This document shows positions 1 to 64,000 of a DNA stretch of 64,000 nt, piece after piece (the first letter of the stretch is position 1; each line of letters opens with the position of its first letter). The notes under the pieces were generated by a model. It made no database searches, was not told where the DNA came from, and saw nothing but the letters and a program-made list of their open reading frames with translations. The position numbers and the translations under genes are program-made. The stretch comes from Bradyrhizobium ottawaense (GTDB taxonomy: Bacteria; Pseudomonadota; Alphaproteobacteria; Rhizobiales; Xanthobacteraceae): positions 2,456,001 through 2,520,000 of the forward strand of contig NZ_CP029425.2 in assembly GCF_002278135.3 (NCBI RefSeq). Reading direction: 5' to 3'.

Positions 1-292
1 CGATCATGGTGGAATCCATGTCGGCGAGAAAAAGCTTCTTGCGCCGGGCGCCGACTGGCTGCACGACGATGTCGACGGGCAGGTCGCCGCGAAGCTCACG
101 GAGCCGCTCCTCGATGGCGTGACGGTCGCCTTCGAGGTTACTGTCGGCGCCGAAGGGAATGTCGACCGCGACCCCGTCGAACAGCCAGTGGGCGGGCGCC
201 GCCTGGGGCAGCACGGCGCGGGCGCCATCGACGATGGTCGAGTCGAGCGCGGGATTGTCGGGATTGCAGATCAGCGTGGCGACGAGGGACAT
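1..292 (-). CDS. serB: Phosphoserine phosphatase, 5' part only
   Basis: This is the N-terminal 97 codons of SerB, which hydrolyses O-phosphoserine to serine in the last step of serine synthesis; the gene runs off the left edge. The ATG at 292-290 opens a frame beginning [13 protein letters not shown], an ACT-like N-terminal half as in alphaproteobacterial SerB. The visible part ends in [13 protein letters not shown], which contains HAD motif I (DxDST, residues 91-95) with the nucleophilic Asp. It is divergent from miaA with only 11 bases between start codons, so the promoters must overlap the opposite coding regions. Confidence 0.9.
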
Positions 293-303
293 TTGAGGTT
301 TTC

Positions 304-1260
304 GTGAGCGAGGGGCAAGTCAGCAGAAGCCATGTTGGCAAGGCCGTGCTTATCGCAGGCCCGACCGCCAGCGGCAAGTCGGCGCTGGCGCTGGAGCTTG
401 CCCTCAGCACGGGCGGGGTCGTCATCAACGCCGATTCCATGCAGGTCTATCGCGACCTGCGGATCATCACGGCGCGCCCCACACAAAGCGAGGAAGCGCG
501 CGCGCCGCATCGCCTGTACGGTCACATCGATGCAGCCGTGAATTTTTCGGCCGGCGCCTGGGTGAGTGATGCCGCCAAGGCGCTCGACGAGGCGAAAGCG
601 GAAGGCCGTCTGCCGATCTTCATCGGCGGCACCGGGCTTTATTTCAAGACGCTGACGGCGGGGCTCTCCGTGGTGCCGCCAATTCCTGCCGAGATACGCG
701 AGGACGTGCGCGCGCGGCTGGAACGCAACGGTGCGGAGGCGCTGCATGCGGAACTGGCGCGTCGTGATCCCAGTGCGGCCGGGCGATTGAACCTGCGTGA
801 CCGCACCCGGATCGCGCGCGCGCTCGAGGTGGTCGAGGCGACCGGCCGTTCGCTGCTCGACTGGCACCGGGAGGGCCAGCCGCCGCTGCTGCCGAAGGAC
901 AGTTTTCGCGCGGTGTTTCTCGCGCCCGAACGGGACGAGCTTTATGCCCGCATCGATGCCCGCTTCGACGCCATGCTGGGCGCCGGCGCGCTGAGGGAGG
1001 TCGAGCGGCTCGCCGCCAGGCATCTCGATCCGCTGCTGCCGGCGATGAAGGCTCATGGCGTGCCGGCCCTGATGCGGCATCTGCGCGGCGAGCTCAGCCT
1101 GGAGGACGCCGCAGGAATCGGCCGCGCCGACACCCGCCACTATGCCAAGCGGCAATTCACCTGGTTCCGGCACCAATTGCCTGAGTTCGAATGGGTGAAG
1201 CCCGGGGAGGCGAGGGGATGGCTCGTCGCCATCGTGAACGCGGCCCGCGACCCCGCCTGA
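304..1260 (+). CDS. miaA: tRNA dimethylallyltransferase
   Basis: MiaA transfers a dimethylallyl group to N6 of A37 in tRNAs that read UNN codons. The 318-residue product has the usual length. It shows the P-loop GPTASGKS (residues 19-26) and the substrate-binding [11 protein letters not shown] segment, and its C-terminal part has the [10 protein letters not shown] segment typical of MiaA. The start is a GTG at 304. Divergent from serB; downstream lies the ilv leader region. A weak inverted repeat (CCGGGTTC 1274-1281, GAACCCGG 1300-1307) lies just after the stop and has no T-run. Confidence 0.95.
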
Positions 1261-1354
1261 GGCGCTTTTCTGTCCGGGTTCCCGAATTTACCTCTCGCCG
1301 AACCCGGGGAACACCGCTACACTTGCAAAATCGCGCGGGAACGGCCGCATCGCC

Positions 1355-1382
1355 TTGACATCCAGGCTTTGGCCGCTATGTT
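1355..1382 (+). promoter_or_regulatory. Candidate sigma-70 promoter of the ilvIH transcript
   Basis: A perfect TTGACA at 1355-1360 is followed after 16 bases by TATGTT (1377-1382; four of six match TATAAT). Transcription would begin near 1390, about 25 bases before the leader-peptide ATG, which fits an attenuated operon. Assigned by eye only. Confidence 0.6.
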
Positions 1383-1414
1383 TCGCGCAACCTTTGGGAA
1401 GCCGGGCACCTGCC

Positions 1415-1480
1415 ATGCGTAACATTATTACCAAACTCCTTATCGCCGTCGTACCCAGGCACACCGCCGGGGGTGGCTAG
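1415..1480 (+). CDS. Branched-chain amino-acid leader peptide (attenuator uORF)
   Basis: This 21-codon frame (ATG 1415, TAG 1478-1480) contains IITKLLIAVV, in which seven of ten residues are Ile, Leu or Val, the end products of the downstream enzymes. It sits between the promoter and a terminator hairpin, 110 bases ahead of ilvI. Leader peptides of this kind act by ribosome stalling when a cognate charged tRNA is scarce. The reading frame and composition are visible directly; function is inferred from position. No strong ribosome-binding site is evident, only a weak GGGAAG about 20 bases upstream. Confidence 0.75.
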   Translation: MRNIITKLLIAVVPRHTAGGG

Positions 1481-1532
1481 CTGCCATCCACATGACAGGC
1501 GGTGTGCATGGGCCCTCTTCGGGGCCTTTTTT
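1459..1532 (+). terminator. ilvIH attenuator: alternative stems and intrinsic terminator
   Basis: Segment 1459-1468 (GCACACCGCC) is perfectly complementary to 1498-1507 (GGCGGTGTGC). Inside it, GGGTGGC (1471-1477) can pair with GCCATCC (1483-1489, one G-T). Immediately downstream GGCCC (1511-1515) pairs with GGGCC (1522-1526), followed by six T residues (1527-1532), a classical intrinsic terminator. The leader-peptide stop codon lies within the upstream stem, so the position of a translating ribosome would decide which stems form. The stems are seen in the sequence; the switching is inferred. Confidence 0.75.
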
Positions 1533-1589
1533 ATTTCCCGAACCCGACACGAACGAAGCCGCTGACAACAGCGCATCCGGAGCAAGCCA

Positions 1590-3365
1590 ATGAGCGACAA
1601 GAGCCACGATCCGAACCAGATGACCGGCGCCGCGATGATCGTCCGCGCGCTCATCGATCACGGCGTGACCGACATTTTCGGCTATCCCGGCGGCGCGGTG
1701 CTTCCGATCTACGACGAGATCTTCCAGCAGAGCGAGGTCCAGCACATCCTGGTCCGTCACGAGCAGGGCGCGGGCCATGCCGCCGAAGGTTACGCGCGCT
1801 CGACCGGCAAGCCGGGCGTTGCGCTGGTGACCTCCGGCCCCGGCGCCACCAACATGGTGACGCCGCTCACCGACGCGCTGATGGACTCGATCCCGCTGGT
1901 CTGCATCTCCGGCCAGGTGCCGACCCATCTGATCGGCAACGACGCGTTCCAGGAATGCGACACCGTCGGCATCACGCGTCCCTGCACCAAGCACAATTGG
2001 CTGGTGCGCGACGTCAACGATCTCGCCAAGGTGCTGCACGAGGCGTTCTACGTTGCGACCACGGGCCGTCCCGGCCCCGTCTTGGTCGACGTTCCCAAGG
2101 ACGTGCAGTTCGCGACCGGCACCTATCATCCGCCGCGCAAATCCGACGTGCACCGCTCCTACGCGCCGCGCGTCAAGGGCGATGCGACCCAGATCCGCAA
2201 GGCCGTGGCGCTGCTCGCCCATGCCAAGCGCCCCGTGATCTACAGCGGCGGCGGCGTCATCAATTCCGGCCCCGAGGCGACCAGGCTGCTGCGCGAGCTG
2301 GTCGGGGTCACCGGCTTTCCGATCACCTCGACGCTGATGGGTCTCGGCGCATACCCTGCGTCGGGCAAGAACTGGCTCGGCATGCTCGGCATGCACGGCA
2401 CCTACGAAGCCAACATGACGATGCATGATTGCGACGTCATGCTGTGCGTCGGCGCGCGTTTCGACGACCGCATCACCGGCCGCGTCGACGCGTTCTCGCC
2501 GGGCTCGAAGAAGATCCACATCGACATCGACCCGTCCTCGATCAACAAGAACATCCGCGTCGACGTGCCGATCATCGGCGATTGCGGCAACATCCTCGGC
2601 GACATCCTCCAGGTGTTCAAGGCGGAGGCGAAGAAGCCCGACATCAAGGCGTGGTGGCAGCAGATCGCGCAGTGGCGCGCCCGCAACTCGCTCTATTACA
2701 AGAAGAGCAACGACATCATCCTGCCGCAGCACGCGATCCAGAGCCTGTTCGAGGCGACGCGCGGCAAGGATACCTACATCACGACGGAAGTGGGCCAGCA
2801 CCAGATGTGGGCGGCGCAGTTCTTCGGCTTCGAGGAGCCGCATCGCTGGATGACGTCGGGCGGTCTCGGCACCATGGGCTACGGCCTGCCGGCCGCGGTC
2901 GGCGTGCAGGTCGCTCATCCCGACAGCCTGGTCATCGACATTGCGGGCGATGCCTCGGTGCAGATGACGATGCAGGAGATGTCGACGGCGGTTCAGTACG
3001 AGCTGCCGATCAAGATCTTCATCCTGAACAACCAGTACATGGGCATGGTGCGGCAGTGGCAGCAGCTCCTCCATGGCAACCGGCTGTCGCATTCCTACTC
3101 GGAGGCGATGCCGGACTTCGTCAAGCTCGCGGAAGCTTACGGCGGCGTCGGATTCCAGGTGCACAAGCCCGGCGATCTCGACGGTGCCATCCAGGAGATG
3201 ATCTCGGTCAAGCGCCCGGTGCTGTTCGACTGCCGCGTCGCGTCGCTGGAAAACTGCTTCCCGATGATTCCGTCCGGCAAGGCGCACAACGAGATGCTGT
3301 TGCCGGAGCAGGCCAACGACGAGGCCACCGCCAAGGCTTTCGCCGGCGGCAAGGCGCTGGTGTGA
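1590..3365 (+). CDS. ilvI: Acetolactate synthase, large (catalytic) subunit
   Basis: Thiamine-diphosphate enzyme that condenses two pyruvates, or pyruvate with 2-oxobutyrate, in the first common step of valine, leucine and isoleucine synthesis. At 591 residues it is full length. The catalytic Glu lies in RHEQGAGHAAEGYAR (E58), and the ThDP/Mg-binding segment GDASVQMTMQEMSTAVQ is near residue 450, followed by the FILNNQYMGMVRQW stretch typical of the family. The ATG at 1590 is preceded by GGAGC. It is followed after 24 bases by ilvH and is preceded by the attenuator, so end-product control of transcription is likely. Confidence 0.97.
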   Translation: MSDKSHDPNQMTGAAMIVRALIDHGVTDIFGYPGGAVLPIYDEIFQQSEVQHILVRHEQGAGHAAEGYARSTGKPGVALVTSGPGATNMVTPLTDALMDSIPLVCISGQVPTHLIGNDAFQECDTVGITRPCTKHNWLVRDVNDLAKVLHEAFYVATTGRPGPVLVDVPKDVQFATGTYHPPRKSDVHRSYAPRVKGDATQIRKAVALLAHAKRPVIYSGGGVINSGPEATRLLRELVGVTGFPITSTLMGLGAYPASGKNWLGMLGMHGTYEANMTMHDCDVMLCVGARFDDRITGRVDAFSPGSKKIHIDIDPSSINKNIRVDVPIIGDCGNILGDILQVFKAEAKKPDIKAWWQQIAQWRARNSLYYKKSNDIILPQHAIQSLFEATRGKDTYITTEVGQHQMWAAQFFGFEEPHRWMTSGGLGTMGYGLPAAVGVQVAHPDSLVIDIAGDASVQMTMQEMSTAVQYELPIKIFILNNQYMGMVRQWQQLLHGNRLSHSYSEAMPDFVKLAEAYGGVGFQVHKPGDLDGAIQEMISVKRPVLFDCRVASLENCFPMIPSGKAHNEMLLPEQANDEATAKAFAGGKALV

Positions 3366-3389
3366 CGCGAGACATTTGAGGGGACGACA

Positions 3390-3932
3390 ATGAACCAGCC
3401 CGCATCCGCCTACTTCATCGAAGAGCGCCACGATCCGAACGAGACGCACACGCTTGCCGTGCTCGTGCAGAACGAGCCGGGCGTGCTCGCGCGCGTCATC
3501 GGCCTGTTCTCGGGCCGCGGCTACAACATCGAAAGCCTTACGGTCTCGGAGACCGAGGCCCAGAAACATCTGTCGCGCATCACCATCGTCACCACGGGCA
3601 CGCCGATGGTGATCGCGCAGATCAAGAACCAGCTCGACCGCATGATCCCGGTCTACCAGGTGGTCGACATGACCCAGACCCGGCGCTCGATCGAGCGGGA
3701 GCTGGCGATGGTGAAGGTGCGTGGGCAGGGCGAGCACCGGGTCGAGGCGCTCAGGCTCGCGGATGCGTTCCGCGCCCGCGTGATCGACGCAACGACCGAG
3801 AGCTTTGTGTTCGAGATCACAGGCAATACGGACAAGATCAATCAATATATCGACCTGATGCGCCCGCTCGGCCTCGTCGAGGTGTCGCGCACCGGTGTTG
3901 CCGCGATCGGCCGCGGGCCCGAAGGGATGTGA
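3390..3932 (+). CDS. ilvH: Acetolactate synthase, small (regulatory) subunit
   Basis: Regulatory partner of IlvI that confers valine feedback inhibition and raises activity. The 180-residue product begins its ACT domain at about residue 20 (HTLAVLVQNEPGVLARVIGLF, then GRGYNIESLTV). A second alpha/beta half follows (VEALRLADAFRARVID, later VFEITGNTDKINQYI). A GAGGGGACG element precedes the ATG. The next gene starts only 3 bases after the stop, so ilvI, ilvH and the methyltransferase probably share one transcript. Confidence 0.96.
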   Translation: MNQPASAYFIEERHDPNETHTLAVLVQNEPGVLARVIGLFSGRGYNIESLTVSETEAQKHLSRITIVTTGTPMVIAQIKNQLDRMIPVYQVVDMTQTRRSIERELAMVKVRGQGEHRVEALRLADAFRARVIDATTESFVFEITGNTDKINQYIDLMRPLGLVEVSRTGVAAIGRGPEGM

Positions 3933-3935
3933 ACC

Positions 3936-4631
3936 ATGCTGGCGCGCGACTGGTACTATAACGAGCGGAACCGGATGGGGATCGAGCCCGCGGTGGCCTC
4001 GATCTACGACGCCCACGACGATGCCGATCTGCGGGCGCGCGCCGCGCTGAAAATGCTGGGAGTCCAGCGCGGCTGGCGCATCGCCGACATCGGCTGCGGC
4101 AACGGCGTGCTGGCGACCGAAGCCGCGCTGCTGGGTGCCGAGGTCGACGCCATCGACATCTCGCCGGCGATGCTGGCGCTTGCCGAGATCTACGCGCGTG
4201 ATCGCAAGGCGCCCGTGCGCACCCAGTCCGCCGGCCTGCTCAGCTTCGCCTATCGGCCGGAATCCTACGATCTGATCGTCAGCGAATTCACGCTGCACCA
4301 TTTGCCGGATTTCTGGAAGGCGGTCGCGATGTCGCGAATTTTTCGCGCGCTCAAGCCGGGCGCGAGCTTTTATTTGCGCGATATCGTCTATGCCTCCATG
4401 CCCGACGCGATCGAGCGCGACGTGGAGCAATGGGCCGACTACCACATCAAGAATCACGATTTTTCGCGCGAGGGCGTGGTGATGCATATGCGCGACGAAT
4501 ATTCCACCTTCGGCTGGGTGATGGAGCGGATGCTGACCGACGTCGGTTTCACGCTGGTCTCGGCCGATTACCACGCACCGATGCACGGCACGTATCTGCT
4601 GCGCAAACCAAGAGCCGGCGAGCAAGGCTAG
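3936..4631 (+). CDS. Class I SAM-dependent methyltransferase, substrate unknown
   Basis: The 231-residue protein has a Rossmann methyltransferase core: motif I ADIGCGNGVLATEA (about residues 50-63), the acidic VDAIDISPAMLALA strand, and a motif IV-like LIVSEFTLHHLPDFW. The following RIFRALKPGASFYLRDIV stretch is typical of UbiE/Methyltransf_11 relatives. It is tightly coupled to ilvH (3-base gap). The SAM fold is clear; the substrate cannot be deduced. Position in the ilv transcript may only reflect shared expression. Confidence 0.85.
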   Translation: MLARDWYYNERNRMGIEPAVASIYDAHDDADLRARAALKMLGVQRGWRIADIGCGNGVLATEAALLGAEVDAIDISPAMLALAEIYARDRKAPVRTQSAGLLSFAYRPESYDLIVSEFTLHHLPDFWKAVAMSRIFRALKPGASFYLRDIVYASMPDAIERDVEQWADYHIKNHDFSREGVVMHMRDEYSTFGWVMERMLTDVGFTLVSADYHAPMHGTYLLRKPRAGEQG

Positions 4632-4676
4632 ACGACAACAACAGGGCTGCACGACAGGGCAGAACCGAGAACAACA

Positions 4677-5567
4677 ATGAAGCCGGCCGATATCCTCATC
4701 GCCATCCTGGTGGCGATCATCTGGGGGCTTGCCTTCGTGGCAAGCCGGATCGCGCTCGACGAGTTTTCGCCGGAACTGATGACCGCGATGCGCTTTTCCA
4801 TCGCCGCGCTGCCGTGCCTGTTCATCCCCAAGCCGAAAGTCGCATGGTCGCTTCTGATCGCGATCAGCTTCACGTTGTTCCTCGGTCAATTCCTGAGCCA
4901 GGCCTATGGTATCGCCCATGGCGTGCCCGTGGGGCTGACCAGCGTCGTGGTGCAGAGCCAGGCCCTGTTCACCATCGGATTTGCCGCGATCGCCTTCGGC
5001 GAACGGCCGACGCCGGTCCAGACGCTCGGCATCGTCATCGCGGCGATCGGCCTGCTCATGATCTGCGGCACGGTTGGTTATGATTTCAGTGTCGCTGCAT
5101 TTGCGGTGCTGATGATCGCTCCGATCTGCTTTGCCGTCGGCAATCTCCTGCTGCGCGGCGCCCGCGGCGCGCCGATGTTCGATTTGTTTGCCTGGCTCTG
5201 CCTCACCGCCGCGTTGCCGCTGTTTGCGCTTGCACTGGTCGTCAACGGGCCAATGCCGACCTTCGAGTCGCTGATCCACATGTCACTGACCGGCTTGATC
5301 TGCCTGCTGGTGATCGGCGCCATCTCGACCAGCATCGCCTATTGGCTCTGGGGCCGGCTGCTGCGCGACTATCCCGCCGCGCTGGTGGTGCCGTTCGCGC
5401 TGCTGGTCCCGTTCGTCGGCTCGGCCGCCTCCAGCATCGTGTTCGGCGAGCGGTTCGGACCCCTGCGGCTGGCCGGCATGCTGACCGTGATCGGCGGTAT
5501 CGCGGTGATGGTGCTGGCGAAGCGGCCCAAGGCGTTACCCGAAGAACCGTTGCCGAAAACGGCGTGA
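4677..5567 (+). CDS. EamA/DMT-superfamily inner-membrane exporter
   Basis: 296-residue protein with about ten hydrophobic helices in two homologous EamA halves, the usual DMT layout. The N-terminal repeat contains VAIIWGLAFVASRIALDEF and the second half SIAYWLWGRLLRDYPAALV, both typical of EamA carriers that export amino acids and related metabolites. It is followed 7 bases later by a LysE-type exporter, so two unrelated amino-acid-efflux families sit side by side between ilvH and ilvC. Export of branched-chain amino acids or their precursors is plausible from context but not shown. Confidence 0.88.
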   Translation: MKPADILIAILVAIIWGLAFVASRIALDEFSPELMTAMRFSIAALPCLFIPKPKVAWSLLIAISFTLFLGQFLSQAYGIAHGVPVGLTSVVVQSQALFTIGFAAIAFGERPTPVQTLGIVIAAIGLLMICGTVGYDFSVAAFAVLMIAPICFAVGNLLLRGARGAPMFDLFAWLCLTAALPLFALALVVNGPMPTFESLIHMSLTGLICLLVIGAISTSIAYWLWGRLLRDYPAALVVPFALLVPFVGSAASSIVFGERFGPLRLAGMLTVIGGIAVMVLAKRPKALPEEPLPKTA

Positions 5568-5574
5568 GGTGAGC

Positions 5575-6177
5575 ATGTCCCAGTCGCTGTTCTACGCCTT
5601 CCTGATCTTCATGGTCGTGATGTATTTCACGCCCGGGCCGAACAACATCATGCTGCTGTCCTCGGGCCTGACCTACGGCTTCCGCCGCACCATCCCCCAC
5701 ATTGTCGGCGTCGTCATCGGCTTCGCCTTCATGATCGCCGCCGTCGGCCTCGGGCTCGGCTCGGCGTTCCTGGCCTACCCGATCCTCCAGACTCTCCTGA
5801 AATATGCCGGTGCGGCCTATCTCGTTTATCTTGCTGCCGTGATCGCCATGTCCGGCCCGACCAAGCCGGGTGAAGGTGATGGTCGCCGTCCGATGACCTT
5901 CTGGGGCGCAGCCATGTTCCAGTGGATCAATGCCAAGGGCTGGGTGATCGTGATCGGCACCATCACCGCCTTTGCGGCCATCGCCCAATTCCCGCTCAAC
6001 ATCGCGATCCAGACCCTGATCAGCCTGCTGGTGGGGTCAGTGTCGTGCGTGGTCTGGGCGCTGTTCGGTACCGCGTTGCGGCCGGTCCTGACCTCCGAGC
6101 GGCTGGTCCGCGCCTTCAATATCCTGATGGCGATCCTGCTGCTGGTCTCCCTCTACCCCGTCTTCATGGATGCATGA
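5575..6177 (+). CDS. LysE/RhtB-family translocator
   Basis: 200-residue inner-membrane exporter with about six hydrophobic segments. The hallmark N-terminal TPGPNNIMLLSSGLTYG motif of LysE/RhtB proteins is intact. The ATG at 5575 is preferred over the in-frame GTG at 5569 because GAGG (5566-5569) then acts as ribosome-binding site five bases upstream. The gene follows the EamA exporter in the same direction. A GC-rich hairpin and then ilvC follow. Confidence 0.88.
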   Translation: MSQSLFYAFLIFMVVMYFTPGPNNIMLLSSGLTYGFRRTIPHIVGVVIGFAFMIAAVGLGLGSAFLAYPILQTLLKYAGAAYLVYLAAVIAMSGPTKPGEGDGRRPMTFWGAAMFQWINAKGWVIVIGTITAFAAIAQFPLNIAIQTLISLLVGSVSCVVWALFGTALRPVLTSERLVRAFNILMAILLLVSLYPVFMDA

Positions 6178-6211
6178 TGCCGCAGTTTTCCATGCAGAAA
6201 CGGGTTTCCCA

Positions 6212-6240
6212 GGGGGCTGAAAATGCTCTAGACAGCCCCC
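6212..6240 (+). terminator. GC-rich hairpin between the LysE gene and ilvC
   Basis: GGGGGCTG (6212-6219) pairs perfectly with CAGCCCCC (6233-6240) across a 13-base loop. It lies 35 bases after the LysE stop and 72 bases before ilvC. No T-run follows, so it may be a weak terminator, an RNA-stability element or an operator. No Ile/Leu/Val-rich leader frame was found here, unlike at ilvI. Confidence 0.45.
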
Positions 6241-6296
6241 GAAATCCGCAAATTTCACTGCCAAGACCTGACCAACGGCCGATTCTGGCCACCTGA

Positions 6297-7331
<1,035 letters not shown>

Positions 7332-7338
7332 GCCGTTG

Positions 7339-7431
7339 TGCCCCGGACGCAGCGCAGCACTGTGGTGTTGCGCTGCTGATCCGGAGCCCAATGCGGCTCC
7401 TGGGTCCCGGCTCGGCGCTTGTCCGGGACAT
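7339..7431. repeat. Dispersed palindromic element, copy 1
   Basis: The stretch opens TGCCCCGGACGC and closes GTCCGGGACA, with internal nested arms (CAGCGCA and TGCGCTG). It lies directly after the ilvC stop. A related, shorter copy is at 57129-57181 after another gene, with the same order of blocks. Elements of this style are common between genes in Bradyrhizobium; here it could also end ilvC transcription. Confidence 0.6.
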
Positions 7432-7478
7432 GGGTAAGAATCCAAGGCATGATCGCGTGAACTTCAGGGGAGAAGATC

Positions 7479-8330
7479 ATGCGATCTGTCGTCGTCACCG
7501 GTGCGTCCACCGGCATCGGCTGGGCCACAGCAAAATTCCTGATTGAGCGCGGCTTTCGCGTGTTCGGCAGCGTCCGCAAGCAGGCCGATGCCGACAGGCT
7601 CAAGGCCGAGCTCGGCGCCAATTTCGCGCCGCTGCTGTTCGACGTCACCGATGAGGCTGCGGTCCTTGCTGCCGCGCGAACAGTCCGCGAGGCGCTGGGC
7701 GGCGAGACGCTGGCCGGCCTCGTCAACAATGCCGGCATCGCGGTCGCAGGCCCCGTGCTCGAATTGTCGGCCGATGATTTCCGCCGCCAGATGGACATCA
7801 ACGTCATCGGCCCTGTGATCGCGACGCAGGCGTTCGGGCCGCTGCTCGGGGCGGACCCGTCGCTGAAGGGGCCGAAGGGGCGGATCGTGATGATCAGCTC
7901 GGTCGCGGGCAAGAACGGCAATCCGCTGTCGGCGCCCTACTGCGCCTCCAAGCACGCCGTCGAGGGACTGTCGGAAAGCCTGCGCCGCGAATTGATGCTG
8001 TTCGGCATCGACGTCATCATCGTCGCCCCCGGCGCGGTGAAGACGCCGATCTGGAGCAAGGCCGAACAGACAGATCTGTCCGTTTACCAGAACTCGCCCT
8101 ATCTGCCGGCGTTGAACAAGGTCATGGCCTTCATGATGGACCTCGGCGCGAAGGGCCTGCCGGCCGAGCGGATCGCCGAGATCGTGTTCGAGGCGCTGAC
8201 GGCGGTAAGCCCCAAGGTGCGCTACCAAATCACGCCCGACCCGCTGCGCCATCTGATCGGCGCCGTACTGCCGAAACGGACGGTCGATCGCATCATCGCC
8301 AAGCGGCTCGGGCTGCTGCCGCAGGGGTGA
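7479..8330 (+). CDS. Short-chain dehydrogenase/reductase (SDR family)
   Basis: 283-residue classical SDR. It has the cofactor-binding TGASTGIGWA at the N-terminus, the NNAG motif, the catalytic Ser in MISSVAG and the YCASK (YxxxK) pair. The start has AGGGGAGAAG upstream. The substrate is not predictable from sequence. It stands alone between the repeat after ilvC and an uncoupled sulfatase-fold gene. Confidence 0.9.
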   Translation: MRSVVVTGASTGIGWATAKFLIERGFRVFGSVRKQADADRLKAELGANFAPLLFDVTDEAAVLAAARTVREALGGETLAGLVNNAGIAVAGPVLELSADDFRRQMDINVIGPVIATQAFGPLLGADPSLKGPKGRIVMISSVAGKNGNPLSAPYCASKHAVEGLSESLRRELMLFGIDVIIVAPGAVKTPIWSKAEQTDLSVYQNSPYLPALNKVMAFMMDLGAKGLPAERIAEIVFEALTAVSPKVRYQITPDPLRHLIGAVLPKRTVDRIIAKRLGLLPQG

Positions 8331-8691
8331 CTGACGCTCAGTTCGCCCCGGCCGCAAGCCGCGCGGCCTCCGGCCCGCGGTCGAAGCCTGACCATGCCCC
8401 GGGCGACCTCCGCCGTGTGCTGATGCGCTGCAGCTTGCACCGGAAGAGCAGGTGGCGGCCCAAGACCCGAGCCGTCCAGCCTGTCCGGCCTGCGGCCCAT
8501 CGCCGCCCGCGAAACATTAAGCGAAGGTCGGATCACGGCGCGCGTTGCCTGTCCTTGACCGTTCAGTTACAGTTTTATGACACGGTGCAGGCTTTCCGGC
8601 TGCGCCGGACGCCCTAGCCGCCCTTATTCCCGCCTTGGGCCGGCCAGACGGCTAGGTATCATTGCGCCGGACCAGCTGTTGCGTGTCGTCG
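8331..8691. other. Intergenic region, no clear gene
   Basis: About 360 bases between the SDR gene and the sulfatase-fold gene. A plus-strand frame across 8327-8617 has Arg/Pro-biased composition and is judged spurious. A possible weak promoter is TTGACC at 8555-8560 with TATGAC at 8576-8581 (15-base spacing). Nothing else recognisable. Confidence 0.4.
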
Positions 8692-10404
8692 ATGGCGTCC
8701 GCGCCCAATCCAGGTCCTTCTGCCGCCACCGCCGTCCTCGCCAGCGTCGCCGCGCTCGGCATCTGGCGGCTGCTCGCGGTTGCCGCGCCGCATCTGGCCG
8801 CGCTCGCGCTGATGTACCAGACCGAGACCGATTTCGGCTCGCGCCTCTCCTTCGCGCTGGCCTGGGGCATCCTCAATTTTTTCTGGATCACGCTGCTGCG
8901 CCGGCCGGCGCTCTCCGGCGCGCTGTCGCTGACCATGGTCGTGGTGCTGGTGCTGCTGTCGCGGCTCAAGCACGACGTCGTCCAGATGACGGTCAACTTC
9001 ATCGACCTGATGATGATCGACCGCGACACCGTCGCGTTCCTGTTCACGATCTTCCCGAATTTGCGCTGGTCGGTGATCCTGGCCGGCTTCGTCACGCTGC
9101 CGCTGATGTATGCGCTGTGGTGGCTCGATCCGTTCCGTATCCGCCGTCTGCCGGCGCTCGCCTGCAAGCTGGCCTGCCTTGCCGCGCTGGTCGGCTATTC
9201 GCTCTATCATCCGGACGAAGCCTGGCGCGGCTATTACGACGACGGCTATCTGTCGAAATTCTTCCGCTCCGGCGTCAGCTCCGTCTCCGACTTCGTGCAA
9301 TACGGCTTCATGGAATCGGCCGCCGCCACCAACGAGCGGCTCAACATGCCGCTGGTCGATTCCTGCCATCCGGCCGGCCGCCGGCCGAACATCATCATGA
9401 TCCATGATGAATCGAGCTTCGACATCCGCGCCGCCCAGGGCATCAAGGTGCCGCAGGGCTATGGCAGCCACTTCAAATCCTGGGACGGCAGGCAGCGCAC
9501 GTTCCTGGCCGAGAGCAATGGCGGGCCGAGCTGGTTCACCGAATACAACGTGCTCGCAGGCCTCTCCTCGCGCTCGTTCGGCCGCTTCGCCTATTTCGTG
9601 ACGCGCATCGCCTCGAACCGCGTCGAGCGCGGCCTGCCGCTGGCGCTGCGCCGTTGCGGCTACGACACGATGTCGCTCTATCCCGCCCATGGCGGCTTCA
9701 TGGCCGCGCGCAGCTTCCAGATAACGACCGGCATCGAACGCTTCCTCGACGCCAAGGACCTCGGTGCCAAGGACGTCGAGCCCGACGGCTTCTTCTACGA
9801 CAAGGCGCTCCAGCTGATGGGTCAGCAGCCGCCCAACAAGCCGCTGTTCACCTTCATCTATCTCGGTGCCAATCATTTCCCCTGGGAGACGCGCTTCCGT
9901 CCCGACCTGCTGCCGAACTGGCGCGCGCCGGGCAATGTGGCTTCCATCGACGAATATCTGCGCAGGCAGGCGATCAGCGCCGAGCAATACAAGGCGTTCG
10001 TCGCGGGCCTGAAGAAGACGTTCCCGGGCGAGCCCTTCCTGATCGTGCGCTATGGCGATCATCAGCCTGAGTTTGCACCGGGTATCCTCGAGCCCGGGCT
10101 CGACGAGGGCGCTCTCGGCAAGAAGCTGGACGCCTACGATCCGCGTCTCTACGCGACCTATTATGCGATCGATGCCGTCAATTTCGAGCCGGTCAGAAGC
10201 GAGGCCGTGATGGACACGATCGACGGTCCTTATCTGCCGCTGGTGATCCAGGAGGCCGCCGGCATCCCGCTCGATCCGTCCTTCGCCGAGCAGAAGGAGA
10301 TCATGCTCCGCTGCAAGGGCGTTTTCTACAGCTGCAAGGACGGCGCTGAAGCGCGGCGGCTGAACCGCCTGCTGATCAATGCGGGGATGATCAGGGGGCT
10401 GTAG
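8692..10404 (+). CDS. Membrane-anchored sulfatase-fold hydrolase/transferase (LTA synthase-like)
   Basis: 570-residue protein with an N-terminal block of about five membrane helices (to about residue 180) followed by a large periplasmic alkaline-phosphatase/sulfatase fold domain. That domain opens with RRPNIIMIHDESSFDIR, where the first metal-site Asp lies, and near its end has IVRYGDHQPEF, a second metal-site DH pair. The architecture matches LtaS and phosphoethanolamine/phosphoglycerol transferases. In a Gram-negative this suggests modification of an envelope glycan or glucan, but the substrate is unknown. ATG 8692 is chosen over an upstream TTG at 8662. Confidence 0.82.
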   Translation: MASAPNPGPSAATAVLASVAALGIWRLLAVAAPHLAALALMYQTETDFGSRLSFALAWGILNFFWITLLRRPALSGALSLTMVVVLVLLSRLKHDVVQMTVNFIDLMMIDRDTVAFLFTIFPNLRWSVILAGFVTLPLMYALWWLDPFRIRRLPALACKLACLAALVGYSLYHPDEAWRGYYDDGYLSKFFRSGVSSVSDFVQYGFMESAAATNERLNMPLVDSCHPAGRRPNIIMIHDESSFDIRAAQGIKVPQGYGSHFKSWDGRQRTFLAESNGGPSWFTEYNVLAGLSSRSFGRFAYFVTRIASNRVERGLPLALRRCGYDTMSLYPAHGGFMAARSFQITTGIERFLDAKDLGAKDVEPDGFFYDKALQLMGQQPPNKPLFTFIYLGANHFPWETRFRPDLLPNWRAPGNVASIDEYLRRQAISAEQYKAFVAGLKKTFPGEPFLIVRYGDHQPEFAPGILEPGLDEGALGKKLDAYDPRLYATYYAIDAVNFEPVRSEAVMDTIDGPYLPLVIQEAAGIPLDPSFAEQKEIMLRCKGVFYSCKDGAEARRLNRLLINAGMIRGL

Positions 10405-10475
10405 CCGGCTTGCTTTGGCCGCAAGCGATACTCTTTGACCGTCCACCCTGAGGTGCTCACCAAGCGGCGTCAGAT

Positions 10476-10568
10476 CGTAGGGTGGGCAAAGCGAAGCGTG
10501 CCCACCATCCCGTCGTGCGTGTTGAGAGACGGTGGGCACGACGCTTTCGCGCCTTTGCCCACCCTACG
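10476..10568. repeat. Long dispersed palindrome (GTAGGGTGGGC type)
   Basis: Perfect outer arms CGTAGGGTGGGCAAAG (10476-10491) and CTTTGCCCACCCTACG (10553-10568) enclose perfect inner arms CGTGCCCACC (10497-10506) and GGTGGGCACG (10531-10540). It lies between two convergent genes, where it could act as a bidirectional terminator. Similar elements recur between genes in Bradyrhizobium genomes. Confidence 0.75.
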
Positions 10569-10578
10569 AAATCCGGGC

Positions 10579-12138
10579 CTACCGCCCGCCTACCTTCTCC
10601 CATAGCCACTTCGCGACCGCATCCGGCGAGGAATTCGCGTCGTTGCCGCTGGCGCGTAGATTCGCCTCGCGCATGGTGGCGATGTCGATCTTGCCGAGCA
10701 TTGGCTGCAGCGCTGTCTTGAGCCGCTCGTCGCCGGCACGTTTCGGGGCCAGCAGCAGGATGGCGTCGTAGGGCGGGATCGCGTGCCTGGGATCGTCGAG
10801 CGCGACCAGATCGTACTTTGCGATCAACCCGTCGCTGGTGTAGCCGGCGATCACGTCGACTTCGCCGCTTGCAACCGCTGCATACATGAAGTCGGGCTGC
10901 ATCTGGCGCTGGGCGCGGAATGAGAGGCCATAGGCCTTTTGCAGCGCCGCCCATTCCGGGCGCGAGAAGAACTCGTAGTCGCCGGCAATCGACATCGTCG
11001 ATGCGTGCGCGGCGAGATCGGCGATAGTGCGGATATGAAGCGCCTCGGCGCGCTTCTTCGGAAGCACCAGCGCATAGGCATTCTCGAAGCCGAGCTCGCC
11101 GAGCAGGGTGATGTTGTCCTTTGCCAGGCTTGTCTTCAAATCCGTCAACAGCTCTGCGCGCGGCTTGATGTCGGTGCGATGCAGCTGGTTGGCCCAGAGC
11201 GTGCCGGAATAATCCACATAGAGATCGATGTCGCCGGCCTTCAACGCCCCGAAGATCACGCTGGAGCCGAGGCCCGAGCGCGCCGTTGCGGACAGACCGG
11301 CGGCCTGGAGGCGGTCCCTCAGTAGCGCCGACAGCACATATTGCTCGGCGAAGGTCTTGGCGCCGACGACGTAGCCCTGCGACGAGCGCCCCATCGTCGG
11401 CACCAGCGTTGCGGCGACCAGCGCTGCGATTCCGGCCGCGCCGAGCGCGGTTCGGGCGCGGCCGCGGCGGCGCAGACCGCTCTCGATCAGGCCGAGCAGC
11501 TGGTCGACGGCGAGCGCGAGCAGGGCCGAGGCAAAGCAGCCGAACAGCACGAACACCCAGTTCTGGGTTTGAAGCCCGGCGAAGATGTAATTGCCGAGGC
11601 TGGTCTGGCCGATCGGCGTCGACAGCGTCGCGGTGCCGATCACCCACACCGCGGCGGTGCGGATGCCCGCCATCATCACCGGCAGCGCCAGCGGCAGCTC
11701 GACCATGACCAGCGACTGCCGCGCCGTCATGCCGACGCCCTTGGCGGCCTCGATCAGCGCGGGATCGATACCATTGAGCCCGGTGATGCCGTTGCGCAAC
11801 ACCGGCAGCATCGAATAGAGCGCCAGCGCCAGCATCGCCGGCAGGAAGCCGAACGCCGAGAAGGACACGCCGAACCAGGCCAGCGTCACCGAGGCGGCCA
11901 GCAGCAGCAGCGGATAGAACAGCGCGAGCAGCGCCAGGCCCGGCACCGTCTGCACGATGCTGGCGATTGCGAGCAGGATGGCTCGCGGCGCCGGGCGGTT
12001 GCGCGTCAGCATCGCCAGCGGCAGGCTGACGGCAAGGCCGAGCGCGAGCGCGGCAAGACTCACCCGCACATGATTGCCGAGATAATCGGGCAGATGCGCC
12101 AGCGCCTCGCCCCAGCGTGGATCGGCGAGGAAGCTCAT
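10579..12138 (-). CDS. Glycine betaine/choline-type ABC transporter, fused permease and substrate-binding protein
   Basis: 519 residues. The N-terminal part (about 1-220) is an OpuCB/ProW-type permease with several membrane helices (for example IVQTVPGLALLALFYPLLLL and GVSFSAFGFLPAMLALALYS). The C-terminal part (about 245-519) is an OpuAC-type periplasmic binding domain (VGAKTFAEQYVLSALLRDRL, later IFGALKAGDIDLYVDYSGTL). Such fusions are known in the osmoprotectant-uptake family. The start overlaps the stop of the ATPase gene by 4 bases (ATGA), so the two are translationally coupled. Substrate specificity among betaine, choline and proline is unresolved. Confidence 0.9.
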   Translation of the reverse strand: MSFLADPRWGEALAHLPDYLGNHVRVSLAALALGLAVSLPLAMLTRNRPAPRAILLAIASIVQTVPGLALLALFYPLLLLAASVTLAWFGVSFSAFGFLPAMLALALYSMLPVLRNGITGLNGIDPALIEAAKGVGMTARQSLVMVELPLALPVMMAGIRTAAVWVIGTATLSTPIGQTSLGNYIFAGLQTQNWVFVLFGCFASALLALAVDQLLGLIESGLRRRGRARTALGAAGIAALVAATLVPTMGRSSQGYVVGAKTFAEQYVLSALLRDRLQAAGLSATARSGLGSSVIFGALKAGDIDLYVDYSGTLWANQLHRTDIKPRAELLTDLKTSLAKDNITLLGELGFENAYALVLPKKRAEALHIRTIADLAAHASTMSIAGDYEFFSRPEWAALQKAYGLSFRAQRQMQPDFMYAAVASGEVDVIAGYTSDGLIAKYDLVALDDPRHAIPPYDAILLLAPKRAGDERLKTALQPMLGKIDIATMREANLRASGNDANSSPDAVAKWLWEKVGGR

Positions 12139-12917
12139 GCCGCACCGCTTTGTGGCAGCAGCGCGTTCAGCCGCTCGACCTGGCGCCGCGGCGTACGCAG
12201 CAGCTCCAGCACGTAAGCGTCGCTGCTCTTCGAGAGCGCGGCGGGGGTGCCCTGCGCGAGCAGCTGTCCGCTGTGCATCACCGCGATGCGGTCGGCGAGC
12301 AGGATCGCCTCCGTCATGTCATGGGTGATCATCACGGTGGTCAGGCCGAGCTTGCGATGCAGCGAACGATAATCCTCGCCGAGGGCATCGCGGGTCAGGG
12401 GATCGAGCGCGCCAAACGGCTCGTCCATCAGCACGATGCGGGGCCTCGCCGCCAGTGCCCGCGCCACGCCGACGCGCTGGCGCTGGCCGCCGGAGAGCGC
12501 CTCCGGCAGACGGCTGCGATGCGCGTTGCGGTCGAGCTGCACGAGACCCAGCAGCTCGTCGACACGTGCTGCGATATCGGCCGCCGGCTCGCCCAGCAGT
12601 TTCGGCGTGATCCCGATATTGTCGGCGACGCTCAAATGCGGAAACAGCCCGCCGCTCTGGAACACGTAGCCGATCCGCCGCCGCAGCGCGACCGGATCGA
12701 CGCTTTGCGCGTCCTCGCCTTCGATCGTGATGGTGCCGCCATCGGCCTCGATCAGCCGGTTGGCGAGCCGCAGCAGCGTGGTCTTGCCGGAGCCCGAGCC
12801 GCCGACGATCGCCACAAACTCGCCCTCGGCGATGTCGAGCGACAGATCGTCCACGGCCTTGAGCGAGCCGAAGCTCTTGGTGACGTGGGCATAGCCAATC
12901 ATCGGCCTGGACAGCAT
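12135..12917 (-). CDS. Glycine betaine/choline-type ABC transporter ATP-binding protein
   Basis: About 260 residues. It has Walker A GGSGSGKTT, signature LSGGQRQRVGVARALA and Walker B IVLMDEPFGALDP, followed by VMITHDMTEA with the switch His. It energises the downstream fused permease/binding protein. The ATG at 12917 is chosen because AAGGTGAG lies about 10 bases upstream; the ATG at 12902 (MIGYAHVTKSF) is also possible, and one at 12974 has no ribosome-binding site. Divergent from a second ABC operon starting at 13052. Confidence 0.9.
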   Translation of the reverse strand: MLSRPMIGYAHVTKSFGSLKAVDDLSLDIAEGEFVAIVGGSGSGKTTLLRLANRLIEADGGTITIEGEDAQSVDPVALRRRIGYVFQSGGLFPHLSVADNIGITPKLLGEPAADIAARVDELLGLVQLDRNAHRSRLPEALSGGQRQRVGVARALAARPRIVLMDEPFGALDPLTRDALGEDYRSLHRKLGLTTVMITHDMTEAILLADRIAVMHSGQLLAQGTPAALSKSSDAYVLELLRTPRRQVERLNALLPQSGAA

Positions 12918-13051
12918 CGGGCAGGGGCTCACCTTGCTGACCCGCCCACGGAGGGAGGGAATGAGAAGACCCATGCGTAGCACGCTTGGCGCCTTGATTG
13001 AACTTGGCCGCGCGAGCGGCTAAGGCATCGGGCCAAGTTCGGAGGGAACAT

Positions 13052-13870
13052 ATGTCAACGCCAACGGCAGTGGCGCTGGAAGATGCCAAGGTTGCGTTCC
13101 GGCTCGGGGACGGGCGGGTCTATACGGCGGTGGAGAAGGCGCATCTTGCGGTCGCGCAAGGCGAGTTCGTCGCCATTGTCGGGCCCACGGGCTGTGGGAA
13201 GTCCACGCTGCTCAACGTCGCGGCCGGGCTGCTGAAGCCGGCCGCGGGCAGCGTCAGGATATTCGACCGGCCACTCGCCGGGCTGAACCGGGATGCCGGC
13301 TACCTGTTCCAGGCCGACGCGCTGTTCCCGTGGAAGACCGCGCTCGACAATGTCGCCATCGGGCTGGAGATCAAGGGCACGCCGCGCGCCGAGGCACTGC
13401 CGCGCGCGCAGAAATGGCTGACCTCCGTCGGCCTTGGCGCGTTCGCGGGTCGCTATCCGCACATGCTCTCGGGCGGCCAGCGCAAGCGCGTGGCGCTGGC
13501 GCAGGTGCTGATCCGCGATCCAAAAATCCTCTTGATGGACGAGCCGTTCGGGCCGCTGGATGCACAGACCCGCCAGGTGATGGGCAATCTGCTGCTCGAT
13601 CTCTGGAATGCCGACCGCAAGGCCGTGCTGTTCGTCACCCATGATCTCGAAGAGGCGATCGCGCTCGCCGACCGCGTCGTGATCATGTCGGCGGGGCCAT
13701 CCTCGCGCATCATCGGCGACTGGCGCGTGAGCCTGCCGCGCCCGCGCGACATCTTCGAGGTGCGGCTGGACAAGGAGTTCCACGCGCTCCACCGCGAGAT
13801 CTGGAGCGTGCTCAAGGACGAGGTGATGAAGGGCTACGCGCAATCCACCCAAGCGGCGGAGGCGGTCTGA
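13052..13870 (+). CDS. ABC transporter ATP-binding protein (nitrate/sulfonate/taurine class)
   Basis: 272-residue SsuB/TauB-like ATPase with Walker A GPTGCGKST, signature LSGGQRKRVALAQVL and Walker B ILLMDEPFGPLDA. The ATG at 13052 follows GGAGGG, six bases upstream. Its stop overlaps the permease start by one base (TGATG), so the two are coupled. A matching binding protein is at 15295. The substrate is not known; this class carries sulfonates, nitrate, bicarbonate or thiamine precursors. Confidence 0.9.
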   Translation: MSTPTAVALEDAKVAFRLGDGRVYTAVEKAHLAVAQGEFVAIVGPTGCGKSTLLNVAAGLLKPAAGSVRIFDRPLAGLNRDAGYLFQADALFPWKTALDNVAIGLEIKGTPRAEALPRAQKWLTSVGLGAFAGRYPHMLSGGQRKRVALAQVLIRDPKILLMDEPFGPLDAQTRQVMGNLLLDLWNADRKAVLFVTHDLEEAIALADRVVIMSAGPSSRIIGDWRVSLPRPRDIFEVRLDKEFHALHREIWSVLKDEVMKGYAQSTQAAEAV

Positions 13871-14658
13871 TGTCGCGTCCGACGCTGTTCGCGCTCCAAG
13901 TCCTGGTCGCGGTCGTCTGCATCGTGCTGTGGCAAGTGCTGTCGACCGTCCCCGTGTTCGGCAAGATCCTGCTGCCGCCGTTCTTCTTCTCCAACCCGCT
14001 CGACGTCTTCAGCCAGATCGTGAAATGGTTCGCCTCCGGCGTGATCTGGAAGCATCTCGGCATCACGCTGGCGGAATCGATCCTGGCCTTCGTGATCGGA
14101 TCGGCCGGTGGTGTGCTGGTCGGCTTCTGGTTCGCGCGCCAGCCGCTGGTCGCAGCTGTATTCGACCCCTATGTCAAGATGGTCAACGCGCTGCCCCGCG
14201 TGGTGCTGGCGCCGATCTTCGCGCTGTGGCTGGGGCTCGGCATCTGGTCCAAGGTCGCGCTCGGCGTGACCCTGGTGTTCTTCATCGTGTTCTTCAACGT
14301 CTATCAGGGCGTCAAGGAGGTCAGCCGCACCGTGCTCGACAATGGCCGCATGCTCGGCATGAGCGAGCGGCAGCTGATGCGGCACGTCTATTGGCCCTCG
14401 GCGCTGTCCTGGATGTTCTCCTCGCTGCACACCTCGGTCGGCTTTGCCGTGGTCGGCGCGGTCGTCGGCGAATATCTGGGTTCGGCGGCGGGCCTTGGCT
14501 ATCTCATTCAGCAGGCCGAGGGCGTGTTCGACGTCGCCGGCGTATTCGCCGGCATGTTCGTGCTGTCGGCCTTCGTCATCCTGATCGACTATGGGGTCAC
14601 GCTGGTGGAGCGGCGCCTGTTGGTGTGGCGGCCGACCGCATCGGATGGGCGGGGCTAG
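13870..14658 (+). CDS. ABC transporter permease (SsuC/TauC class)
   Basis: 262-residue inner-membrane protein with about six hydrophobic helices. The cytoplasmic EAA-like loop VSRTVLDNGRMLGMSERQLMRH contacts the ATPase. It overlaps the ATPase gene by one base. The binding protein is about 640 bases further on, with an oppositely oriented cupin gene in between. Confidence 0.9.
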   Translation: MSRPTLFALQVLVAVVCIVLWQVLSTVPVFGKILLPPFFFSNPLDVFSQIVKWFASGVIWKHLGITLAESILAFVIGSAGGVLVGFWFARQPLVAAVFDPYVKMVNALPRVVLAPIFALWLGLGIWSKVALGVTLVFFIVFFNVYQGVKEVSRTVLDNGRMLGMSERQLMRHVYWPSALSWMFSSLHTSVGFAVVGAVVGEYLGSAAGLGYLIQQAEGVFDVAGVFAGMFVLSAFVILIDYGVTLVERRLLVWRPTASDGRG

Positions 14659-14706
14659 GCGCGAGGCGGGACCCGCGTATCGGCGCGGGCCCCCGGTCGC
14701 GAAGCC

Positions 14707-15156
14707 TCAATCCAGCAGCTTGGTGTCGTCGGGCGCCTGGGGCGGCGTCTTGATTGCGATCGCCTTGACCTGTCCGCTGATCGGCTTGGTGCCGCCATGC
14801 GGCGTGCCCTTCGGAATGATGACGAGGTCGCCCGGCTTCACCGTGACCTCCTTGTCGCCGAGCCAGATCGTGCCGGTGCCATCGAGAATGTACTGGATCT
14901 CGTTGGTGTTGGGATGCATGTGCTTGGGCACATTGCCGACCTGGATAGAGATCGTGGCGCCGTCGGCACTCGCGAACATTTTTGAGCGGTAGCCGACATT
15001 GTTGGCGGCCCCGAGCGCATCGCCTTCCATCTCTCCGGTGTGGATGATCTGCGCGGTGATGTTCTCGGCGGCGAGCGCCGGCCGGAGCAGCTGGTTCGCG
15101 CCGCATCCTGCGGCAAAGGCGGCGGCGATCGACAGCCCGATTGCAAGGCGATTCAT
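14707..15156 (-). CDS. Exported cupin-domain protein
   Basis: 149 residues. The N-terminal 25 or so residues form a signal sequence with a Cys (IAAAFAAGCGANQLL) that could be a lipobox-like or plain cleavage region. The remainder is a single cupin barrel: PKHMHPNTNEIQYILDGTG supplies the HxH-x-E metal ligands and PGDLVIIPKGTPHGG the second motif with its His. It interrupts an ABC importer gene set on the opposite strand. Function unknown; a small-molecule-binding or oxygenase role would fit the fold. Confidence 0.85.
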   Translation of the reverse strand: MNRLAIGLSIAAAFAAGCGANQLLRPALAAENITAQIIHTGEMEGDALGAANNVGYRSKMFASADGATISIQVGNVPKHMHPNTNEIQYILDGTGTIWLGDKEVTVKPGDLVIIPKGTPHGGTKPISGQVKAIAIKTPPQAPDDTKLLD

Positions 15157-15294
15157 GGATGATCCTCCCCATCACGAGTTTGTTGTTGTACCCGCATGCT
15201 ATTGCGCCAAAAGGCCGATGGCCAGTGCCTTAGGCCACGCTTCTCAAGCCCGTCGCGCTGCTCTATGGTGCCGCCGGCCGAACGGAGGAAACCA

Positions 15295-16320
15295 ATGAAG
15301 AACACGATTGCCAGGCTCGCCGCGGCACTGCTCGCACTGACGCTCACCACCGGATTTGCCGCGGCGCAAAGCAAGGTCACCATCGCGGTCGGCGGCGGCT
15401 CCTGCCTGTGCTATTTGCCGACGGTGCTGGCCAAGCAGCTCGGCGAATACGACAAGGCCGGCCTCGATGTCGAGCTGGTCGACCTCAAGGGCGGCTCGGA
15501 CGCGCTCAAGGCCGTGCTCGGCGGCAGTGCCGACGTCGTGTCCGGCTATTTCGACCATTGCGTCAATCTGGCTGCCAAGAAGCAGGAGCTCCAGGCTTTC
15601 GTGGTCTATGACCGCTATCCCGGCCTCGTGCTCGTGGTGGCGCCCTCGCGCACCAACGATATCAAGTCGGTCAAGGATCTCGCCGGCAAGAAGGTCGGGG
15701 TCAGCGCGCCCGGCTCCTCCACCGACTTCTTCCTGAAGTACATGCTCAAGAAGAACGGCATCGATCCGACCAGCGCCGCCGTGATCGGCGTCGGCCTCGG
15801 CGCCACCGCGGTCGCCGCGATGGAGCAGGGCCAGATCGACGCGGCCGTGATGCTCGACCCCTCCGTCACCGTGCTCCAGGGCAGCCACAAGGATCTGCGC
15901 ATCCTGTCCGACACCCGCACGCAGAAGGACACGCTCGAGACCTTCGGTGGCGAATATCCCGGCGGCGCGCTGTACTCGACCGCGGCCTGGGTTGCCAAGC
16001 ACGAGAAGGAGACCCAGGCGCTCACCAACGCGATCCTCGCCACGCTCGCCTGGATCCATTCGCATTCGCCTGAGGAGATCATGGCGAAGATGCCGGAGGA
16101 GACGGTCGGCAAGAACAAGGATCTCTATCTCGCCGCGCTGAAGAACACGATCCCGATGTTCTCCGAAACCGGCAAGATGGACCCGAAGGGCGCGGACGCC
16201 GTGCTCGCCGTGTTCAGCGTCGGCTCGCCCGAGGTGGCCAATGCCAAGATCGACGTCAGCAAGACCTTCACCAACAGGTATGTCGAGCAGGCCAAGAAAA
16301 CCACGGGGAACGCCAAATAG
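15295..16320 (+). CDS. ABC transporter substrate-binding protein (NMT1/SsuA-like)
   Basis: 341 residues, starting at the ATG preceded by GGAGGAA. A Sec signal peptide (to about AAAQS, residue 25) is followed by a type II periplasmic binding fold: VTIAVGGGSCLCYLPTVLAK, then LDVELVDLKGGSDALKAVLG, a pattern typical of nitrate/sulfonate/taurine binding proteins. The CLC pair in the ligand loop is unusual. It is the likely partner of the ATPase and permease at 13052-14658. Confidence 0.9.
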   Translation: MKNTIARLAAALLALTLTTGFAAAQSKVTIAVGGGSCLCYLPTVLAKQLGEYDKAGLDVELVDLKGGSDALKAVLGGSADVVSGYFDHCVNLAAKKQELQAFVVYDRYPGLVLVVAPSRTNDIKSVKDLAGKKVGVSAPGSSTDFFLKYMLKKNGIDPTSAAVIGVGLGATAVAAMEQGQIDAAVMLDPSVTVLQGSHKDLRILSDTRTQKDTLETFGGEYPGGALYSTAAWVAKHEKETQALTNAILATLAWIHSHSPEEIMAKMPEETVGKNKDLYLAALKNTIPMFSETGKMDPKGADAVLAVFSVGSPEVANAKIDVSKTFTNRYVEQAKKTTGNAK

Positions 16321-16350
16321 CTGACGCGAAGGCGTGATAGACGCCCCCTC

Positions 16351-17055
16351 ATGACGTCACTGGTCATTCATCGCGTCACGACGCTTGCTCTTGCCGTGCG
16401 GCCGATCGTCTGGCCGTTCGCCGAGGAGCGTCGCGCCGAGATCGCGGTACATTTTGCCGAGAAGCAGCGCGAGCGGCCGAAGATCTGGAACGGCCGCGTC
16501 CTGCTCGGGTGCGATCCCGTGTTCACGGACGGCCATTTCGCCTCGACCTATTTCGAGACCGATTTCGCAAGCTTCCTTGCCTGGCGCGACTGGGGCTTTC
16601 CCGGCGCGCCCGTGTTCAACGGGTTTGGCATGGGCGCGCTGCGCACGTCCGACGGCGCCTTCCTGATGGGCGAGATGGCGCAGCACACCGCGAACGCGGG
16701 CCGCATCTATTTCCCGTCGGGGACGCCCGATCTCGACGATGTCAGGGATGGGACGCTGGACATTTCCGGCAGCGTCGTGCGCGAAATTCAGGAAGAGACC
16801 GGCTTGACGGCGGCGGACTATGAGGCCGAGCCGGACTGGTATTGCGTCGTCAGCGGCCCCGCGATTGCGATGATGCAGGTGCTCAACCTCGATATGCCCG
16901 GCGACGAGGCTCGCGCCCGGATCGAAGCCAATCTCGCCCGTGAGGACGAGCCTGAATTGTCGGCCATTCATCTCGTGCGCGGGATGGGTGATCTCACGCC
17001 GACCATGCCGCGATTTGTCACGGCCTTTATCGAGCAGCAGTTCGCCTCGCGCTGA
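16351..17055 (+). CDS. NUDIX hydrolase
   Basis: 234 residues. The Nudix helix is represented by VVREIQEETGLTAADYEAE in the second half, with the REUxEExGU core intact but the upstream Gly less canonical. The N-terminal half (about 130 residues) is not recognised and may contact the substrate. Substrates of this family are nucleoside-diphosphate-linked compounds. No strong ribosome-binding site is visible before the ATG. It lies alone between two importer gene sets. Confidence 0.8.
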   Translation: MTSLVIHRVTTLALAVRPIVWPFAEERRAEIAVHFAEKQRERPKIWNGRVLLGCDPVFTDGHFASTYFETDFASFLAWRDWGFPGAPVFNGFGMGALRTSDGAFLMGEMAQHTANAGRIYFPSGTPDLDDVRDGTLDISGSVVREIQEETGLTAADYEAEPDWYCVVSGPAIAMMQVLNLDMPGDEARARIEANLAREDEPELSAIHLVRGMGDLTPTMPRFVTAFIEQQFASR

Positions 17056-17065
17056 TGCGCGAGGC

Positions 17066-17094
17066 TTGACATCCCTGCGCTCTGCCCATGTGAT
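17066..17094 (+). promoter_or_regulatory. Candidate promoter of the Liv-type operon
   Basis: TTGACA (17066-17071) and TGTGAT (17089-17094, four of six) are spaced by 17 bases, 55 bases before the first gene of the importer operon. Confidence 0.5.
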
Positions 17095-17148
17095 GGGGGC
17101 AACCAAAAGCAAGACGAATGCAATGCACAATCGTCCAGGGAGGTTTTG

Positions 17149-18459
17149 ATGCGCCTGCGCATGGCTGCCCGATTGGTACGTGGGCTGGTGATCGCGATAT
17201 CCGCGACGAGCCTGGCGGTGGCCGCCCAGGCTCAGGACAAGAAGATCAAGATCGGCGTCGTTTTTGATTTGACCGGACCTCTGGCCGGCGGCGGTTCCGA
17301 ACTCGGCTATATCGGCGCAAAGATCATCCTCGACCATTTCGCCAGGACGGGCGTCGAAGGCTACAAGATCGAGGCGGTCTATGCCGATGCGCAGAGCAAG
17401 CCCGACATCGCCATCAACGAATCCGTCCGCCTGCTCGAGCAGGAGAAGGTCGACATGGTGCTCGGCTTCTTCTCCTCGGCGCAGTGCGTGCCGGTGGCCG
17501 CTCGCGTCGAGCAGCTCAAGAAGTTCATGTGGATGACGACCTGCATCTCGTCCGCCGTGTTCAACGAGAAGGGCTACAAATACGTTTTCCGCCCACAGGC
17601 CAGCGGCGACCAGTTCGGCATGATGACGATGGACTTCATCGCGCAGAACGCCAAGGCGAAGTTCGACAAGGAGCCAAAGGACCTGCGCGTCGCCATCATC
17701 CACGAGGACGGCGCCTATGGCGTCGACGTCTCGAAGGGCAACGAAGCAGGCGCGAAGAAAGCCGGCTTCAACGTCGTGATGAAGGAGGGCTATTCGGCGA
17801 CCGCGCCCGATCTCTCCGCGCTGGTGACCAAGCTGAAGCGCGCCAAGCCCGACGTGATCTTCCACACCGGCTACAACCCTGACATCACGCTGCTGCTCCG
17901 CCAGGCCCGCGAGCAGGGCCTGAAGTTCGGCGCGCTGATGGGGCATGGCGCGGGTTACGGCGTCTATGAGAAGTTGAAGGAAGGCATGGGGGCGGATGCC
18001 ACCTACATCTTCAACACCGACCCGATCTCGATCTGGCTCGCCAACCAGAAGACCATGGATCCGAAGCTTCCGCCCGTGATCAAGATGGTCGGCGAGGAGT
18101 TCGACAAGATCAGGCCGGGCGTTGCCATCCGTTCCGCCCATGTCGGCATCGGCGCGTCCAATACTTACGTGTTCATGGCCGACGTGCTGCCGCGCGCGAT
18201 CAAGAAGTACGGCGGCGTCGATCCCGAGGCGCTGCGCAAGGCGGCGCTCGACACCGACATCCCCGAAGGCGGCACCATGCTCGGCTTCGGCGTGAAGTTC
18301 TACGGCGAGGGCAGCCCCATGGCCGGGCAGAACGAGCGCTCGTTCCCCGTCGTGATCCAGTACATCGACGACAAATCCTCCGTGGTGTGGCCGAAGAGCC
18401 AGGCGCAGCGCGAAGCCGTGCTGCCGCTGCCGAAAGGCACCACCTACAGCAACCAATAG
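17149..18459 (+). CDS. Liv-type ABC transporter substrate-binding protein
   Basis: 436 residues; ATG 17149 lies five bases after GGGAGG. A signal peptide ends near AAQAQD. The mature part is a type I periplasmic binding fold (KIKIGVVFDLTGPLAGGGSE at its start; VAIIHEDGAYGVDVSKGNEA in the middle). It belongs to the Peripla_BP_6 class used for branched-chain amino acids, amides, urea and aromatic acids. It is the first gene of an operon containing every subunit of the importer. A clear paralogue without transporter genes is at 60021-61331. Confidence 0.92.
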   Translation: MRLRMAARLVRGLVIAISATSLAVAAQAQDKKIKIGVVFDLTGPLAGGGSELGYIGAKIILDHFARTGVEGYKIEAVYADAQSKPDIAINESVRLLEQEKVDMVLGFFSSAQCVPVAARVEQLKKFMWMTTCISSAVFNEKGYKYVFRPQASGDQFGMMTMDFIAQNAKAKFDKEPKDLRVAIIHEDGAYGVDVSKGNEAGAKKAGFNVVMKEGYSATAPDLSALVTKLKRAKPDVIFHTGYNPDITLLLRQAREQGLKFGALMGHGAGYGVYEKLKEGMGADATYIFNTDPISIWLANQKTMDPKLPPVIKMVGEEFDKIRPGVAIRSAHVGIGASNTYVFMADVLPRAIKKYGGVDPEALRKAALDTDIPEGGTMLGFGVKFYGEGSPMAGQNERSFPVVIQYIDDKSSVVWPKSQAQREAVLPLPKGTTYSNQ

Positions 18460-18474
18460 CGGCGGAGTGCTCTG

Positions 18475-19242
18475 GTGCTGGAGGTCAGTGGGCTGGTGAA
18501 GCGGTTCGGCGGCTTCACCGCCGTCAACAACGTGTCGTTTCGGGTTGATCAGGGCGAGATCCTCGGCCTGATCGGCCCCAACGGTTCGGGCAAGAGCACG
18601 ATCTTCAACATGCTCTCCGGCACGCTGGCGCCGACATCGGGCTCGATCGTGTTCGGCGGCTCCGAGATCGCGGGCCTCGCCCCGCACCGGATCATCAACA
18701 GCGGCGTCGGCCGCACCTTCCAGATTCCGCGGCCGTTCCGCCGCCTGACCATCTTCGAGAACGTCGCGCTCGCCGGCTTTTACGGCCAGGGCCGCCACAG
18801 CCGCGTCAAGGCCGAGGAAGCGGCCGAACGGTCACTCGCGATGGTCGGCCTGCCGACCGATCGCCATGCCAGCGTCGACGGTCTCGGCGCAGCGGGGTTG
18901 AAGAAGCTCGAGCTTGCGAAAGCGCTCGCCACGGCGCCGAAGCTGCTGCTGGCCGACGAGAGCCTCGGCGGTCTCGACGAAACCGAGATGGATCAGGCCG
19001 CCGACATGTTGCGAAACATCCGCGACGAGCTCGGCATCACCATCATCTGGGTCGAGCACATCATGGGCGTGCTGATGCGCGTCGTCGATCGCGTCATGGT
19101 GCTCGATCACGGCGAGAAGATCTCGGAAGGCTTGCCGAGCGCGGTCGCGGGCGATCCGCGCGTGATCGAGGTCTATCTCGGCACCGATGCCGAGACCACG
19201 CAGGCCGCGGCCGCCGAAGCGCGCCGCCGCGCGGGAGGCTAG
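18475..19242 (+). CDS. Liv-type ABC transporter ATP-binding protein (LivG class)
   Basis: 255 residues, GTG start preceded by GGAG. Walker A is GPNGSGKST. The signature region reads GLGAAGLKKLELAKAL, so the usual LSGGQ is replaced, and Walker B reads LLLADESLGGLDE, with Ser in place of the usual Pro. These departures occur in a LivG-like subgroup and do not by themselves mean the protein is inactive. It lies 15 bases after the binding protein and 2 bases before the second ATPase. Confidence 0.9.
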   Translation: MLEVSGLVKRFGGFTAVNNVSFRVDQGEILGLIGPNGSGKSTIFNMLSGTLAPTSGSIVFGGSEIAGLAPHRIINSGVGRTFQIPRPFRRLTIFENVALAGFYGQGRHSRVKAEEAAERSLAMVGLPTDRHASVDGLGAAGLKKLELAKALATAPKLLLADESLGGLDETEMDQAADMLRNIRDELGITIIWVEHIMGVLMRVVDRVMVLDHGEKISEGLPSAVAGDPRVIEVYLGTDAETTQAAAAEARRRAGG

Positions 19243-19244
19243 GC

Positions 19245-19949
19245 ATGCTGGAGCTCCGCGCCGTCAATGCCGGCTATGGCACGTTCCAGGCGCTGTTCGA
19301 TGTCAATCTCGACGTGAAGGCCGGCGAAGCCGTCGGCGTCATCGGCCCCAATGGCGCCGGCAAGACCACTCTGATGCGTGTCATCTCCGGCCTGATCCGG
19401 CCCTCGCGCGGGTCGATCCGGATGGAGGGGGCCGACGTCGTGGCAACGCCGCCGCACAAGATCGTCAGCCTCGGGATTGCGCATGTGCCGGAGAACCGGC
19501 GATTGTTTCCGCAGCTCTCGGTCGACGACAATCTCAAGATGGGGGCCTTCATGAAGGAGGCGCGCAGCCACTATGCCGATCGGCTCGAAGTGGTGTTCGG
19601 CCTGTTTCCGCGCCTGAAGGAACGGCGCCACCAGATGGCGGGCACCATGTCCGGCGGCGAGCAGCAGATGTGCGCGATCGGCCGCGCGCTGATGTCCAAT
19701 CCAAAGCTGCTGCTGCTCGACGAGCCCTCGGCGGGGTTGGCGCCGGTCGTGGTGCAGCAGGTGTTCGAGCTGGTGAAGCGGATCCGCGCCAGCGGGCTGA
19801 CCGTGCTGATCGTGGAGCAGAACGTGCAGCAGGTGCTGAAAGTGGTCGATCGCGCCTATCTGATCGAGGCGGGCACCATCCGGGCATCCGGCACGTCCGC
19901 CGAGATGCTGGCGAGCGACACGGTCAAGGAAGCGTATCTCGGGGTGTGA
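19245..19949 (+). CDS. Liv-type ABC transporter ATP-binding protein (LivF class)
   Basis: 234 residues with Walker A GPNGAGKTT, canonical signature MSGGEQQMCAIGRALM and Walker [14 protein letters not shown]. It has the usual LivF length and lacks the longer C-terminus of LivG. Together with the preceding ATPase it would form a heterodimer driving the LivH/LivM pore. Confidence 0.93.
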   Translation: MLELRAVNAGYGTFQALFDVNLDVKAGEAVGVIGPNGAGKTTLMRVISGLIRPSRGSIRMEGADVVATPPHKIVSLGIAHVPENRRLFPQLSVDDNLKMGAFMKEARSHYADRLEVVFGLFPRLKERRHQMAGTMSGGEQQMCAIGRALMSNPKLLLLDEPSAGLAPVVVQQVFELVKRIRASGLTVLIVEQNVQQVLKVVDRAYLIEAGTIRASGTSAEMLASDTVKEAYLGV

Positions 19950-19955
19950 GGGGGC

Positions 19956-20837
19956 ATGCAGGCATTCTTGGACATCTTCGACATCTACCTGCTGGAGGCC
20001 GTGATCAACGGCATCCTGCTCGGCGGCGTGCTGGCGCTGCTCGCGCTCGGGCTGAACCTGATCTTCGGCGTCATCGACGTGACCTGGATCTGCTATGCCG
20101 AGCTGGTGATGATCGGCATGTACGCCATGTATTTCATGGTGCAGTATTACGGCGTCAGCTATTTCGTCGCCGCCCCCTTCACCATCCTGCTGGTCGCGAT
20201 CCTCGGCGCGGCGCTGCATTACCTCGTGATCGCGCCGCTGCTGACCGCGCCGCCGATCAACCAGCTGCTTGCCACCGGCGGCGTGCTGTTCGTGCTGCAG
20301 AGCTTTGCCACGGTCGCCTTCGGCATCGACTTCCGCAATCTCGGCATCCGCCTGCCGGTGCTCGCCCTCGGCGACATGAACTTTAGTTACGCGCGACTCC
20401 TGTCATTTTTGGCGGCGCTGGTCGGCATGGTCGCGGTCTATCTGTTCATGACCCGCACCTTCACCGGCACCGCGATCCGCGCCATCTCGCAGGACCGGCA
20501 GATCATGGCGCTGATGGGCGTCGACACCAAGCGGATCTATCTCATCACCTCTGCAATCGGCGGCGGGTTGGCCGGGCTCGCCGCCTGCCTCCTGGTGCTG
20601 CAATATGACGTGCATCCCTTCGTCGGCCTCTCCTTTGGGCCTATCACCTTTCTGATCTGCGTGCTCGGTGGACTCGGCAATTTCATCGGCGGCTTCATCG
20701 CAGCCTTCGTGTTCGCCGAGATCATCTCGCTCGGCGGCCTGTTCTCCGATCTGGAATGGGGCTATGTGCTCGCCTTCGCCTTCTTCATCGTCATGATGTT
20801 CATCCGGCCCGCGGGCCTGCTCGCGAGGCGCCGATGA
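19956..20837 (+). CDS. Liv-type ABC transporter permease (LivH class)
   Basis: 293-residue inner-membrane protein with about eight hydrophobic helices. The opening INGILLGGVLALLALGLNLI and the loop RAISQDRQIMALMGVD (EAA-like) are typical LivH features. Its last four bases overlap the start of the next permease gene (ATGA). Confidence 0.93.
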   Translation: MQAFLDIFDIYLLEAVINGILLGGVLALLALGLNLIFGVIDVTWICYAELVMIGMYAMYFMVQYYGVSYFVAAPFTILLVAILGAALHYLVIAPLLTAPPINQLLATGGVLFVLQSFATVAFGIDFRNLGIRLPVLALGDMNFSYARLLSFLAALVGMVAVYLFMTRTFTGTAIRAISQDRQIMALMGVDTKRIYLITSAIGGGLAGLAACLLVLQYDVHPFVGLSFGPITFLICVLGGLGNFIGGFIAAFVFAEIISLGGLFSDLEWGYVLAFAFFIVMMFIRPAGLLARRR

Positions 20838-21868
20838 TGGGGCAAGGGATGATCGAGCAACGGCGGCTTGCAGCATGGGGGATTGGGCTGGCGGCGCTGG
20901 TCGCGCTGCCCTTCGTCTATCGCGATCCCTATCATCTGCACATCCTGGTGCTGATCCTGATCTGGTCGTTCGCTTATACGTCGTGGTCGATGATGGGGCG
21001 GTTCGGCCTCGTCTCGCTCGGCCATGGCGGCTTCATGGGGATCGGCGCCTATGTCACCGCGCTGCTCTGGAACCACCTCGGCGTGTCGCCCTGGATCGGC
21101 ATTCCCGTCAGCATGGTCGCGGCCGGCGCACTGGCGCTGATCGTCGGCTACCCGTGCTTCCGCTTCCGCATCACCGGACACTATTTTGTTCTGGTGACGC
21201 TGGCGCTGTCAGGCATCGTGCTCCAGGTCATCACGGCGACGCGCGACTACACCGGCGGCTCGCTCGGATACACGCCGAATCGAACCTCGGGCAACAAGCT
21301 GCTGGCACTGCAGTTCGACGACAAGATCACCTGGTATCTGATTGCGCTCGGGGTCTGGCTGTTCGGCATCGTGGTCTGGCACTGGGTCGACCGCAGCATG
21401 AGCCGCTACGCGCTGGAGGCGATCTCGGAGGACGAGGACGCAGCGGCCGCCGCCGGCGTCGACGTCACCGCGGAGAAGCTGAAGATCACGCTGCTCAGTG
21501 CCCTGATGACGGCGCTTGCGGGCGCGATCTACTGCCAGTACCAGATGTTCATCACGCCCGACACCGTCAGCGGCATCGCGGTATCGCTCCAGATGGTGTT
21601 CGCAGCCATCGTCGGCGGCCTGTTCGTCTCGCTCGGCCCGACCTTCGGCGCCGTGATCACCATCCTGCTGGCGGAAACCCTTCGCATCGGCTTCGGCACC
21701 AAGGCGGTCGGCTGGGACAACCTCGTCTATGGCGTGCTGCTGGTCCTTTTCATCATATTCCTTCCCAAGGGCATCCTTGGTAGCGTGCTCGACCGATTGA
21801 AGCCGCAACGCAAGGTGCCCCGCGCTCATGAGCAAGAAGCCGTCCAAATCGCTCGCCCAGGAACTTGA
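20834..21868 (+). CDS. Liv-type ABC transporter permease (LivM class)
   Basis: 344-residue membrane protein with about nine hydrophobic helices; motifs GLVSLGHGGFMGIGAYVTAL and EAISEDEDAAAAAGVD are characteristic of LivM. The ATG overlapping the LivH stop is chosen; ATGs at 20837 and 20849 are alternatives. The last 41 bases overlap the start of the PPK2 gene in another frame, an unusually long overlap. Confidence 0.92.
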   Translation: MMGQGMIEQRRLAAWGIGLAALVALPFVYRDPYHLHILVLILIWSFAYTSWSMMGRFGLVSLGHGGFMGIGAYVTALLWNHLGVSPWIGIPVSMVAAGALALIVGYPCFRFRITGHYFVLVTLALSGIVLQVITATRDYTGGSLGYTPNRTSGNKLLALQFDDKITWYLIALGVWLFGIVVWHWVDRSMSRYALEAISEDEDAAAAAGVDVTAEKLKITLLSALMTALAGAIYCQYQMFITPDTVSGIAVSLQMVFAAIVGGLFVSLGPTFGAVITILLAETLRIGFGTKAVGWDNLVYGVLLVLFIIFLPKGILGSVLDRLKPQRKVPRAHEQEAVQIARPGT

Positions 21869-22757
21869 CCGCTACATCACGCCGTTCCGCTACGACGGCT
21901 CGGGCAAGTTTCATCTCAAGGCGCACAAGACCGACGAGAAAGGCGATCTCGACAAGGAGAAGGCGCTGGCGATTCTCGACGCCAACAAGAAGCGGCTGAT
22001 CGGGTTTCAGGAGAAGCTCTATGCCCAGGACCGCTGGTCGCTGCTGATCGTGTTCCAGGCCATGGATGCCGGCGGCAAGGACAGCGCCATCAAGGCGATC
22101 TTCGAGGGCATCAATCCGCAGGGATGCGAGGTCCATGCCTTCAAGGCGCCGAGCAGCAAGGAGCTCGACCACGATTTCCTCTGGCGCCACGCGATCGCGC
22201 TGCCCGAGCGTGGCCATATCGGCATCTTCAACCGCTCCCATTACGAGGAATGCCTGGTGACGCGCGTGCACCCGGAGATCCTCGCCAAGGAGAAGCTGCC
22301 GCAAAAGCTCGTCACCAAGAACATCTGGAAGGAGCGGTTCGAGGACATCTCGGCGTTCGAGCGCTACCTCTGCCGTAACGGCACCGTGGTGCTGAAGTTC
22401 TTCCTCAACGTGTCCAAGGACGAGCAGCGCGAGCGCTTCCTCGATCGGCTGGAGGATCCGGCCAAGCAGTGGAAGTTCTCCATGGACGACATCAAGGAGC
22501 GCGCGCTGTGGCCGCGCTACCAGGCGGTCTATCAGGACATCGTCCGGCACACCTCGACGCCTCATGCGCCGTGGTACGTCGTGCCCGCGGACCACAAATG
22601 GTTCGCGCGCGTCGTGATCGGCTCGGTGATCAATGCCGCGCTCGAAAAGCTCGACCTGCGTTTCCCCCGCGCCGACAAGGCCTCGGTGACCGAGTTCGAG
22701 CAAGTGCGCAAGGCCTTGGAGAAAGAGGGGACGGGAGGCAAGAAGAAAGCAAAGTGA
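21828..22757 (+). CDS. ppk2: Polyphosphate kinase 2 family protein
   Basis: 309 residues, the size of single-domain PPK2 enzymes that phosphorylate nucleotides with polyphosphate. The Walker A-like VFQAMDAGGKDSAIKAIFEG lies at about residues 75-94, and the Walker B region is IGIFNRSHYEECLVTRVHP with its acidic residues. KMWKERFEDI-type and FFLNVSKDEQRERFLDRL segments complete the fold. Whether it favours ADP, AMP or GDP cannot be read reliably. It overlaps livM by 41 bases and the patatin gene by 4. Confidence 0.92.
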   Translation: MSKKPSKSLAQELDRYITPFRYDGSGKFHLKAHKTDEKGDLDKEKALAILDANKKRLIGFQEKLYAQDRWSLLIVFQAMDAGGKDSAIKAIFEGINPQGCEVHAFKAPSSKELDHDFLWRHAIALPERGHIGIFNRSHYEECLVTRVHPEILAKEKLPQKLVTKNIWKERFEDISAFERYLCRNGTVVLKFFLNVSKDEQRERFLDRLEDPAKQWKFSMDDIKERALWPRYQAVYQDIVRHTSTPHAPWYVVPADHKWFARVVIGSVINAALEKLDLRFPRADKASVTEFEQVRKALEKEGTGGKKKAK

Positions 22758-23791
22758 CAGCCAATCGGACCGCCGACCGCAAGACCGTCAATTTCGCGCT
22801 CCAGGGCGGCGGCGCGCACGGCGCCTTCGTCTGGGGCGTGCTCGACCAGGTGCTCGAAGACGGCAGGCTCGCGATCGAGGCGGTCAGCGCGACCAGTGCC
22901 GGCGCCATGAATGCGGTGGCGATGGCTTCCGGCATGGCGCACGGGGGTGCGGAGGCCGCGCGGGAGAGCCTGCACGCATTCTGGTACGAAGTGTCTCGCA
23001 TGGACATGGCGTACGATTTGATGTCGCCGTTGAACCAGTGGATCCAGGCCCTGAAGCTGCCGCCGGAATATCATCCGGTTCACGCCGTCATCCACACGTT
23101 GACGCACACGCTGCCGCCGGGTCTGCTCAATCCCTTTCATTTCAATCCGCTCCGGTCGCTCTTGCAGCGCGTCGTCGATTTCGACCGGCTCAATTCCTCG
23201 CCCGAGGCGCCGCAACTGTTCCTCAACGCGACCAACGTCCGCACCGGCAAGATCAAGGTATTTCAGAGCCCGCATCTCACCGCGGAGACCGTGCTGGCCT
23301 CGGCCTGCCTGCCGCCCTATTTCCAGGCCGTCGAGATCGACGGCGAGCATTATTGGGACGGCGGCTACCTCGGCAATCCCGCGATCTTTCCGCTGATCTA
23401 CCGCAAGGGCAGCCACGACGTCATCGTCGTGCAGGTCACGGCGATCCGGCGCGACGAGCTGCCGACGAGCGCGGCCGACGTCCTCCATCGCATCAACGAG
23501 ATCAGCTTCAATTCGTCCCTGATGCGCGAGATGCGCGCGATCGCCTTCGCCACACGGCTGATCGATGATGGCGAGCTCGACAGCGGCAAGCACAGCCGCA
23601 TGTACATGCACTGGATCGGCAACGACCAGCTGATGTCGCAGCTCGGCACGGCCACGCAATTCCATCCCGAATGGAGCCTGTTGTGCCGCCTGCGCGACGA
23701 GGGCCGTTCGGCGGCGCGAAGCTGGCTGGCGCGCAACTTCGACCGGGTCGGGATGGCCTCGACGGTGGACCTGGCCGACATGTTTCTCTAG
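22754..23791 (+). CDS. Patatin-like phospholipase
   Basis: 345 residues from a GTG that overlaps the PPK2 stop (GTGA). The oxyanion loop ALQGGGAHGAFVWGVLD comes first. The nucleophile elbow reads SATSAGAMNA (Ser at about residue 48), with Ala where the GxSxG motif normally has its first Gly. The catalytic Asp lies in WDGGYLGNPAIFPL. These features make a cytosolic Ser-Asp lipid hydrolase likely. Tight coupling to PPK2 implies co-expression. Confidence 0.9.
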   Translation: MTANRTADRKTVNFALQGGGAHGAFVWGVLDQVLEDGRLAIEAVSATSAGAMNAVAMASGMAHGGAEAARESLHAFWYEVSRMDMAYDLMSPLNQWIQALKLPPEYHPVHAVIHTLTHTLPPGLLNPFHFNPLRSLLQRVVDFDRLNSSPEAPQLFLNATNVRTGKIKVFQSPHLTAETVLASACLPPYFQAVEIDGEHYWDGGYLGNPAIFPLIYRKGSHDVIVVQVTAIRRDELPTSAADVLHRINEISFNSSLMREMRAIAFATRLIDDGELDSGKHSRMYMHWIGNDQLMSQLGTATQFHPEWSLLCRLRDEGRSAARSWLARNFDRVGMASTVDLADMFL

Positions 23792-24015
23792 GCCGCAAAA
23801 ACTACGAAGACGACCCCATGCACAGTAGCCGGGCGCAGCGGAATCAATGGCTTGCCGGCGAGTGTCATATGAATGCTGATTTTGCGAAATCGAGTTGACG
23901 CGGCGGGGCAAAACAGGGACTTGATGTCACCACGCCTATCCAGGGAACCGGCACATTCAAATGTGATCCCTCACATCATTGATCCCGCTTGACAGTGTTG
24001 TGGCACAGGAGGAGC

Positions 24016-24138
24016 ATGCCGATGGTCGCAACAAGCGACGCGCAACGTCCACCTCATGAGCAAGGGGAGGTCTATGACTCCACCTCCGCAAATCCAGCCG
24101 CGTTAAGTGCGATGGAGCTCGTTCGGACTATCGCATAG
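24016..24138 (+). CDS. Possible small protein of 40 residues
   Basis: ATG 24016 follows AGGAGG (24007-24012) with ideal spacing, and a TTGACA lies 20-odd bases further upstream. The 40-residue product begins MPMVATSDAQRPPHEQGE and ends in AMELVRTIA; it is hydrophilic, with no membrane segment. No homologue is recognised. The translation signal is the main support. Confidence 0.4.
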   Translation: MPMVATSDAQRPPHEQGEVYDSTSANPAALSAMELVRTIA

Positions 24139-24319
24139 CGGCGGAAAACCGCGAACGGCACGCCGGGTCAAGGTTTAGCGGGCTGCATCAGTGAGGCATA
24201 GCCCCTACCTTCCCGGCGCTGTATTTTGCATCACATCGATCATGTCCGGATGGCCGTGACGAGGCCGGCCGCGACAGGTGGTTTTGACATCCTGCCTTTC
24301 TCCTCCACCTTCCTCCTTG

Positions 24320-24351
24320 CCGTCATTCCGGGCCGCCTCCCGGAATGACGG
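24320..24351. repeat. Perfect 13-bp inverted repeat
   Basis: CCGTCATTCCGGG (24320-24332) and CCCGGAATGACGG (24339-24351) flank a 6-base loop. It resembles the short 'CGGAATGACG' palindromes scattered in rhizobial genomes and could form a stable hairpin in RNA. Confidence 0.65.
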
Positions 24352-24608
24352 AGGGTGTTGCTTGGCAGGTCGGCTGGCCCGAGCGCGCGCCTCGAAGGAT
24401 GGCCGCAGCGCAATTGCCAGGCAACTGACCTGCGCCGATGTTGCGGTTCCCGATCTTCGCATTGCGGCAAATGCCAAGAGAATGTCGCCTCAAAGGCCTA
24501 CTTCCGACACAGGCCCCGGGCGAATAGCTGCGATCCGACATGACGCATGTGCTTCGGCGGTGACGGTCCCGACGCCGCCGGCTCATTCATTTTTTCCAGG
24601 GAATCCTC

Positions 24609-26948
24609 GTGTCGCATAAGCTTGCCCCGGCGGTCCTCGCCGCTCTCTTCCTCGCGATCTTCTCTGTCTCCGGTGTCCGGGCCGACACGCCTCGGCCGGC
24701 GACGAATAACGCTGCCGCACTGTCGCCCGACGAAGTCAGGCGCGCGCTGGAGACGCTCCAGGACGACAAGAAGCGCGCGCAGATGATCGATACGCTGCGC
24801 GCGATCGCGAGTGCGTCCGGTCAGCAGCAGCCTGCGCCGCCCGCGCCCGAGCAGAAGTCGCCGATCCCGCTCTCGGCCGACGGCCTCGGGGCGCAGCTGC
24901 TGCTCTCGGTGTCGGAGGAGATCGGCGAAATTTCGAGCGAGATCGCCAGCGTGGCGCGGACGCTCACGCATTTCCCGGCCTTCTACTACTGGATCGTGCG
25001 GACCGCGAACGATCCGGCGGCCTATAATCTCCTGATCGAGATCGCATGGAAGCTCGCGCTGGTGCTCGGTTGCGCGCTCGCGGCCGAATGGGTGATCTTC
25101 CGCCTGATCCGCCGTCCGGTTGCGTTCCTGGAGGGACGCGTGCCCCAGACCGCGCGCCTGCCGGCGCAGGCGCTGCCCATCGCCGATCCGCCGTCATCGG
25201 TGACGGATGTCATCGCCGAACCGGAGCTGCACAAGCGCCGCCACAGCCTGGCGCGGGTCTGGCAGGTCATGCTGCGACTGCCTTTCGTGCTGGGACGCTT
25301 CGTCCTTGAACTGCTTCCCGTGGTCCTCTTTGTGGGAGTTGCCACGGCGCTGCTCGGCACCGAGATCGGCGAGCCCACGACGGTTCGCCTCGTGATCCTC
25401 GCCGTCGTCAACGCCTACGCATTCTCGCGCGGGCTCATCTGCCTGGTTCGGGCGCTGGCGGGGCCGTTCGGCCTGTTTCCGGTGCGCGCCGAGACCGCGG
25501 CCTATATCGAGATCTGGGCGCGCCGCATCGTCGGCGTCGGCGTCTCCGGCATCGCCTTTGCCAATGTGGCGCTGCTGCTCGGTCTGCATCGTGCCGGTTA
25601 TGCCGCGCTGCTCCGCATGGTGATGCTGGTCGTTCACCTCTTCATCGTCGTCATCATCCTGCAATGTCGCCGGCAGGTCGCCGAGGCCATCCGTGCGCCG
25701 GCCGAGCGGCAGGGCATCGCGGCCCGCCTGCGCGACCGCATCGCCGGCGGCTGGCATTATCTCGCCATCGCACTGGATCTTGCGCTGTGGGCGGTGTGGG
25801 CGCTCAACATCCGCAACGGCTATTCGCTGCTGCTGCAGTATTTCGTCGGCACCATCGTGGTCGCGGTGATCACGCGCGTCGCCATCATGCTGACGCTGAG
25901 CCTGATCGACCGCGGCTTCCGCATCAGGCCAGAGATCCTGCAGCGCTTTCCGGGCCTCGAGATCCGCGCCAACCGCTATCTGCCGCTGCTGCGCCGGATC
26001 GTCTCCAGCGTGATCGTCTTCATCGGCTTCGTGGCCGTGCTCGAGGTCTGGGGTGTGGACGCCATCGTCTGGTTCTATGGCGGCCAGATCGGCAGCCGGC
26101 TGATCTCGGCCGTGGTGACGATCGGCGTCGCCGTCCTGATCGCGGCGGCGACCTGGGAAGCCAGCAACGCACTCTTAGACCGCCAGATCAACACGCTGTC
26201 GCGGGACGGGCACTACGCCCGTGCCGCGCGGTTGCGCACCTTCCAGCCGATGCTGCGCACCGCGCTGCTGTGCCTGATCGCCACCGTCGTCGGACTCACC
26301 GCGCTGAGCGAGATCGGCGTCAACGTCGCGCCGCTTTTGGCGGGCGCCGGCATCGTCGGCATCGCCATCGGCTTCGGCTCGCAGAAGCTGGTGCAGGACC
26401 TCATCACCGGGCTGTTCCTGCTGCTGGAGAACACGGTCCAGGTCGGCGACAATGTCAGCGTGTCGGGGCTGTCTGGCGTGGTCGAGAACGTCTCGATCCG
26501 CACCATCCGTCTGCGCGCCGGCGACGGCGCCGTGCACATCGTGCCGTTCAGCGCGGTCACGACCATCACCAATGCCAGCCGCGGCGCCGGCAACGCCTCG
26601 GTCAGCGTCAACGTCGCCTACAAGGAAGACACCGACCGCGCCGGCCAGATCCTCAAGGACATCGTCGACGAGATGCGCCGCGAACCGGAATTCCGCCCGC
26701 TGATCCGCGGCGACCTCGATCTGTGGGGCATCGACAAGGTCGACGGCGCGATGGTGTCGATCGTCGGCCAGATCCGCTGCACCGAGGCCGGGCGCTGGCC
26801 GGTCCAGCGCGAATTCAACCGCCGCATGAAGCTGCGCTTCCAGCAGAACGGCATCGACGTCGCATCCGCCAACCAGACCATCTTGATGCACGTCGTGCCG
26901 CCGCTGGATGGCGCGGCCAATCTGACGCCGCGGCGGGCGGCCGGATAG
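24609..26948 (+). CDS. Large MscS-family mechanosensitive channel
   Basis: 779 residues, GTG start with AGGGAA upstream. A signal peptide (to about VRADTP) precedes a periplasmic region and some ten membrane helices. The conserved MscS core is near the C-terminus (about residues 570-680): AGIVGIAIGFGSQKLVQDLI is the pore-lining helix region, followed by the beta domain with NTVQVGDNVSVSGLSGVVE. Size and layout resemble YbiO-type channels, which release osmolytes on hypo-osmotic shock. Confidence 0.92.
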   Translation: MSHKLAPAVLAALFLAIFSVSGVRADTPRPATNNAAALSPDEVRRALETLQDDKKRAQMIDTLRAIASASGQQQPAPPAPEQKSPIPLSADGLGAQLLLSVSEEIGEISSEIASVARTLTHFPAFYYWIVRTANDPAAYNLLIEIAWKLALVLGCALAAEWVIFRLIRRPVAFLEGRVPQTARLPAQALPIADPPSSVTDVIAEPELHKRRHSLARVWQVMLRLPFVLGRFVLELLPVVLFVGVATALLGTEIGEPTTVRLVILAVVNAYAFSRGLICLVRALAGPFGLFPVRAETAAYIEIWARRIVGVGVSGIAFANVALLLGLHRAGYAALLRMVMLVVHLFIVVIILQCRRQVAEAIRAPAERQGIAARLRDRIAGGWHYLAIALDLALWAVWALNIRNGYSLLLQYFVGTIVVAVITRVAIMLTLSLIDRGFRIRPEILQRFPGLEIRANRYLPLLRRIVSSVIVFIGFVAVLEVWGVDAIVWFYGGQIGSRLISAVVTIGVAVLIAAATWEASNALLDRQINTLSRDGHYARAARLRTFQPMLRTALLCLIATVVGLTALSEIGVNVAPLLAGAGIVGIAIGFGSQKLVQDLITGLFLLLENTVQVGDNVSVSGLSGVVENVSIRTIRLRAGDGAVHIVPFSAVTTITNASRGAGNASVSVNVAYKEDTDRAGQILKDIVDEMRREPEFRPLIRGDLDLWGIDKVDGAMVSIVGQIRCTEAGRWPVQREFNRRMKLRFQQNGIDVASANQTILMHVVPPLDGAANLTPRRAAG

Positions 26949-27049
26949 TCGCTCGGTCGAAATTTCCGGCTTGCCTCCGCGCACCCGGCAGCGTTCACTC
27001 GGCCTCCAGCCCGCTGCCGACATGCGGGCGATGAAAATGGGTGGGTGGA

Positions 27050-28051
27050 ATGCTACGAGGGCTATGGGCCGCCTTGCGCGGTCACGTGATCGTCTTGTGC
27101 GCCGTGGTCGGATGTGGGACGTGGATTGCACCGGGCCATGCCCAGCCGTTTCCCTCACGCCCCATCACCCTCATCGTACCGTTCGCCGCGGGCGGTCCGA
27201 CCGACACGCTGGCGCGGATCCTGTCCGAACGGATCGCCGCCGAGCTACGCACCACGGTCGTGGTCGAGAACGTGGCCGGCGCTTCCGGCAGCATCGCCGG
27301 TGCGCGCGTGGCGCGTGCGGCCCCTGATGGCACCACCATCACCATCGGCCATTGGGGCACCCATGTGCTGAACGGGGCGATCTTCAAGCTGCCCTATGAC
27401 GTGGTCGCCGATTTCGAGCCGGTCGCGATGATCGCGATGGGAACGCAGCTCATCGTCGGCAGGAAGTCACTCGAGGCGAACAACCTGAAAGAGATGATCG
27501 CCTGGCTGAAGGCCAACCCCGGCAAGGCCACCGCCGGGACGGCCGGGGCCGGCACGGGCGCGCATGTCGCCGGCGTCTTCTTCAAGGACAAGACCGGCAC
27601 CGACTTCCAGTTCGTGCCCTATCGCGGCGCAGGACCTGCGATGATCGATCTCGTGGCCGGCCAGATCGACATCATGTTCGACCAGGCCTCGAACTCGCTG
27701 CCGCACGTCAAGAGCGGTGCGATCAAGGCCTTCGCTGTGACCTCGCCGACGCGGCTCGCATCTGCGCCCGATGTGCCGACCGTCGACGAAACGGGCCTGC
27801 CGGGTCTCTACATCTCCTACTGGCACGGCATCTGGGCACCGAAAGCCACGCCGAAGGACATCGTCACGAAACTCAACGCGGCGATCGTCGCCGTGCTCGC
27901 CGAGCCCGCCGTCAAGCAGCGCTTTGCCGAACTGGGGCAGGAGATTCCGCTACCGGCGCAGCAGACGCCCGCAGCGCTTGCGGCGTTCCAGAAGGCCGAG
28001 ACCGAGAAATGGTGGCCGATCGTGAAGGCTGCCGATATCAAGCCGGAATAG
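27050..28051 (+). CDS. Bug-family tripartite tricarboxylate transporter-type binding protein
   Basis: 333 residues. A signal peptide (ends near GHAQPFPSRP) is followed by the Bug-family opening RPITLIVPFAAGGPTDTLAR and FVPYRGAGPAMIDLVAGQID, which forms the carboxylate-binding loop. No TctA/TctB membrane genes are nearby, as is usual for the expanded Bug family, so its transporter partner and ligand are unknown. ATG 27050 is favoured over the in-frame GTG at 27041. Confidence 0.9.
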   Translation: MLRGLWAALRGHVIVLCAVVGCGTWIAPGHAQPFPSRPITLIVPFAAGGPTDTLARILSERIAAELRTTVVVENVAGASGSIAGARVARAAPDGTTITIGHWGTHVLNGAIFKLPYDVVADFEPVAMIAMGTQLIVGRKSLEANNLKEMIAWLKANPGKATAGTAGAGTGAHVAGVFFKDKTGTDFQFVPYRGAGPAMIDLVAGQIDIMFDQASNSLPHVKSGAIKAFAVTSPTRLASAPDVPTVDETGLPGLYISYWHGIWAPKATPKDIVTKLNAAIVAVLAEPAVKQRFAELGQEIPLPAQQTPAALAAFQKAETEKWWPIVKAADIKPE

Positions 28052-28209
28052 CCGCGGCGTTAACCTTTTCTCGCGTGCAGCCTGTCGTTATCGAGAGTCT
28101 CGCTGCGGTGCGAGATCACAATCGATGCCTCGGTCGCTACGTCCTTGATCTCGATGGAGCGCTGGCCGACAATGTCCGCGGTTCAATGTGAAGCTTTTTG
28201 GGGGAATTC

Positions 28210-29862
28210 GTGAATAGACCTGCCCGGGTCGTTGCCCAATCGACGTCGTCCGATTCGCCGCAAGGCATGACACTGCTGCGCGATCCCTTGCTCAACAAGG
28301 GCACCGCCTTCACGGAAGCCGAGCGCGAGGCCCTGGGCCTGCGCGGCCTGTTGCCGCCTTGCGTGCTGACGATGGAGACGCAGGCTCAGCGCGTCCTCAC
28401 CAATCTGCGCACGCTGCCGACCGATCTGGAGAAATACGTCGCGCTGAACGCGCTGCATGACCGCAACGAGGCGCTGTTCTTCCGCGTCGTCGTCGACAAC
28501 ATCGACGAGATCCAGCCGATCATCTACACGCCGACGGTCGGGCTTGCCTGCCAGAAATTCGGCCTGATCTTCCAGCGGCCGCGCGGCATGTTCATCTCCT
28601 CGCGCGATCGCGGGCAGATCGCCGAGATTCTGAAGAACTGGCCCTATTCGGCCAAGCTGATCGTCGTCACCGACGGCGAGCGCATTTTGGGACTTGGCGA
28701 TCTCGGCGCCAACGGCATGGGTATTCCTGTCGGCAAGCTCTCGCTCTATTCGGCCTGCGCCGGCGTGCATCCGGAGGCGTGCCTTCCGATCGTGCTCGAC
28801 GTCGGCACCAACAACGAAGAGCTTTTGAACGATCCCTATTATCTCGGCCTGCGCGAGCGGCGGCTGACGGGCGAGGCCTATGACAGCTTCGTCGACGAAT
28901 TCATGCAAGCCGCGCGAAAGACCTTCCCGGGCGTGCTGATCCAGTTCGAGGATTTCGCCAATCACTCGGCGTTCAAGCTGCTGCACAAATACCGGGATGA
29001 AGCCTGCGTCTTCAACGACGACATCCAGGGCACCGCGGCGGTCGCGCTCGCCGGCCTGTTCTCGGCGCTGCGCGTGAATGGCGGCAAGCTGAAGGATCAG
29101 AAGATCCTGTTCTTAGGGGCAGGCGAAGCGGCAACCGGCATCGCCGATCTCGTGGTGTCCGCGATGATGGCGGAGGGCGCCTCGGAAGCCGAAGCACTGC
29201 GGCGCAACTGGCTGGTGGATTCCCGCGGCCTCGTCGTCGGCGGCCGCGAAGGCCTCTCCGGCCACAAGCTGCGCTATGCGCACACCGGTCAGGCGCCGAT
29301 CAGCGACTTCCTCACCGCGATCAAGACGCTGAAGCCGACGGCGATCATCGGGGTTGCCGCGGTCGGCGGCGCCTTCACGCCCGAGGTGCTCGAGGCGATG
29401 GCCGAGCTCAACGAGCAGCCGATCGTGTTCGCGCTCTCCAACCCGACCTCGAAGGCCGAATGCTCGGCGGAGGACGCCTATCGCTACACCAAGGGGCGCG
29501 CGCTGTTCGCCTGCGGCAGTCCGTATGATCCGGTGACGCTCAACGGCCGCAGCTTCGTGCCGCGCCAGGGCAACAACTCCTACATCTTCCCCGGCGTCGG
29601 CCTCGGCGTCATCGCCAGCGGCTCGAAGCTGGTGACCGACGAGATGTTCATGGCGGCGGCCCATACGCTCGCTAATTGCGTCGGCAAGGAGGATCTCGCG
29701 CAGGGCAGCCTCTATCCGGCCCTGCCGCGCATCCGCGAAGTCTCGGTCCGCATCGCCGCGGCCGTTGCCGACGTCGCCTATCAACGCGGGCTCGCCGACG
29801 GACCCGCGCCCAACGACGTCAAGGCTCTGGTGCAGTCGCAGATGTACGAGCCGCATTACTGA
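28210..29862 (+). CDS. maeA: NAD-type malic enzyme
   Basis: Oxidative decarboxylation of malate to pyruvate. The 550-residue length matches the SfcA/MaeA class without the phosphotransacetylase tail seen in rhizobial DME/TME enzymes. Key segments are YTPTVGLACQKFGLIF, VTDGERILGLGDLGANGMGI, FEDFANHSAFKLL, FNDDIQGTAAVAL and the dinucleotide-binding LFLGAGEAATGIADL. The GTG at 28210 is chosen because GGGGGAA lies just upstream; a TTG at 28198 is less likely. Cofactor preference (NAD or NADP) is not certain from sequence. Confidence 0.93.
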   Translation: MNRPARVVAQSTSSDSPQGMTLLRDPLLNKGTAFTEAEREALGLRGLLPPCVLTMETQAQRVLTNLRTLPTDLEKYVALNALHDRNEALFFRVVVDNIDEIQPIIYTPTVGLACQKFGLIFQRPRGMFISSRDRGQIAEILKNWPYSAKLIVVTDGERILGLGDLGANGMGIPVGKLSLYSACAGVHPEACLPIVLDVGTNNEELLNDPYYLGLRERRLTGEAYDSFVDEFMQAARKTFPGVLIQFEDFANHSAFKLLHKYRDEACVFNDDIQGTAAVALAGLFSALRVNGGKLKDQKILFLGAGEAATGIADLVVSAMMAEGASEAEALRRNWLVDSRGLVVGGREGLSGHKLRYAHTGQAPISDFLTAIKTLKPTAIIGVAAVGGAFTPEVLEAMAELNEQPIVFALSNPTSKAECSAEDAYRYTKGRALFACGSPYDPVTLNGRSFVPRQGNNSYIFPGVGLGVIASGSKLVTDEMFMAAAHTLANCVGKEDLAQGSLYPALPRIREVSVRIAAAVADVAYQRGLADGPAPNDVKALVQSQMYEPHY

Positions 29863-29869
29863 GTGCCTC

Positions 29870-30045
29870 CACACCGTCATGGCCGGGCATAGCCGTCCGA
29901 AGGACGGCGTCGCTTCCGCTTGCCTATGTCCCGGCCATCCACGCCGTGCTCCGTGGCACGAAGAACGTGGATGCCCGGGCCTTCGCCTCGCCGAAGCGGC
30001 TTCGGCCGCGCAGGCGGGACAAGCCCGGGCATGACGACCTTCTGA
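29870..30045. repeat. Dispersed intergenic repeat (GTCATGGCCGGGCATAG type)
   Basis: The stretch after the malic-enzyme stop contains the phrases CACCGTCATGGCCGGGCATAG, CCGTCCGAAGGACGG (palindromic), TATGTCCCGGCCATCCACG and a closing CCCGGGCATGACGACC. The order of short palindromes is that of a rhizobial intergenic repeat family. It leaves about 60 bases for the blaI promoter. Confidence 0.65.
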
Positions 30046-30098
30046 ATTCAAGCGGCTATTAGGTCAGCCCGGCGCCACCATCACAGGTGGAATCGCCG

Positions 30099-30141
30099 TT
30101 GCCTCGCGCGGCCGCATATGCGACAATCTGTAGCGTTACAA
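30099..30141 (+). promoter_or_regulatory. blaI promoter with overlapping operator
   Basis: TTGCCT (30099-30104) and GACAAT (30122-30127) are spaced by 17 bases. Two bases downstream begins GTAGCGTTACAA (30130-30141), and GCGAC-N5-GTAGC (30120-30134) forms an imperfect dyad over the -10 and start site. The same arrangement recurs at 33124-33166. Position over the transcription start fits autorepression by BlaI. Confidence 0.6.
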
Positions 30142-30169
30142 GAAAACTCAATCCGCAAGGTAAGCCGCC

Positions 30170-30562
30170 ATGGACGATCGTTTGCCCGAACTGGGCGACC
30201 TCGAGCACGAGGTCATGCAATTGGTTTGGGCCCATGGTCCTGTCACGGCCGAAATCGTGCGCGAGCGGTTGTCGCGGCGTCTGAAGGAATCGACGGTGCG
30301 CACGGTGCTGCGTCGGCTCGAAGAAAAGGGCTATGCTAACCACACCGTGGACGGACGCACCTATGTCTACCACGCGGCCGAAGAGCGCTCGCGGGTTGCG
30401 GCCAAGGCGGTGCAGCGCATCGTCGACTGGTTCTGCAACGGCTCGATGGAAGAGGTCCTCGTCGGCATGGTGGACAACAAGATGCTCGACCAGCAGCAAT
30501 TGCGCACGCTGGCCGACCAGGTGGCCAAGGCGAAGAAGGCGAGGGGAGTGAAGAAAGAATGA
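30170..30562 (+). CDS. BlaI/MecI/CopY-family transcriptional repressor
   Basis: 130-residue winged-helix protein. The recognition-helix region ERLSRRLKESTVRTVLRRLEE follows LGDLEHEVMQLVWAHGPVTA, and the wing is NHTVDGRTYVYHA, as in BlaI and MecI. The C-terminal half is the dimerisation and proteolysis-sensitive region. It overlaps the M56 peptidase gene by 4 bases, the standard blaI-blaR1 arrangement. In that system the peptidase, once it senses its signal, relieves repression. Confidence 0.93.
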   Translation: MDDRLPELGDLEHEVMQLVWAHGPVTAEIVRERLSRRLKESTVRTVLRRLEEKGYANHTVDGRTYVYHAAEERSRVAAKAVQRIVDWFCNGSMEEVLVGMVDNKMLDQQQLRTLADQVAKAKKARGVKKE

Positions 30563-33075
30563 TCGCAACTCTGGCGGAGGCGGCACTGCGCTCCCTTGTG
30601 CTGGGAGGCGTCGTCTGGTTCGGTCTCAATCTGTTTCGCGTGCGCAATCCGCACGTTCACATGACGGCGTGGGTCGTCGTGCTGCTGGCGTCGCTGGCGA
30701 TGCCCTTCGTGATGCACTGGCCGACGCTCACGATCACCCGGCTGCCTTTGCCGGTCGTCGTGCCGAATGATTTTCTGCCGGCCGACATCTCGATGCCGGA
30801 GACGCCGCAGCCCGCGCTGCCAGTCGCGCCCGGCATTGCTATCGCGCCGCAAGCCAGAAGCGGGCTCTCGATCAATTGGTGGCTCATTGCCACCATCATC
30901 TATGCCGGCATCGCCGGCCTGTTGCTGCTGCGGCTCGCGATCGGGCTCTGCCTGACCTGGCGTCTGGCGCGCGCTGCAAAGCCGATGAATGGCCTGCAGA
31001 TGATCGCCGCCGACGTGCGCGTCAGCCGCGATGTCGGCGGCCCCGTCACCTTCGGCTCGACCATTCTGGTGCCGCCGCAATTCGCCGGCTGGGACGCGAA
31101 GAAGCGCCTCGCGGTGCTCGCGCATGAAGGCGCGCATGTCGCCAATCGCGATTTCTACGTCCTCCTGCTGGCATCGCTCAACCGCGCGGTGTTCTGGTTC
31201 AGCCCGTTCTCGTGGTGGCAGCTCGCGCGCCTTGCGGAGCTCGCCGAGATCATCAGCGACGCCGAGGCGATCGAGGTGATCGACGATCGGCTGTCCTATG
31301 CGGAAATCCTGCTCGATTTTGCCAGCACCGTGAAGCCGCGGCCGGTCGAGCTAGCGATGGCGCGGGCCTCGACCGTGCGCGCCCGTGTCGAGCGCATCAT
31401 CGCGGCTGCCGCCATGCCCGTCGCGGTCAGCTGGCGAAAGCGGCTCTGGATCGCGGCTGCGATCGTCCCCGTGGTGATCGTGTCCGCCGGCATGATCGCC
31501 TATCGCACGCCGGACGCGGCGCCCGCCGCCGCGGATGCCGGCGAGGTGCCCGCCCAGCATTACCGCCCGTTCGTCAATTTCTACGCCATGGGTCCGGCCT
31601 CGGTGTTCGCCATCTTCCGCGAGGGCGACGAGGTCTATGGCCAGCTCACCGGCCAGCGCAGGCTGCGCCTGACGGTCGGCAATGACGGCACGGCCACCTA
31701 CGCGGCCTCGTCCGGCGAGATCACCTTCGCGCTCGATGCGGAGCGCCGCTCGTCCGAGCTGACGCTGCGCATGAACGGCCGCGACATTCGTGCGGTTCGT
31801 GTCGCCGAGATGCCGGCGGCGGTAGCCGAGCCGGTATCGCTCGATCCGTATGTCGGTTGGTACAGGATTGCGCCAAACCGCGTGCTCACCGTGCGCCGCG
31901 ACGGCGACCGTCTCTCATTGCGGGAGACCGGCCAGGACGCAACGCAGGTGCTCCCCGAGGGCACCGACGCCTTCTCCTTCCGCGGCGATCATCTCGTGAT
32001 CTTCCTGCGCGACGAGCAGGCGAAAGTGTCGCGCCTGCTGGTGCAGAGCGCCATCTTCGGTGCCCGCCTGGGAGCCCGCGTCGACCCGGCGGTGGCCCAG
32101 GCGGTCGAGGCGGATTTCGCGCGCCGCCTCGCGAAGGTCTCCGACAGATTCAGGGAGCAGGTGCCGGCGGCCGGCAGTAAGGAGATGGTCTTGGCCGGCA
32201 TCGAGGATCTTCGCCGCGGCACGCCGGACTATGATCGCATGAGCGCGTCGCTCGCGGCCAAGGTCCACCGCTATCTCGCCGAAATGCAAACGACTTTCGT
32301 GGCGCTCGGCGCGGTGGAATCGATCTTCTTCCGCGGCGTCGGGCCCGGCGGCTATGACATCTATGGTGTGAAGTTCGCGAACGGCAGCGCGGAATTTCGC
32401 CTGATGATCGAGCCGGACGGCAAGGCCGGCGACGTGTTCTTCCGCGCCGACGGCAATGACGAGATCGGCGGCATGGTGTCTTGCGCGGAGGAGGCGAGCG
32501 TCCGCGGCCGCGCCGGCACCTCGCCGATCAGGATCATGCTCTATAACGAGTTGGCCGACGACATCCAGGTCTTCAATCTCGATGCGGACGGCAATCGCAA
32601 GGCGCAGATCGTCAGGCCCAACATGACCTGGTTCACCACCACCACCGTGAACAATCCCTGGATGATCGCCGACAAGTCCGGACGGTGTCTGGAGATCGTG
32701 ATGCCGGGGCGGCAGACCCGCTTCCACAATGTCGAAGCCTCGGCTATCGGCGCGCGTCCGGGCCGCGCCGCGCGCCGCGCCGTTCCGATCGCCAATGGCG
32801 AGGAGATGCTGCGCCGTTATATCGAGGGCGTCGGCAGGGGGCAGCCGGACTACGCGCACATGACGTCGGAAGTGGCCGACATCACGCGCCAGCAATTGCC
32901 GTTCGACCAGGCGATCCTGGCGCGGCTCGGCGCGCTGCGCGCGGTGTCCTTCCGCGGCGTCACCGCGCTCGACAGCGACATCTACATCGCCCAGTTCGCC
33001 AACGGTTCGGCGGAATGGCGCATCGGCGTCAGGAACGACACCATCACGAAGATTGCGCTCGGGCCGAATTTCTAG
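30559..33075 (+). CDS. BlaR1-like M56 metallopeptidase with unusual sensor region
   Basis: 838 residues. Two membrane helices (about 8-27 and 37-55) and a third near 108-135 lead into the M56 zinc site HEGAH (189-193), with likely third-ligand region AEIISDAEA (229-237). A fourth helix is at about 295-315. The extracytoplasmic part is not the penicillin-binding domain of BlaR1. It has two beta-rich segments (about 333-500, including YVGWYRIAPNRVLTVRRDGD), a module at about 524-632, a VHL-beta-like stretch (about 655-727, with NPWMIADKSGRC), and a second copy of the module (about 743-838). Both modules share LGA-x-FRGV and FANGSAE. Coupled to blaI. Confidence 0.88.
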   Translation: MIATLAEAALRSLVLGGVVWFGLNLFRVRNPHVHMTAWVVVLLASLAMPFVMHWPTLTITRLPLPVVVPNDFLPADISMPETPQPALPVAPGIAIAPQARSGLSINWWLIATIIYAGIAGLLLLRLAIGLCLTWRLARAAKPMNGLQMIAADVRVSRDVGGPVTFGSTILVPPQFAGWDAKKRLAVLAHEGAHVANRDFYVLLLASLNRAVFWFSPFSWWQLARLAELAEIISDAEAIEVIDDRLSYAEILLDFASTVKPRPVELAMARASTVRARVERIIAAAAMPVAVSWRKRLWIAAAIVPVVIVSAGMIAYRTPDAAPAAADAGEVPAQHYRPFVNFYAMGPASVFAIFREGDEVYGQLTGQRRLRLTVGNDGTATYAASSGEITFALDAERRSSELTLRMNGRDIRAVRVAEMPAAVAEPVSLDPYVGWYRIAPNRVLTVRRDGDRLSLRETGQDATQVLPEGTDAFSFRGDHLVIFLRDEQAKVSRLLVQSAIFGARLGARVDPAVAQAVEADFARRLAKVSDRFREQVPAAGSKEMVLAGIEDLRRGTPDYDRMSASLAAKVHRYLAEMQTTFVALGAVESIFFRGVGPGGYDIYGVKFANGSAEFRLMIEPDGKAGDVFFRADGNDEIGGMVSCAEEASVRGRAGTSPIRIMLYNELADDIQVFNLDADGNRKAQIVRPNMTWFTTTTVNNPWMIADKSGRCLEIVMPGRQTRFHNVEASAIGARPGRAARRAVPIANGEEMLRRYIEGVGRGQPDYAHMTSEVADITRQQLPFDQAILARLGALRAVSFRGVTALDSDIYIAQFANGSAEWRIGVRNDTITKIALGPNF

Positions 33076-33123
33076 GGACGCCGGCGGCTCCCGATGTCGT
33101 GACGGAGGTGCTGCAATCTCCGC

Positions 33124-33166
33124 TTGTCGGCCAGTGCCTTGAATGCTACGGTCAGTAGCATTACAA
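33124..33166 (+). promoter_or_regulatory. DUF1800 operon promoter with BlaI-like operator
   Basis: TTGTCG (33124-33129), 17-base spacer, TACGGT (33147-33152), then two bases later GTAGCATTACAA (33155-33166). AATGCTAC (33142-33149) and GTAGCATT (33155-33162) form a perfect 8-bp inverted repeat with a 5-base spacer. Layout and the GTAGC-R-TTACAA core match the blaI promoter. Confidence 0.6.
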
Positions 33167-33194
33167 ATCGTAGCTTAGAGCCGGAACATTCGCC

Positions 33195-34664
33195 ATGAGC
33201 AATTCCGCAAGGGCCGAAGCCGTGCTGGCTCTGCATCGTTTCGGGATGGGGCCGCGGCCGGGATCGATCGCCGCCGTCGGGAGCGACCCGCGCGGCGCGC
33301 TGATCGCCGAGCTCGACCGCCCGCTCGCGCTCACCGCGGCGAGCGCTCTGCCCCCCAGTGCGAAAGCCTATCGCACCGTGGCCGATGCCAATGCGCGGCG
33401 AGCCGCGCGGGCCAAGCAGGCGCAGCAGCAGGCCAAGAAGCAGCAGATGGCGTCGGCTGGCTCGGGCGATCAGGCCGAGGCGCGGCCCGAGGGGCAGGCA
33501 CAGGGCTATGCCCAGGAAAAGGATGCGGCCGAGATGGCGGCGAAGCAGGCGGCCGACGCCATTCCCGATCCAGGGCGTCCGATCTACCTGCAGGAAGCCA
33601 AGCTCCGCACGGAAGCCGCGCTCACGGCCGATATCGGTTTTGCCGAGCGGCTGGTCTGGTTCTGGTCCAACCATTTCTGCATCTCGGCCAACAAGATCCA
33701 GAGCATGTCCGGTGCCTATGAGCGCGAGGCGGTTCGCGCCAACGCGCTCGGCCGCTTCGTCGATCTCCTGCTGGCCGTCGAAGGCCATCCGGCCATGCTG
33801 TTCTATCTCGACAATCTGGAATCGATGGGCGCCAACTCGACGGCCGGCATCAATCGCAACCGCGGCCTCAACGAGAACATCGCGCGCGAGATCATGGAGC
33901 TGCATACGCTCGGCGTGCGCACCGGCTACACCCAGGACGACGTCATCAGCTTCGCCAACGTGATGACCGGCTGGACGCTGGTGCCGCCCGGCGCCGATCC
34001 CCAACATGGCGGCGAGTTCACCTTCAATCCGCGGCTGCACGAGCCCGGCGGACAGACCCTGCTCGGTAAGCGCTACGAGCAGGAGGATGTCGAGCAGGGC
34101 CGTGCCGTGCTGCGCGATCTCGCCGCGCATCCGGCGACCGCGACCCATGTCGCGACCAAGCTCGCGCGCCACTTCGTCACCGACGCGCCGCCGCCCACTC
34201 TGGTCGAGCAGATGACGAAGAGTTTTCGTGAGACCGATGGCGATCTCAAGCAGATCGCGATCGCGATGGTGTCGTCCGACGAGGCGTGGCGCGCGCCGCC
34301 GGCAAAGCTCAAGCGTCCGAGCGAATGGGTCGTCGGCATGGTGCGTGCGACCGGCATCACGCAGGTCGATCCCGTCCTCTACACCGGCGGCCAGCAGCTG
34401 CTCGGCGAGCCGCTATGGCGTCCGTCCGCGCCCAAGGGATATCCGGATGACGAAGCGAGCTGGATCGACGGCGTCGGCCGCCGGCTCGACGTCGCCAACA
34501 ATTTTGCCGAGCGCATATCCGGCATGGCCGATCCGCAAGCCATCGTCGAGGACGTCTTTGCATCCGAGATCGCGGCCGAGGTGAAGCAGGCGGTCGGCCG
34601 CGCCGAGAGCCGGCAGCAGGCGCTGGCGCTGCTGTTCATGTCGGCGGATTTTCAGAGGAGGTGA
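33195..34664 (+). CDS. DUF1800 family protein
   Basis: 489 residues. Family hallmarks include the opening LALHRFGMGPRPGSIAAVG, the central RLVWFWSNHFCIS, the LGVRTGYTQDDV segment and the C-terminal PKGYPDDEASWID. No signal peptide is obvious. An Ala/Gln/Lys-rich stretch (about residues 60-115) looks like a flexible insert. DUF1800 genes are nearly always paired with DUF1501 genes, as here. The biochemical role is unknown. Confidence 0.9.
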   Translation: MSNSARAEAVLALHRFGMGPRPGSIAAVGSDPRGALIAELDRPLALTAASALPPSAKAYRTVADANARRAARAKQAQQQAKKQQMASAGSGDQAEARPEGQAQGYAQEKDAAEMAAKQAADAIPDPGRPIYLQEAKLRTEAALTADIGFAERLVWFWSNHFCISANKIQSMSGAYEREAVRANALGRFVDLLLAVEGHPAMLFYLDNLESMGANSTAGINRNRGLNENIAREIMELHTLGVRTGYTQDDVISFANVMTGWTLVPPGADPQHGGEFTFNPRLHEPGGQTLLGKRYEQEDVEQGRAVLRDLAAHPATATHVATKLARHFVTDAPPPTLVEQMTKSFRETDGDLKQIAIAMVSSDEAWRAPPAKLKRPSEWVVGMVRATGITQVDPVLYTGGQQLLGEPLWRPSAPKGYPDDEASWIDGVGRRLDVANNFAERISGMADPQAIVEDVFASEIAAEVKQAVGRAESRQQALALLFMSADFQRR

Positions 34665-34666
34665 GC

Positions 34667-35914
34667 ATGGGCGTCAATCATCTGCCCACGCGGCGCGAGC
34701 TTCTGGTCGGCTCCGGTGCGCTGTTCGCATGGAGCCAGATGCCCAGGATCGCGCGCGCCGAAGGCCGCGACCCGCGCCTGCTCGTCATCGTGCTGCGCGG
34801 CGCGCTCGACGGCCTCGGTGCCGTCGCGCCGGTCGGCGATCCCGACTGGATCTCCTTGCGCGGCGATCGCGCGCTGCTGCTGGACGGCAAGCCGCCGGCG
34901 CTGCCGCTCGACGCCTTCTTCGCGCTCAACCCGGCGATGCCGAATTTGCACCGGCTCTACAGGAGCGGCAAGGCGGCGATCGTCCATGCCACGGCCACGC
35001 CCTATCGCGAGCGTTCGCATTTCGACGGCCAGGACGTGCTGGAGAGCGGGCTTGTCAAGCCCGGTATGACCAGCTCGGGATGGCTCAACCGCGCGCTGCT
35101 CGCGCTGGAATCGGGCGGCCGCGTCGACCCGCGCGGTAGCCGCGCGCTCGGCATCGGCTCGGTGACGCCGCTGGTGGTGCGCGGCTCCGCGCCTGTGATG
35201 ACGTGGGTGCCGCAAAGGCTCTTGCCGGCGAGCGAGGACACGCAGAGCCGCCTGCTCGATCTCTACCAGCACACCGACCCGAAGCTCGCGACCGTGCTGC
35301 AGGCGCGCATGAAGCTCGCTTCGCTCAGCGGGGCGCCGGGCACGGGCGAGGCGATGTCTGACGATCCAACCCTGGCGCCGCCGGGCATCGCACGCGTGCG
35401 CGCCTACTTCGCAGACGCCGCCGGCACGGCCGCGCGCTATCTCGCCAAGCCCGACGGCCCGCGCGTCGGCGCCATGGGCTTCGTCGGCTGGGATACGCAT
35501 ATCGCGGAAGGCGCGGCCTCGGGCCAGCTCTACAATCTGCTCGGTGCGCTCGACGGCGCCTTCGTCGCGATCGAGAGCAACATGGGCGAAGCCTGGAAGG
35601 AGACGGTGGTGGCCGTCGTCACCGAGTTCGGCCGCACCGCCCGCATCAACGGCACGCAGGGCACCGATCACGGCACCGGCACGGTCGCCTTCCTGATCGG
35701 CGGCGGGCTCGCCGGCGGCCGTGTGATCGCGGACTGGCCGGGACTGAAGCCGGCGCAGCTGTTCGAGGATCGCGACCTCAAGCCGACCACCGATCTGCGC
35801 GCCGTGCTCAAGGGCCTGCTGAGGGATCATTTGCGCGTCGAAGAGACAGTGCTGGCGGAAACGGTCTTTCCCGGCAGCGCAGACATCAAGCCGATGGGGG
35901 GCCTTGTGGCCTGA
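34667..35914 (+). CDS. DUF1501 family protein, Tat-exported
   Basis: 415 residues with a twin-arginine signal (TRRELLVGSGALFAWS, then a cleavage-like IARAEG). The mature protein has the sulfatase-like DUF1501 fold: LLVIVLRGALDGLGAV at its start, HFDGQDVLESG in the middle, and TEFGRTARINGTQGTDHGTG with a conserved acidic/His cluster. The ATG at 34667 follows GAGGAGGTGA, which also spans the DUF1800 stop, so the pair is coupled. Likely periplasmic; substrate unknown. Confidence 0.9.
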   Translation: MGVNHLPTRRELLVGSGALFAWSQMPRIARAEGRDPRLLVIVLRGALDGLGAVAPVGDPDWISLRGDRALLLDGKPPALPLDAFFALNPAMPNLHRLYRSGKAAIVHATATPYRERSHFDGQDVLESGLVKPGMTSSGWLNRALLALESGGRVDPRGSRALGIGSVTPLVVRGSAPVMTWVPQRLLPASEDTQSRLLDLYQHTDPKLATVLQARMKLASLSGAPGTGEAMSDDPTLAPPGIARVRAYFADAAGTAARYLAKPDGPRVGAMGFVGWDTHIAEGAASGQLYNLLGALDGAFVAIESNMGEAWKETVVAVVTEFGRTARINGTQGTDHGTGTVAFLIGGGLAGGRVIADWPGLKPAQLFEDRDLKPTTDLRAVLKGLLRDHLRVEETVLAETVFPGSADIKPMGGLVA

Positions 35915-35920
35915 AGCGCG

Positions 35921-36076
35921 ATGTGCACGCTGACGCAACGAGAGCTCGATTTTCTCGCCAGCTTGAAGGCGACTTGGCGACGGCTCTATTGGCGTGAGTT
36001 CGCGCGTCTTCTCGAGGAGGGGGCAGAGTCCGGCGAGACTCGTGTCGATATTTGCCCCGCCTCGCAAAGGACATGA
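35921..36076 (+). CDS. Possible small protein of 51 residues
   Basis: An open frame starts 6 bases after the DUF1501 stop and ends 12 bases before the next gene, filling most of the gap. It contains LTQRELDFLASLKATWRRLY and REFARLLEEGAE, which would form amphipathic helices. No ribosome-binding site is obvious and no family is recognised. It may be a genuine small ORF or a remnant. Confidence 0.35.
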   Translation: MCTLTQRELDFLASLKATWRRLYWREFARLLEEGAESGETRVDICPASQRT

Positions 36077-36088
36077 GGAGAAGCCTGG

Positions 36089-37258
36089 ATGAGACGCCGC
36101 CGGTTCATTTCACTTCTCGGGGCAGCCGCGCTGGCGCCGCTCTCCGCTCCGCCAGTATCTGCGGAGCCATCTGGCGGCTGCGGTGTTCCGCTTGCGCGAG
36201 ATGATGGCTGGCCTGCCGGCTCCGTCAACGACGATGGGCTCGTCAACCGCGACGTGCTGTGCAGGATGGGGGATCGGCTCGCATCAAGCGATGCCAACAT
36301 TCATGCAGTTCTGGTCGCCCGCGACGGCAAGCTGGCGTTCGAACGTTACTTCAAGGGCGCCGACGAGATACCCGGCTACATCTACGGCCGCCGGGTCGAA
36401 ACCATCGCCTTCGATGCCGATACGTTGCACAACATGAAGTCTGTTTCGAAGAGCGTTGCATCTCTCGTCGTCGGGATTGCGATCGATCGCGGGCTGATAC
36501 GCGGCGTCACCGAGCCGATCTTCAGCTTCTTCCCCGAGCTGTCCGACTTGCGTTCTCCCGAAAAGGACCGCATCCGGCTGGCGCATGTGCTCACCATGTC
36601 GATGGGCCTGAAGTGGGTCGAGGCGACACCCGCGACGGGAGACGACGACAATGACGAGACGCGGATGCATATGGCATGGGATCCGTGTCGCTACGTTCTC
36701 GGTCTTCCCGTGACCGCCGCGGCAGGGCAGGAGTTCTTCTACAACACCGGCGCGCTCACGCTTGTGTCGGCCATCATCCGCAAGGCGACTGGACGTCCCC
36801 TCGACGAATTTGCGCGCGAGAATTTGTTCGAACCTCTGGGTATAACCGGCACGGCGTGGGGCCGGTACAGGGGGGATACCGATGCCGGAGGAGGATTGCG
36901 CCTGCGGCCGCGCGACATGGCCAAGATCGGCCAACTCGTGCTTGCGGGCGGTCGCTGGAACGACCGCCAGATCGTTTCCAAGGCATGGATCGAGGCTTCG
37001 ACGGCGGAGAAGATCAAGGCGACGGACGATCAATCCTACGGATATCTGTGGTGGCGCGGCCAAGCGCGCCTCAATGACCGGAAGGTCGCCTGGGTCGGCG
37101 CGCTGGGGCGCGGCGGGCAGTCGATCCGCATCGTGCCGGAACTCGATCTCGTCGTCGCAGTGACTGCGGGTTACTATCAGGACTACAGCCCGAAAGCGTT
37201 TCAACTCCAGTTCGGTATATTCAGGGACGTCCTGCGCGCGATCCCGCCTCCGGCCTGA
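36089..37258 (+). CDS. Class C beta-lactamase-fold serine hydrolase, Tat-exported
   Basis: 389 residues with a twin-arginine-like signal (RRRRFISLLGAAAL, cleavage near VSAEPSG). The SxxK motif is S118-V-S-K121 within NMKSVSKSVASLVVGIA, and the YxN-type triad residue set is Y218-N-T. A GAGGAGAAG ribosome-binding site precedes the ATG. Fold members include AmpC, D-aminopeptidases and esterases. This one resembles the broad 'serine hydrolase' group rather than true AmpC, so beta-lactam resistance should not be assumed. It lies downstream of the BlaI-type regulator. Confidence 0.9.
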   Translation: MRRRRFISLLGAAALAPLSAPPVSAEPSGGCGVPLARDDGWPAGSVNDDGLVNRDVLCRMGDRLASSDANIHAVLVARDGKLAFERYFKGADEIPGYIYGRRVETIAFDADTLHNMKSVSKSVASLVVGIAIDRGLIRGVTEPIFSFFPELSDLRSPEKDRIRLAHVLTMSMGLKWVEATPATGDDDNDETRMHMAWDPCRYVLGLPVTAAAGQEFFYNTGALTLVSAIIRKATGRPLDEFARENLFEPLGITGTAWGRYRGDTDAGGGLRLRPRDMAKIGQLVLAGGRWNDRQIVSKAWIEASTAEKIKATDDQSYGYLWWRGQARLNDRKVAWVGALGRGGQSIRIVPELDLVVAVTAGYYQDYSPKAFQLQFGIFRDVLRAIPPPA

Positions 37259-37318
37259 GCTGGAGCCGGCCACCGTCAGGGCAATCGCATATGGCATTTC
37301 CGCCAGCTGAGCGCGCGC

Positions 37319-37445
37319 CTCGTCCTTCGAGACGACGCGCTTCGCGGTCTCCTCATCAGGATGAGGCTAAGCGGCATCGGTGCCCGTCAAGACTGCTGCC
37401 GCACACTCCGTCCTCATCCTGAGGGCCCGCCAGCGGCGGGCTGTC
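37319..37445. repeat. Dispersed intergenic repeat (CTCATCCTGAGG type)
   Basis: Within the roughly 320-base gap before the RlpA gene lies CTCGTCCTTCGAGACGACGC, then the palindrome CCTCATCAGGATGAGG (37351-37366) and a second CCTCATCCTGAGG near 37412-37424. This is the usual form of a rhizobial intergenic repeat. The remainder of 37259-37580 shows no gene. Confidence 0.6.
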
Positions 37446-37580
37446 CCGATTCAGGACGCGTCACTGTGGTCGAATCGTCACAGCTGACGCGAAACGGCGG
37501 CGGCCCCACGCCCGCTTTTGTTCCGACAAGGTTCTGCCCTCATTGCCCACCGAAATTCCGTGCAGTTCGGAGGGCGCATC

Positions 37581-38099
37581 ATGTCTCGCATTGCACGTGC
37601 CGAAACTGCCCGGATTTCGCTGGCAACCTCGAGCCGGCTGCTGCTGGCCATCGTCGGGGCCGCCTCGCTCGCCGCCTGCGCGCAATCGCCGGTCGGCCGC
37701 CAGAAGGCCGATCTCGCGGCCACCGGCCGGCAGGCCGCGGTCGAGCGGCCGCACCGGGTGGCGGCGCTGCATCCAAGGCCGGTCAGCCGGGTGCGCATTC
37801 CCGATGGCGATGCAAAGCAAGCGACCTCGCACGGCGTTGCCAGCTTCTATTCGGATACGGAGACTGCGAGCGGCGAGAAGTTCGACAAGAACGAATTGAC
37901 CGCGGCCCATCCGACCCTGCCATTCGGCACCAAGCTGCGCGTCACCGACGTTTCCTCCGGCCGCTTCGTGACCGTCAGGGTCAACGATCGCGGTCCCTAT
38001 ATCCGCGGACGCGTCGTCGACGTCTCGCCTTCCGCGGCCGAGGCGCTCGGCATGGTCGATAGGGGCATCACCAATGTCCGGCTCGACGTCGTGCAATGA
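37581..38099 (+). CDS. rlpA: RlpA-like septal-ring lipoprotein
   Basis: 172 residues; ATG 37581 follows GGAGGG. The signal peptide ends in a lipobox (SLAACAQS), so the protein is lipid-anchored. The C-terminal double-psi beta-barrel has GVASFYSDTETASGEKFDKN, then FGTKLRVTDVSSGRFVTVRV and NDRGPYIRGRVVDVS, with the catalytic Asp of RlpA-type lytic transglycosylases. A second, secreted RlpA-like protein lies at 58317-58628. Confidence 0.9.
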   Translation: MSRIARAETARISLATSSRLLLAIVGAASLAACAQSPVGRQKADLAATGRQAAVERPHRVAALHPRPVSRVRIPDGDAKQATSHGVASFYSDTETASGEKFDKNELTAAHPTLPFGTKLRVTDVSSGRFVTVRVNDRGPYIRGRVVDVSPSAAEALGMVDRGITNVRLDVVQ

Positions 38100-38214
38100 G
38101 GCCCGGCCCGTCGAGATCAACCCGCGCACTTAACCGGCTGTTAGCTGCTCTGTCGCACCATGGGTGTCCAACAAGTCGGGGCTCCAGGTTCGGAGCCTTC
38201 TGGGGAGGCGGCGC

Positions 38215-38370
38215 TTGAACACGATCCAGTATCTCGAAGATCAGGCTGCGCGCGCCGAGCGGCTCGCCAAACGGATCACGGATACGCTGACGATCGAAAG
38301 GCTGCTGACCTTCGCGGGCGAGCGCCGCCGCGAGATCGAGGTCATCGCCGGCAAGCACCGCCGCGCTTAA
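38215..38370 (+). CDS. Conserved-looking small helical protein, 51 residues
   Basis: The TTG at 38215 is chosen because GGGGAGG (38202-38208) lies six bases upstream; an earlier GTG at 38164 would give 68 residues. The product (NTIQYLEDQAARAERLAKRI and onward) is a charged, mostly helical protein without signal peptide or membrane helix. Function unknown; the strong ribosome-binding site and clean frame support translation. Confidence 0.6.
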   Translation: MNTIQYLEDQAARAERLAKRITDTLTIERLLTFAGERRREIEVIAGKHRRA

Positions 38371-38468
38371 CTCCCGCATCCATGCGCTGAACGCATTCGC
38401 CCTCGCTGAGAGGCGCGGAACTTCTTCCTTTTTCCTGCGTCATGACAGTGATTGAAGAGGAGGACGTC

Positions 38469-38555
38469 ATGGGTTTTGGACGAGGTGCTTTGCTTTGGTT
38501 GCTTGGCGTGCCGCTGCCGATCGTTCTGCTGCTGGCATTGTTCTGGCACCACTAA
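38469..38555 (+). CDS. 28-residue single-span membrane protein
   Basis: ATG 38469 follows GAGGAGG. The peptide starts MGFGRGALLWLLGVPLPI and ends ALFWHH: one hydrophobic helix with a Pro-containing centre. Tiny proteins of the pattern 'LLWLLGVPLPIxxLL' are widespread in proteobacteria, though uncharacterised. Its 87-base length makes it easy to miss. Confidence 0.65.
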   Translation: MGFGRGALLWLLGVPLPIVLLLALFWHH

Positions 38556-38625
38556 AGCATGATCCGGACCCGGAGGGCCGCGTTCGCGCGAAGCGCGAAG
38601 CGGTTGTCCGAAGAGATCATGCTCG
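38556..38625. repeat. Dispersed 'AGCATGATC' inverted repeat
   Basis: AGCATGATCCGGA near 38557 and TCCGAAGAGATCATGCT near 38609-38625 form an imperfect inverted repeat around a GC-rich centre. This is a common rhizobial intergenic motif. Confidence 0.55.
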
Positions 38626-38645
38626 ACTGAAAATGTTGCCGCACG

Positions 38646-38674
38646 AAAAGCGCCGCGGAAGCGGCGCTTTTTTT
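38646..38674 (+). terminator. Intrinsic terminator
   Basis: AAGCGCCGC (38648-38656) pairs perfectly with GCGGCGCTT (38661-38669) across GGAA, followed by a T-run to 38674; the preceding A-run makes it usable from the other strand too. It would end transcripts of the small-protein genes upstream and the convergent gene at 38715. Confidence 0.85.
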
Positions 38675-38714
38675 GTTCCTGCGAGCCGAGGCAATCGATG
38701 AGGTGGATGTGTCC

Positions 38715-39029
38715 TCAGCTATGGCTCTCGACGAAGTCGCTGAGATAGTCGGGCAGCTCTATGCCATAGATGTCGCAGCGTGCCTTTATCGCGCCGGCGA
38801 CGTCGGTCGAGATGTCCTTCATCCAATGTTCGAGCGTGTTGAACGAAATCACCTTGATGGGGTCGTTGAAGCAGCCGGCGACGAACTCGCCGATCGTGGC
38901 TTCGAGATCGCTCCGCTCGATGCGAATCTCAGTCGCCTGGTCGAGGCGGTCGATCACCACGAACAGGGTCTTGTCTGCGCCATAGGGCACGACCGGGGGT
39001 AGTACGCCAGCTGCAAGCATGTGAGGCAC
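38715..39029 (-). CDS. Hypothetical protein, 104 residues
   Basis: Soluble alpha/beta-looking protein containing TLFVVIDRLDQATEIRI, PIKVISFNTLEHWMKDIS and PDYLSDFVESH. The arrangement recalls a rhizobial family with a 'VRVVAFNTAEGWSxDVS' signature and unknown function. The GTG at 39029 has AAGG five bases upstream; the ATG at 39020 is an alternative. Confidence 0.65.
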   Translation of the reverse strand: MPHMLAAGVLPPVVPYGADKTLFVVIDRLDQATEIRIERSDLEATIGEFVAGCFNDPIKVISFNTLEHWMKDISTDVAGAIKARCDIYGIELPDYLSDFVESHS

Positions 39030-39105
39030 TCACGCCTTGACTTCCGATCTCCCCTAACGGGAACAACCGGCAGAAAGTTCCTACGCGCCTGCATGTGAAG
39101 CGCCG

Positions 39106-39378
39106 TCAGAGAAATTCTCTCCAGCGCGAGAGCTCGATGACGTGTTCGGGCGAGAGGATGCCGGTCACGAGCGGCGGCTGCGCCGCTGTCCGGATCTCAT
39201 AGAGATGCCGGGTCGTGGCCGGCTTTCCCATGAACGCCGAGATGCACTCGTCCAGAGTGCCTTCCGTTATCGGGTATGATTCCCGGTCCGGCCGGCGCTG
39301 GTTTGCGAGCGACGGCCATTTATGCAGGGCCGCAAGCGCACCGAAATCGACCTTTGACTCCGCAACCGCGTCCCCCAT
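39106..39378 (-). CDS. Hypothetical protein, 90 residues
   Basis: Hydrophilic protein with no signal peptide or membrane helix. It ends in SPEHVIELSRWREFL and contains ITEGTLDECISAFMGKPATT. GAGGTGGG lies upstream of the ATG, supporting the start. No family recognised. It is in the same direction as the gene at 38715 and may be co-transcribed. Confidence 0.6.
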   Translation of the reverse strand: MGDAVAESKVDFGALAALHKWPSLANQRRPDRESYPITEGTLDECISAFMGKPATTRHLYEIRTAAQPPLVTGILSPEHVIELSRWREFL

Positions 39379-39501
39379 CGTCCCACCTCACGCAAAAAAC
39401 ACCCCAGCACGCGGATTTGCGTACCGGGGCCCATACCTGTCGCTGCATCTCGACGCCACAACGCAGCAGCCGGGAAAAGGTTCCCGGCCGCGGTGTCATG
39501 A

Positions 39502-42189
<2,688 letters not shown>

Positions 42190-42416
42190 GACATCCTCCC
42201 GTATGTTTTGTTTTGCCGGCAGGCTATCGCCACATGCACGGCTTGTCATCACAGCAAGTGCAATCTTCGGTAGGCGTTTGCGGCGTCACCGTCGCGCGTG
42301 AATGTTGCGGCACTACACGCACCGCGATGCACAATGGCCGTGATTGCCCGGGCTAATCATGCCCGATCCGCCTGTGTATGCTTGCGGTTACAAGCCACGC
42401 GTACCGGCCGGGCGTC

Positions 42417-42626
42417 ATGACAGAGTTGAGTGAGCGGACCAAAGCGAACATGGACGTCGTCCTGGAGGAGACGTGTAGGCAATTGCCGCATGGCGGCGAT
42501 CACGACAGCCGCAGGTTCATCGCCGAACGCCTGATCGAAGCCGCGCGGGCCGGGCACTCCACGCTCGGCGAGCTCGGCATCGTCGCGCGGCACGCGCTGG
42601 CGGAGATTCTCGCAAAGCGCAGTTAG
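42417..42626 (+). CDS. Hypothetical protein, 69 residues
   Basis: Starts MTELSERTKANMDVVLEE and continues with HDSRRFIAERLIEAARAGHS and an LGELGIVARHALAEI helix. It is hydrophilic and all-helical, with no signal peptide. The shape resembles small rhizobial proteins of unknown role. An upstream in-frame start at 42378 is less likely. Divergent from the monooxygenase fusion. Confidence 0.65.
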   Translation: MTELSERTKANMDVVLEETCRQLPHGGDHDSRRFIAERLIEAARAGHSTLGELGIVARHALAEILAKRS

Positions 42627-42707
42627 TGTGAGCCGGCAGGCTTGCTCCGCCGACGGCCGCGGACGTAACCTGCAGGAAACCGTTCCGCGCATCGAGATGC
42701 ACCGAAG

Positions 42708-44210
42708 ATGCGATCCCTGCTCGCGCTTCTTGCGGCCTCCATTGTCCTGTGTTGCGCCGGCTCGGCCGTGGCGCAGCCGGTCGGACAGTTTCCGTTCGCG
42801 CTGACGCGTGAAGGACAGATGCTCGGCGCCGTCGAAGGTGAGGTGGCCTCGTTCAAGGGACTGGCCTACGCGGCGCCGCCGGTCGGCGCGTTGCGCTGGC
42901 GCCCGCCGCAGCCGACGCCCGAAAGTTCGGAGATGCACACCGCCTACGATTACGGCGCGCCGTGCCTTCAGCCGTCCTTGCCTGATACGAGCGAGGATTG
43001 CCTGACGCTGAACGTGTTCCGCCCCTTCGGGGTCGACGGCCCGCTGCCGGTGATGATGTTCATCCATGGCGGCGGCTTCATCGGCGGCACCGCGAATGAG
43101 CGGCTGTTCGACGGTGCCAGGCTGGCGCAGGCCGGCCTCATCGTGGTCACCGCAAATTATCGCCTTGGCGTGCTCGGCTGGCTCACTGATCCTGCGCTGA
43201 CGGACGGCGGCTCCGGCAATTACGGCCTGATGGACCAGATCGCCGCGCTGCATTGGGTTCATGACAACATCGCCGCCTTCGGCGGTGATCCGCACAATGT
43301 CACCTTGTTCGGCAGCGATTCAGGCGCGACATCGATCGCGCTTCTGATGCTGTCCGCGCAGTCGCGCGATCTGTTCCAGAAGGCCATTCTGCAATCGGTG
43401 CCCGCTCGCGCGCCCCTGCGCTCGGCGCAGGATGCGCAGGCGATGGGCCGGCAGTTCGTGGCGGCGCTCGGACCGCAGGCGGATTTGCGTGCCGCCGGAC
43501 CGCGACGCCTGCTTGCCGCCGAAAGCCGTCTGCTGGAGCAATCGCGGTACGGCTTCGCGCCGATGATGGATGGAGCTCTGGTGGCCGAGGATATCGCGGC
43601 AGGCTTTGCGGCCGGACACCAAAGCCGCATTCCCCTGATCATCGGCTCGAACGACGACGAGACGGGTTTCGACGGCGAGTTCGATGCCAAGGAGGAGCTT
43701 GCAGCGTCAGGCCTCACAAGCGATGAGCTGCGCAAGCTCTATCCTGATCTCGCCAAGCCTGATCTCGCCAAGCCTTCTCTTGTTAAGCCTTCGGATGTTG
43801 CGGCACGATTCTACACCGACAAGGTCTTTTCCGAGCCCGCAAGACTGCTGGCGCGCCTGCATGCCGCAAGCGGCGCGGCGACCTTTCGCTATCGCTTCGC
43901 CTATGTGCCCGAGGCGCGTCGCGCCAATCCTGGGCCTGGGCATGGGCGCGAGCTGCAGTTCATCTTCGGTGCAGAAGGCGTGCCGGGAGCGGGCATCTTC
44001 TCGCGGGCTGATCGCGAGGTCGCAAGCCGCATGCGGTCCTATTGGATCAACTTCGCCAGAAGCGGCGATCCCAACGGTCCCGGTCTGCCGCATTGGGATT
44101 CCGTCGCTGGCCGCGATCGCCTGCTGCTGATCGCGAACGATCACATCGCGAGCGGAGACGACCCCTGGTCGGAGCGTCTCGACCGGATCGCAGGCGAGAG
44201 CAAGAAATGA
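42708..44210 (+). CDS. Secreted carboxylesterase-family (type B) protein with altered nucleophile
   Basis: 500 residues with a Sec signal peptide (cleavage after SAVAQ). The family features are EGEVASFKGLAYAAPPVG, EDCLTLNVFRP, the oxyanion loop MFIHGGGFIGG and the HGRELQFIFG segment with the catalytic His. The nucleophile elbow reads VTLFGSDSGATS, so Asp204 replaces the Ser of the usual FGESAG. An in-frame 15-base tandem duplication (43746-43775) adds DLAKP repeats. The family assignment is firm; esterase activity is doubtful. Confidence 0.88.
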   Translation: MRSLLALLAASIVLCCAGSAVAQPVGQFPFALTREGQMLGAVEGEVASFKGLAYAAPPVGALRWRPPQPTPESSEMHTAYDYGAPCLQPSLPDTSEDCLTLNVFRPFGVDGPLPVMMFIHGGGFIGGTANERLFDGARLAQAGLIVVTANYRLGVLGWLTDPALTDGGSGNYGLMDQIAALHWVHDNIAAFGGDPHNVTLFGSDSGATSIALLMLSAQSRDLFQKAILQSVPARAPLRSAQDAQAMGRQFVAALGPQADLRAAGPRRLLAAESRLLEQSRYGFAPMMDGALVAEDIAAGFAAGHQSRIPLIIGSNDDETGFDGEFDAKEELAASGLTSDELRKLYPDLAKPDLAKPSLVKPSDVAARFYTDKVFSEPARLLARLHAASGAATFRYRFAYVPEARRANPGPGHGRELQFIFGAEGVPGAGIFSRADREVASRMRSYWINFARSGDPNGPGLPHWDSVAGRDRLLLIANDHIASGDDPWSERLDRIAGESKK

Positions 44211-44217
44211 GCTGGAC

Positions 44218-44397
44218 TTAAGCGGCGAGCTCGACGCGGGGCGCCGGCGTCAGCCGGCCTTCCTCCAGATAGTCCATCGCGCCGTCCTTCTCGACGGCAT
44301 AGAACTGCTGGCCTTCGCGTGACTTGAAGGCGGCGCGAACGATGCCGCGGCGGCCCTTGTCACTGTTGACGACGTCCCCCAGCGCAAACTTCTTCAT
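44218..44397 (-). CDS. Small hypothetical protein, 59 residues
   Basis: Starts MKKFALGDVVNSDKGRRGIV and continues FYAVEKDGAMDYLEEGRLTP. The beta-rich, KOW/SH3-like pattern ('GDVV ... GRRGIV ... DYLEEGRL') suggests a small barrel. The ATG at 44397 is chosen; a GTG at 44409 is possible. It converges on the carboxylesterase gene with 7 bases between stops. Confidence 0.65.
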   Translation of the reverse strand: MKKFALGDVVNSDKGRRGIVRAAFKSREGQQFYAVEKDGAMDYLEEGRLTPAPRVELAA

Positions 44398-44546
44398 CTC
44401 ACGTCTCACTTGTCTTCAGGCCGACTGCTTCGGCCACGCCGGGGATTTTGGGCGGCAAATCGTTAACGACTTGCTAACCATGCCGGTTTGCCTATGCTCG
44501 CCGCCGGACGCGCGGGCACGCGCAGAGTGCCGATGAGACGAGCCCC

Positions 44547-45341
44547 ATGACGCGATTTCCGACCCTGTTCCTGTCGCATGGCGGCGGCCCCTGGCCCTTC
44601 ATGGAGGACCGGCGGGTGCAATATGCCAGAACCGCCGAAGAGTTCGGCCGGTTGCCGCAGCTTCTCCCGGAGAGACCAAAGGCCGTGCTCGTGGTCACCG
44701 GCCATTGGGAGGCCGATGCCTTCACCGTCTCGACCTCGGCGCAGCCGCCGATGGTGTACGACTATTACGGTTTCCCCGAGCATACCTATCATCTCAAATA
44801 TCCGGCGCCGGGCCGGCCCGAACTGGCGACCGAGGTGAAGGCGCTGCTCACGCGGGCCGGCCTGGAATGCCGGGAAGATCCCAATCAGGGTTTTGATCAC
44901 GGCACCTTCGTGCCGCTCGGCCTGATGTATCCGAACGCCGACATGCCGATCGTGCTGCTGTCGCTGAAGTCTGCTTACGATGCGGCCGAGCACATCAGGG
45001 TCGGCGAGGCGATTGCCTCGCTCCGCGATGAAGGCATCCTGATCGTCGGCAGCGGGCTGACCTATCACAACATGCGCGGCTTCAACCGGCCCGAGTCCAA
45101 GCCGGTCTCGTATGATTTCGAGGCCTATCTGAACGAGGCGATCAGCAACCCCGATCCGGCCCGCCGCAACGCGATGCTGGTGGATTGGGAGAATGCACCG
45201 AGCGCGCGCCTGGCGCATCCGCGCGAGGACCATCTGCTGCCGCTGATGGTGGCCGCCGGCGCCGCCGGCAGCGATATCGGCAAGCGCGTCTTCGTCGACG
45301 AGGTCGCAGGCGTGGCGATGGCGTCGTATGTGTTTGGATGA
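44547..45341 (+). CDS. LigB/DODA-type extradiol dioxygenase
   Basis: 264 residues, class III extradiol ring-cleavage dioxygenase of the 4,5-DOPA dioxygenase group. Active-site elements include LFLSHGGGPW (His near residue 11), VVTGHWEADAF, FDHGTFVPLGLMYPNAD and GSGLTYHNMRGF, which carry the Fe or Zn ligands and catalytic His. The aromatic catechol substrate is not determined. Followed by an intergenic palindrome. Confidence 0.9.
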   Translation: MTRFPTLFLSHGGGPWPFMEDRRVQYARTAEEFGRLPQLLPERPKAVLVVTGHWEADAFTVSTSAQPPMVYDYYGFPEHTYHLKYPAPGRPELATEVKALLTRAGLECREDPNQGFDHGTFVPLGLMYPNADMPIVLLSLKSAYDAAEHIRVGEAIASLRDEGILIVGSGLTYHNMRGFNRPESKPVSYDFEAYLNEAISNPDPARRNAMLVDWENAPSARLAHPREDHLLPLMVAAGAAGSDIGKRVFVDEVAGVAMASYVFG

Positions 45342-45344
45342 ATT

Positions 45345-45451
45345 CGTAGGGCGGATTAGCCCGCGGCTGCGCGAAGCGCAGTCCGCCGGCGTAATCCGCC
45401 GTCGTGCGGCATTAAGGTGGCGGATTACGCCTTCGGCTAATCCGCCCTACG
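45345..45451. repeat. Long dispersed palindrome (GTAGGGCGGATTAGC type)
   Basis: Perfect 16-bp arms CGTAGGGCGGATTAGC (45345-45360) and GCTAATCCGCCCTACG (45436-45451) enclose shorter GCGGATTA/TAATCCGC arms. It lies between convergent genes and resembles the element at 10476-10568 in plan but not in sequence. Confidence 0.75.
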
Positions 45452-45464
45452 GCATCCCGCGACC

Positions 45465-45725
45465 TCATCCGTATTTCAGCTTCATGAACAAAATGCCGCC
45501 GGCGAGCAGCATGGTGATGGCGTTGGCGGCGACCAGCGGCGCATCGCCCGAGAGCAGGCCGTAGATCAGCCAGAGCGCGAGGCCCAGCACCATGACCAGG
45601 AACATGCCGAGCGAGATGTCTCCGGTGGAGCGGGTCTTCCACACCTTGATGGCTTGCGGCGCGTAGGCCACGGTGGTGCAGGTGGCGGCGGCAAAGCCGA
45701 TCAGCTTGATCACGAACGGGTCCAT
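45465..45725 (-). CDS. SemiSWEET sugar transporter
   Basis: 86 residues, three membrane helices: one MtN3/PQ-loop unit that must dimerise. The conserved TVAYAPQAIKVWKTRSTGDIS holds the PQ motif, and the third helix is AANAITMLLAGGILFMKLKYG. It mediates passive transport of small sugars. It follows the glycogen synthase gene in the same direction, so a link between sugar movement and glycogen is possible but not shown. Confidence 0.9.
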   Translation of the reverse strand: MDPFVIKLIGFAAATCTTVAYAPQAIKVWKTRSTGDISLGMFLVMVLGLALWLIYGLLSGDAPLVAANAITMLLAGGILFMKLKYG

Positions 45726-45763
45726 GCCGGCTCTATAGCATGGATTCGACGACGGTCATTGTC

Positions 45764-47218
45764 TCAGGCACGCTCCGCCGTGAGCCCACGATAGAGCGCG
45801 GCATAGTCGCCGGCGCGGTTGCGCCAGGAGACGTCGGTCGCAAGGCCGTGTCGTTGCAGTTGGCGCCAGGTCGGCTTGTCGTGGAAGGCGGTGTTGGCCT
45901 TGCGTAAGCTGCCGGCAAGGGCCTCCGCCGTCACGGGCGCGAACTTGAAGCCGGTGGCATCGCGGTCGGCGGCGTCGGCCTCTCCGATGTCGACGATGGT
46001 GTCCTCGAGCCCGCCGACGCGTGAGACGATCGGGACGGCGCCGTAGCGCAGCGCGCAGAGCTGGGTCAGGCCGCACGGCTCGAAGCGCGAGGGCACGATC
46101 AGCGCGTCCGAGCCGGCCTGGAGCAGGTGCGCCAGGATCTCGTCATAGCCGATCACGACGCCGATCCGTCCGGGATTGGCGCGGGCAGCGGCCTGATAGC
46201 GATCCTGGAGATCGCGGTCGCCGCTGCCGAGCAGCGCGAGCTGCATGCCTTCGGTCAGAATGGTCGGAATGGCCTCGAGCAGCAGATCGAGCCCCTTCTG
46301 CCAGGACAGTCGGCTGATGACGCCGAGCAGCGGCGCTTCGTCGGAGGAATCGAGATTGAACTGCTGCTGAAGCACCGCCTTGTTCGCGGCCCGGAAGGTG
46401 AGGTCCTCCGCGCCGTAGCGGTAGGCGATGTGCGGATCGTCCTGCGGATTCCACACCGAGACGTCGATGCCGTTGAGGATGCCGCTCAGCACGTTTGCGC
46501 GTGCGCGCAACAGGCCACCGAATCCCATGCCGCCTTCGTCGCTCTGGATCTCCTGTGCGTAGGTCGGCGACACCGTCGTGATGCGATCGGCGAATTGCAG
46601 GCCCGCCTTCAAAAAGCTGATGCCGCCGAAATATTCGATCTCATTGACGTTGAACGCGTGCCAGGGCAGGCCGATCGCACCGATCAGCTCGGGAGCGAAC
46701 TTGCCCTGATAGGCCATGTTATGGATGGTCATCACGGTGCCGGGTCGCGGGCGATTGTCATAGTGCAGATAGGCTGGCGCGAGCCCGGCCTGCCAGTCAT
46801 GGGCGTGCACGACATCGGGTACGAAGGCGGGGACGAGGCCGTGGCCGATATCGGCGGCGATGCGCGACAGCGCCGCGAAGCGCACGCCATTGTCCGGCCA
46901 GTCGACACCCTCGGTGGTGACATAGGGATTGCCCGGCCGCGCATAGAGATGTGGCACGTCGAGCACGAACAGGTCGAGCCCGTCGTGGGAGCCCGCGAGC
47001 AGCCGGCCCGGTCCGCCGAAATAATCCGGCCAGCTCCGGATTTCCTCTGCGTTCGATACGATCCGCGTCACGTCGGGATAACCCGGCATCAAGGTGCGCA
47101 TCTCGACGCCATGCGCCTTCAGCGCAATCGGCAGCGCGCCGGCGACATCCGCGAGGCCGCCGGTCTTGACGATGGGATAGACTTCAGAAGCGACCGCGAG
47201 GACGCGAACAGGCCTCAT
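45764..47218 (-). CDS. glgA: Glycogen synthase (ADP-glucose type, GT5)
   Basis: 484 residues. ADP-glucose binding begins at [18 protein letters not shown] near the N-terminus; [11 protein letters not shown] and the C-terminal [19 protein letters not shown] with Glu are GT5 signatures. The ATG (47218) overlaps the glgC stop as ATGA, so the two are translationally coupled. It elongates alpha-1,4-glucan from ADP-glucose. Confidence 0.95.
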
Positions 47219-48477
47219 GTATTGAGCCTGTCGATCATCGGCTGAGTGACGAGGGAAATCCCCTGCTCGGTGGTGCGGAAGCGCTTGGCATCGAACGCCG
47301 GGTCCTCGCCGATCACGAGTCCTTCCGGAATCTCGACGCCGCGGTCGATCACGACGTTCTTCAGGCGAGCGCCGCGGCCGACACTGACATAGGGCATGAT
47401 CACGGCGTTCTCGACATTGGCGTAGGAGTTGATGCGCACGCCGGTGAACAGCAGCGATCGGCGCAGCGAGGCGCCGGAGATGATGCAACCGCCCGAGACC
47501 AGCGAGCTCACGGCCTGGCCGCGCCGGCTCTCCTCGTCATGAACGAATTTCGCCGGCGGCGTGATCTCCGCATAAGACCAGATCGGCCAGGAGCTGTCGA
47601 ACAGGTCGAGCTCGGGCACGACGTCAGTGAGGTCGATATTGGCGGCCCAATAGGCATCGACCGTGCCGACGTCGCGCCAATAGGCGCGGGGGTCGCTGCC
47701 GGAACGCACGCAGGAGGTGGAATATTGGTGCGCCATCGCGCGGCCGTTCTTGACGAGGTAGGGAATGATGTCCTTGCCGAAATCGTGGTTCGAGTTCGGG
47801 TCCTCGGCGTCGCGCTTGAGCTCCTCGAACAGGAACTTCGCGTCGAACACGTAGATGCCCATGCTGGCGAGCGAGACGTCCGGCTTGCCCGGCATCGGCG
47901 GCGGATCCTTCGGCTTCTCCAGGAACTCCTGAATCCAGCCGTTCTCGTCGATATGCATGATGCCGAAGCCCGAAGATTCCGTCCGCGGCATCTCCAGGCA
48001 ACCGACCGTGACGTCGGCGCCGCTGTCGACGTGCTGGCGCAGCATCACCTCGTAGTCCATCTTGTAGATGTGGTCGCCGGCCAGCACCACGATGAAGCGG
48101 CAGGCGTGGGATTCGATGATGTCGATGTTCTGGTAGACCGCATCCGCCGTGCCGACATACCACATGTTCTCGGAGACGCGCTGGCTCGCGGGGAGGATGT
48201 CGAAGCTCTCGTTTCGCTCCGGGCGAAAGAAGTTCCAGCCCATCTGAAGGTGCCGGATCAGGCTGTGCGCCTTGTATTGGGTGGCGACTGCGATGCGGCG
48301 GATGCCCGAATTGACGGCATTCGACAGCGCGAAATCGATGATGCGGGACTTGCCGCCGAAATAGACGGCTGGCTTGGCGCGGCGGTCTGTCAGTTCCAGG
48401 AGCCGGCTGCCACGTCCGCCGGCCAGGACGAACGCCAGCGCCTGACGGGCAAGCGGCTCGGGTCTCGCGGCACTCAT
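47215..48477 (-). CDS. glgC: Glucose-1-phosphate adenylyltransferase
   Basis: 420 residues, the normal bacterial length. The nucleotide-binding [21 protein letters not shown] and [13 protein letters not shown] are intact; the C-terminal part is a left-handed beta-helix with hexapeptide-like repeats. It makes ADP-glucose for glgA. ATG 48477 follows GGGGAGGATGAC; the in-frame GTG at 48495 is less likely. Confidence 0.95.
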
Positions 48478-48855
48478 GTCATCCTCCCCACTCACGCCCG
48501 GCGCAGGCCGAGGCTATTTGTCGCGAGAAGCCTCGCGCCATTGGAACCGATAGTAACGGTACGAATAGTCAATCGTGAAGTAGGTTGTTGGTTGCGCAGG
48601 CGAGAAGCTTAATGCTTTGCCTTGGCCGCGGGGCTCCGGCATCGCACCGGTGTCACGTCGGGCAGAGCGGGGCACGTTGGTTCGCCTCGCATGCCGGCAG
48701 CCGGCTCGCAGTGAGGCATGGACGAGGCTTGGACGAGGCTTGTGCGCCGCACGCAAATCCGGCCTTGAAAATCCGGGCTTTGACTTGGCGCAAAGATGCC
48801 CGATCATGCCGCTGCGATCCTTTTCCAAGCAAGACGTCAGACAGGGAGCAAGTCG
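48478..48855. other. Intergenic region between glgC and a divergent gene
   Basis: About 380 bases that must hold two divergent promoters. An 11-bp direct tandem repeat GGACGAGGCTT lies at 48720-48741. No convincing -35/-10 pair or small frame with a good ribosome-binding site was found. Confidence 0.4.
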
Positions 48856-49302
48856 ATGAGGATCTGGAAAACGGCAATTGCTTGTTCGGTCGCCGGCGTG
48901 GTCATCGCCGGCCAAATTCAACAGGCGGCAGCGGCACCGCTGCCGACAAACGTCGCGACCATGAAGGCCGCTGTCGGTGACGATGTCGCGCAGGTGCATT
49001 GGCGCGGTCGTGGCTGGGGTTGGGGTGGAGGTGGCCTCCTCGCCGGCGCGATCATCGGCAGCGCCATCGCCAGCAGCGCGCCTTATGGCTACGGCTATTA
49101 CGGCGGCGGTCCGTATTACGGCGGCTATGGCTATGGTTATGCGCCCGCCTATTATGGCGGCTATGGACCGGGTTACGCCTATGGTCCGGGTTACGGTTAT
49201 GGATATCGTTCCTATTACCGTCCCCGTCCGTACTACGGCTACCGCTATGGCTATTACCGGCCTCGCGCGTACTACCGGCCTTATTATCGCGGATACTGGT
49301 GA
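48856..49302 (+). CDS. Secreted Gly/Tyr-rich low-complexity protein
   Basis: 148 residues; AGGGAGCA precedes the ATG. A signal peptide (cleavage near QAAAAPLP) is followed by about 40 ordinary residues, a hydrophobic LLAGAIIGSAIASSA stretch and then a long tail built from GYGYYGG, PGYGYG and PYYGYRYG units that becomes Arg/Tyr-rich (YYRPRAYYRPYY). Proteins of this pattern are common in rhizobia and are annotated hypothetical; cell-surface or spore-coat-like roles have been guessed elsewhere. Function unknown. Confidence 0.8.
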   Translation: MRIWKTAIACSVAGVVIAGQIQQAAAAPLPTNVATMKAAVGDDVAQVHWRGRGWGWGGGGLLAGAIIGSAIASSAPYGYGYYGGGPYYGGYGYGYAPAYYGGYGPGYAYGPGYGYGYRSYYRPRPYYGYRYGYYRPRAYYRPYYRGYW

Positions 49303-49470
49303 TCGCGCGAAGCTACAGCGAGAGCCACACGATCAGGCTCATGCAGGCGAAATGCGTGAGCACGATCGCGGCGAGATGCAGCCGGCCGGCCTTGAGGCGA
49401 GGCCGTCTCCATTCTGAGCGCGAAGGATTGAAGTCGAATTGAGTTCGGACAACAGCAGCGCTCTCTCCGC

Positions 49471-49495
49471 TCCCTCCCCCACAAGGGGGGAGGGA
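49471..49495. repeat. C-rich/G-rich hairpin repeat
   Basis: TCCCTCCCCC, ACAA and GGGGGGAGGGA form a short strong inverted repeat between the stops of convergent genes. This is another dispersed intergenic type. The remainder of 49303-49535 shows no convincing gene. Confidence 0.5.
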
Positions 49496-49535
49496 ACGGA
49501 CCTTTGTTGGGGTGTCAAGTGTCATCCGCTGGAAG

Positions 49536-50516
49536 TTAATTCGATCCCGCCGCTGCAGCCGTGAAGCTGCGGTCGACGGCTTTGCTGACGTCGAGCTTCT
49601 TGGGCAGGATGCCGTAACGCGTTGAGCGATCGGAGGCTTCCTGCACCTCCTTCACCACGTTCTCGTCGATTACGATCGGGCTGGTACGCTGCTCTGTGTA
49701 GGCTGACAGCAGCACGTCTTCCGGCAATTTGGTCAGCTCGGCAGTGTTCCTGGCATATTCGGAAACGTGATCCAGCGACCACAGCCGCGCCTTGTTCAGC
49801 CGCTGCACCAGGTCCTGCACCGCCGCGCGCTTGGTGGCGATGGCGTTGTCGGAGGCGACGATGAAGGTGATGGTCGGCGTCAGGCCCTCGCCGTCGGCGA
49901 TCACCCGCGCCTTGTCCTTCAGCGTCGCGAACGACACGTAGGGCTCCCACACCGCCCAGGCGTCGATCGAGCCGGCGACCAGCGCGATCTTGGCATCGAC
50001 GGGGCCGAGCGGCGCGAAGGTCGCATCCTCGAGCTTGATCTGCGCCTTCTCCAGCGTCGCGTCGATCAGGAACTGGCCCCAGCCGCCGCGCGTGCCGGCG
50101 AGGCGCTTGCCTTTGAGGTCGGCGGCCGATTTGATCGGCGAGTCCTGACGCACCAGGATGGCTTGCGTCTTCGCATCCGACCTGGTGCCGCCGATCGCCT
50201 TGATCGGCGCGCCCGCGGCGTAGACCGAGAGGAAGGAGAGATCGCCGGTGTAGCCGACGTCGAGCGCGCCGGCGTTGAGCGCTTCCAGGATCGGCGCCGC
50301 GGCTGGGAATTCCGACCATTCGATTCTGTAGGGCAGGTCCTTCGCATAGCCGGAGATCTCGAGCAGCGAGCGGTTGCCGCCCTTCTGGTCGCCGACGCGC
50401 AGCACGACGGTGTCCGCGGCAAACGACGCGGCAGTCGCCGATAGCGTGATGGCGGCGGCGAATAGCGAAGCGGCGAGCCGGCGGGTGATGGAATGATCGT
50501 GGGAGTTGATGCTCAT
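49536..50516 (-). CDS. ABC transporter substrate-binding protein, aliphatic sulfonate type
   Basis: 326 residues from ATG 50516. A signal peptide ends near ASFAADT; the mature protein starts VVLRVGDQKGGNRSLLEISG and has the ligand-site sequences LEALNAGALDVGYTGD and KRLAGTRGGWGQFL. The SsuA pattern (GDxKG, 'AGALDVGYTGD') is clear. A paralogue is at 56181. It is divergent from a Tat-exported binding protein that starts the downstream operon. Function: capture of an alkanesulfonate or sulfate ester, inferred. Confidence 0.9.
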   Translation of the reverse strand: MSINSHDHSITRRLAASLFAAAITLSATAASFAADTVVLRVGDQKGGNRSLLEISGYAKDLPYRIEWSEFPAAAPILEALNAGALDVGYTGDLSFLSVYAAGAPIKAIGGTRSDAKTQAILVRQDSPIKSAADLKGKRLAGTRGGWGQFLIDATLEKAQIKLEDATFAPLGPVDAKIALVAGSIDAWAVWEPYVSFATLKDKARVIADGEGLTPTITFIVASDNAIATKRAAVQDLVQRLNKARLWSLDHVSEYARNTAELTKLPEDVLLSAYTEQRTSPIVIDENVVKEVQEASDRSTRYGILPKKLDVSKAVDRSFTAAAAGSN

Positions 50517-51004
50517 ATAGCCTGTCTTGTTGCGTGCTTGTGACTTTGGCTCACGACGCGTGAGCGAGCGATGCAGCGAGACGATCGAGTCTATGACCGA
50601 GCGAAGTGCAGTCAATGAAATGGCCAACCGTATTGCGCGCGCATCGGGCAAGGACGTTTCATTGAATCCTTGCGCGCGAGAACACGATGGTCCTGCGGAA
50701 GAAAGATGCACGGGATCTGAGCAGATGCGCGCTTGTGGCGATCGCGGGGAGCAACCGCATTCACGAAAATCGTTTCATCGTTCCCGCGCGAGCTGATGGA
50801 GAGAATGACCCTGCTTCGCATCACATTCGAAATTCCATTTCATTGACGATGCGGCGAGCGCGCCGCATGATTTGCGTATCGCATCAACGCGGCGCGACAA
50901 ACGCCGGCGGAATAATTTTCTCTCAACGCAGCTCCGTACGGACCATGCGCAACGTGAAGCGTTGCGCTAAGGGCGGAGTCGTGCCAGCGCAGGAGTGGGG
51001 ACTG
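50517..51004. promoter_or_regulatory. Divergent control region with two inverted repeats
   Basis: 488 bases between divergent binding-protein genes. ATGCGGCG (50849-50856) and CGCCGCAT (50861-50868) form a perfect dyad with a 4-base spacer, just after TTGACG. Nearer the plus-strand gene, GCGCAACG (50947-50954) and CGTTGCGC (50960-50967) form a second perfect dyad with a 5-base spacer, ending 37 bases before ATG 51005. Either may bind a regulator or act as a hairpin; no regulator gene is adjacent. No convincing small ORF was found. Confidence 0.45.
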
Positions 51005-52105
51005 ATGAACAACGACGACAAGCGCGGCGGACGGGGGCTCGACCGGCGCCATCTGCTCCAGGCGGGGCTTGCGGCAGCTTTCGCCGCGCCGCTCGGCGCG
51101 CTGGGCGCGCAGGCTTTTGCGCCGCGCGGCATCGCATCCGGCATCGATTTCTCGGAGTTTCCGCTGTGCCGGACGGCGTCCGATGCGCCCGCGCTCACCG
51201 GCGCGCCGCGCAAGCTGAAACTGTCGTGGAATGCCGGCGCCGTCTGCCTCGCGCCGGTGCCTGTTGCCATCGAGCATGGCTTCTTCCAGAAGCACAATCT
51301 CGACGTCGAGCTCGTCAACTATTCCGGCTCGACTGATCAACTGCTCGAGGCGATCGCGACGGGAAAGAGCGATGCCGGTCTCGGCATGGCGCTGCGCTGG
51401 CTGAAGCCGCTGGAGCAGGGCTTTGACGTCAAGATCGCCGCCGGCACCCATGGCGGCTGCATGCGCGTGCTGTCGCGCGCCGATTCCAGTGTTGCCAAGC
51501 TCGCCGATCTCAAGGGCAAGATCGTCGCGGTCGGCGATCTCGCCGGTCCCGACAAGAACTTCTTCTCAATCCAATTGGCAAAGCTCGGTATCGATCCGAA
51601 CAAGGACGTCGACTGGCGCGCCTATCCCGGCAACCTCCTTAACGTCGCCGTCGAGAAGGGCGAGGTGCAGGCGTTCCTGTCCTCCGATCCGCTGGCCTAT
51701 CTCTGGCTCAAGGACACCCAGTATAAGGAGGTCGCCTCCAATCTCGACGGTGAATTCCGTGAAAAGAGCTGCTGCATCCTCGGCCTGCGCGGCAGCCTGG
51801 TGCGGGAGGAGCCGCAGGTCGCGCGCGCCATCACACAGGCGCTGCTCGATGCCGCGATGTTCAGCTCGCAGAATGCGACGGCCGCCGCAAAATCGTTCCA
51901 GCCCTACGCGCCGAAGGCGGCCACGCTCGCCGATATCGAGGGCATGGTGCGCTACCACACCCACCATCATCATCCCGTCGGCGATGTGCTGAAGCGCGAG
52001 CTCAAGGCCTATGCCGACGATCTCAAGAGCGTGCAGGTCTTCAAGCCGAGCACCGACACGGCCAAATTCGCGGAGCGCATCTATGTCGACGTATTCGCTG
52101 TCTGA
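51005..52105 (+). CDS. Tat-exported ABC transporter substrate-binding protein with His cluster
   Basis: 366 residues. A twin-arginine signal (LDRRHLLQAGLAAAFAAPLG) is followed by a type II binding fold: KLKLSWNAGAVCLAPVPVAI and VELVNYSGSTDQLLEAIATG. Residues 318-323 are HTHHHH, a potential metal site near the C-terminus. AGGAGTGGGG precedes the ATG. The last 23 bases overlap the permease gene. It belongs to the nitrate/sulfonate class and leads an operon of sulfur-scavenging type. Confidence 0.9.
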   Translation: MNNDDKRGGRGLDRRHLLQAGLAAAFAAPLGALGAQAFAPRGIASGIDFSEFPLCRTASDAPALTGAPRKLKLSWNAGAVCLAPVPVAIEHGFFQKHNLDVELVNYSGSTDQLLEAIATGKSDAGLGMALRWLKPLEQGFDVKIAAGTHGGCMRVLSRADSSVAKLADLKGKIVAVGDLAGPDKNFFSIQLAKLGIDPNKDVDWRAYPGNLLNVAVEKGEVQAFLSSDPLAYLWLKDTQYKEVASNLDGEFREKSCCILGLRGSLVREEPQVARAITQALLDAAMFSSQNATAAAKSFQPYAPKAATLADIEGMVRYHTHHHHPVGDVLKRELKAYADDLKSVQVFKPSTDTAKFAERIYVDVFAV

Positions 52106-53105
52106 CGGCCTTGCCTCCGGCGCGCCGCGCCTCTCGCGCGCGCCGTTGCTGGCGAACTGGGCGAAGGAATCCGGCGCCGGTGTGCTCGCCAGCATCGCCT
52201 GGATCGCCTTCGGCCTGTCCTGCCTGTGGTGGGCGGATGTCGGCGACTGGTCGCGCACGCATTCGCTCGGCATCGCCGCCTTCGTCATCGCGGCCATCGC
52301 GCTGTTCGGCACCATCGGTGCCGATTATCTGGGATCGGCGGGCAGGGCCCTGCACAAGCGCGCGCCCTGGCTGGTCGCGCTCGGCGCCTTCCTGACGCTG
52401 TGGGAGGTCGCGACGGCAAAGTTCGCCTGGCTGCCGCTGCCGTTCTTCCCGCCGCCGCAGTCGATCATCGAGGTCTATACCGACGATTTGCCAAAGCTGC
52501 TCGATAGCGTCTTCGCCTCGGTCAAGCTTCAGCTCGGCGGCTATCTGATCGGCGCCACGGTCGGCTTCCTGACCGGCGTCTCGATCGGCTGGTCGCGCGC
52601 GGTCGGCTATTGGGTGCATCCGGTGCTACGCTTCATCGGCCCGCTGCCGGCAACGGCCTGGCTGCCGATCGCCTTCTTCACCTTCCCGTCGAGCTGGAGC
52701 GCCTCGACCTTCCTGATCGCGCTGGCAACGGGCTTTCCCGTCACCGTGCTGACCTGGTCGGGTGTCGCGAGCGTCAGCAATGCCTATTACGACGTCGCGC
52801 GCACGCTCGGTGCCAAGCCGTCCTTCCTGGTGCTGAAGGTCGCGATCCCCGCCGCGCTGCCGCACGTCTTCGTCGGACTGTTCATGGGGCTCGGCTCGTC
52901 CTTCGCCGTGCTCGTCGTCGCCGAGATGATCGGCGTCAAGGCCGGGCTCGGTTGGTACCTGCAATGGGCGCAGGGCTGGGCGGCCTACGCCAACATGTAT
53001 GCGGCGCTGATCGTGATGTCGCTGCTCTGCTCCGGTGCGATCACGCTGCTGTTTGCGATCCGCGATCGTCTCTTGGTCTGGCAGAAGGGGACTGTGAAAT
53101 GGTAG
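52083..53105 (+). CDS. ABC transporter permease (sulfonate/taurine class)
   Basis: 340 residues. Two or three extra N-terminal helices ([17 protein letters not shown] and [20 protein letters not shown]) precede the usual six-helix SsuC/TauC core, whose EAA loop includes [20 protein letters not shown]. It overlaps the preceding binding-protein gene by 23 bases and the ATPase gene by 7, so the subunits are coupled. Confidence 0.9.
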
Positions 53106-53896
53106 CCGCAGCTTTGGCTGAAGCGGTCACGCATCCGGCCGCCGGCGCCGCGCTCGACATCGAGCAGGTCAGCCACGCCTTCGACATCGACGGCGCAGAG
53201 TTGCCGGTGCTCAGCGACGTCAGCCTCTCGGTCGAGCCAGGCGAGTTCGTCGCGCTGCTCGGCCCCTCCGGCTGCGGCAAGTCGACCTTGCTGCGCCTCG
53301 TCGCCGGCCTCGACAAACCCAGGGCTGGACGATTGCGCGAGGACGAGGAGCGCATCAGGAGTCCACATCCCTCGCGCGTGGTCGTGTTCCAGGATCCGAC
53401 GCTGTTTCCCTGGCGGTCGGTCTGGGACAACGTCGCCCTGGGCCTCGAGGCCCAGGGCATTCTCAAGAGCCAGCGTCATCGTGTCGATGCCGCGCTCGAT
53501 CTGGTTGGACTGGCGTCGTTCCGCAACGCCTATCCGCACCAGCTCTCCGGCGGCATGGCGCAGCGTGTCGCGCTGGCGCGTGCATTGGTCAACGATCCCA
53601 AGATCCTGATTCTCGACGAGCCGCTCGGAAAGCTCGACTCGCTGACCCGCATCACCATGCAGGCCGAGCTGGTCTCGCTCTGGCAGCGCAAGGGTTTTAC
53701 CACGCTGCTCGTGACCCATGACGCCGAGGAAGCCCTCGTGCTCGCCAACCGCGTCATCGTCTTCAGCGATCGTCCCGCACGCGTGAAGGCCGACATCCGC
53801 GTCGACCGGCCCTATCCGCGTCATCGCGGCGATCCTTATCTCGCCGATCTGCGCCGCCAGATCCTCGGCCTGCTGGGATTGGACGCAACATGGTGA
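53099..53896 (+). CDS. ABC transporter ATP-binding protein (SsuB/TauB class)
   Basis: 265 residues: Walker [10 protein letters not shown], signature [15 protein letters not shown], Walker [14 protein letters not shown] and [10 protein letters not shown] with the switch His. The Q-loop region reads [11 protein letters not shown]. The start overlaps the permease stop (ATGGTAG), and the end overlaps the flavin-enzyme gene by 7 bases. Confidence 0.92.
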
Positions 53897-55062
53897 CATC
53901 CGTAGCCAGGGGGCGCGCGGCCCATAGCGAGCCCGACTACATCGCGCGTGCCGAAGCGCTGGCCGAAGGTTTCGCGGCACGCGCGGCCGAGCATGACCGC
54001 ACCGGCAGCTTCCCCTTCGAGAATTTTCGCGAGCTGTCCGAAGCGAACTTGCTGTCGCTGACGGTGCCGGCGGTCCATGGCGGGGCAGGCGCGGGCGCAA
54101 GGTACACCGCGCGCGTCATCGGCATCATCGGCAAGGCCGACCCGTCGACCGCGCTGGTGCTGTCGATGCACTACATCAACCATCTCGTCATGGCGCGCAG
54201 CCCGACCTGGCCGGTGCGGCACTCGCGCAAGCTTGCGCGCGAGAGCGTCGAGGGCATTGCGCTCGTCAACGCGCTGCGGGTCGAGCCCGAGCTCGGCTCG
54301 CCCGCCCGTGGCGGCCTGCCGGCGACGGTCGCGCGGCGTACCGAGACCGGCTGGCGCCTCTCCGGCCACAAGATCTATTCGACGGGCTCGCCGATCCTGA
54401 AATGGTACCTGGTCTGGGCGCGGACGGATGAGGCCGAGCCGCGCGTCGGGCAATTCCTGGTGCCGGCGGGCCTGCCGGGCACCCGCATCGTCGAGACCTG
54501 GGACCATCACGGCCTGCGCGCCAGCGGCAGCCATGACGTCATCTTCGACGACGTCGTGATCCCCCTCGATGCCGAGGTCGACGTGCGCAAGCCGGCGGAC
54601 TGGCGTGCGCCCGACGTTGCACAGGCCGCCGTCCACACCGTCTTCGTCGCGGCGATCTACGACGGTGTTGCCCGCGCGGCGCGCGACTGGTTGATCAGGT
54701 TCCTGAAGCAGCGCGTGCCCGCCAGCCTCGGCGCGCCGCTCGCGACCTTGGCTCGCGCACAGGAGATCCTCGGTGCCATCGAAGCCAGGCTCGCGGTCAA
54801 CGCGCGGCTGATCGCCTCCTTTGCAGGCGATTTCGACGACGGCGTTGGACTCTCTGCCGGCGAATCCAACGTCATCAAGCTCACCGTCACCAACAACGCG
54901 ATCGCCGTGGTCGAGGATGCACTGTCCCTCACCGGCAATCACGGCCTGTCCCGCGCCAATCCGCTGGAGCGGCACTATCGCGACGTGCTGTGCGGTCGGG
55001 TGCACACGCCGCAGGATGATTCCACGCGCATCGGCCTCGGCCGCGCCGCACTGGGCCTCTAG
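53890..55062 (+). CDS. Acyl-CoA dehydrogenase-fold flavin enzyme, SfnB/DszC-like
   Basis: 390 residues with an acyl-CoA dehydrogenase fold: N-terminal helical domain (SEANLLSLTVPAVHGGAGAG), beta domain (WRLSGHKIYSTGSP, FLVPAGLPGTRIVETWDHHGLRASGS) and C-terminal helices. The last part includes LTGNHGLSRANPLERHYRD. The DszC/SfnB branch uses reduced flavin and oxygen on sulfur compounds rather than CoA esters, and the operon (ABC importer and SsuD-like enzyme) supports that reading. Exact substrate unknown. Confidence 0.85.
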   Translation: MVTSVARGRAAHSEPDYIARAEALAEGFAARAAEHDRTGSFPFENFRELSEANLLSLTVPAVHGGAGAGARYTARVIGIIGKADPSTALVLSMHYINHLVMARSPTWPVRHSRKLARESVEGIALVNALRVEPELGSPARGGLPATVARRTETGWRLSGHKIYSTGSPILKWYLVWARTDEAEPRVGQFLVPAGLPGTRIVETWDHHGLRASGSHDVIFDDVVIPLDAEVDVRKPADWRAPDVAQAAVHTVFVAAIYDGVARAARDWLIRFLKQRVPASLGAPLATLARAQEILGAIEARLAVNARLIASFAGDFDDGVGLSAGESNVIKLTVTNNAIAVVEDALSLTGNHGLSRANPLERHYRDVLCGRVHTPQDDSTRIGLGRAALGL

Positions 55063-55083
55063 GACATCAACAGGGAGACGATC

Positions 55084-56184
55084 ATGTCGATCGAGTTCAT
55101 CGGCTTCATCAGCAACAACAATTCGTCGGAGACCGTTGTCCGTGAGGGACCGGTGCTCAACCCCACCCACATCGAGACGGTGGCGAAGGCGCATGAGAAT
55201 GCAGGCTTCGATCGCGCGCTGCTGGCGTTTCATTCGACCTCGCCCGACGCGCTCCAGGTGGCGCAGCACGTTCTTGGCGCGACCTCCCGCCTCAACGTGC
55301 TGATCGCGCAGCGGCCGGGATTCACCGCCCCGACGCTGCTGGCGCGGCAGTTTGCCGTGCTCGACCAGTTTTCCCGCGGCAGGGTTGCGCTCCACGTCAT
55401 CACTGGCGGCAATGCCACCGAGCTCAGGCAGGACGGCAACACGCTCGACGACAAGGACGAGCGCTACGCCCGCACCTCCGAGTTTCTCGATATCCTCATG
55501 CTGGAATGGACCAGCGACAAGCCGTTCACCTACAAGGGCAGGTACTATCAGGTCGAGAACGCCTTCTCGCAGGTGAAGCCGTATCGGCCCGAGGGCATCC
55601 GCGTCTATTTCGGCGGCGCCTCGGATGCGGCCATCGACGTCGCCGGCAAGCACGCCGACACGTTTGCGCTGTGGGGTGAATCCTACGCGCAGGTGCGGGA
55701 CGTGACCTCGCGCGTCCACAACGCCGCTGTCAGGCAGGGCCGGCCGACGCCGCGCTTCAGCCTGTCGGTGCGGCCGATCATTGCCCCGACCGAGAAGCAG
55801 GCCTGGGAAAAGGCCGAGGAAATCCTGGCGCGGGCCACCGCGCTGCAGGACAGGACCGGCTATCGCAAGCCGGCCGACGGCCATGCCACCGCCGGCGCGC
55901 GGCGCCTGCTCGCGCTCGCCGACCAGGGCAGCCGCATCGACAAGCGGCTGTGGACCGAGATCGCAAAGCTCACCGGCGCCAACAGCAACACCACCGCGCT
56001 GGTCGGCACGCCCGAGCAGGTCGCCGAAGTCTTCGGCGATTATTACGATCTCGGCATCAGCCATTTCCTGATCCGCGGCTTCGATCCCTTGATCGACGCG
56101 ATCGAGTATGGTCGTGAGCTGATCCCGCTGACGCGAGAGCTGGTCGCCAGGCGCCAAGCCGTTCGCGGCGAGGCCGCGGAATGA
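55084..56184 (+). CDS. LLM flavin-dependent monooxygenase, SsuD-like
   Basis: 366 residues, luciferase-like TIM-barrel. Typical sequences are STSPDALQVAQHVLGATSRL, FDRGRVALHVITGGN-type (here FSRGRVALHVITGGN), and YFGGASDAAIDVAGKHADTFALWGE. FMNH2-dependent members of this branch cleave alkanesulfonates to aldehyde and sulfite. Located 21 bases after the SfnB/DszC-like gene; the stop overlaps the next binding-protein start (ATGA). Confidence 0.9.
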   Translation: MSIEFIGFISNNNSSETVVREGPVLNPTHIETVAKAHENAGFDRALLAFHSTSPDALQVAQHVLGATSRLNVLIAQRPGFTAPTLLARQFAVLDQFSRGRVALHVITGGNATELRQDGNTLDDKDERYARTSEFLDILMLEWTSDKPFTYKGRYYQVENAFSQVKPYRPEGIRVYFGGASDAAIDVAGKHADTFALWGESYAQVRDVTSRVHNAAVRQGRPTPRFSLSVRPIIAPTEKQAWEKAEEILARATALQDRTGYRKPADGHATAGARRLLALADQGSRIDKRLWTEIAKLTGANSNTTALVGTPEQVAEVFGDYYDLGISHFLIRGFDPLIDAIEYGRELIPLTRELVARRQAVRGEAAE

Positions 56185-57119
56185 TCCGTCTCATGCTGGC
56201 CGGCGCGCTGCTGTTCGGCTCGTTCGAGCTGACGGCAGCGCAAACCACTTTGCGCGTCGGCGACCAGAAGGGCAATTCGCAGGCCGTGATGGAAGCGGCC
56301 GGCGTGCTCAAGGACGTTCCTTACAAGATCGAGTGGAAGGAGTTTCCGGCGGCAGCCCCGCTGCTGGAGGCGCTCAGCGCGGGCGCGATCGAGACCGGGC
56401 TCGTTGGCGACGCGCCCTTCACCTTCGCCGCCGCCTCGGGCGCGCCGGTCAAGGCGATCGCCGCCATCCGGCAGACGCGCGAGGGGCTCGCGATCCTCGT
56501 GCCGGAGAATTCGCCGATCAGGAGCTTTGCCGATTTGCGCGAGAAGAAGATCGCAACCGGCCGCGGCTCGATCGGCCATCAATTGATCCTCGCGGCGCTG
56601 GAGAAGAACGGCTGGAGCGCGAGCGACGTGCAGATCGCGTTCCTCGCGCCGTCCGATGCCAAGATCGCCTACACGCAAGGTTCGGTCGATGCGTGGTCGA
56701 CCTGGGAGCCCTATGTCAGCCAGGAGGAGGTGCTGTTCAGATCGCGGCGCATCATCACCTCGGAAGGCCTGACGCCGGGCCTCAGCTTCCAGGTGGCGCG
56801 GCCTGACGCGATCAGGGACAAGCGCGCCGAGCTGACCGACTTCATCCGCCGCCTCACCGCGGCGCGCGCATGGTCGCTGAACAATGTCGACAGCTATGCT
56901 GCGACCTGGGGCAGGCTGATGAACATCCCGGTCGCCGTGCCGCAGAACTGGCTCTCGCGCGCAAAAATCCGCATCGCGCCGATCGACGACGGCGTCGTCG
57001 CGGACGAGCAGGGCACGATCGACCTCTATTTCCGCTGGGGCCTGATCAAGCAGAAGCTCGATGCCGCCGAGATCGTCGACCGCTCCTTTGCGGATGCGAT
57101 TGCGAAGGCGGGGTTGTAG
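56181..57119 (+). CDS. ABC transporter substrate-binding protein, aliphatic sulfonate type (paralogue)
   Basis: 312 residues, signal peptide ending near ELTAAQTT. Mature start TTLRVGDQKGNSQAVMEAAG and the LEALSAGAIETGLVGDAPF loop are close to the protein at 49536, as is the VDAWSTWEPYVS segment (VDAWAVWEPYVS there). It is the last gene of the sulfur operon. Two paralogues plus the Tat-exported protein imply several ligands served by one permease. Confidence 0.9.
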   Translation: MIRLMLAGALLFGSFELTAAQTTLRVGDQKGNSQAVMEAAGVLKDVPYKIEWKEFPAAAPLLEALSAGAIETGLVGDAPFTFAAASGAPVKAIAAIRQTREGLAILVPENSPIRSFADLREKKIATGRGSIGHQLILAALEKNGWSASDVQIAFLAPSDAKIAYTQGSVDAWSTWEPYVSQEEVLFRSRRIITSEGLTPGLSFQVARPDAIRDKRAELTDFIRRLTAARAWSLNNVDSYAATWGRLMNIPVAVPQNWLSRAKIRIAPIDDGVVADEQGTIDLYFRWGLIKQKLDAAEIVDRSFADAIAKAGL

Positions 57120-57128
57120 CGAAGTCCT

Positions 57129-57181
57129 CGTGTCCCGGACGCGGTGCAGCGTGCAACGCTGCTCCGCAGAGCCGGGGCACG
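57129..57181. repeat. Dispersed palindromic element, copy 2
   Basis: CGTGTCCCGG (57129-57138) and CCGGGGCACG (57172-57181) form arms with one G-T pair, enclosing GCAGCGTGCAACGCTGC. It is related to 7339-7431 and follows the last gene of the sulfonate operon, where it may terminate transcription. Confidence 0.6.
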
Positions 57182-57368
57182 ATATATCACCAACACTCAA
57201 GCATCCGTGAAGTAGGAAGAACCCGTTCCAGCGCAATCGTCTTGCGCGACACGTTCCTTCTGCATTCGTCGCTCCCGACAACATCCTCATTGCTATTTGC
57301 ATCGCACCTCTTGTGCCACGTCGCGCGCCCTCAAAAATCAATCCGACGACCACATCGGGAGACCGGCC

Positions 57369-58214
57369 ATGGGCCTGCAAGAAACAAGAATCGAATCGCT
57401 TCCCTTCGTCACTGCCGAGCTCAACTATCTCGCGCCGACATCCGGCAAGCCGCGAACCTACGCATTCGACCCGCCGCCCGGTGAGCCCAGGAGCACGTCG
57501 CTGCCGGAGCCGCATCAGGTGCCGATCTTCGATGCGCGCTTGATCGCGAACAATTTCTCGCTCGATCGCGAAGGCTTTGCGCTGGTGCGCCATCCGACCC
57601 GGGTGAAGGATTTCTACGACGACGCAGAGGTGAGGGCGGTCTACTATCCCGCCGTCGAGGCGTTCCTGCGCGCGACGCTGAAGGCCGACCGCGTCGTCAT
57701 CTTCGACCATACCGTGCGCAAGCGCGTCGAGGGCGCGGCCGACACCCGCGGCGGTGGCCCGCGCCAGCCGGCGACACGCGTCCATGTCGACCAGACCGCC
57801 ATCTCCGGCGCCAACCGGGTGCGCGAGCATCTGCCTGACGAGGCCGAAGAGCTGCTGAAGGGCCGCGTCCGGGTGATCAACCTCTGGCGTCCGATCCGGG
57901 GTCCGTTGCGCGATTCACCGCTCGCCATGGCCGACGGCACCACGGTTGCGCCCGGTGATCTCGTGGCGTCAGACCTGATCTATCCCAACCGCCGCGGCGA
58001 GACCTATTCGGTGAAATACAATCCCGATCATCTCTGGTTCTATTTCCCGGAGATGACACCGGACGAGGCGCTGCTGCTCAAATGCTACGATTCCGCAACC
58101 GACGGCCGCACCCGCTTCGGGCCGCACACCGCCTTCGTCGATCCGACCACGCCGCTGGACGCCGCGCCGCGCGAAAGCATCGAGGTGCGCACGCTGGTTT
58201 TTCACAGACAGTAA
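57369..58214 (+). CDS. CmcJ/NvfI-type oxygenase-like protein
   Basis: 281 residues from ATG 57369. Characteristic segments are ELNYLAPTSGKPRTYAFDPP at the N-terminus, VVIFDHTVRKRVEG, the RVHVDQTAISGANRVREHL stretch with a possible His-x-Asp Fe ligand pair, VINLWRPIRGPLRDSPLAM and a C-terminal PRESIEVRTLVF with the Arg that could bind 2-oxoglutarate. Family members include CmcJ (cephamycin) and fungal GA4-desaturase relatives. It follows the sulfur operon by 249 bases; a linked role is uncertain. Confidence 0.85.
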   Translation: MGLQETRIESLPFVTAELNYLAPTSGKPRTYAFDPPPGEPRSTSLPEPHQVPIFDARLIANNFSLDREGFALVRHPTRVKDFYDDAEVRAVYYPAVEAFLRATLKADRVVIFDHTVRKRVEGAADTRGGGPRQPATRVHVDQTAISGANRVREHLPDEAEELLKGRVRVINLWRPIRGPLRDSPLAMADGTTVAPGDLVASDLIYPNRRGETYSVKYNPDHLWFYFPEMTPDEALLLKCYDSATDGRTRFGPHTAFVDPTTPLDAAPRESIEVRTLVFHRQ

Positions 58215-58230
58215 CAATCTTTGATGGCGT

Positions 58231-58250
58231 TGCCGGGATCCGTCCCGGCA
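58231..58250 (+). terminator. Short perfect hairpin after the oxygenase gene
   Basis: TGCCGGGA (58231-58238) and TCCCGGCA (58243-58250) with a 4-base loop. No T-run follows, so it is a candidate terminator or a stability hairpin. It lies upstream of the RlpA-like start. Confidence 0.45.
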
Positions 58251-58316
58251 GTTCCAGGAACTGAAGGGAACAAACTGACGTTTGCGGGACGGGTCTGGGC
58301 CAACCGGAGCGGTGCC

Positions 58317-58628
58317 GTGCGCGCGCAGCCGACGCTATTGTTTTGTCTCGCTACTTTCTCGTTTTCACCATTTTCTGTTGCCCATGCCGAAAACGGGCTC
58401 GCCTCCTACTACAGCTACGGAAAAGCCGGCAAGGGCGAGCTCACCTGCGCGCATCGGACGCGCCCGTTCGGCAGCGTGCTGAGGGTCTCCTATGGCAGCC
58501 GCACGATCCAGTGTCGCGTCAACGATCGCGGCCCGTTCATCCGCGGCCGTATCGTCGATCTCTCGGTGCCGGCCGCCCGCGCGCTCGGCATGATGAGTGC
58601 CGGCGTGGTGCGAGTCTCCGTGGAATAG
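58317..58628 (+). CDS. Secreted RlpA-like double-psi beta-barrel protein
   Basis: 103 residues from a GTG with GGAG seven bases upstream; an upstream ATG at 58224 lacks a ribosome-binding site. A signal peptide (LLFCLATFSFSPFSVAHA) without lipobox leads to the RlpA barrel alone: GLASYYSYGKAGKGELTCAH, PFGSVLRVSYGSRTIQCRVN and DRGPFIRGRIVDLS. The catalytic-Asp motif is conserved. Paralogue of the lipoprotein at 37581, without its anchor. Confidence 0.85.
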   Translation: MRAQPTLLFCLATFSFSPFSVAHAENGLASYYSYGKAGKGELTCAHRTRPFGSVLRVSYGSRTIQCRVNDRGPFIRGRIVDLSVPAARALGMMSAGVVRVSVE

Positions 58629-58671
58629 GCCGGCCGGCGCGCTATAGTGCCGCCCAAAGCAAGGGGGCACT

Positions 58672-59841
58672 ATGGCTGGGATCAGGATCGGACTCGTCGG
58701 CTGCGGCTTCGTGTCGGAGCTGCACATGTATGCGTTCCGGCGCGTCTATGGCGTGGACGTCGAAGTCGCGGCGGTGGCCGCGCGCGGCGACCACGTCGTC
58801 GAATTCGCTGGCCGTCACAACATCCCGCGGGTCTATCGCGGCTTTGCCGATCTGATCGCCGACCGCGAGATCGACGTCGTCGACATCTGCACGCCGCCCA
58901 ATCTTCATGCCGAAATGATCGTCGCGGCGATGCAGGCCGGCAAGCACGTGATCTGCGAAAAGCCGTTCGCCGGCTATTTCGGCCGCGACGGCGACCAGCA
59001 GCCGATCGGCAAGCACGTGCCGAAGGCGCTGATGTATGAGCGCGTGCTGGAGGAGATGGACAAGACGCGCACCGCGATCGAGCGCACCGGAAAGCTCTTC
59101 ATGTACGCCGAGGACTGGATCTACGCGCCCGCGGTGACCAAGACCGCGGAGATCATCAAGGCGACTAAGGACAAGATCCTGTTCATGAAGGGCGAGGAGA
59201 GCCATTCCGGCTCGCACGCGGCCCACGCCGCGCAATGGGCGATGACCGGAGGCGGCTCGCTGATCCGCATGGGCTGCCATCCGCTCTCCGCCGTGCTCTA
59301 CCTCAAGCAGGTCGAAGCGAAGGCGCGCGGCGAGAGTATCCGCGTGGCCAGCGTCACCGGCGATGTCGGCAACGTCACAGCCGGCCTCAAGCCGGAGGAG
59401 CGCACCTACATCAAGGCCGATCCCGTCGATGTCGAGGACTGGGGCACGCTGACCGCGACTTTCTCTGACGGCACCAAGGCCACCGTGTTCTCCGGCGACA
59501 TGATCATGGGCGGCGTGCGCAATCTGGTCGAGACCTATACGTCGGGCGGCTCGCTGTTCGCCAACATCACCCCGAACAACCATCTGATGAGCTACCAGAC
59601 CTCCGAGGAGAAGCTCGCCAGCGTCTACATCACCGAGAAGGTCGACCGCAAAACCGGCTGGCAATATGTCTGCCTCGAGGAGGAATGGACGCGCGGCTAT
59701 CTGCAGGAGATCCAGGACTTCATGAAATGCGTCGCGACCGGGCGGCAGCCGCTGTCCGACCTTGCGCTCGCCTATGAGACGATCAAGGTGAACTACGCCG
59801 GCTATTGGGCCGCGGAGGAGGGGCGACGGGTGGTGTTGTAG
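58672..59841 (+). CDS. Gfo/Idh/MocA-family oxidoreductase
   Basis: 389 residues. Rossmann start IRIGLVGCGFVSELHMYAF, the family EKP motif in HVICEKPFAGYFGRDG, and a C-terminal alpha/beta catalytic domain (LIRMGCHPLSAVLYL). NAD(P)-dependent oxidation or reduction of a sugar or cyclitol is the family norm; the substrate is unknown. It precedes the convergent orphan binding-protein gene. Confidence 0.9.
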   Translation: MAGIRIGLVGCGFVSELHMYAFRRVYGVDVEVAAVAARGDHVVEFAGRHNIPRVYRGFADLIADREIDVVDICTPPNLHAEMIVAAMQAGKHVICEKPFAGYFGRDGDQQPIGKHVPKALMYERVLEEMDKTRTAIERTGKLFMYAEDWIYAPAVTKTAEIIKATKDKILFMKGEESHSGSHAAHAAQWAMTGGGSLIRMGCHPLSAVLYLKQVEAKARGESIRVASVTGDVGNVTAGLKPEERTYIKADPVDVEDWGTLTATFSDGTKATVFSGDMIMGGVRNLVETYTSGGSLFANITPNNHLMSYQTSEEKLASVYITEKVDRKTGWQYVCLEEEWTRGYLQEIQDFMKCVATGRQPLSDLALAYETIKVNYAGYWAAEEGRRVVL

Positions 59842-59870
59842 GGGATCGTTGCCGCGACGGGACCGGGCTC

Positions 59871-60007
59871 CCTCGCCCCGCTTGCGGGGAGAGGGTTGGG
59901 GTGAGGGGGAGCTTCCGCGGGGACGGTGACAGAGGAGTTCGCGGAGAGGCCCCCTCACCCGGAATTTGCTGCGCAAATTCCGGCCTCTCCCCGCAAGCGG
60001 GGAGAGG
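59871..60007. repeat. Dispersed GC-rich intergenic palindromes
   Basis: CCTCTCCCC and GGGGAGAGG (59984-60007) flank a 6-base loop, and CCGGAATTTGC/GCAAATTCCGG (59959-59983) forms a perfect 11-bp dyad with a TGC loop. CCCCGCTTGCGGGGAGAGGG near 59876 is a third copy of the same theme. Between convergent genes; likely a bidirectional terminator made of repeats. Confidence 0.6.
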
Positions 60008-60020
60008 CGAAGAAACCTCT

Positions 60021-61331
60021 CTACGCCCCGTAGGTCGAGCCCTTCGGCAGCGGGAATACCGGGTCTTGCGTCCTGATGTTCGTCGGCCACACCACCGAGA
60101 TGTGCTCGCCCGCGTTCTGCATCACCACCGGCGTCGAGCGTTCGTTCTGGCCGGACAGCGGCGTGCCCGGCGGGAAGAATTTGACGCCATAGCCCTGGAT
60201 GGTGCCGCCGGCGGGGATGTCGACGTCGAGCGCGGCCTTGCGGATGGCCTCCGGCTCGAAGCTGCCGTACTTCTCCTTGGCGACAGGCAGCACGTTGTTG
60301 AGCAGCACCCAGGTCTGGTTGAAACCCATCGAGCAGTGCGGCGGCACGTCGGTGGCGCCGGTCTTGGTCTGGTAGCGCGAGACCATGGTCTTGATCAGCT
60401 CGCCCATGCCCGGCGCGAGTTTCGCCGCATCGAGCAGCTGCGCCGGCACCGGGTCGATGTTGCAGAAATTGTCGATGTCGGGACCGAAGGTGGCGCGCAG
60501 CTTGTCGAGCTGGCTGTAGCCGGCGCCGGCCCCGAACAGCATCTTGAAGCGCAAGCCGCTCTCGCGGGCCTGGCGCAGGAACAGGGTGATATCGGGGTTG
60601 TAGCCGGCATGCGAGATCACGTCGGCCTTGGCGCGCTTGATCTTCGTCACGAGCACCGAGAGGTCGGGCGCGGACGCCGAATAGCCCTCGCGCAGCACGA
60701 CCTGGATGCCGGCCTGCTTGGCATAGGCCTCGTCGGCCGCGGCGACGCCGACGCCATAGGGGCCGTCCTCGTGGATCAGCGCGACCTTGACGTCCTTCGC
60801 GTCCATGCCGAGCTTGGCTTTCGCATGCTCGGCGATGAATCCGGCAAAGGCCTGGCCGTACTGGTCGGAATGGATCTGCGCGCGAAACACGTATTGCAGA
60901 TTCTTGTCCTTGAACACGGCGGTCGAGACCGCGGTCGTGATCCAGAGGATCTTCTTCTGCTGCTCGACCTTCGCCGCCATCGGCACCGCATGCGCGCTGG
61001 AATAGACGCCGTTGATGATGTCGATCTTTTCCTGGCTGATCAGCCGCTCGGCCTCGTTGATGGCGACGTCGGCCTTGCTCTGGGAATCCGCCGCGACCGG
61101 CACGATCTTGGTCTTGCCGCCGATGCCGCCCTTCTCGTTGACGAGGTCGATGGCGATCTGCGCGCCGACCGAGGAGGCGACCGAGCCGCCTGCGGCGAAG
61201 GGACCGGTGAGGTCGTAGATCAGACCGATGCGCAAATTCTCGGCCTGCGCCTGGGCCCTGGTCCAATCGAGGCTGAGTGTGGCGGCGGCAGCCGCCGTAC
61301 CCTTCAGCAGCTGCCTGCGTGAAGTCGGCAT
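60021..61331 (-). CDS. Orphan Liv-type ABC transporter substrate-binding protein, Tat-exported
   Basis: 436 residues; ATG 61331 with GAGGGAGG upstream. A twin-arginine signal (TSRRQLLKGTAAAAATLSL) precedes the type I binding fold LRIGLIYDLTGPFAAGGSV. It shares phrases with the binding protein at 17149 (ALIHEDGPYGV; GYSASAPDLSVLVTKIKRAK; GYNPDITLFLRQARESGLRF), so the two are paralogues. No permease or ATPase gene is adjacent, so it may feed the transporter at 18475-21868 or another one. Confidence 0.9.
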   Translation of the reverse strand: MPTSRRQLLKGTAAAAATLSLDWTRAQAQAENLRIGLIYDLTGPFAAGGSVASSVGAQIAIDLVNEKGGIGGKTKIVPVAADSQSKADVAINEAERLISQEKIDIINGVYSSAHAVPMAAKVEQQKKILWITTAVSTAVFKDKNLQYVFRAQIHSDQYGQAFAGFIAEHAKAKLGMDAKDVKVALIHEDGPYGVGVAAADEAYAKQAGIQVVLREGYSASAPDLSVLVTKIKRAKADVISHAGYNPDITLFLRQARESGLRFKMLFGAGAGYSQLDKLRATFGPDIDNFCNIDPVPAQLLDAAKLAPGMGELIKTMVSRYQTKTGATDVPPHCSMGFNQTWVLLNNVLPVAKEKYGSFEPEAIRKAALDVDIPAGGTIQGYGVKFFPPGTPLSGQNERSTPVVMQNAGEHISVVWPTNIRTQDPVFPLPKGSTYGA

Positions 61332-61498
61332 CCTATCCTCCCTCAAAAACCGTCTTATGATTGGTTGTTATCTTTTTGCGAAGTATGGGGAGCGGGATGG
61401 CGGAAAGTCAACATCGCGAAAGTCGGGTCTGTCAGCTGCGCCATGGAACGCAATTGCGAAATGACCGCGAGGCGACCGCATCCGACAATCGTCGCGCG

Positions 61499-64000
61499 CT
61501 ACTGCTTCAAGCGCCGTGCCAGATAATGCGCGGTCTTTCCGCCGGCCTTGGCAACCTGGTCCGGCGTTCCCGATGCGACGATGCGGCCGCCCTCGTCGCC
61601 GGCACCGGGGCCGAGATCGATGATCCAGTCGCTGTGCGAGACGACGTCCATGTCGTGCTCGACCACGACCACGCTGTTGCCGGTGTCCACGATCCGTTCG
61701 AGCTGGGCGATCAGCCGCTCGACGTCCCGTGGATGCAGCCCGGTGGTCGGCTCGTCCAGCACGTAGAGCGTATGGCCCCGTTGCGGACGCATCAGCTCGG
61801 TCGCCAGCTTGATCCGCTGGGCTTCGCCACCGGACAGTTCGGTGGCGGACTGGCCGAGGCGGATATAGCCGAGACCGACCTCGCGCACGACCGAGAGCGA
61901 CCGGTTCAGCGCGGCATCGCCCTCGAAGAACTCGAAGGCTTCGTCGACGCGCATCGCCAGCACATCCGCGATGGATTTGCCGCGGATTGTCACCTCGAGC
62001 GTCTTGTCGTTGTAGCGGGCGCCCTTGCAGGTCGGGCAGGGCGCGTAGACGCTGGGCAGGAACAAGAGCTCGACACAGACGAAGCCTTCGCCCTCGCAGG
62101 TCGCACATCGTCCTTTCGCGACATTGAACGAGAAGCGTCCGGCATCGTAGCGGCGGGACTTTGCCTGCGGCGTTGCCGCGAACAGTTTTCGGACATGGTC
62201 GAACAGGCCGGTATAGGTCGCAAGATTGGACCGCGGGGTGCGGCCGATCGGCTTCTGGTCGACGACGACGAGGCGGTTGATTTGGTCAAGGCCGGCAACG
62301 ATCCTGCCGCCCAACGTCTCGACGGTCGGGGCCAAGCTGTCGTCATCGGCGTCAGCGGCCAGCGTATGGCCGAGATGCGCGGCAACGGTATCGACGAGGA
62401 ATTGGCTGATCAGGCTCGATTTGCCGGAGCCCGACACGCCGGTGATGCTGGTGAGGATGCCGAGCGGAATATCGACGTCGAGACCACGAAGGTTGTTACG
62501 GGACACGCCCCTGAGCTTCAGATGGCCCTTCGGCTCGCGGCGCGCCGGCGGCAGCTTCTTGCGCGGACGTCCGAGGTAATGCGCGGTTCGCGATTGCTCG
62601 ATGTCACCGAGCCCTTCCGGCGGCCCGCTGTAGAGGATGAGTCCGCCGCCGTCGCCGGCGTCGGGGCCGACATCCACCAGCCAGTCGGCGTGGCTGATCA
62701 CCTCGATCTCGTGCTCGACCACGAAGATCGAGTTGCCGGCGTGCTTCAGCCGGTCCAGCGCCCGCAGCAGCGCCTCGGTGTCGGCGGGATGCAGGCCCGC
62801 TGACGGCTCGTCGAGCACGTAGACGACGCCGAACAGGTTCGAACGAACCTGCGTCGCAAGGCGCAGCCGTTGCAATTCGCCCGGTGACAGCGTCGGCGTG
62901 CTGCGCTCGCAGGCGAGATAGCCGAGGCCGAGGTCGAGCAGGACGGCGAGCCGCGCCGACAGATCCTCGCAGATGCGCCTGGCGACGACGGTCTTCTCCG
63001 TCTTGTCTGTCGAGGCCTTTGCGAACGGCTCGACCAATTCCTGCAATTGCTTGAGCGGCAGGTGCGACATCTCGGCGATGTTGAGGCCGGCGAACCTGAC
63101 CTTGAGTGCCTCGGGCTTGAGCCGGGTGCCGTGGCAGGTCGGGCAATCCCGCGTGATCATGAATTGCGCGACGCGGCGCTTCATCATCGCGCTCTCGGAC
63201 TTGGCGTAGGTTTGCATCACGTAGCGCTTGGCGCCGGTGAACGTGCCCTGATAGCTCGGCTCTTCCTTGCGGCGCAGGGCGCGTTTGACCTCAGTGGCGT
63301 CGTAACCGGCATAGACAGGCACGGTGGGCTGTTCATCCGTAAACAGGATCCAGTCGCGGTCTTTTTTAGGAAGTTCGCGCCAGGGCTTGTCGACGTCGTA
63401 GCCGAGCGTCGTCAGGATGTCCCGGAGGTTCTGCCCTTGCCAGGCACTCGGCCAGGCCGCGACGGCGCGCTCTCGGATCGTCCTGGTGTTGTCGGGCACC
63501 ATCGACTTCTCGGTCACGTCGAGCATCCGGCCGATGCCGTGGCAGGTCGGGCACGCCCCCTCGGGCGTGTTCGGCGAGAACGCTTCCGCATAGAGCATCG
63601 GCTGTCCCCGCGGGTAATCGCCGGCGCGGGAATAGAGCATCCTCAGAAGGTTCGAGATGGTGGTCACGCTGCCCACGGATGACCTTGTCGTCGGCGCCCC
63701 GCGTTGCTGCTGGAGCGCGACGGCGGGCGGCAGGCCTTCGATGTCGTCGACTTCAGGGACTTGCATCTGGTGGAACAGTCGCCGGGCGTAAGGCGACACC
63801 GACTCCAGATAGCGCCGCTGCGCCTCGGCGTAGATCGTTCCAAAGGCGAGCGAGGATTTCCCGGAGCCCGACACGCCCGTGAACACGACGAGGGCGTTGC
63901 GGGGAATGCGAACGTCGACGTTTCTCAGGTTGTGCTCGCGCGCGCCCCGGACGTGAACGAAGCCGTCGTCCTGGGTCAGGCTCTCAGTCTGCTTTGGTCG
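61499..64000 (-). CDS. UvrA2-like ABC excinuclease protein, 5' end beyond the window
   Basis: 834 codons including the stop are visible, and the frame is open to the right edge, so a few N-terminal residues are missing. The N-terminal part reads [20 protein letters not shown] then [20 protein letters not shown] (first Walker A). Zn-finger Cys pairs appear in [18 protein letters not shown] and CATCEGEGF followed by [10 protein letters not shown]. The second ATPase site is [19 protein letters not shown], and [15 protein letters not shown] is a signature. At about 840 residues it is shorter than UvrA (about 950), suggesting the class II form lacking most of the UvrB-binding domain. Confidence 0.9.

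What the first reader, a model, noticed from the sequence alone, without database searches (positions are those of the whole stretch)
30559..33075. BlaR1-like M56 peptidase whose sensor region has a duplicated module around a VHL-beta-like stretch
Seen: the membrane/zinc-peptidase half (HEGAH 189-193) is followed by about 500 extracytoplasmic residues without penicillin-binding motifs. Residues about 655-727 read with the spacing of the von Hippel-Lindau beta domain (DADGN, then NPWMIADKSGRC). They lie between two copies of a module sharing LGA-x-FRGV and FANGSAE. Established: BlaR1 normally senses beta-lactams through a penicillin-binding domain. Inference: this receptor senses something else, and the BlaI circuit has been rewired.
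Basis: partly seen in the sequence, partly recalled or inferred. Interest (0 to 1): 0.75.

Follow-up and report, generated by a model that had tools for sequence, protein, structure and literature searches.

The report
BlaR1-like receptor with VHL-fold sensor
A soil bacterium (Bradyrhizobium) carries a relative of the receptor that switches on penicillin resistance in staphylococci, but its penicillin sensor is replaced by other modules, one with the fold of the human VHL tumour suppressor, and its switch appears to control two genes of unknown function instead of a resistance gene.

Summary

New here: a probable operator shared by the blaI promoter and the neighbouring DUF1800-DUF1501 promoter. 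It stands upstream of DUF1800 exactly in 33 of 36 genomes (one to three mismatches in the other three, the window included), also when DUF1800 sits away from the receptor. Close DUF1800 was found only with the receptor (29 of 35 receptor genomes, 0 of 54 others). So this BlaI probably controls DUF1800-DUF1501. The ligand is unknown. The complete architecture was found only in Bradyrhizobium. It is a new variant of a known kind.

The parts
30119..30139 (+). operator-like site TGCGACAATCTGTAGCGTTAC upstream of blaI (0 mismatches to TGYKACNNNNYGTAGCRYTAC)
   Evidence: in 59 loci (L031-L035 and 54 of L045-L100) 46 exact, 10 with one, 3 with two mismatches; outside that set L036-L038 have two and G077 three
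30170..30562 (+). BlaI-type repressor (PF03965), overlaps the receptor gene by 4 bases
   Evidence: PF03965 E 5.5e-29, 101 bits; only over-cut-off match in the genome, a second place scoring 20.6 against 22.6
30559..33075 (+). BlaR1-like M56 receptor protease, 838 aa
30559..31494 (+). four predicted membrane helices and M56 zinc-protease domain (residues 1-312; HEGAH at 189-193)
31555..32088 (+). two DUF3471 beta barrels (residues 333-510)
32158..32454 (+). module A, DUF3887-like alpha+beta (residues 534-632)
32476..32748 (+). VHL beta domain (residues 640-730), holding Cys642 and Cys710, the only tail cysteines
32782..33066 (+). module B, second copy of module A (residues 742-836)
33144..33164 (+). 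second operator-like site TGCTACGGTCAGTAGCATTAC upstream of DUF1800 (1 mismatch)
   Evidence: exact in the corresponding place in 33 of 36 genomes with close DUF1800, the window being one of the three that are not exact
33195..34664 (+). DUF1800 protein, putative target of the circuit
   Evidence: PF08811 E 2.6e-114
34661..35914 (+). DUF1501 protein with Tat-like signal (TRRELLVGSGALFAW), putative target
   Evidence: PF07394 E 1.5e-28; signal read by eye from the sequence

Best explanation
This is a one-repressor proteolytic signalling pair of the BlaI/BlaR1 kind with an exchanged sensor and an exchanged target. The M56 receptor sits in the inner membrane with its zinc protease in the cytoplasm and its tail (two DUF3471 barrels, module A, VHL beta domain, module B) in the periplasm. 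BlaI represses its own operon and the adjacent DUF1800-DUF1501 operon by binding TGYKAC-N4-YGTAGCRYTAC at both promoters. A ligand or partner protein bound by the tail activates the protease, BlaI is inactivated, and DUF1800 and the DUF1501 protein (Tat-like signal) are made together with more receptor and repressor. Shown by computation: domain architecture, VHL homology, shared conserved site, co-occurrence. Inferred: topology, that BlaI binds the site, that the tail is the sensor, and the activation step by analogy with BlaR1. Ligand: not known; a peptide-like or cell-wall-derived compound is my guess, from the likeness of the barrels to D-aminopeptidase.
Against: No binding, expression or ligand data. 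Six of 35 receptor genomes have no close DUF1800, so other targets exist or the circuit is decaying there. The genus scan found exact sites in 44 of 117 genomes (78 matches), while the reversed pattern gave 41 matches (control column added up by hand), so isolated sites elsewhere mean nothing. The window's own DUF1800 site carries one mismatch, and in that genome the reversed pattern is commoner (6) than the true one (2) at one mismatch: the case rests on position and conservation. Models rest on 33 and 37 related sequences (best pLDDT 81 and 75, the other models 59-72; pTM 0.56 and 0.40), so domain packing is not reliable. The VHL part and second barrel are less conserved than the protease (55% and 49% against 68% mean identity in 8 divergent orthologues).
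Confidence: 0.75

Rival explanations
1. The receptor still answers to beta-lactams or to penicillin-related compounds, through the D-aminopeptidase-like barrels or an unseen site, and the local PF00144 serine hydrolase is its answer gene.
For: The barrels resemble accessory domains of penicillin-recognising hydrolases; a PF00144 hydrolase lies at window 36089-37258 (E 1.6e-37).
Against: No penicillin-binding family and no SxxK in the tail. The hydrolase is far below the cut-off of every class C beta-lactamase model listed and is not a constant part: of 20 fetched stretches it matched in three (G065 and G053 nearly whole, G016 a fragment).
Confidence: 0.08
2. The tail does not read a small ligand but holds a partner protein or the cell wall (scaffold or envelope-stress sensor); the VHL domain is a protein-binding platform.
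For: pVHL beta domain binds a peptide; the pocket side chains here are mostly replaced while Thr695, Trp701 and the cysteine pair are kept in 33 of 33; the putative targets include a protein with an export signal to the same compartment.
Against: No partner identified. The same DUF3471+module unit sits behind MerR domains, which suits ligand binding better.
Confidence: 0.3
3. The shared site belongs to another regulator and the BlaI-M56 pair is a bystander of the DUF1800-DUF1501 operon.
For: No BlaI binding was tested; the shared element may overlap promoter elements, so part of the likeness could be promoter.
Against: The site is dyad-like (GCKACA-NNN-TGTAGC in the blaI copy), lies in front of blaI itself with at most two mismatches in 59 of 59 loci and also in the divergent pairs L036-L038, and close DUF1800 was not found without the receptor in G000-G088.
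Confidence: 0.1

Closest known systems
BlaR1/MecR1 with BlaI/MecI (MEROPS M56)
   Different: No class D beta-lactamase-like sensor; 34 bits against the NCBIfam BlaR1 cut-off of 400; the second site leads to DUF1800-DUF1501
VHL beta domain (PF01847), including secreted bacterial VHL proteins
   Same: Fold and profile; the cysteine pair matches an invariant pair of six bacterial proteins
   Different: Below the Pfam cut-off; Trp88, Tyr98 and His115 of the hydroxyproline pocket replaced, Ser111 is Thr; in a receptor tail
D-aminopeptidase of Ochrobactrum anthropi (1ei5), C-terminal barrels / DUF3471
   Different: No catalytic serine-hydrolase domain found; no credible sequence match in the PDB
DUF3887 family (4hyz)
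   Different: No Pfam match; present twice, on either side of a VHL domain

Membership tests
BlaR1/MecR1 beta-lactam receptor | M56 metalloprotease with HExxH | tested here: met
   PF05569 51.8 bits, cut-off 31; HEGAH 189-193
BlaR1/MecR1 beta-lactam receptor | membrane/protease fold of BlaR1 | tested here: met
BlaR1/MecR1 beta-lactam receptor | C-terminal penicillin-binding sensor with SxxK | tested here: not met
   no such family at E<=10; no SxxK after residue 294; tail accounted for by other domains
BlaR1/MecR1 beta-lactam receptor | NCBIfam equivalog score | tested here: not met
   34.2 bits, cut-off 400
BlaI family | Penicillinase_R domain and gene next to an M56 gene | tested here: met
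BlaI family | binds an inverted repeat and is cut by its receptor | not testable with these tools
   conserved dyad-like site seen; no experiment
VHL beta domain PF01847 | curated Pfam score | tested here: not met
   no hit for this protein; orthologue L031 12.1 bits, cut-off 21
VHL beta domain PF01847 | profile homology to PF01847 proteins | tested here: met
   97.7%, E 1.5e-12, 0 of 200 shuffles; bridge L111
VHL beta domain PF01847 | beta-domain fold | tested here: met
pVHL function | hydroxyproline pocket Trp88, Tyr98, Ser111, His115, Trp117 | tested here: not met
   N673 (N24 K6 G2 S1), Q683 (Q24 of 33), T695 (33 of 33), N699 (N17 S11 D3 T2), W701 (33 of 33); pocket list from PMC9528729; the residue correspondence is mine
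pVHL function | alpha domain that binds Elongin C | tested here: inconclusive
   alignments end at pVHL residue 156 and module B follows
DUF3471 PF11954 | curated Pfam score | tested here: met
   34.6 bits, cut-off 29.3
DUF3887 | family score and fold | tested here: inconclusive

The most novel reading that the evidence does not exclude
A bacterial receptor that uses a VHL beta domain, held between two copies of a binding module and behind two D-aminopeptidase-like barrels, to read a plant- or wall-derived peptide or glycopeptide (legume hydroxyproline-rich glycoproteins would be an obvious candidate around a nodule bacterium), and that answers through BlaI proteolysis by making the DUF1800/DUF1501 pair. 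VHL-type recognition would then serve extracellular sensing in bacteria, apart from ubiquitin and oxygen. The replaced pocket residues count against hydroxyproline itself.
Probability: 0.08. Interest if true: 0.88.

Novelty: new variant of a known kind. Interest (0 to 1): 0.6.

Why it matters
It suggests that the BlaR1/BlaI machinery, known from antibiotic resistance, can be fitted with a wholly different sensor and a different target, and it names candidates for both. It places a VHL beta domain in a membrane receptor, and it gives the DUF1800-DUF1501 pair, whose function is unknown, a candidate regulator and a testable switch in a tractable soil bacterium. Secreted alphaproteobacterial VHL proteins that keep most of the hydroxyproline pocket are a side result that could be tested for peptide binding.

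Tried and rejected
Direct Pfam search for VHL failed and was weak; I did not take that as refutation because the orthologue profile reached PF01847 proteins. PDB searches by sequence with the VHL, barrel and module B profiles gave nothing usable; the weak nanobody and allantoinase hits I treat as chance. A PF01847 search of the own genome gave nothing. NCBIfam has no model for the tail: 0 of 33 members matched. The PF00144 hydrolase as the main target was rejected because it matched in only 3 of 20 fetched stretches. G077 as a natural test (blaI split over two frames, both sites departing from the pattern in the same way) was rejected as evidence: another gene of that genome also shows stops, so assembly errors are possible. 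Sites elsewhere in single genomes (G013, G020, G016, G721) were not followed, since the reversed pattern is about as frequent outside the locus. Of the 78 genus matches my script placed 35 at DUF1800 and 30 at the blaI promoter; of the 13 left, eight are in genomes where I had not located the receptor, one is a site behind the receptor in G017, four lie elsewhere. That this architecture is unreported rests only on searches of an open-access library; one search returned mostly unrelated papers. Bacterial VHL proteins as such are in print (PMC9002001, seen in the search listing and start of the abstract only). The cleavage site in BlaI, the metal ligands beyond HEGAH and the disulfide geometry were not tested.

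Full report
WHAT IS THERE. The finding lies in an 8.59 Mb genome. The order in the window is malic enzyme 28198-29862, BlaI-type repressor 30170-30562, M56 receptor 30559-33075, DUF1800 33195-34664, DUF1501 34661-35914, PF00144 hydrolase 36089-37258, and a DPBB protein of the RlpA kind (that name recalled) 37518-38099.

THE POCKET. In pVHL the hydroxyproline site is lined by Trp88, Tyr98, His110, Ser111, His115 and Trp117 (PMC9528729, passages). The six bacterial proteins keep the equivalents of Trp88, Tyr98, His115 and Trp117 (invariant columns W35, Y45, H62, W64; the correspondence to pVHL numbering is mine, from recalled pVHL sequence and spacing). The receptor has Asn673, Gln683, Thr694, Thr695, Asn699 and Trp701 in those six places; only Thr695 (Ser111) and Trp701 (Trp117) are constant in 33 of 33. 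So the fold is kept and the canonical pocket is not.

THE CIRCUIT. Alignment of the DNA upstream of blaI (71 non-redundant of 93 sequences) showed a conserved block around TGCGAC..T.GTA.C.TTACA. Searching the own genome with up to 3 mismatches gave 6 sites against 8 for the reversed pattern, but one of the six starts 51 bases upstream of DUF1800. That position is conserved: in 52 non-redundant of 66 upstream sequences, TG-TAC and GTAGC are conserved columns. With the merged pattern TGYKACNNNNYGTAGCRYTAC, the own genome has only these two sites at up to one mismatch, against 6 for the reversed pattern. In 64 loci (527 kb) there are 92 matches against 0. In 117 genus genomes there are 78 exact matches in 44 genomes, against 41 for the reversed pattern (control added by hand); 35 of the 78 lie at the close DUF1800 and 30 at the blaI promoter. 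The close DUF1800 was found in 36 genomes, and the exact site stands before it in 33; in the others it has one (window, G063) or three (G077) mismatches. In another set (L031-L035 and L045-L100, partly the same genomes) it is exact in 44 of 44, and upstream of blaI exact in 46, with one mismatch in 10 and two in 3 of 59. Random 150-base pieces of the window have a best match of 4 or more mismatches except in 11 of 3000; I take those 11 (0 or 1 mismatch) to be pieces over the two sites themselves. The site goes with DUF1800 and not merely with the receptor's 3' end: it stays with DUF1800 when other sequence lies between (L033, L034, L071, L079, L093) and when DUF1800 is elsewhere (G063: 30988 against 7.80 Mb on the same contig, one mismatch; G045: another contig, exact).

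CO-OCCURRENCE. Of 89 genus genomes searched for both (G000-G088), 35 have the full-length receptor and 29 the close DUF1800 (71% identity or more); all 29 are among the 35 (Fisher p 7e-18, without correction for ancestry). The tool scored at most 6 and 13 candidates a genome, so a missed copy is possible. In all, 109 of 117 genus genomes have some DUF1800 match; those outside the 36 close ones that the call lists are at most 54% identical and were not counted. The six receptor genomes without close DUF1800 keep the blaI site (five exact, one with one mismatch), and two of them still have a site behind the receptor where DUF1800 stands in others (G017, G013).

SPREAD AND ORIGIN. The complete module-VHL-module tail was found in 5 of 347 genomes of the order, all five of the window's genus; ten genomes of seven other genera match one module only, in two of them (G603, G835) with some residues before it that I did not examine. 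Three genus genomes (L036, L037, L038) have a shorter pair: a BlaI 65-67% identical to the window's and an M56 protein with one DUF3471 and one module (Pfam run on L036 only). The same DUF3471+module unit follows MerR domains (L042, L044) and a Glyoxalase_8-like start (L040, L041). I infer that DUF3471+module is a mobile binding cassette, and that the long receptor arose by doubling both parts and taking up a VHL domain.

LITERATURE. BlaR1 and MecR1 are described with a class D beta-lactamase-like sensor (PMC7593790, passages). Small BlaI regulons with autoregulation are known from Clostridium thermocellum (PMC8457756, passages). DUF1800 and DUF1501 are reported as an operon pair next to bacterial chitin synthases, with a twin-arginine motif on DUF1501 and no known function (PMC5122149, passages). 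No paper in the library held the term DUF3471.

VERDICT. What the tail binds is open.

Noticed in passing
L101-L107: Small, apparently secreted alphaproteobacterial proteins with a VHL beta domain; the six aligned keep the Trp88/Tyr98/His115/Trp117 equivalents and a cysteine pair; possible bacterial hydroxyproline readers.
   Followed up: partly
L111 (G644), 1-2079: A protein with ricin-B-type lectin-like repeats followed by a VHL beta domain.
   Followed up: no
L042, L044; L040, L041: DUF3471+module cassette fused to MerR DNA-binding domains, and to a Glyoxalase_8-like N-terminus; candidate one-component sensors.
   Followed up: partly
window 36089-37258; L033 6084-7238: PF00144 serine hydrolase that changes place between loci (behind DUF1501 or behind the receptor) and matched in only 3 of 20 fetched stretches.
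   Followed up: partly
L202 (G033), 3259-3963: blaI with its site is kept, but the receptor is reduced to short fragments and DUF1800 was not found in the stretch.
   Followed up: no
L194 (G077): blaI reads in two frames and both sites depart from the pattern in the same way; assembly error or shared change, not decided.
   Followed up: no
L067: Record titled Frankia sp. RB7 carries a Bradyrhizobium-type locus; its contig length equals that of a contig of G081, placed in the window's genus. Probably a wrong label.
   Followed up: no
G835:C5:24-365: A module match (E 4.5e-15) in a 566-residue frame of another family of the order; could be a short M56-DUF3471-module receptor outside the genus.
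   Followed up: no
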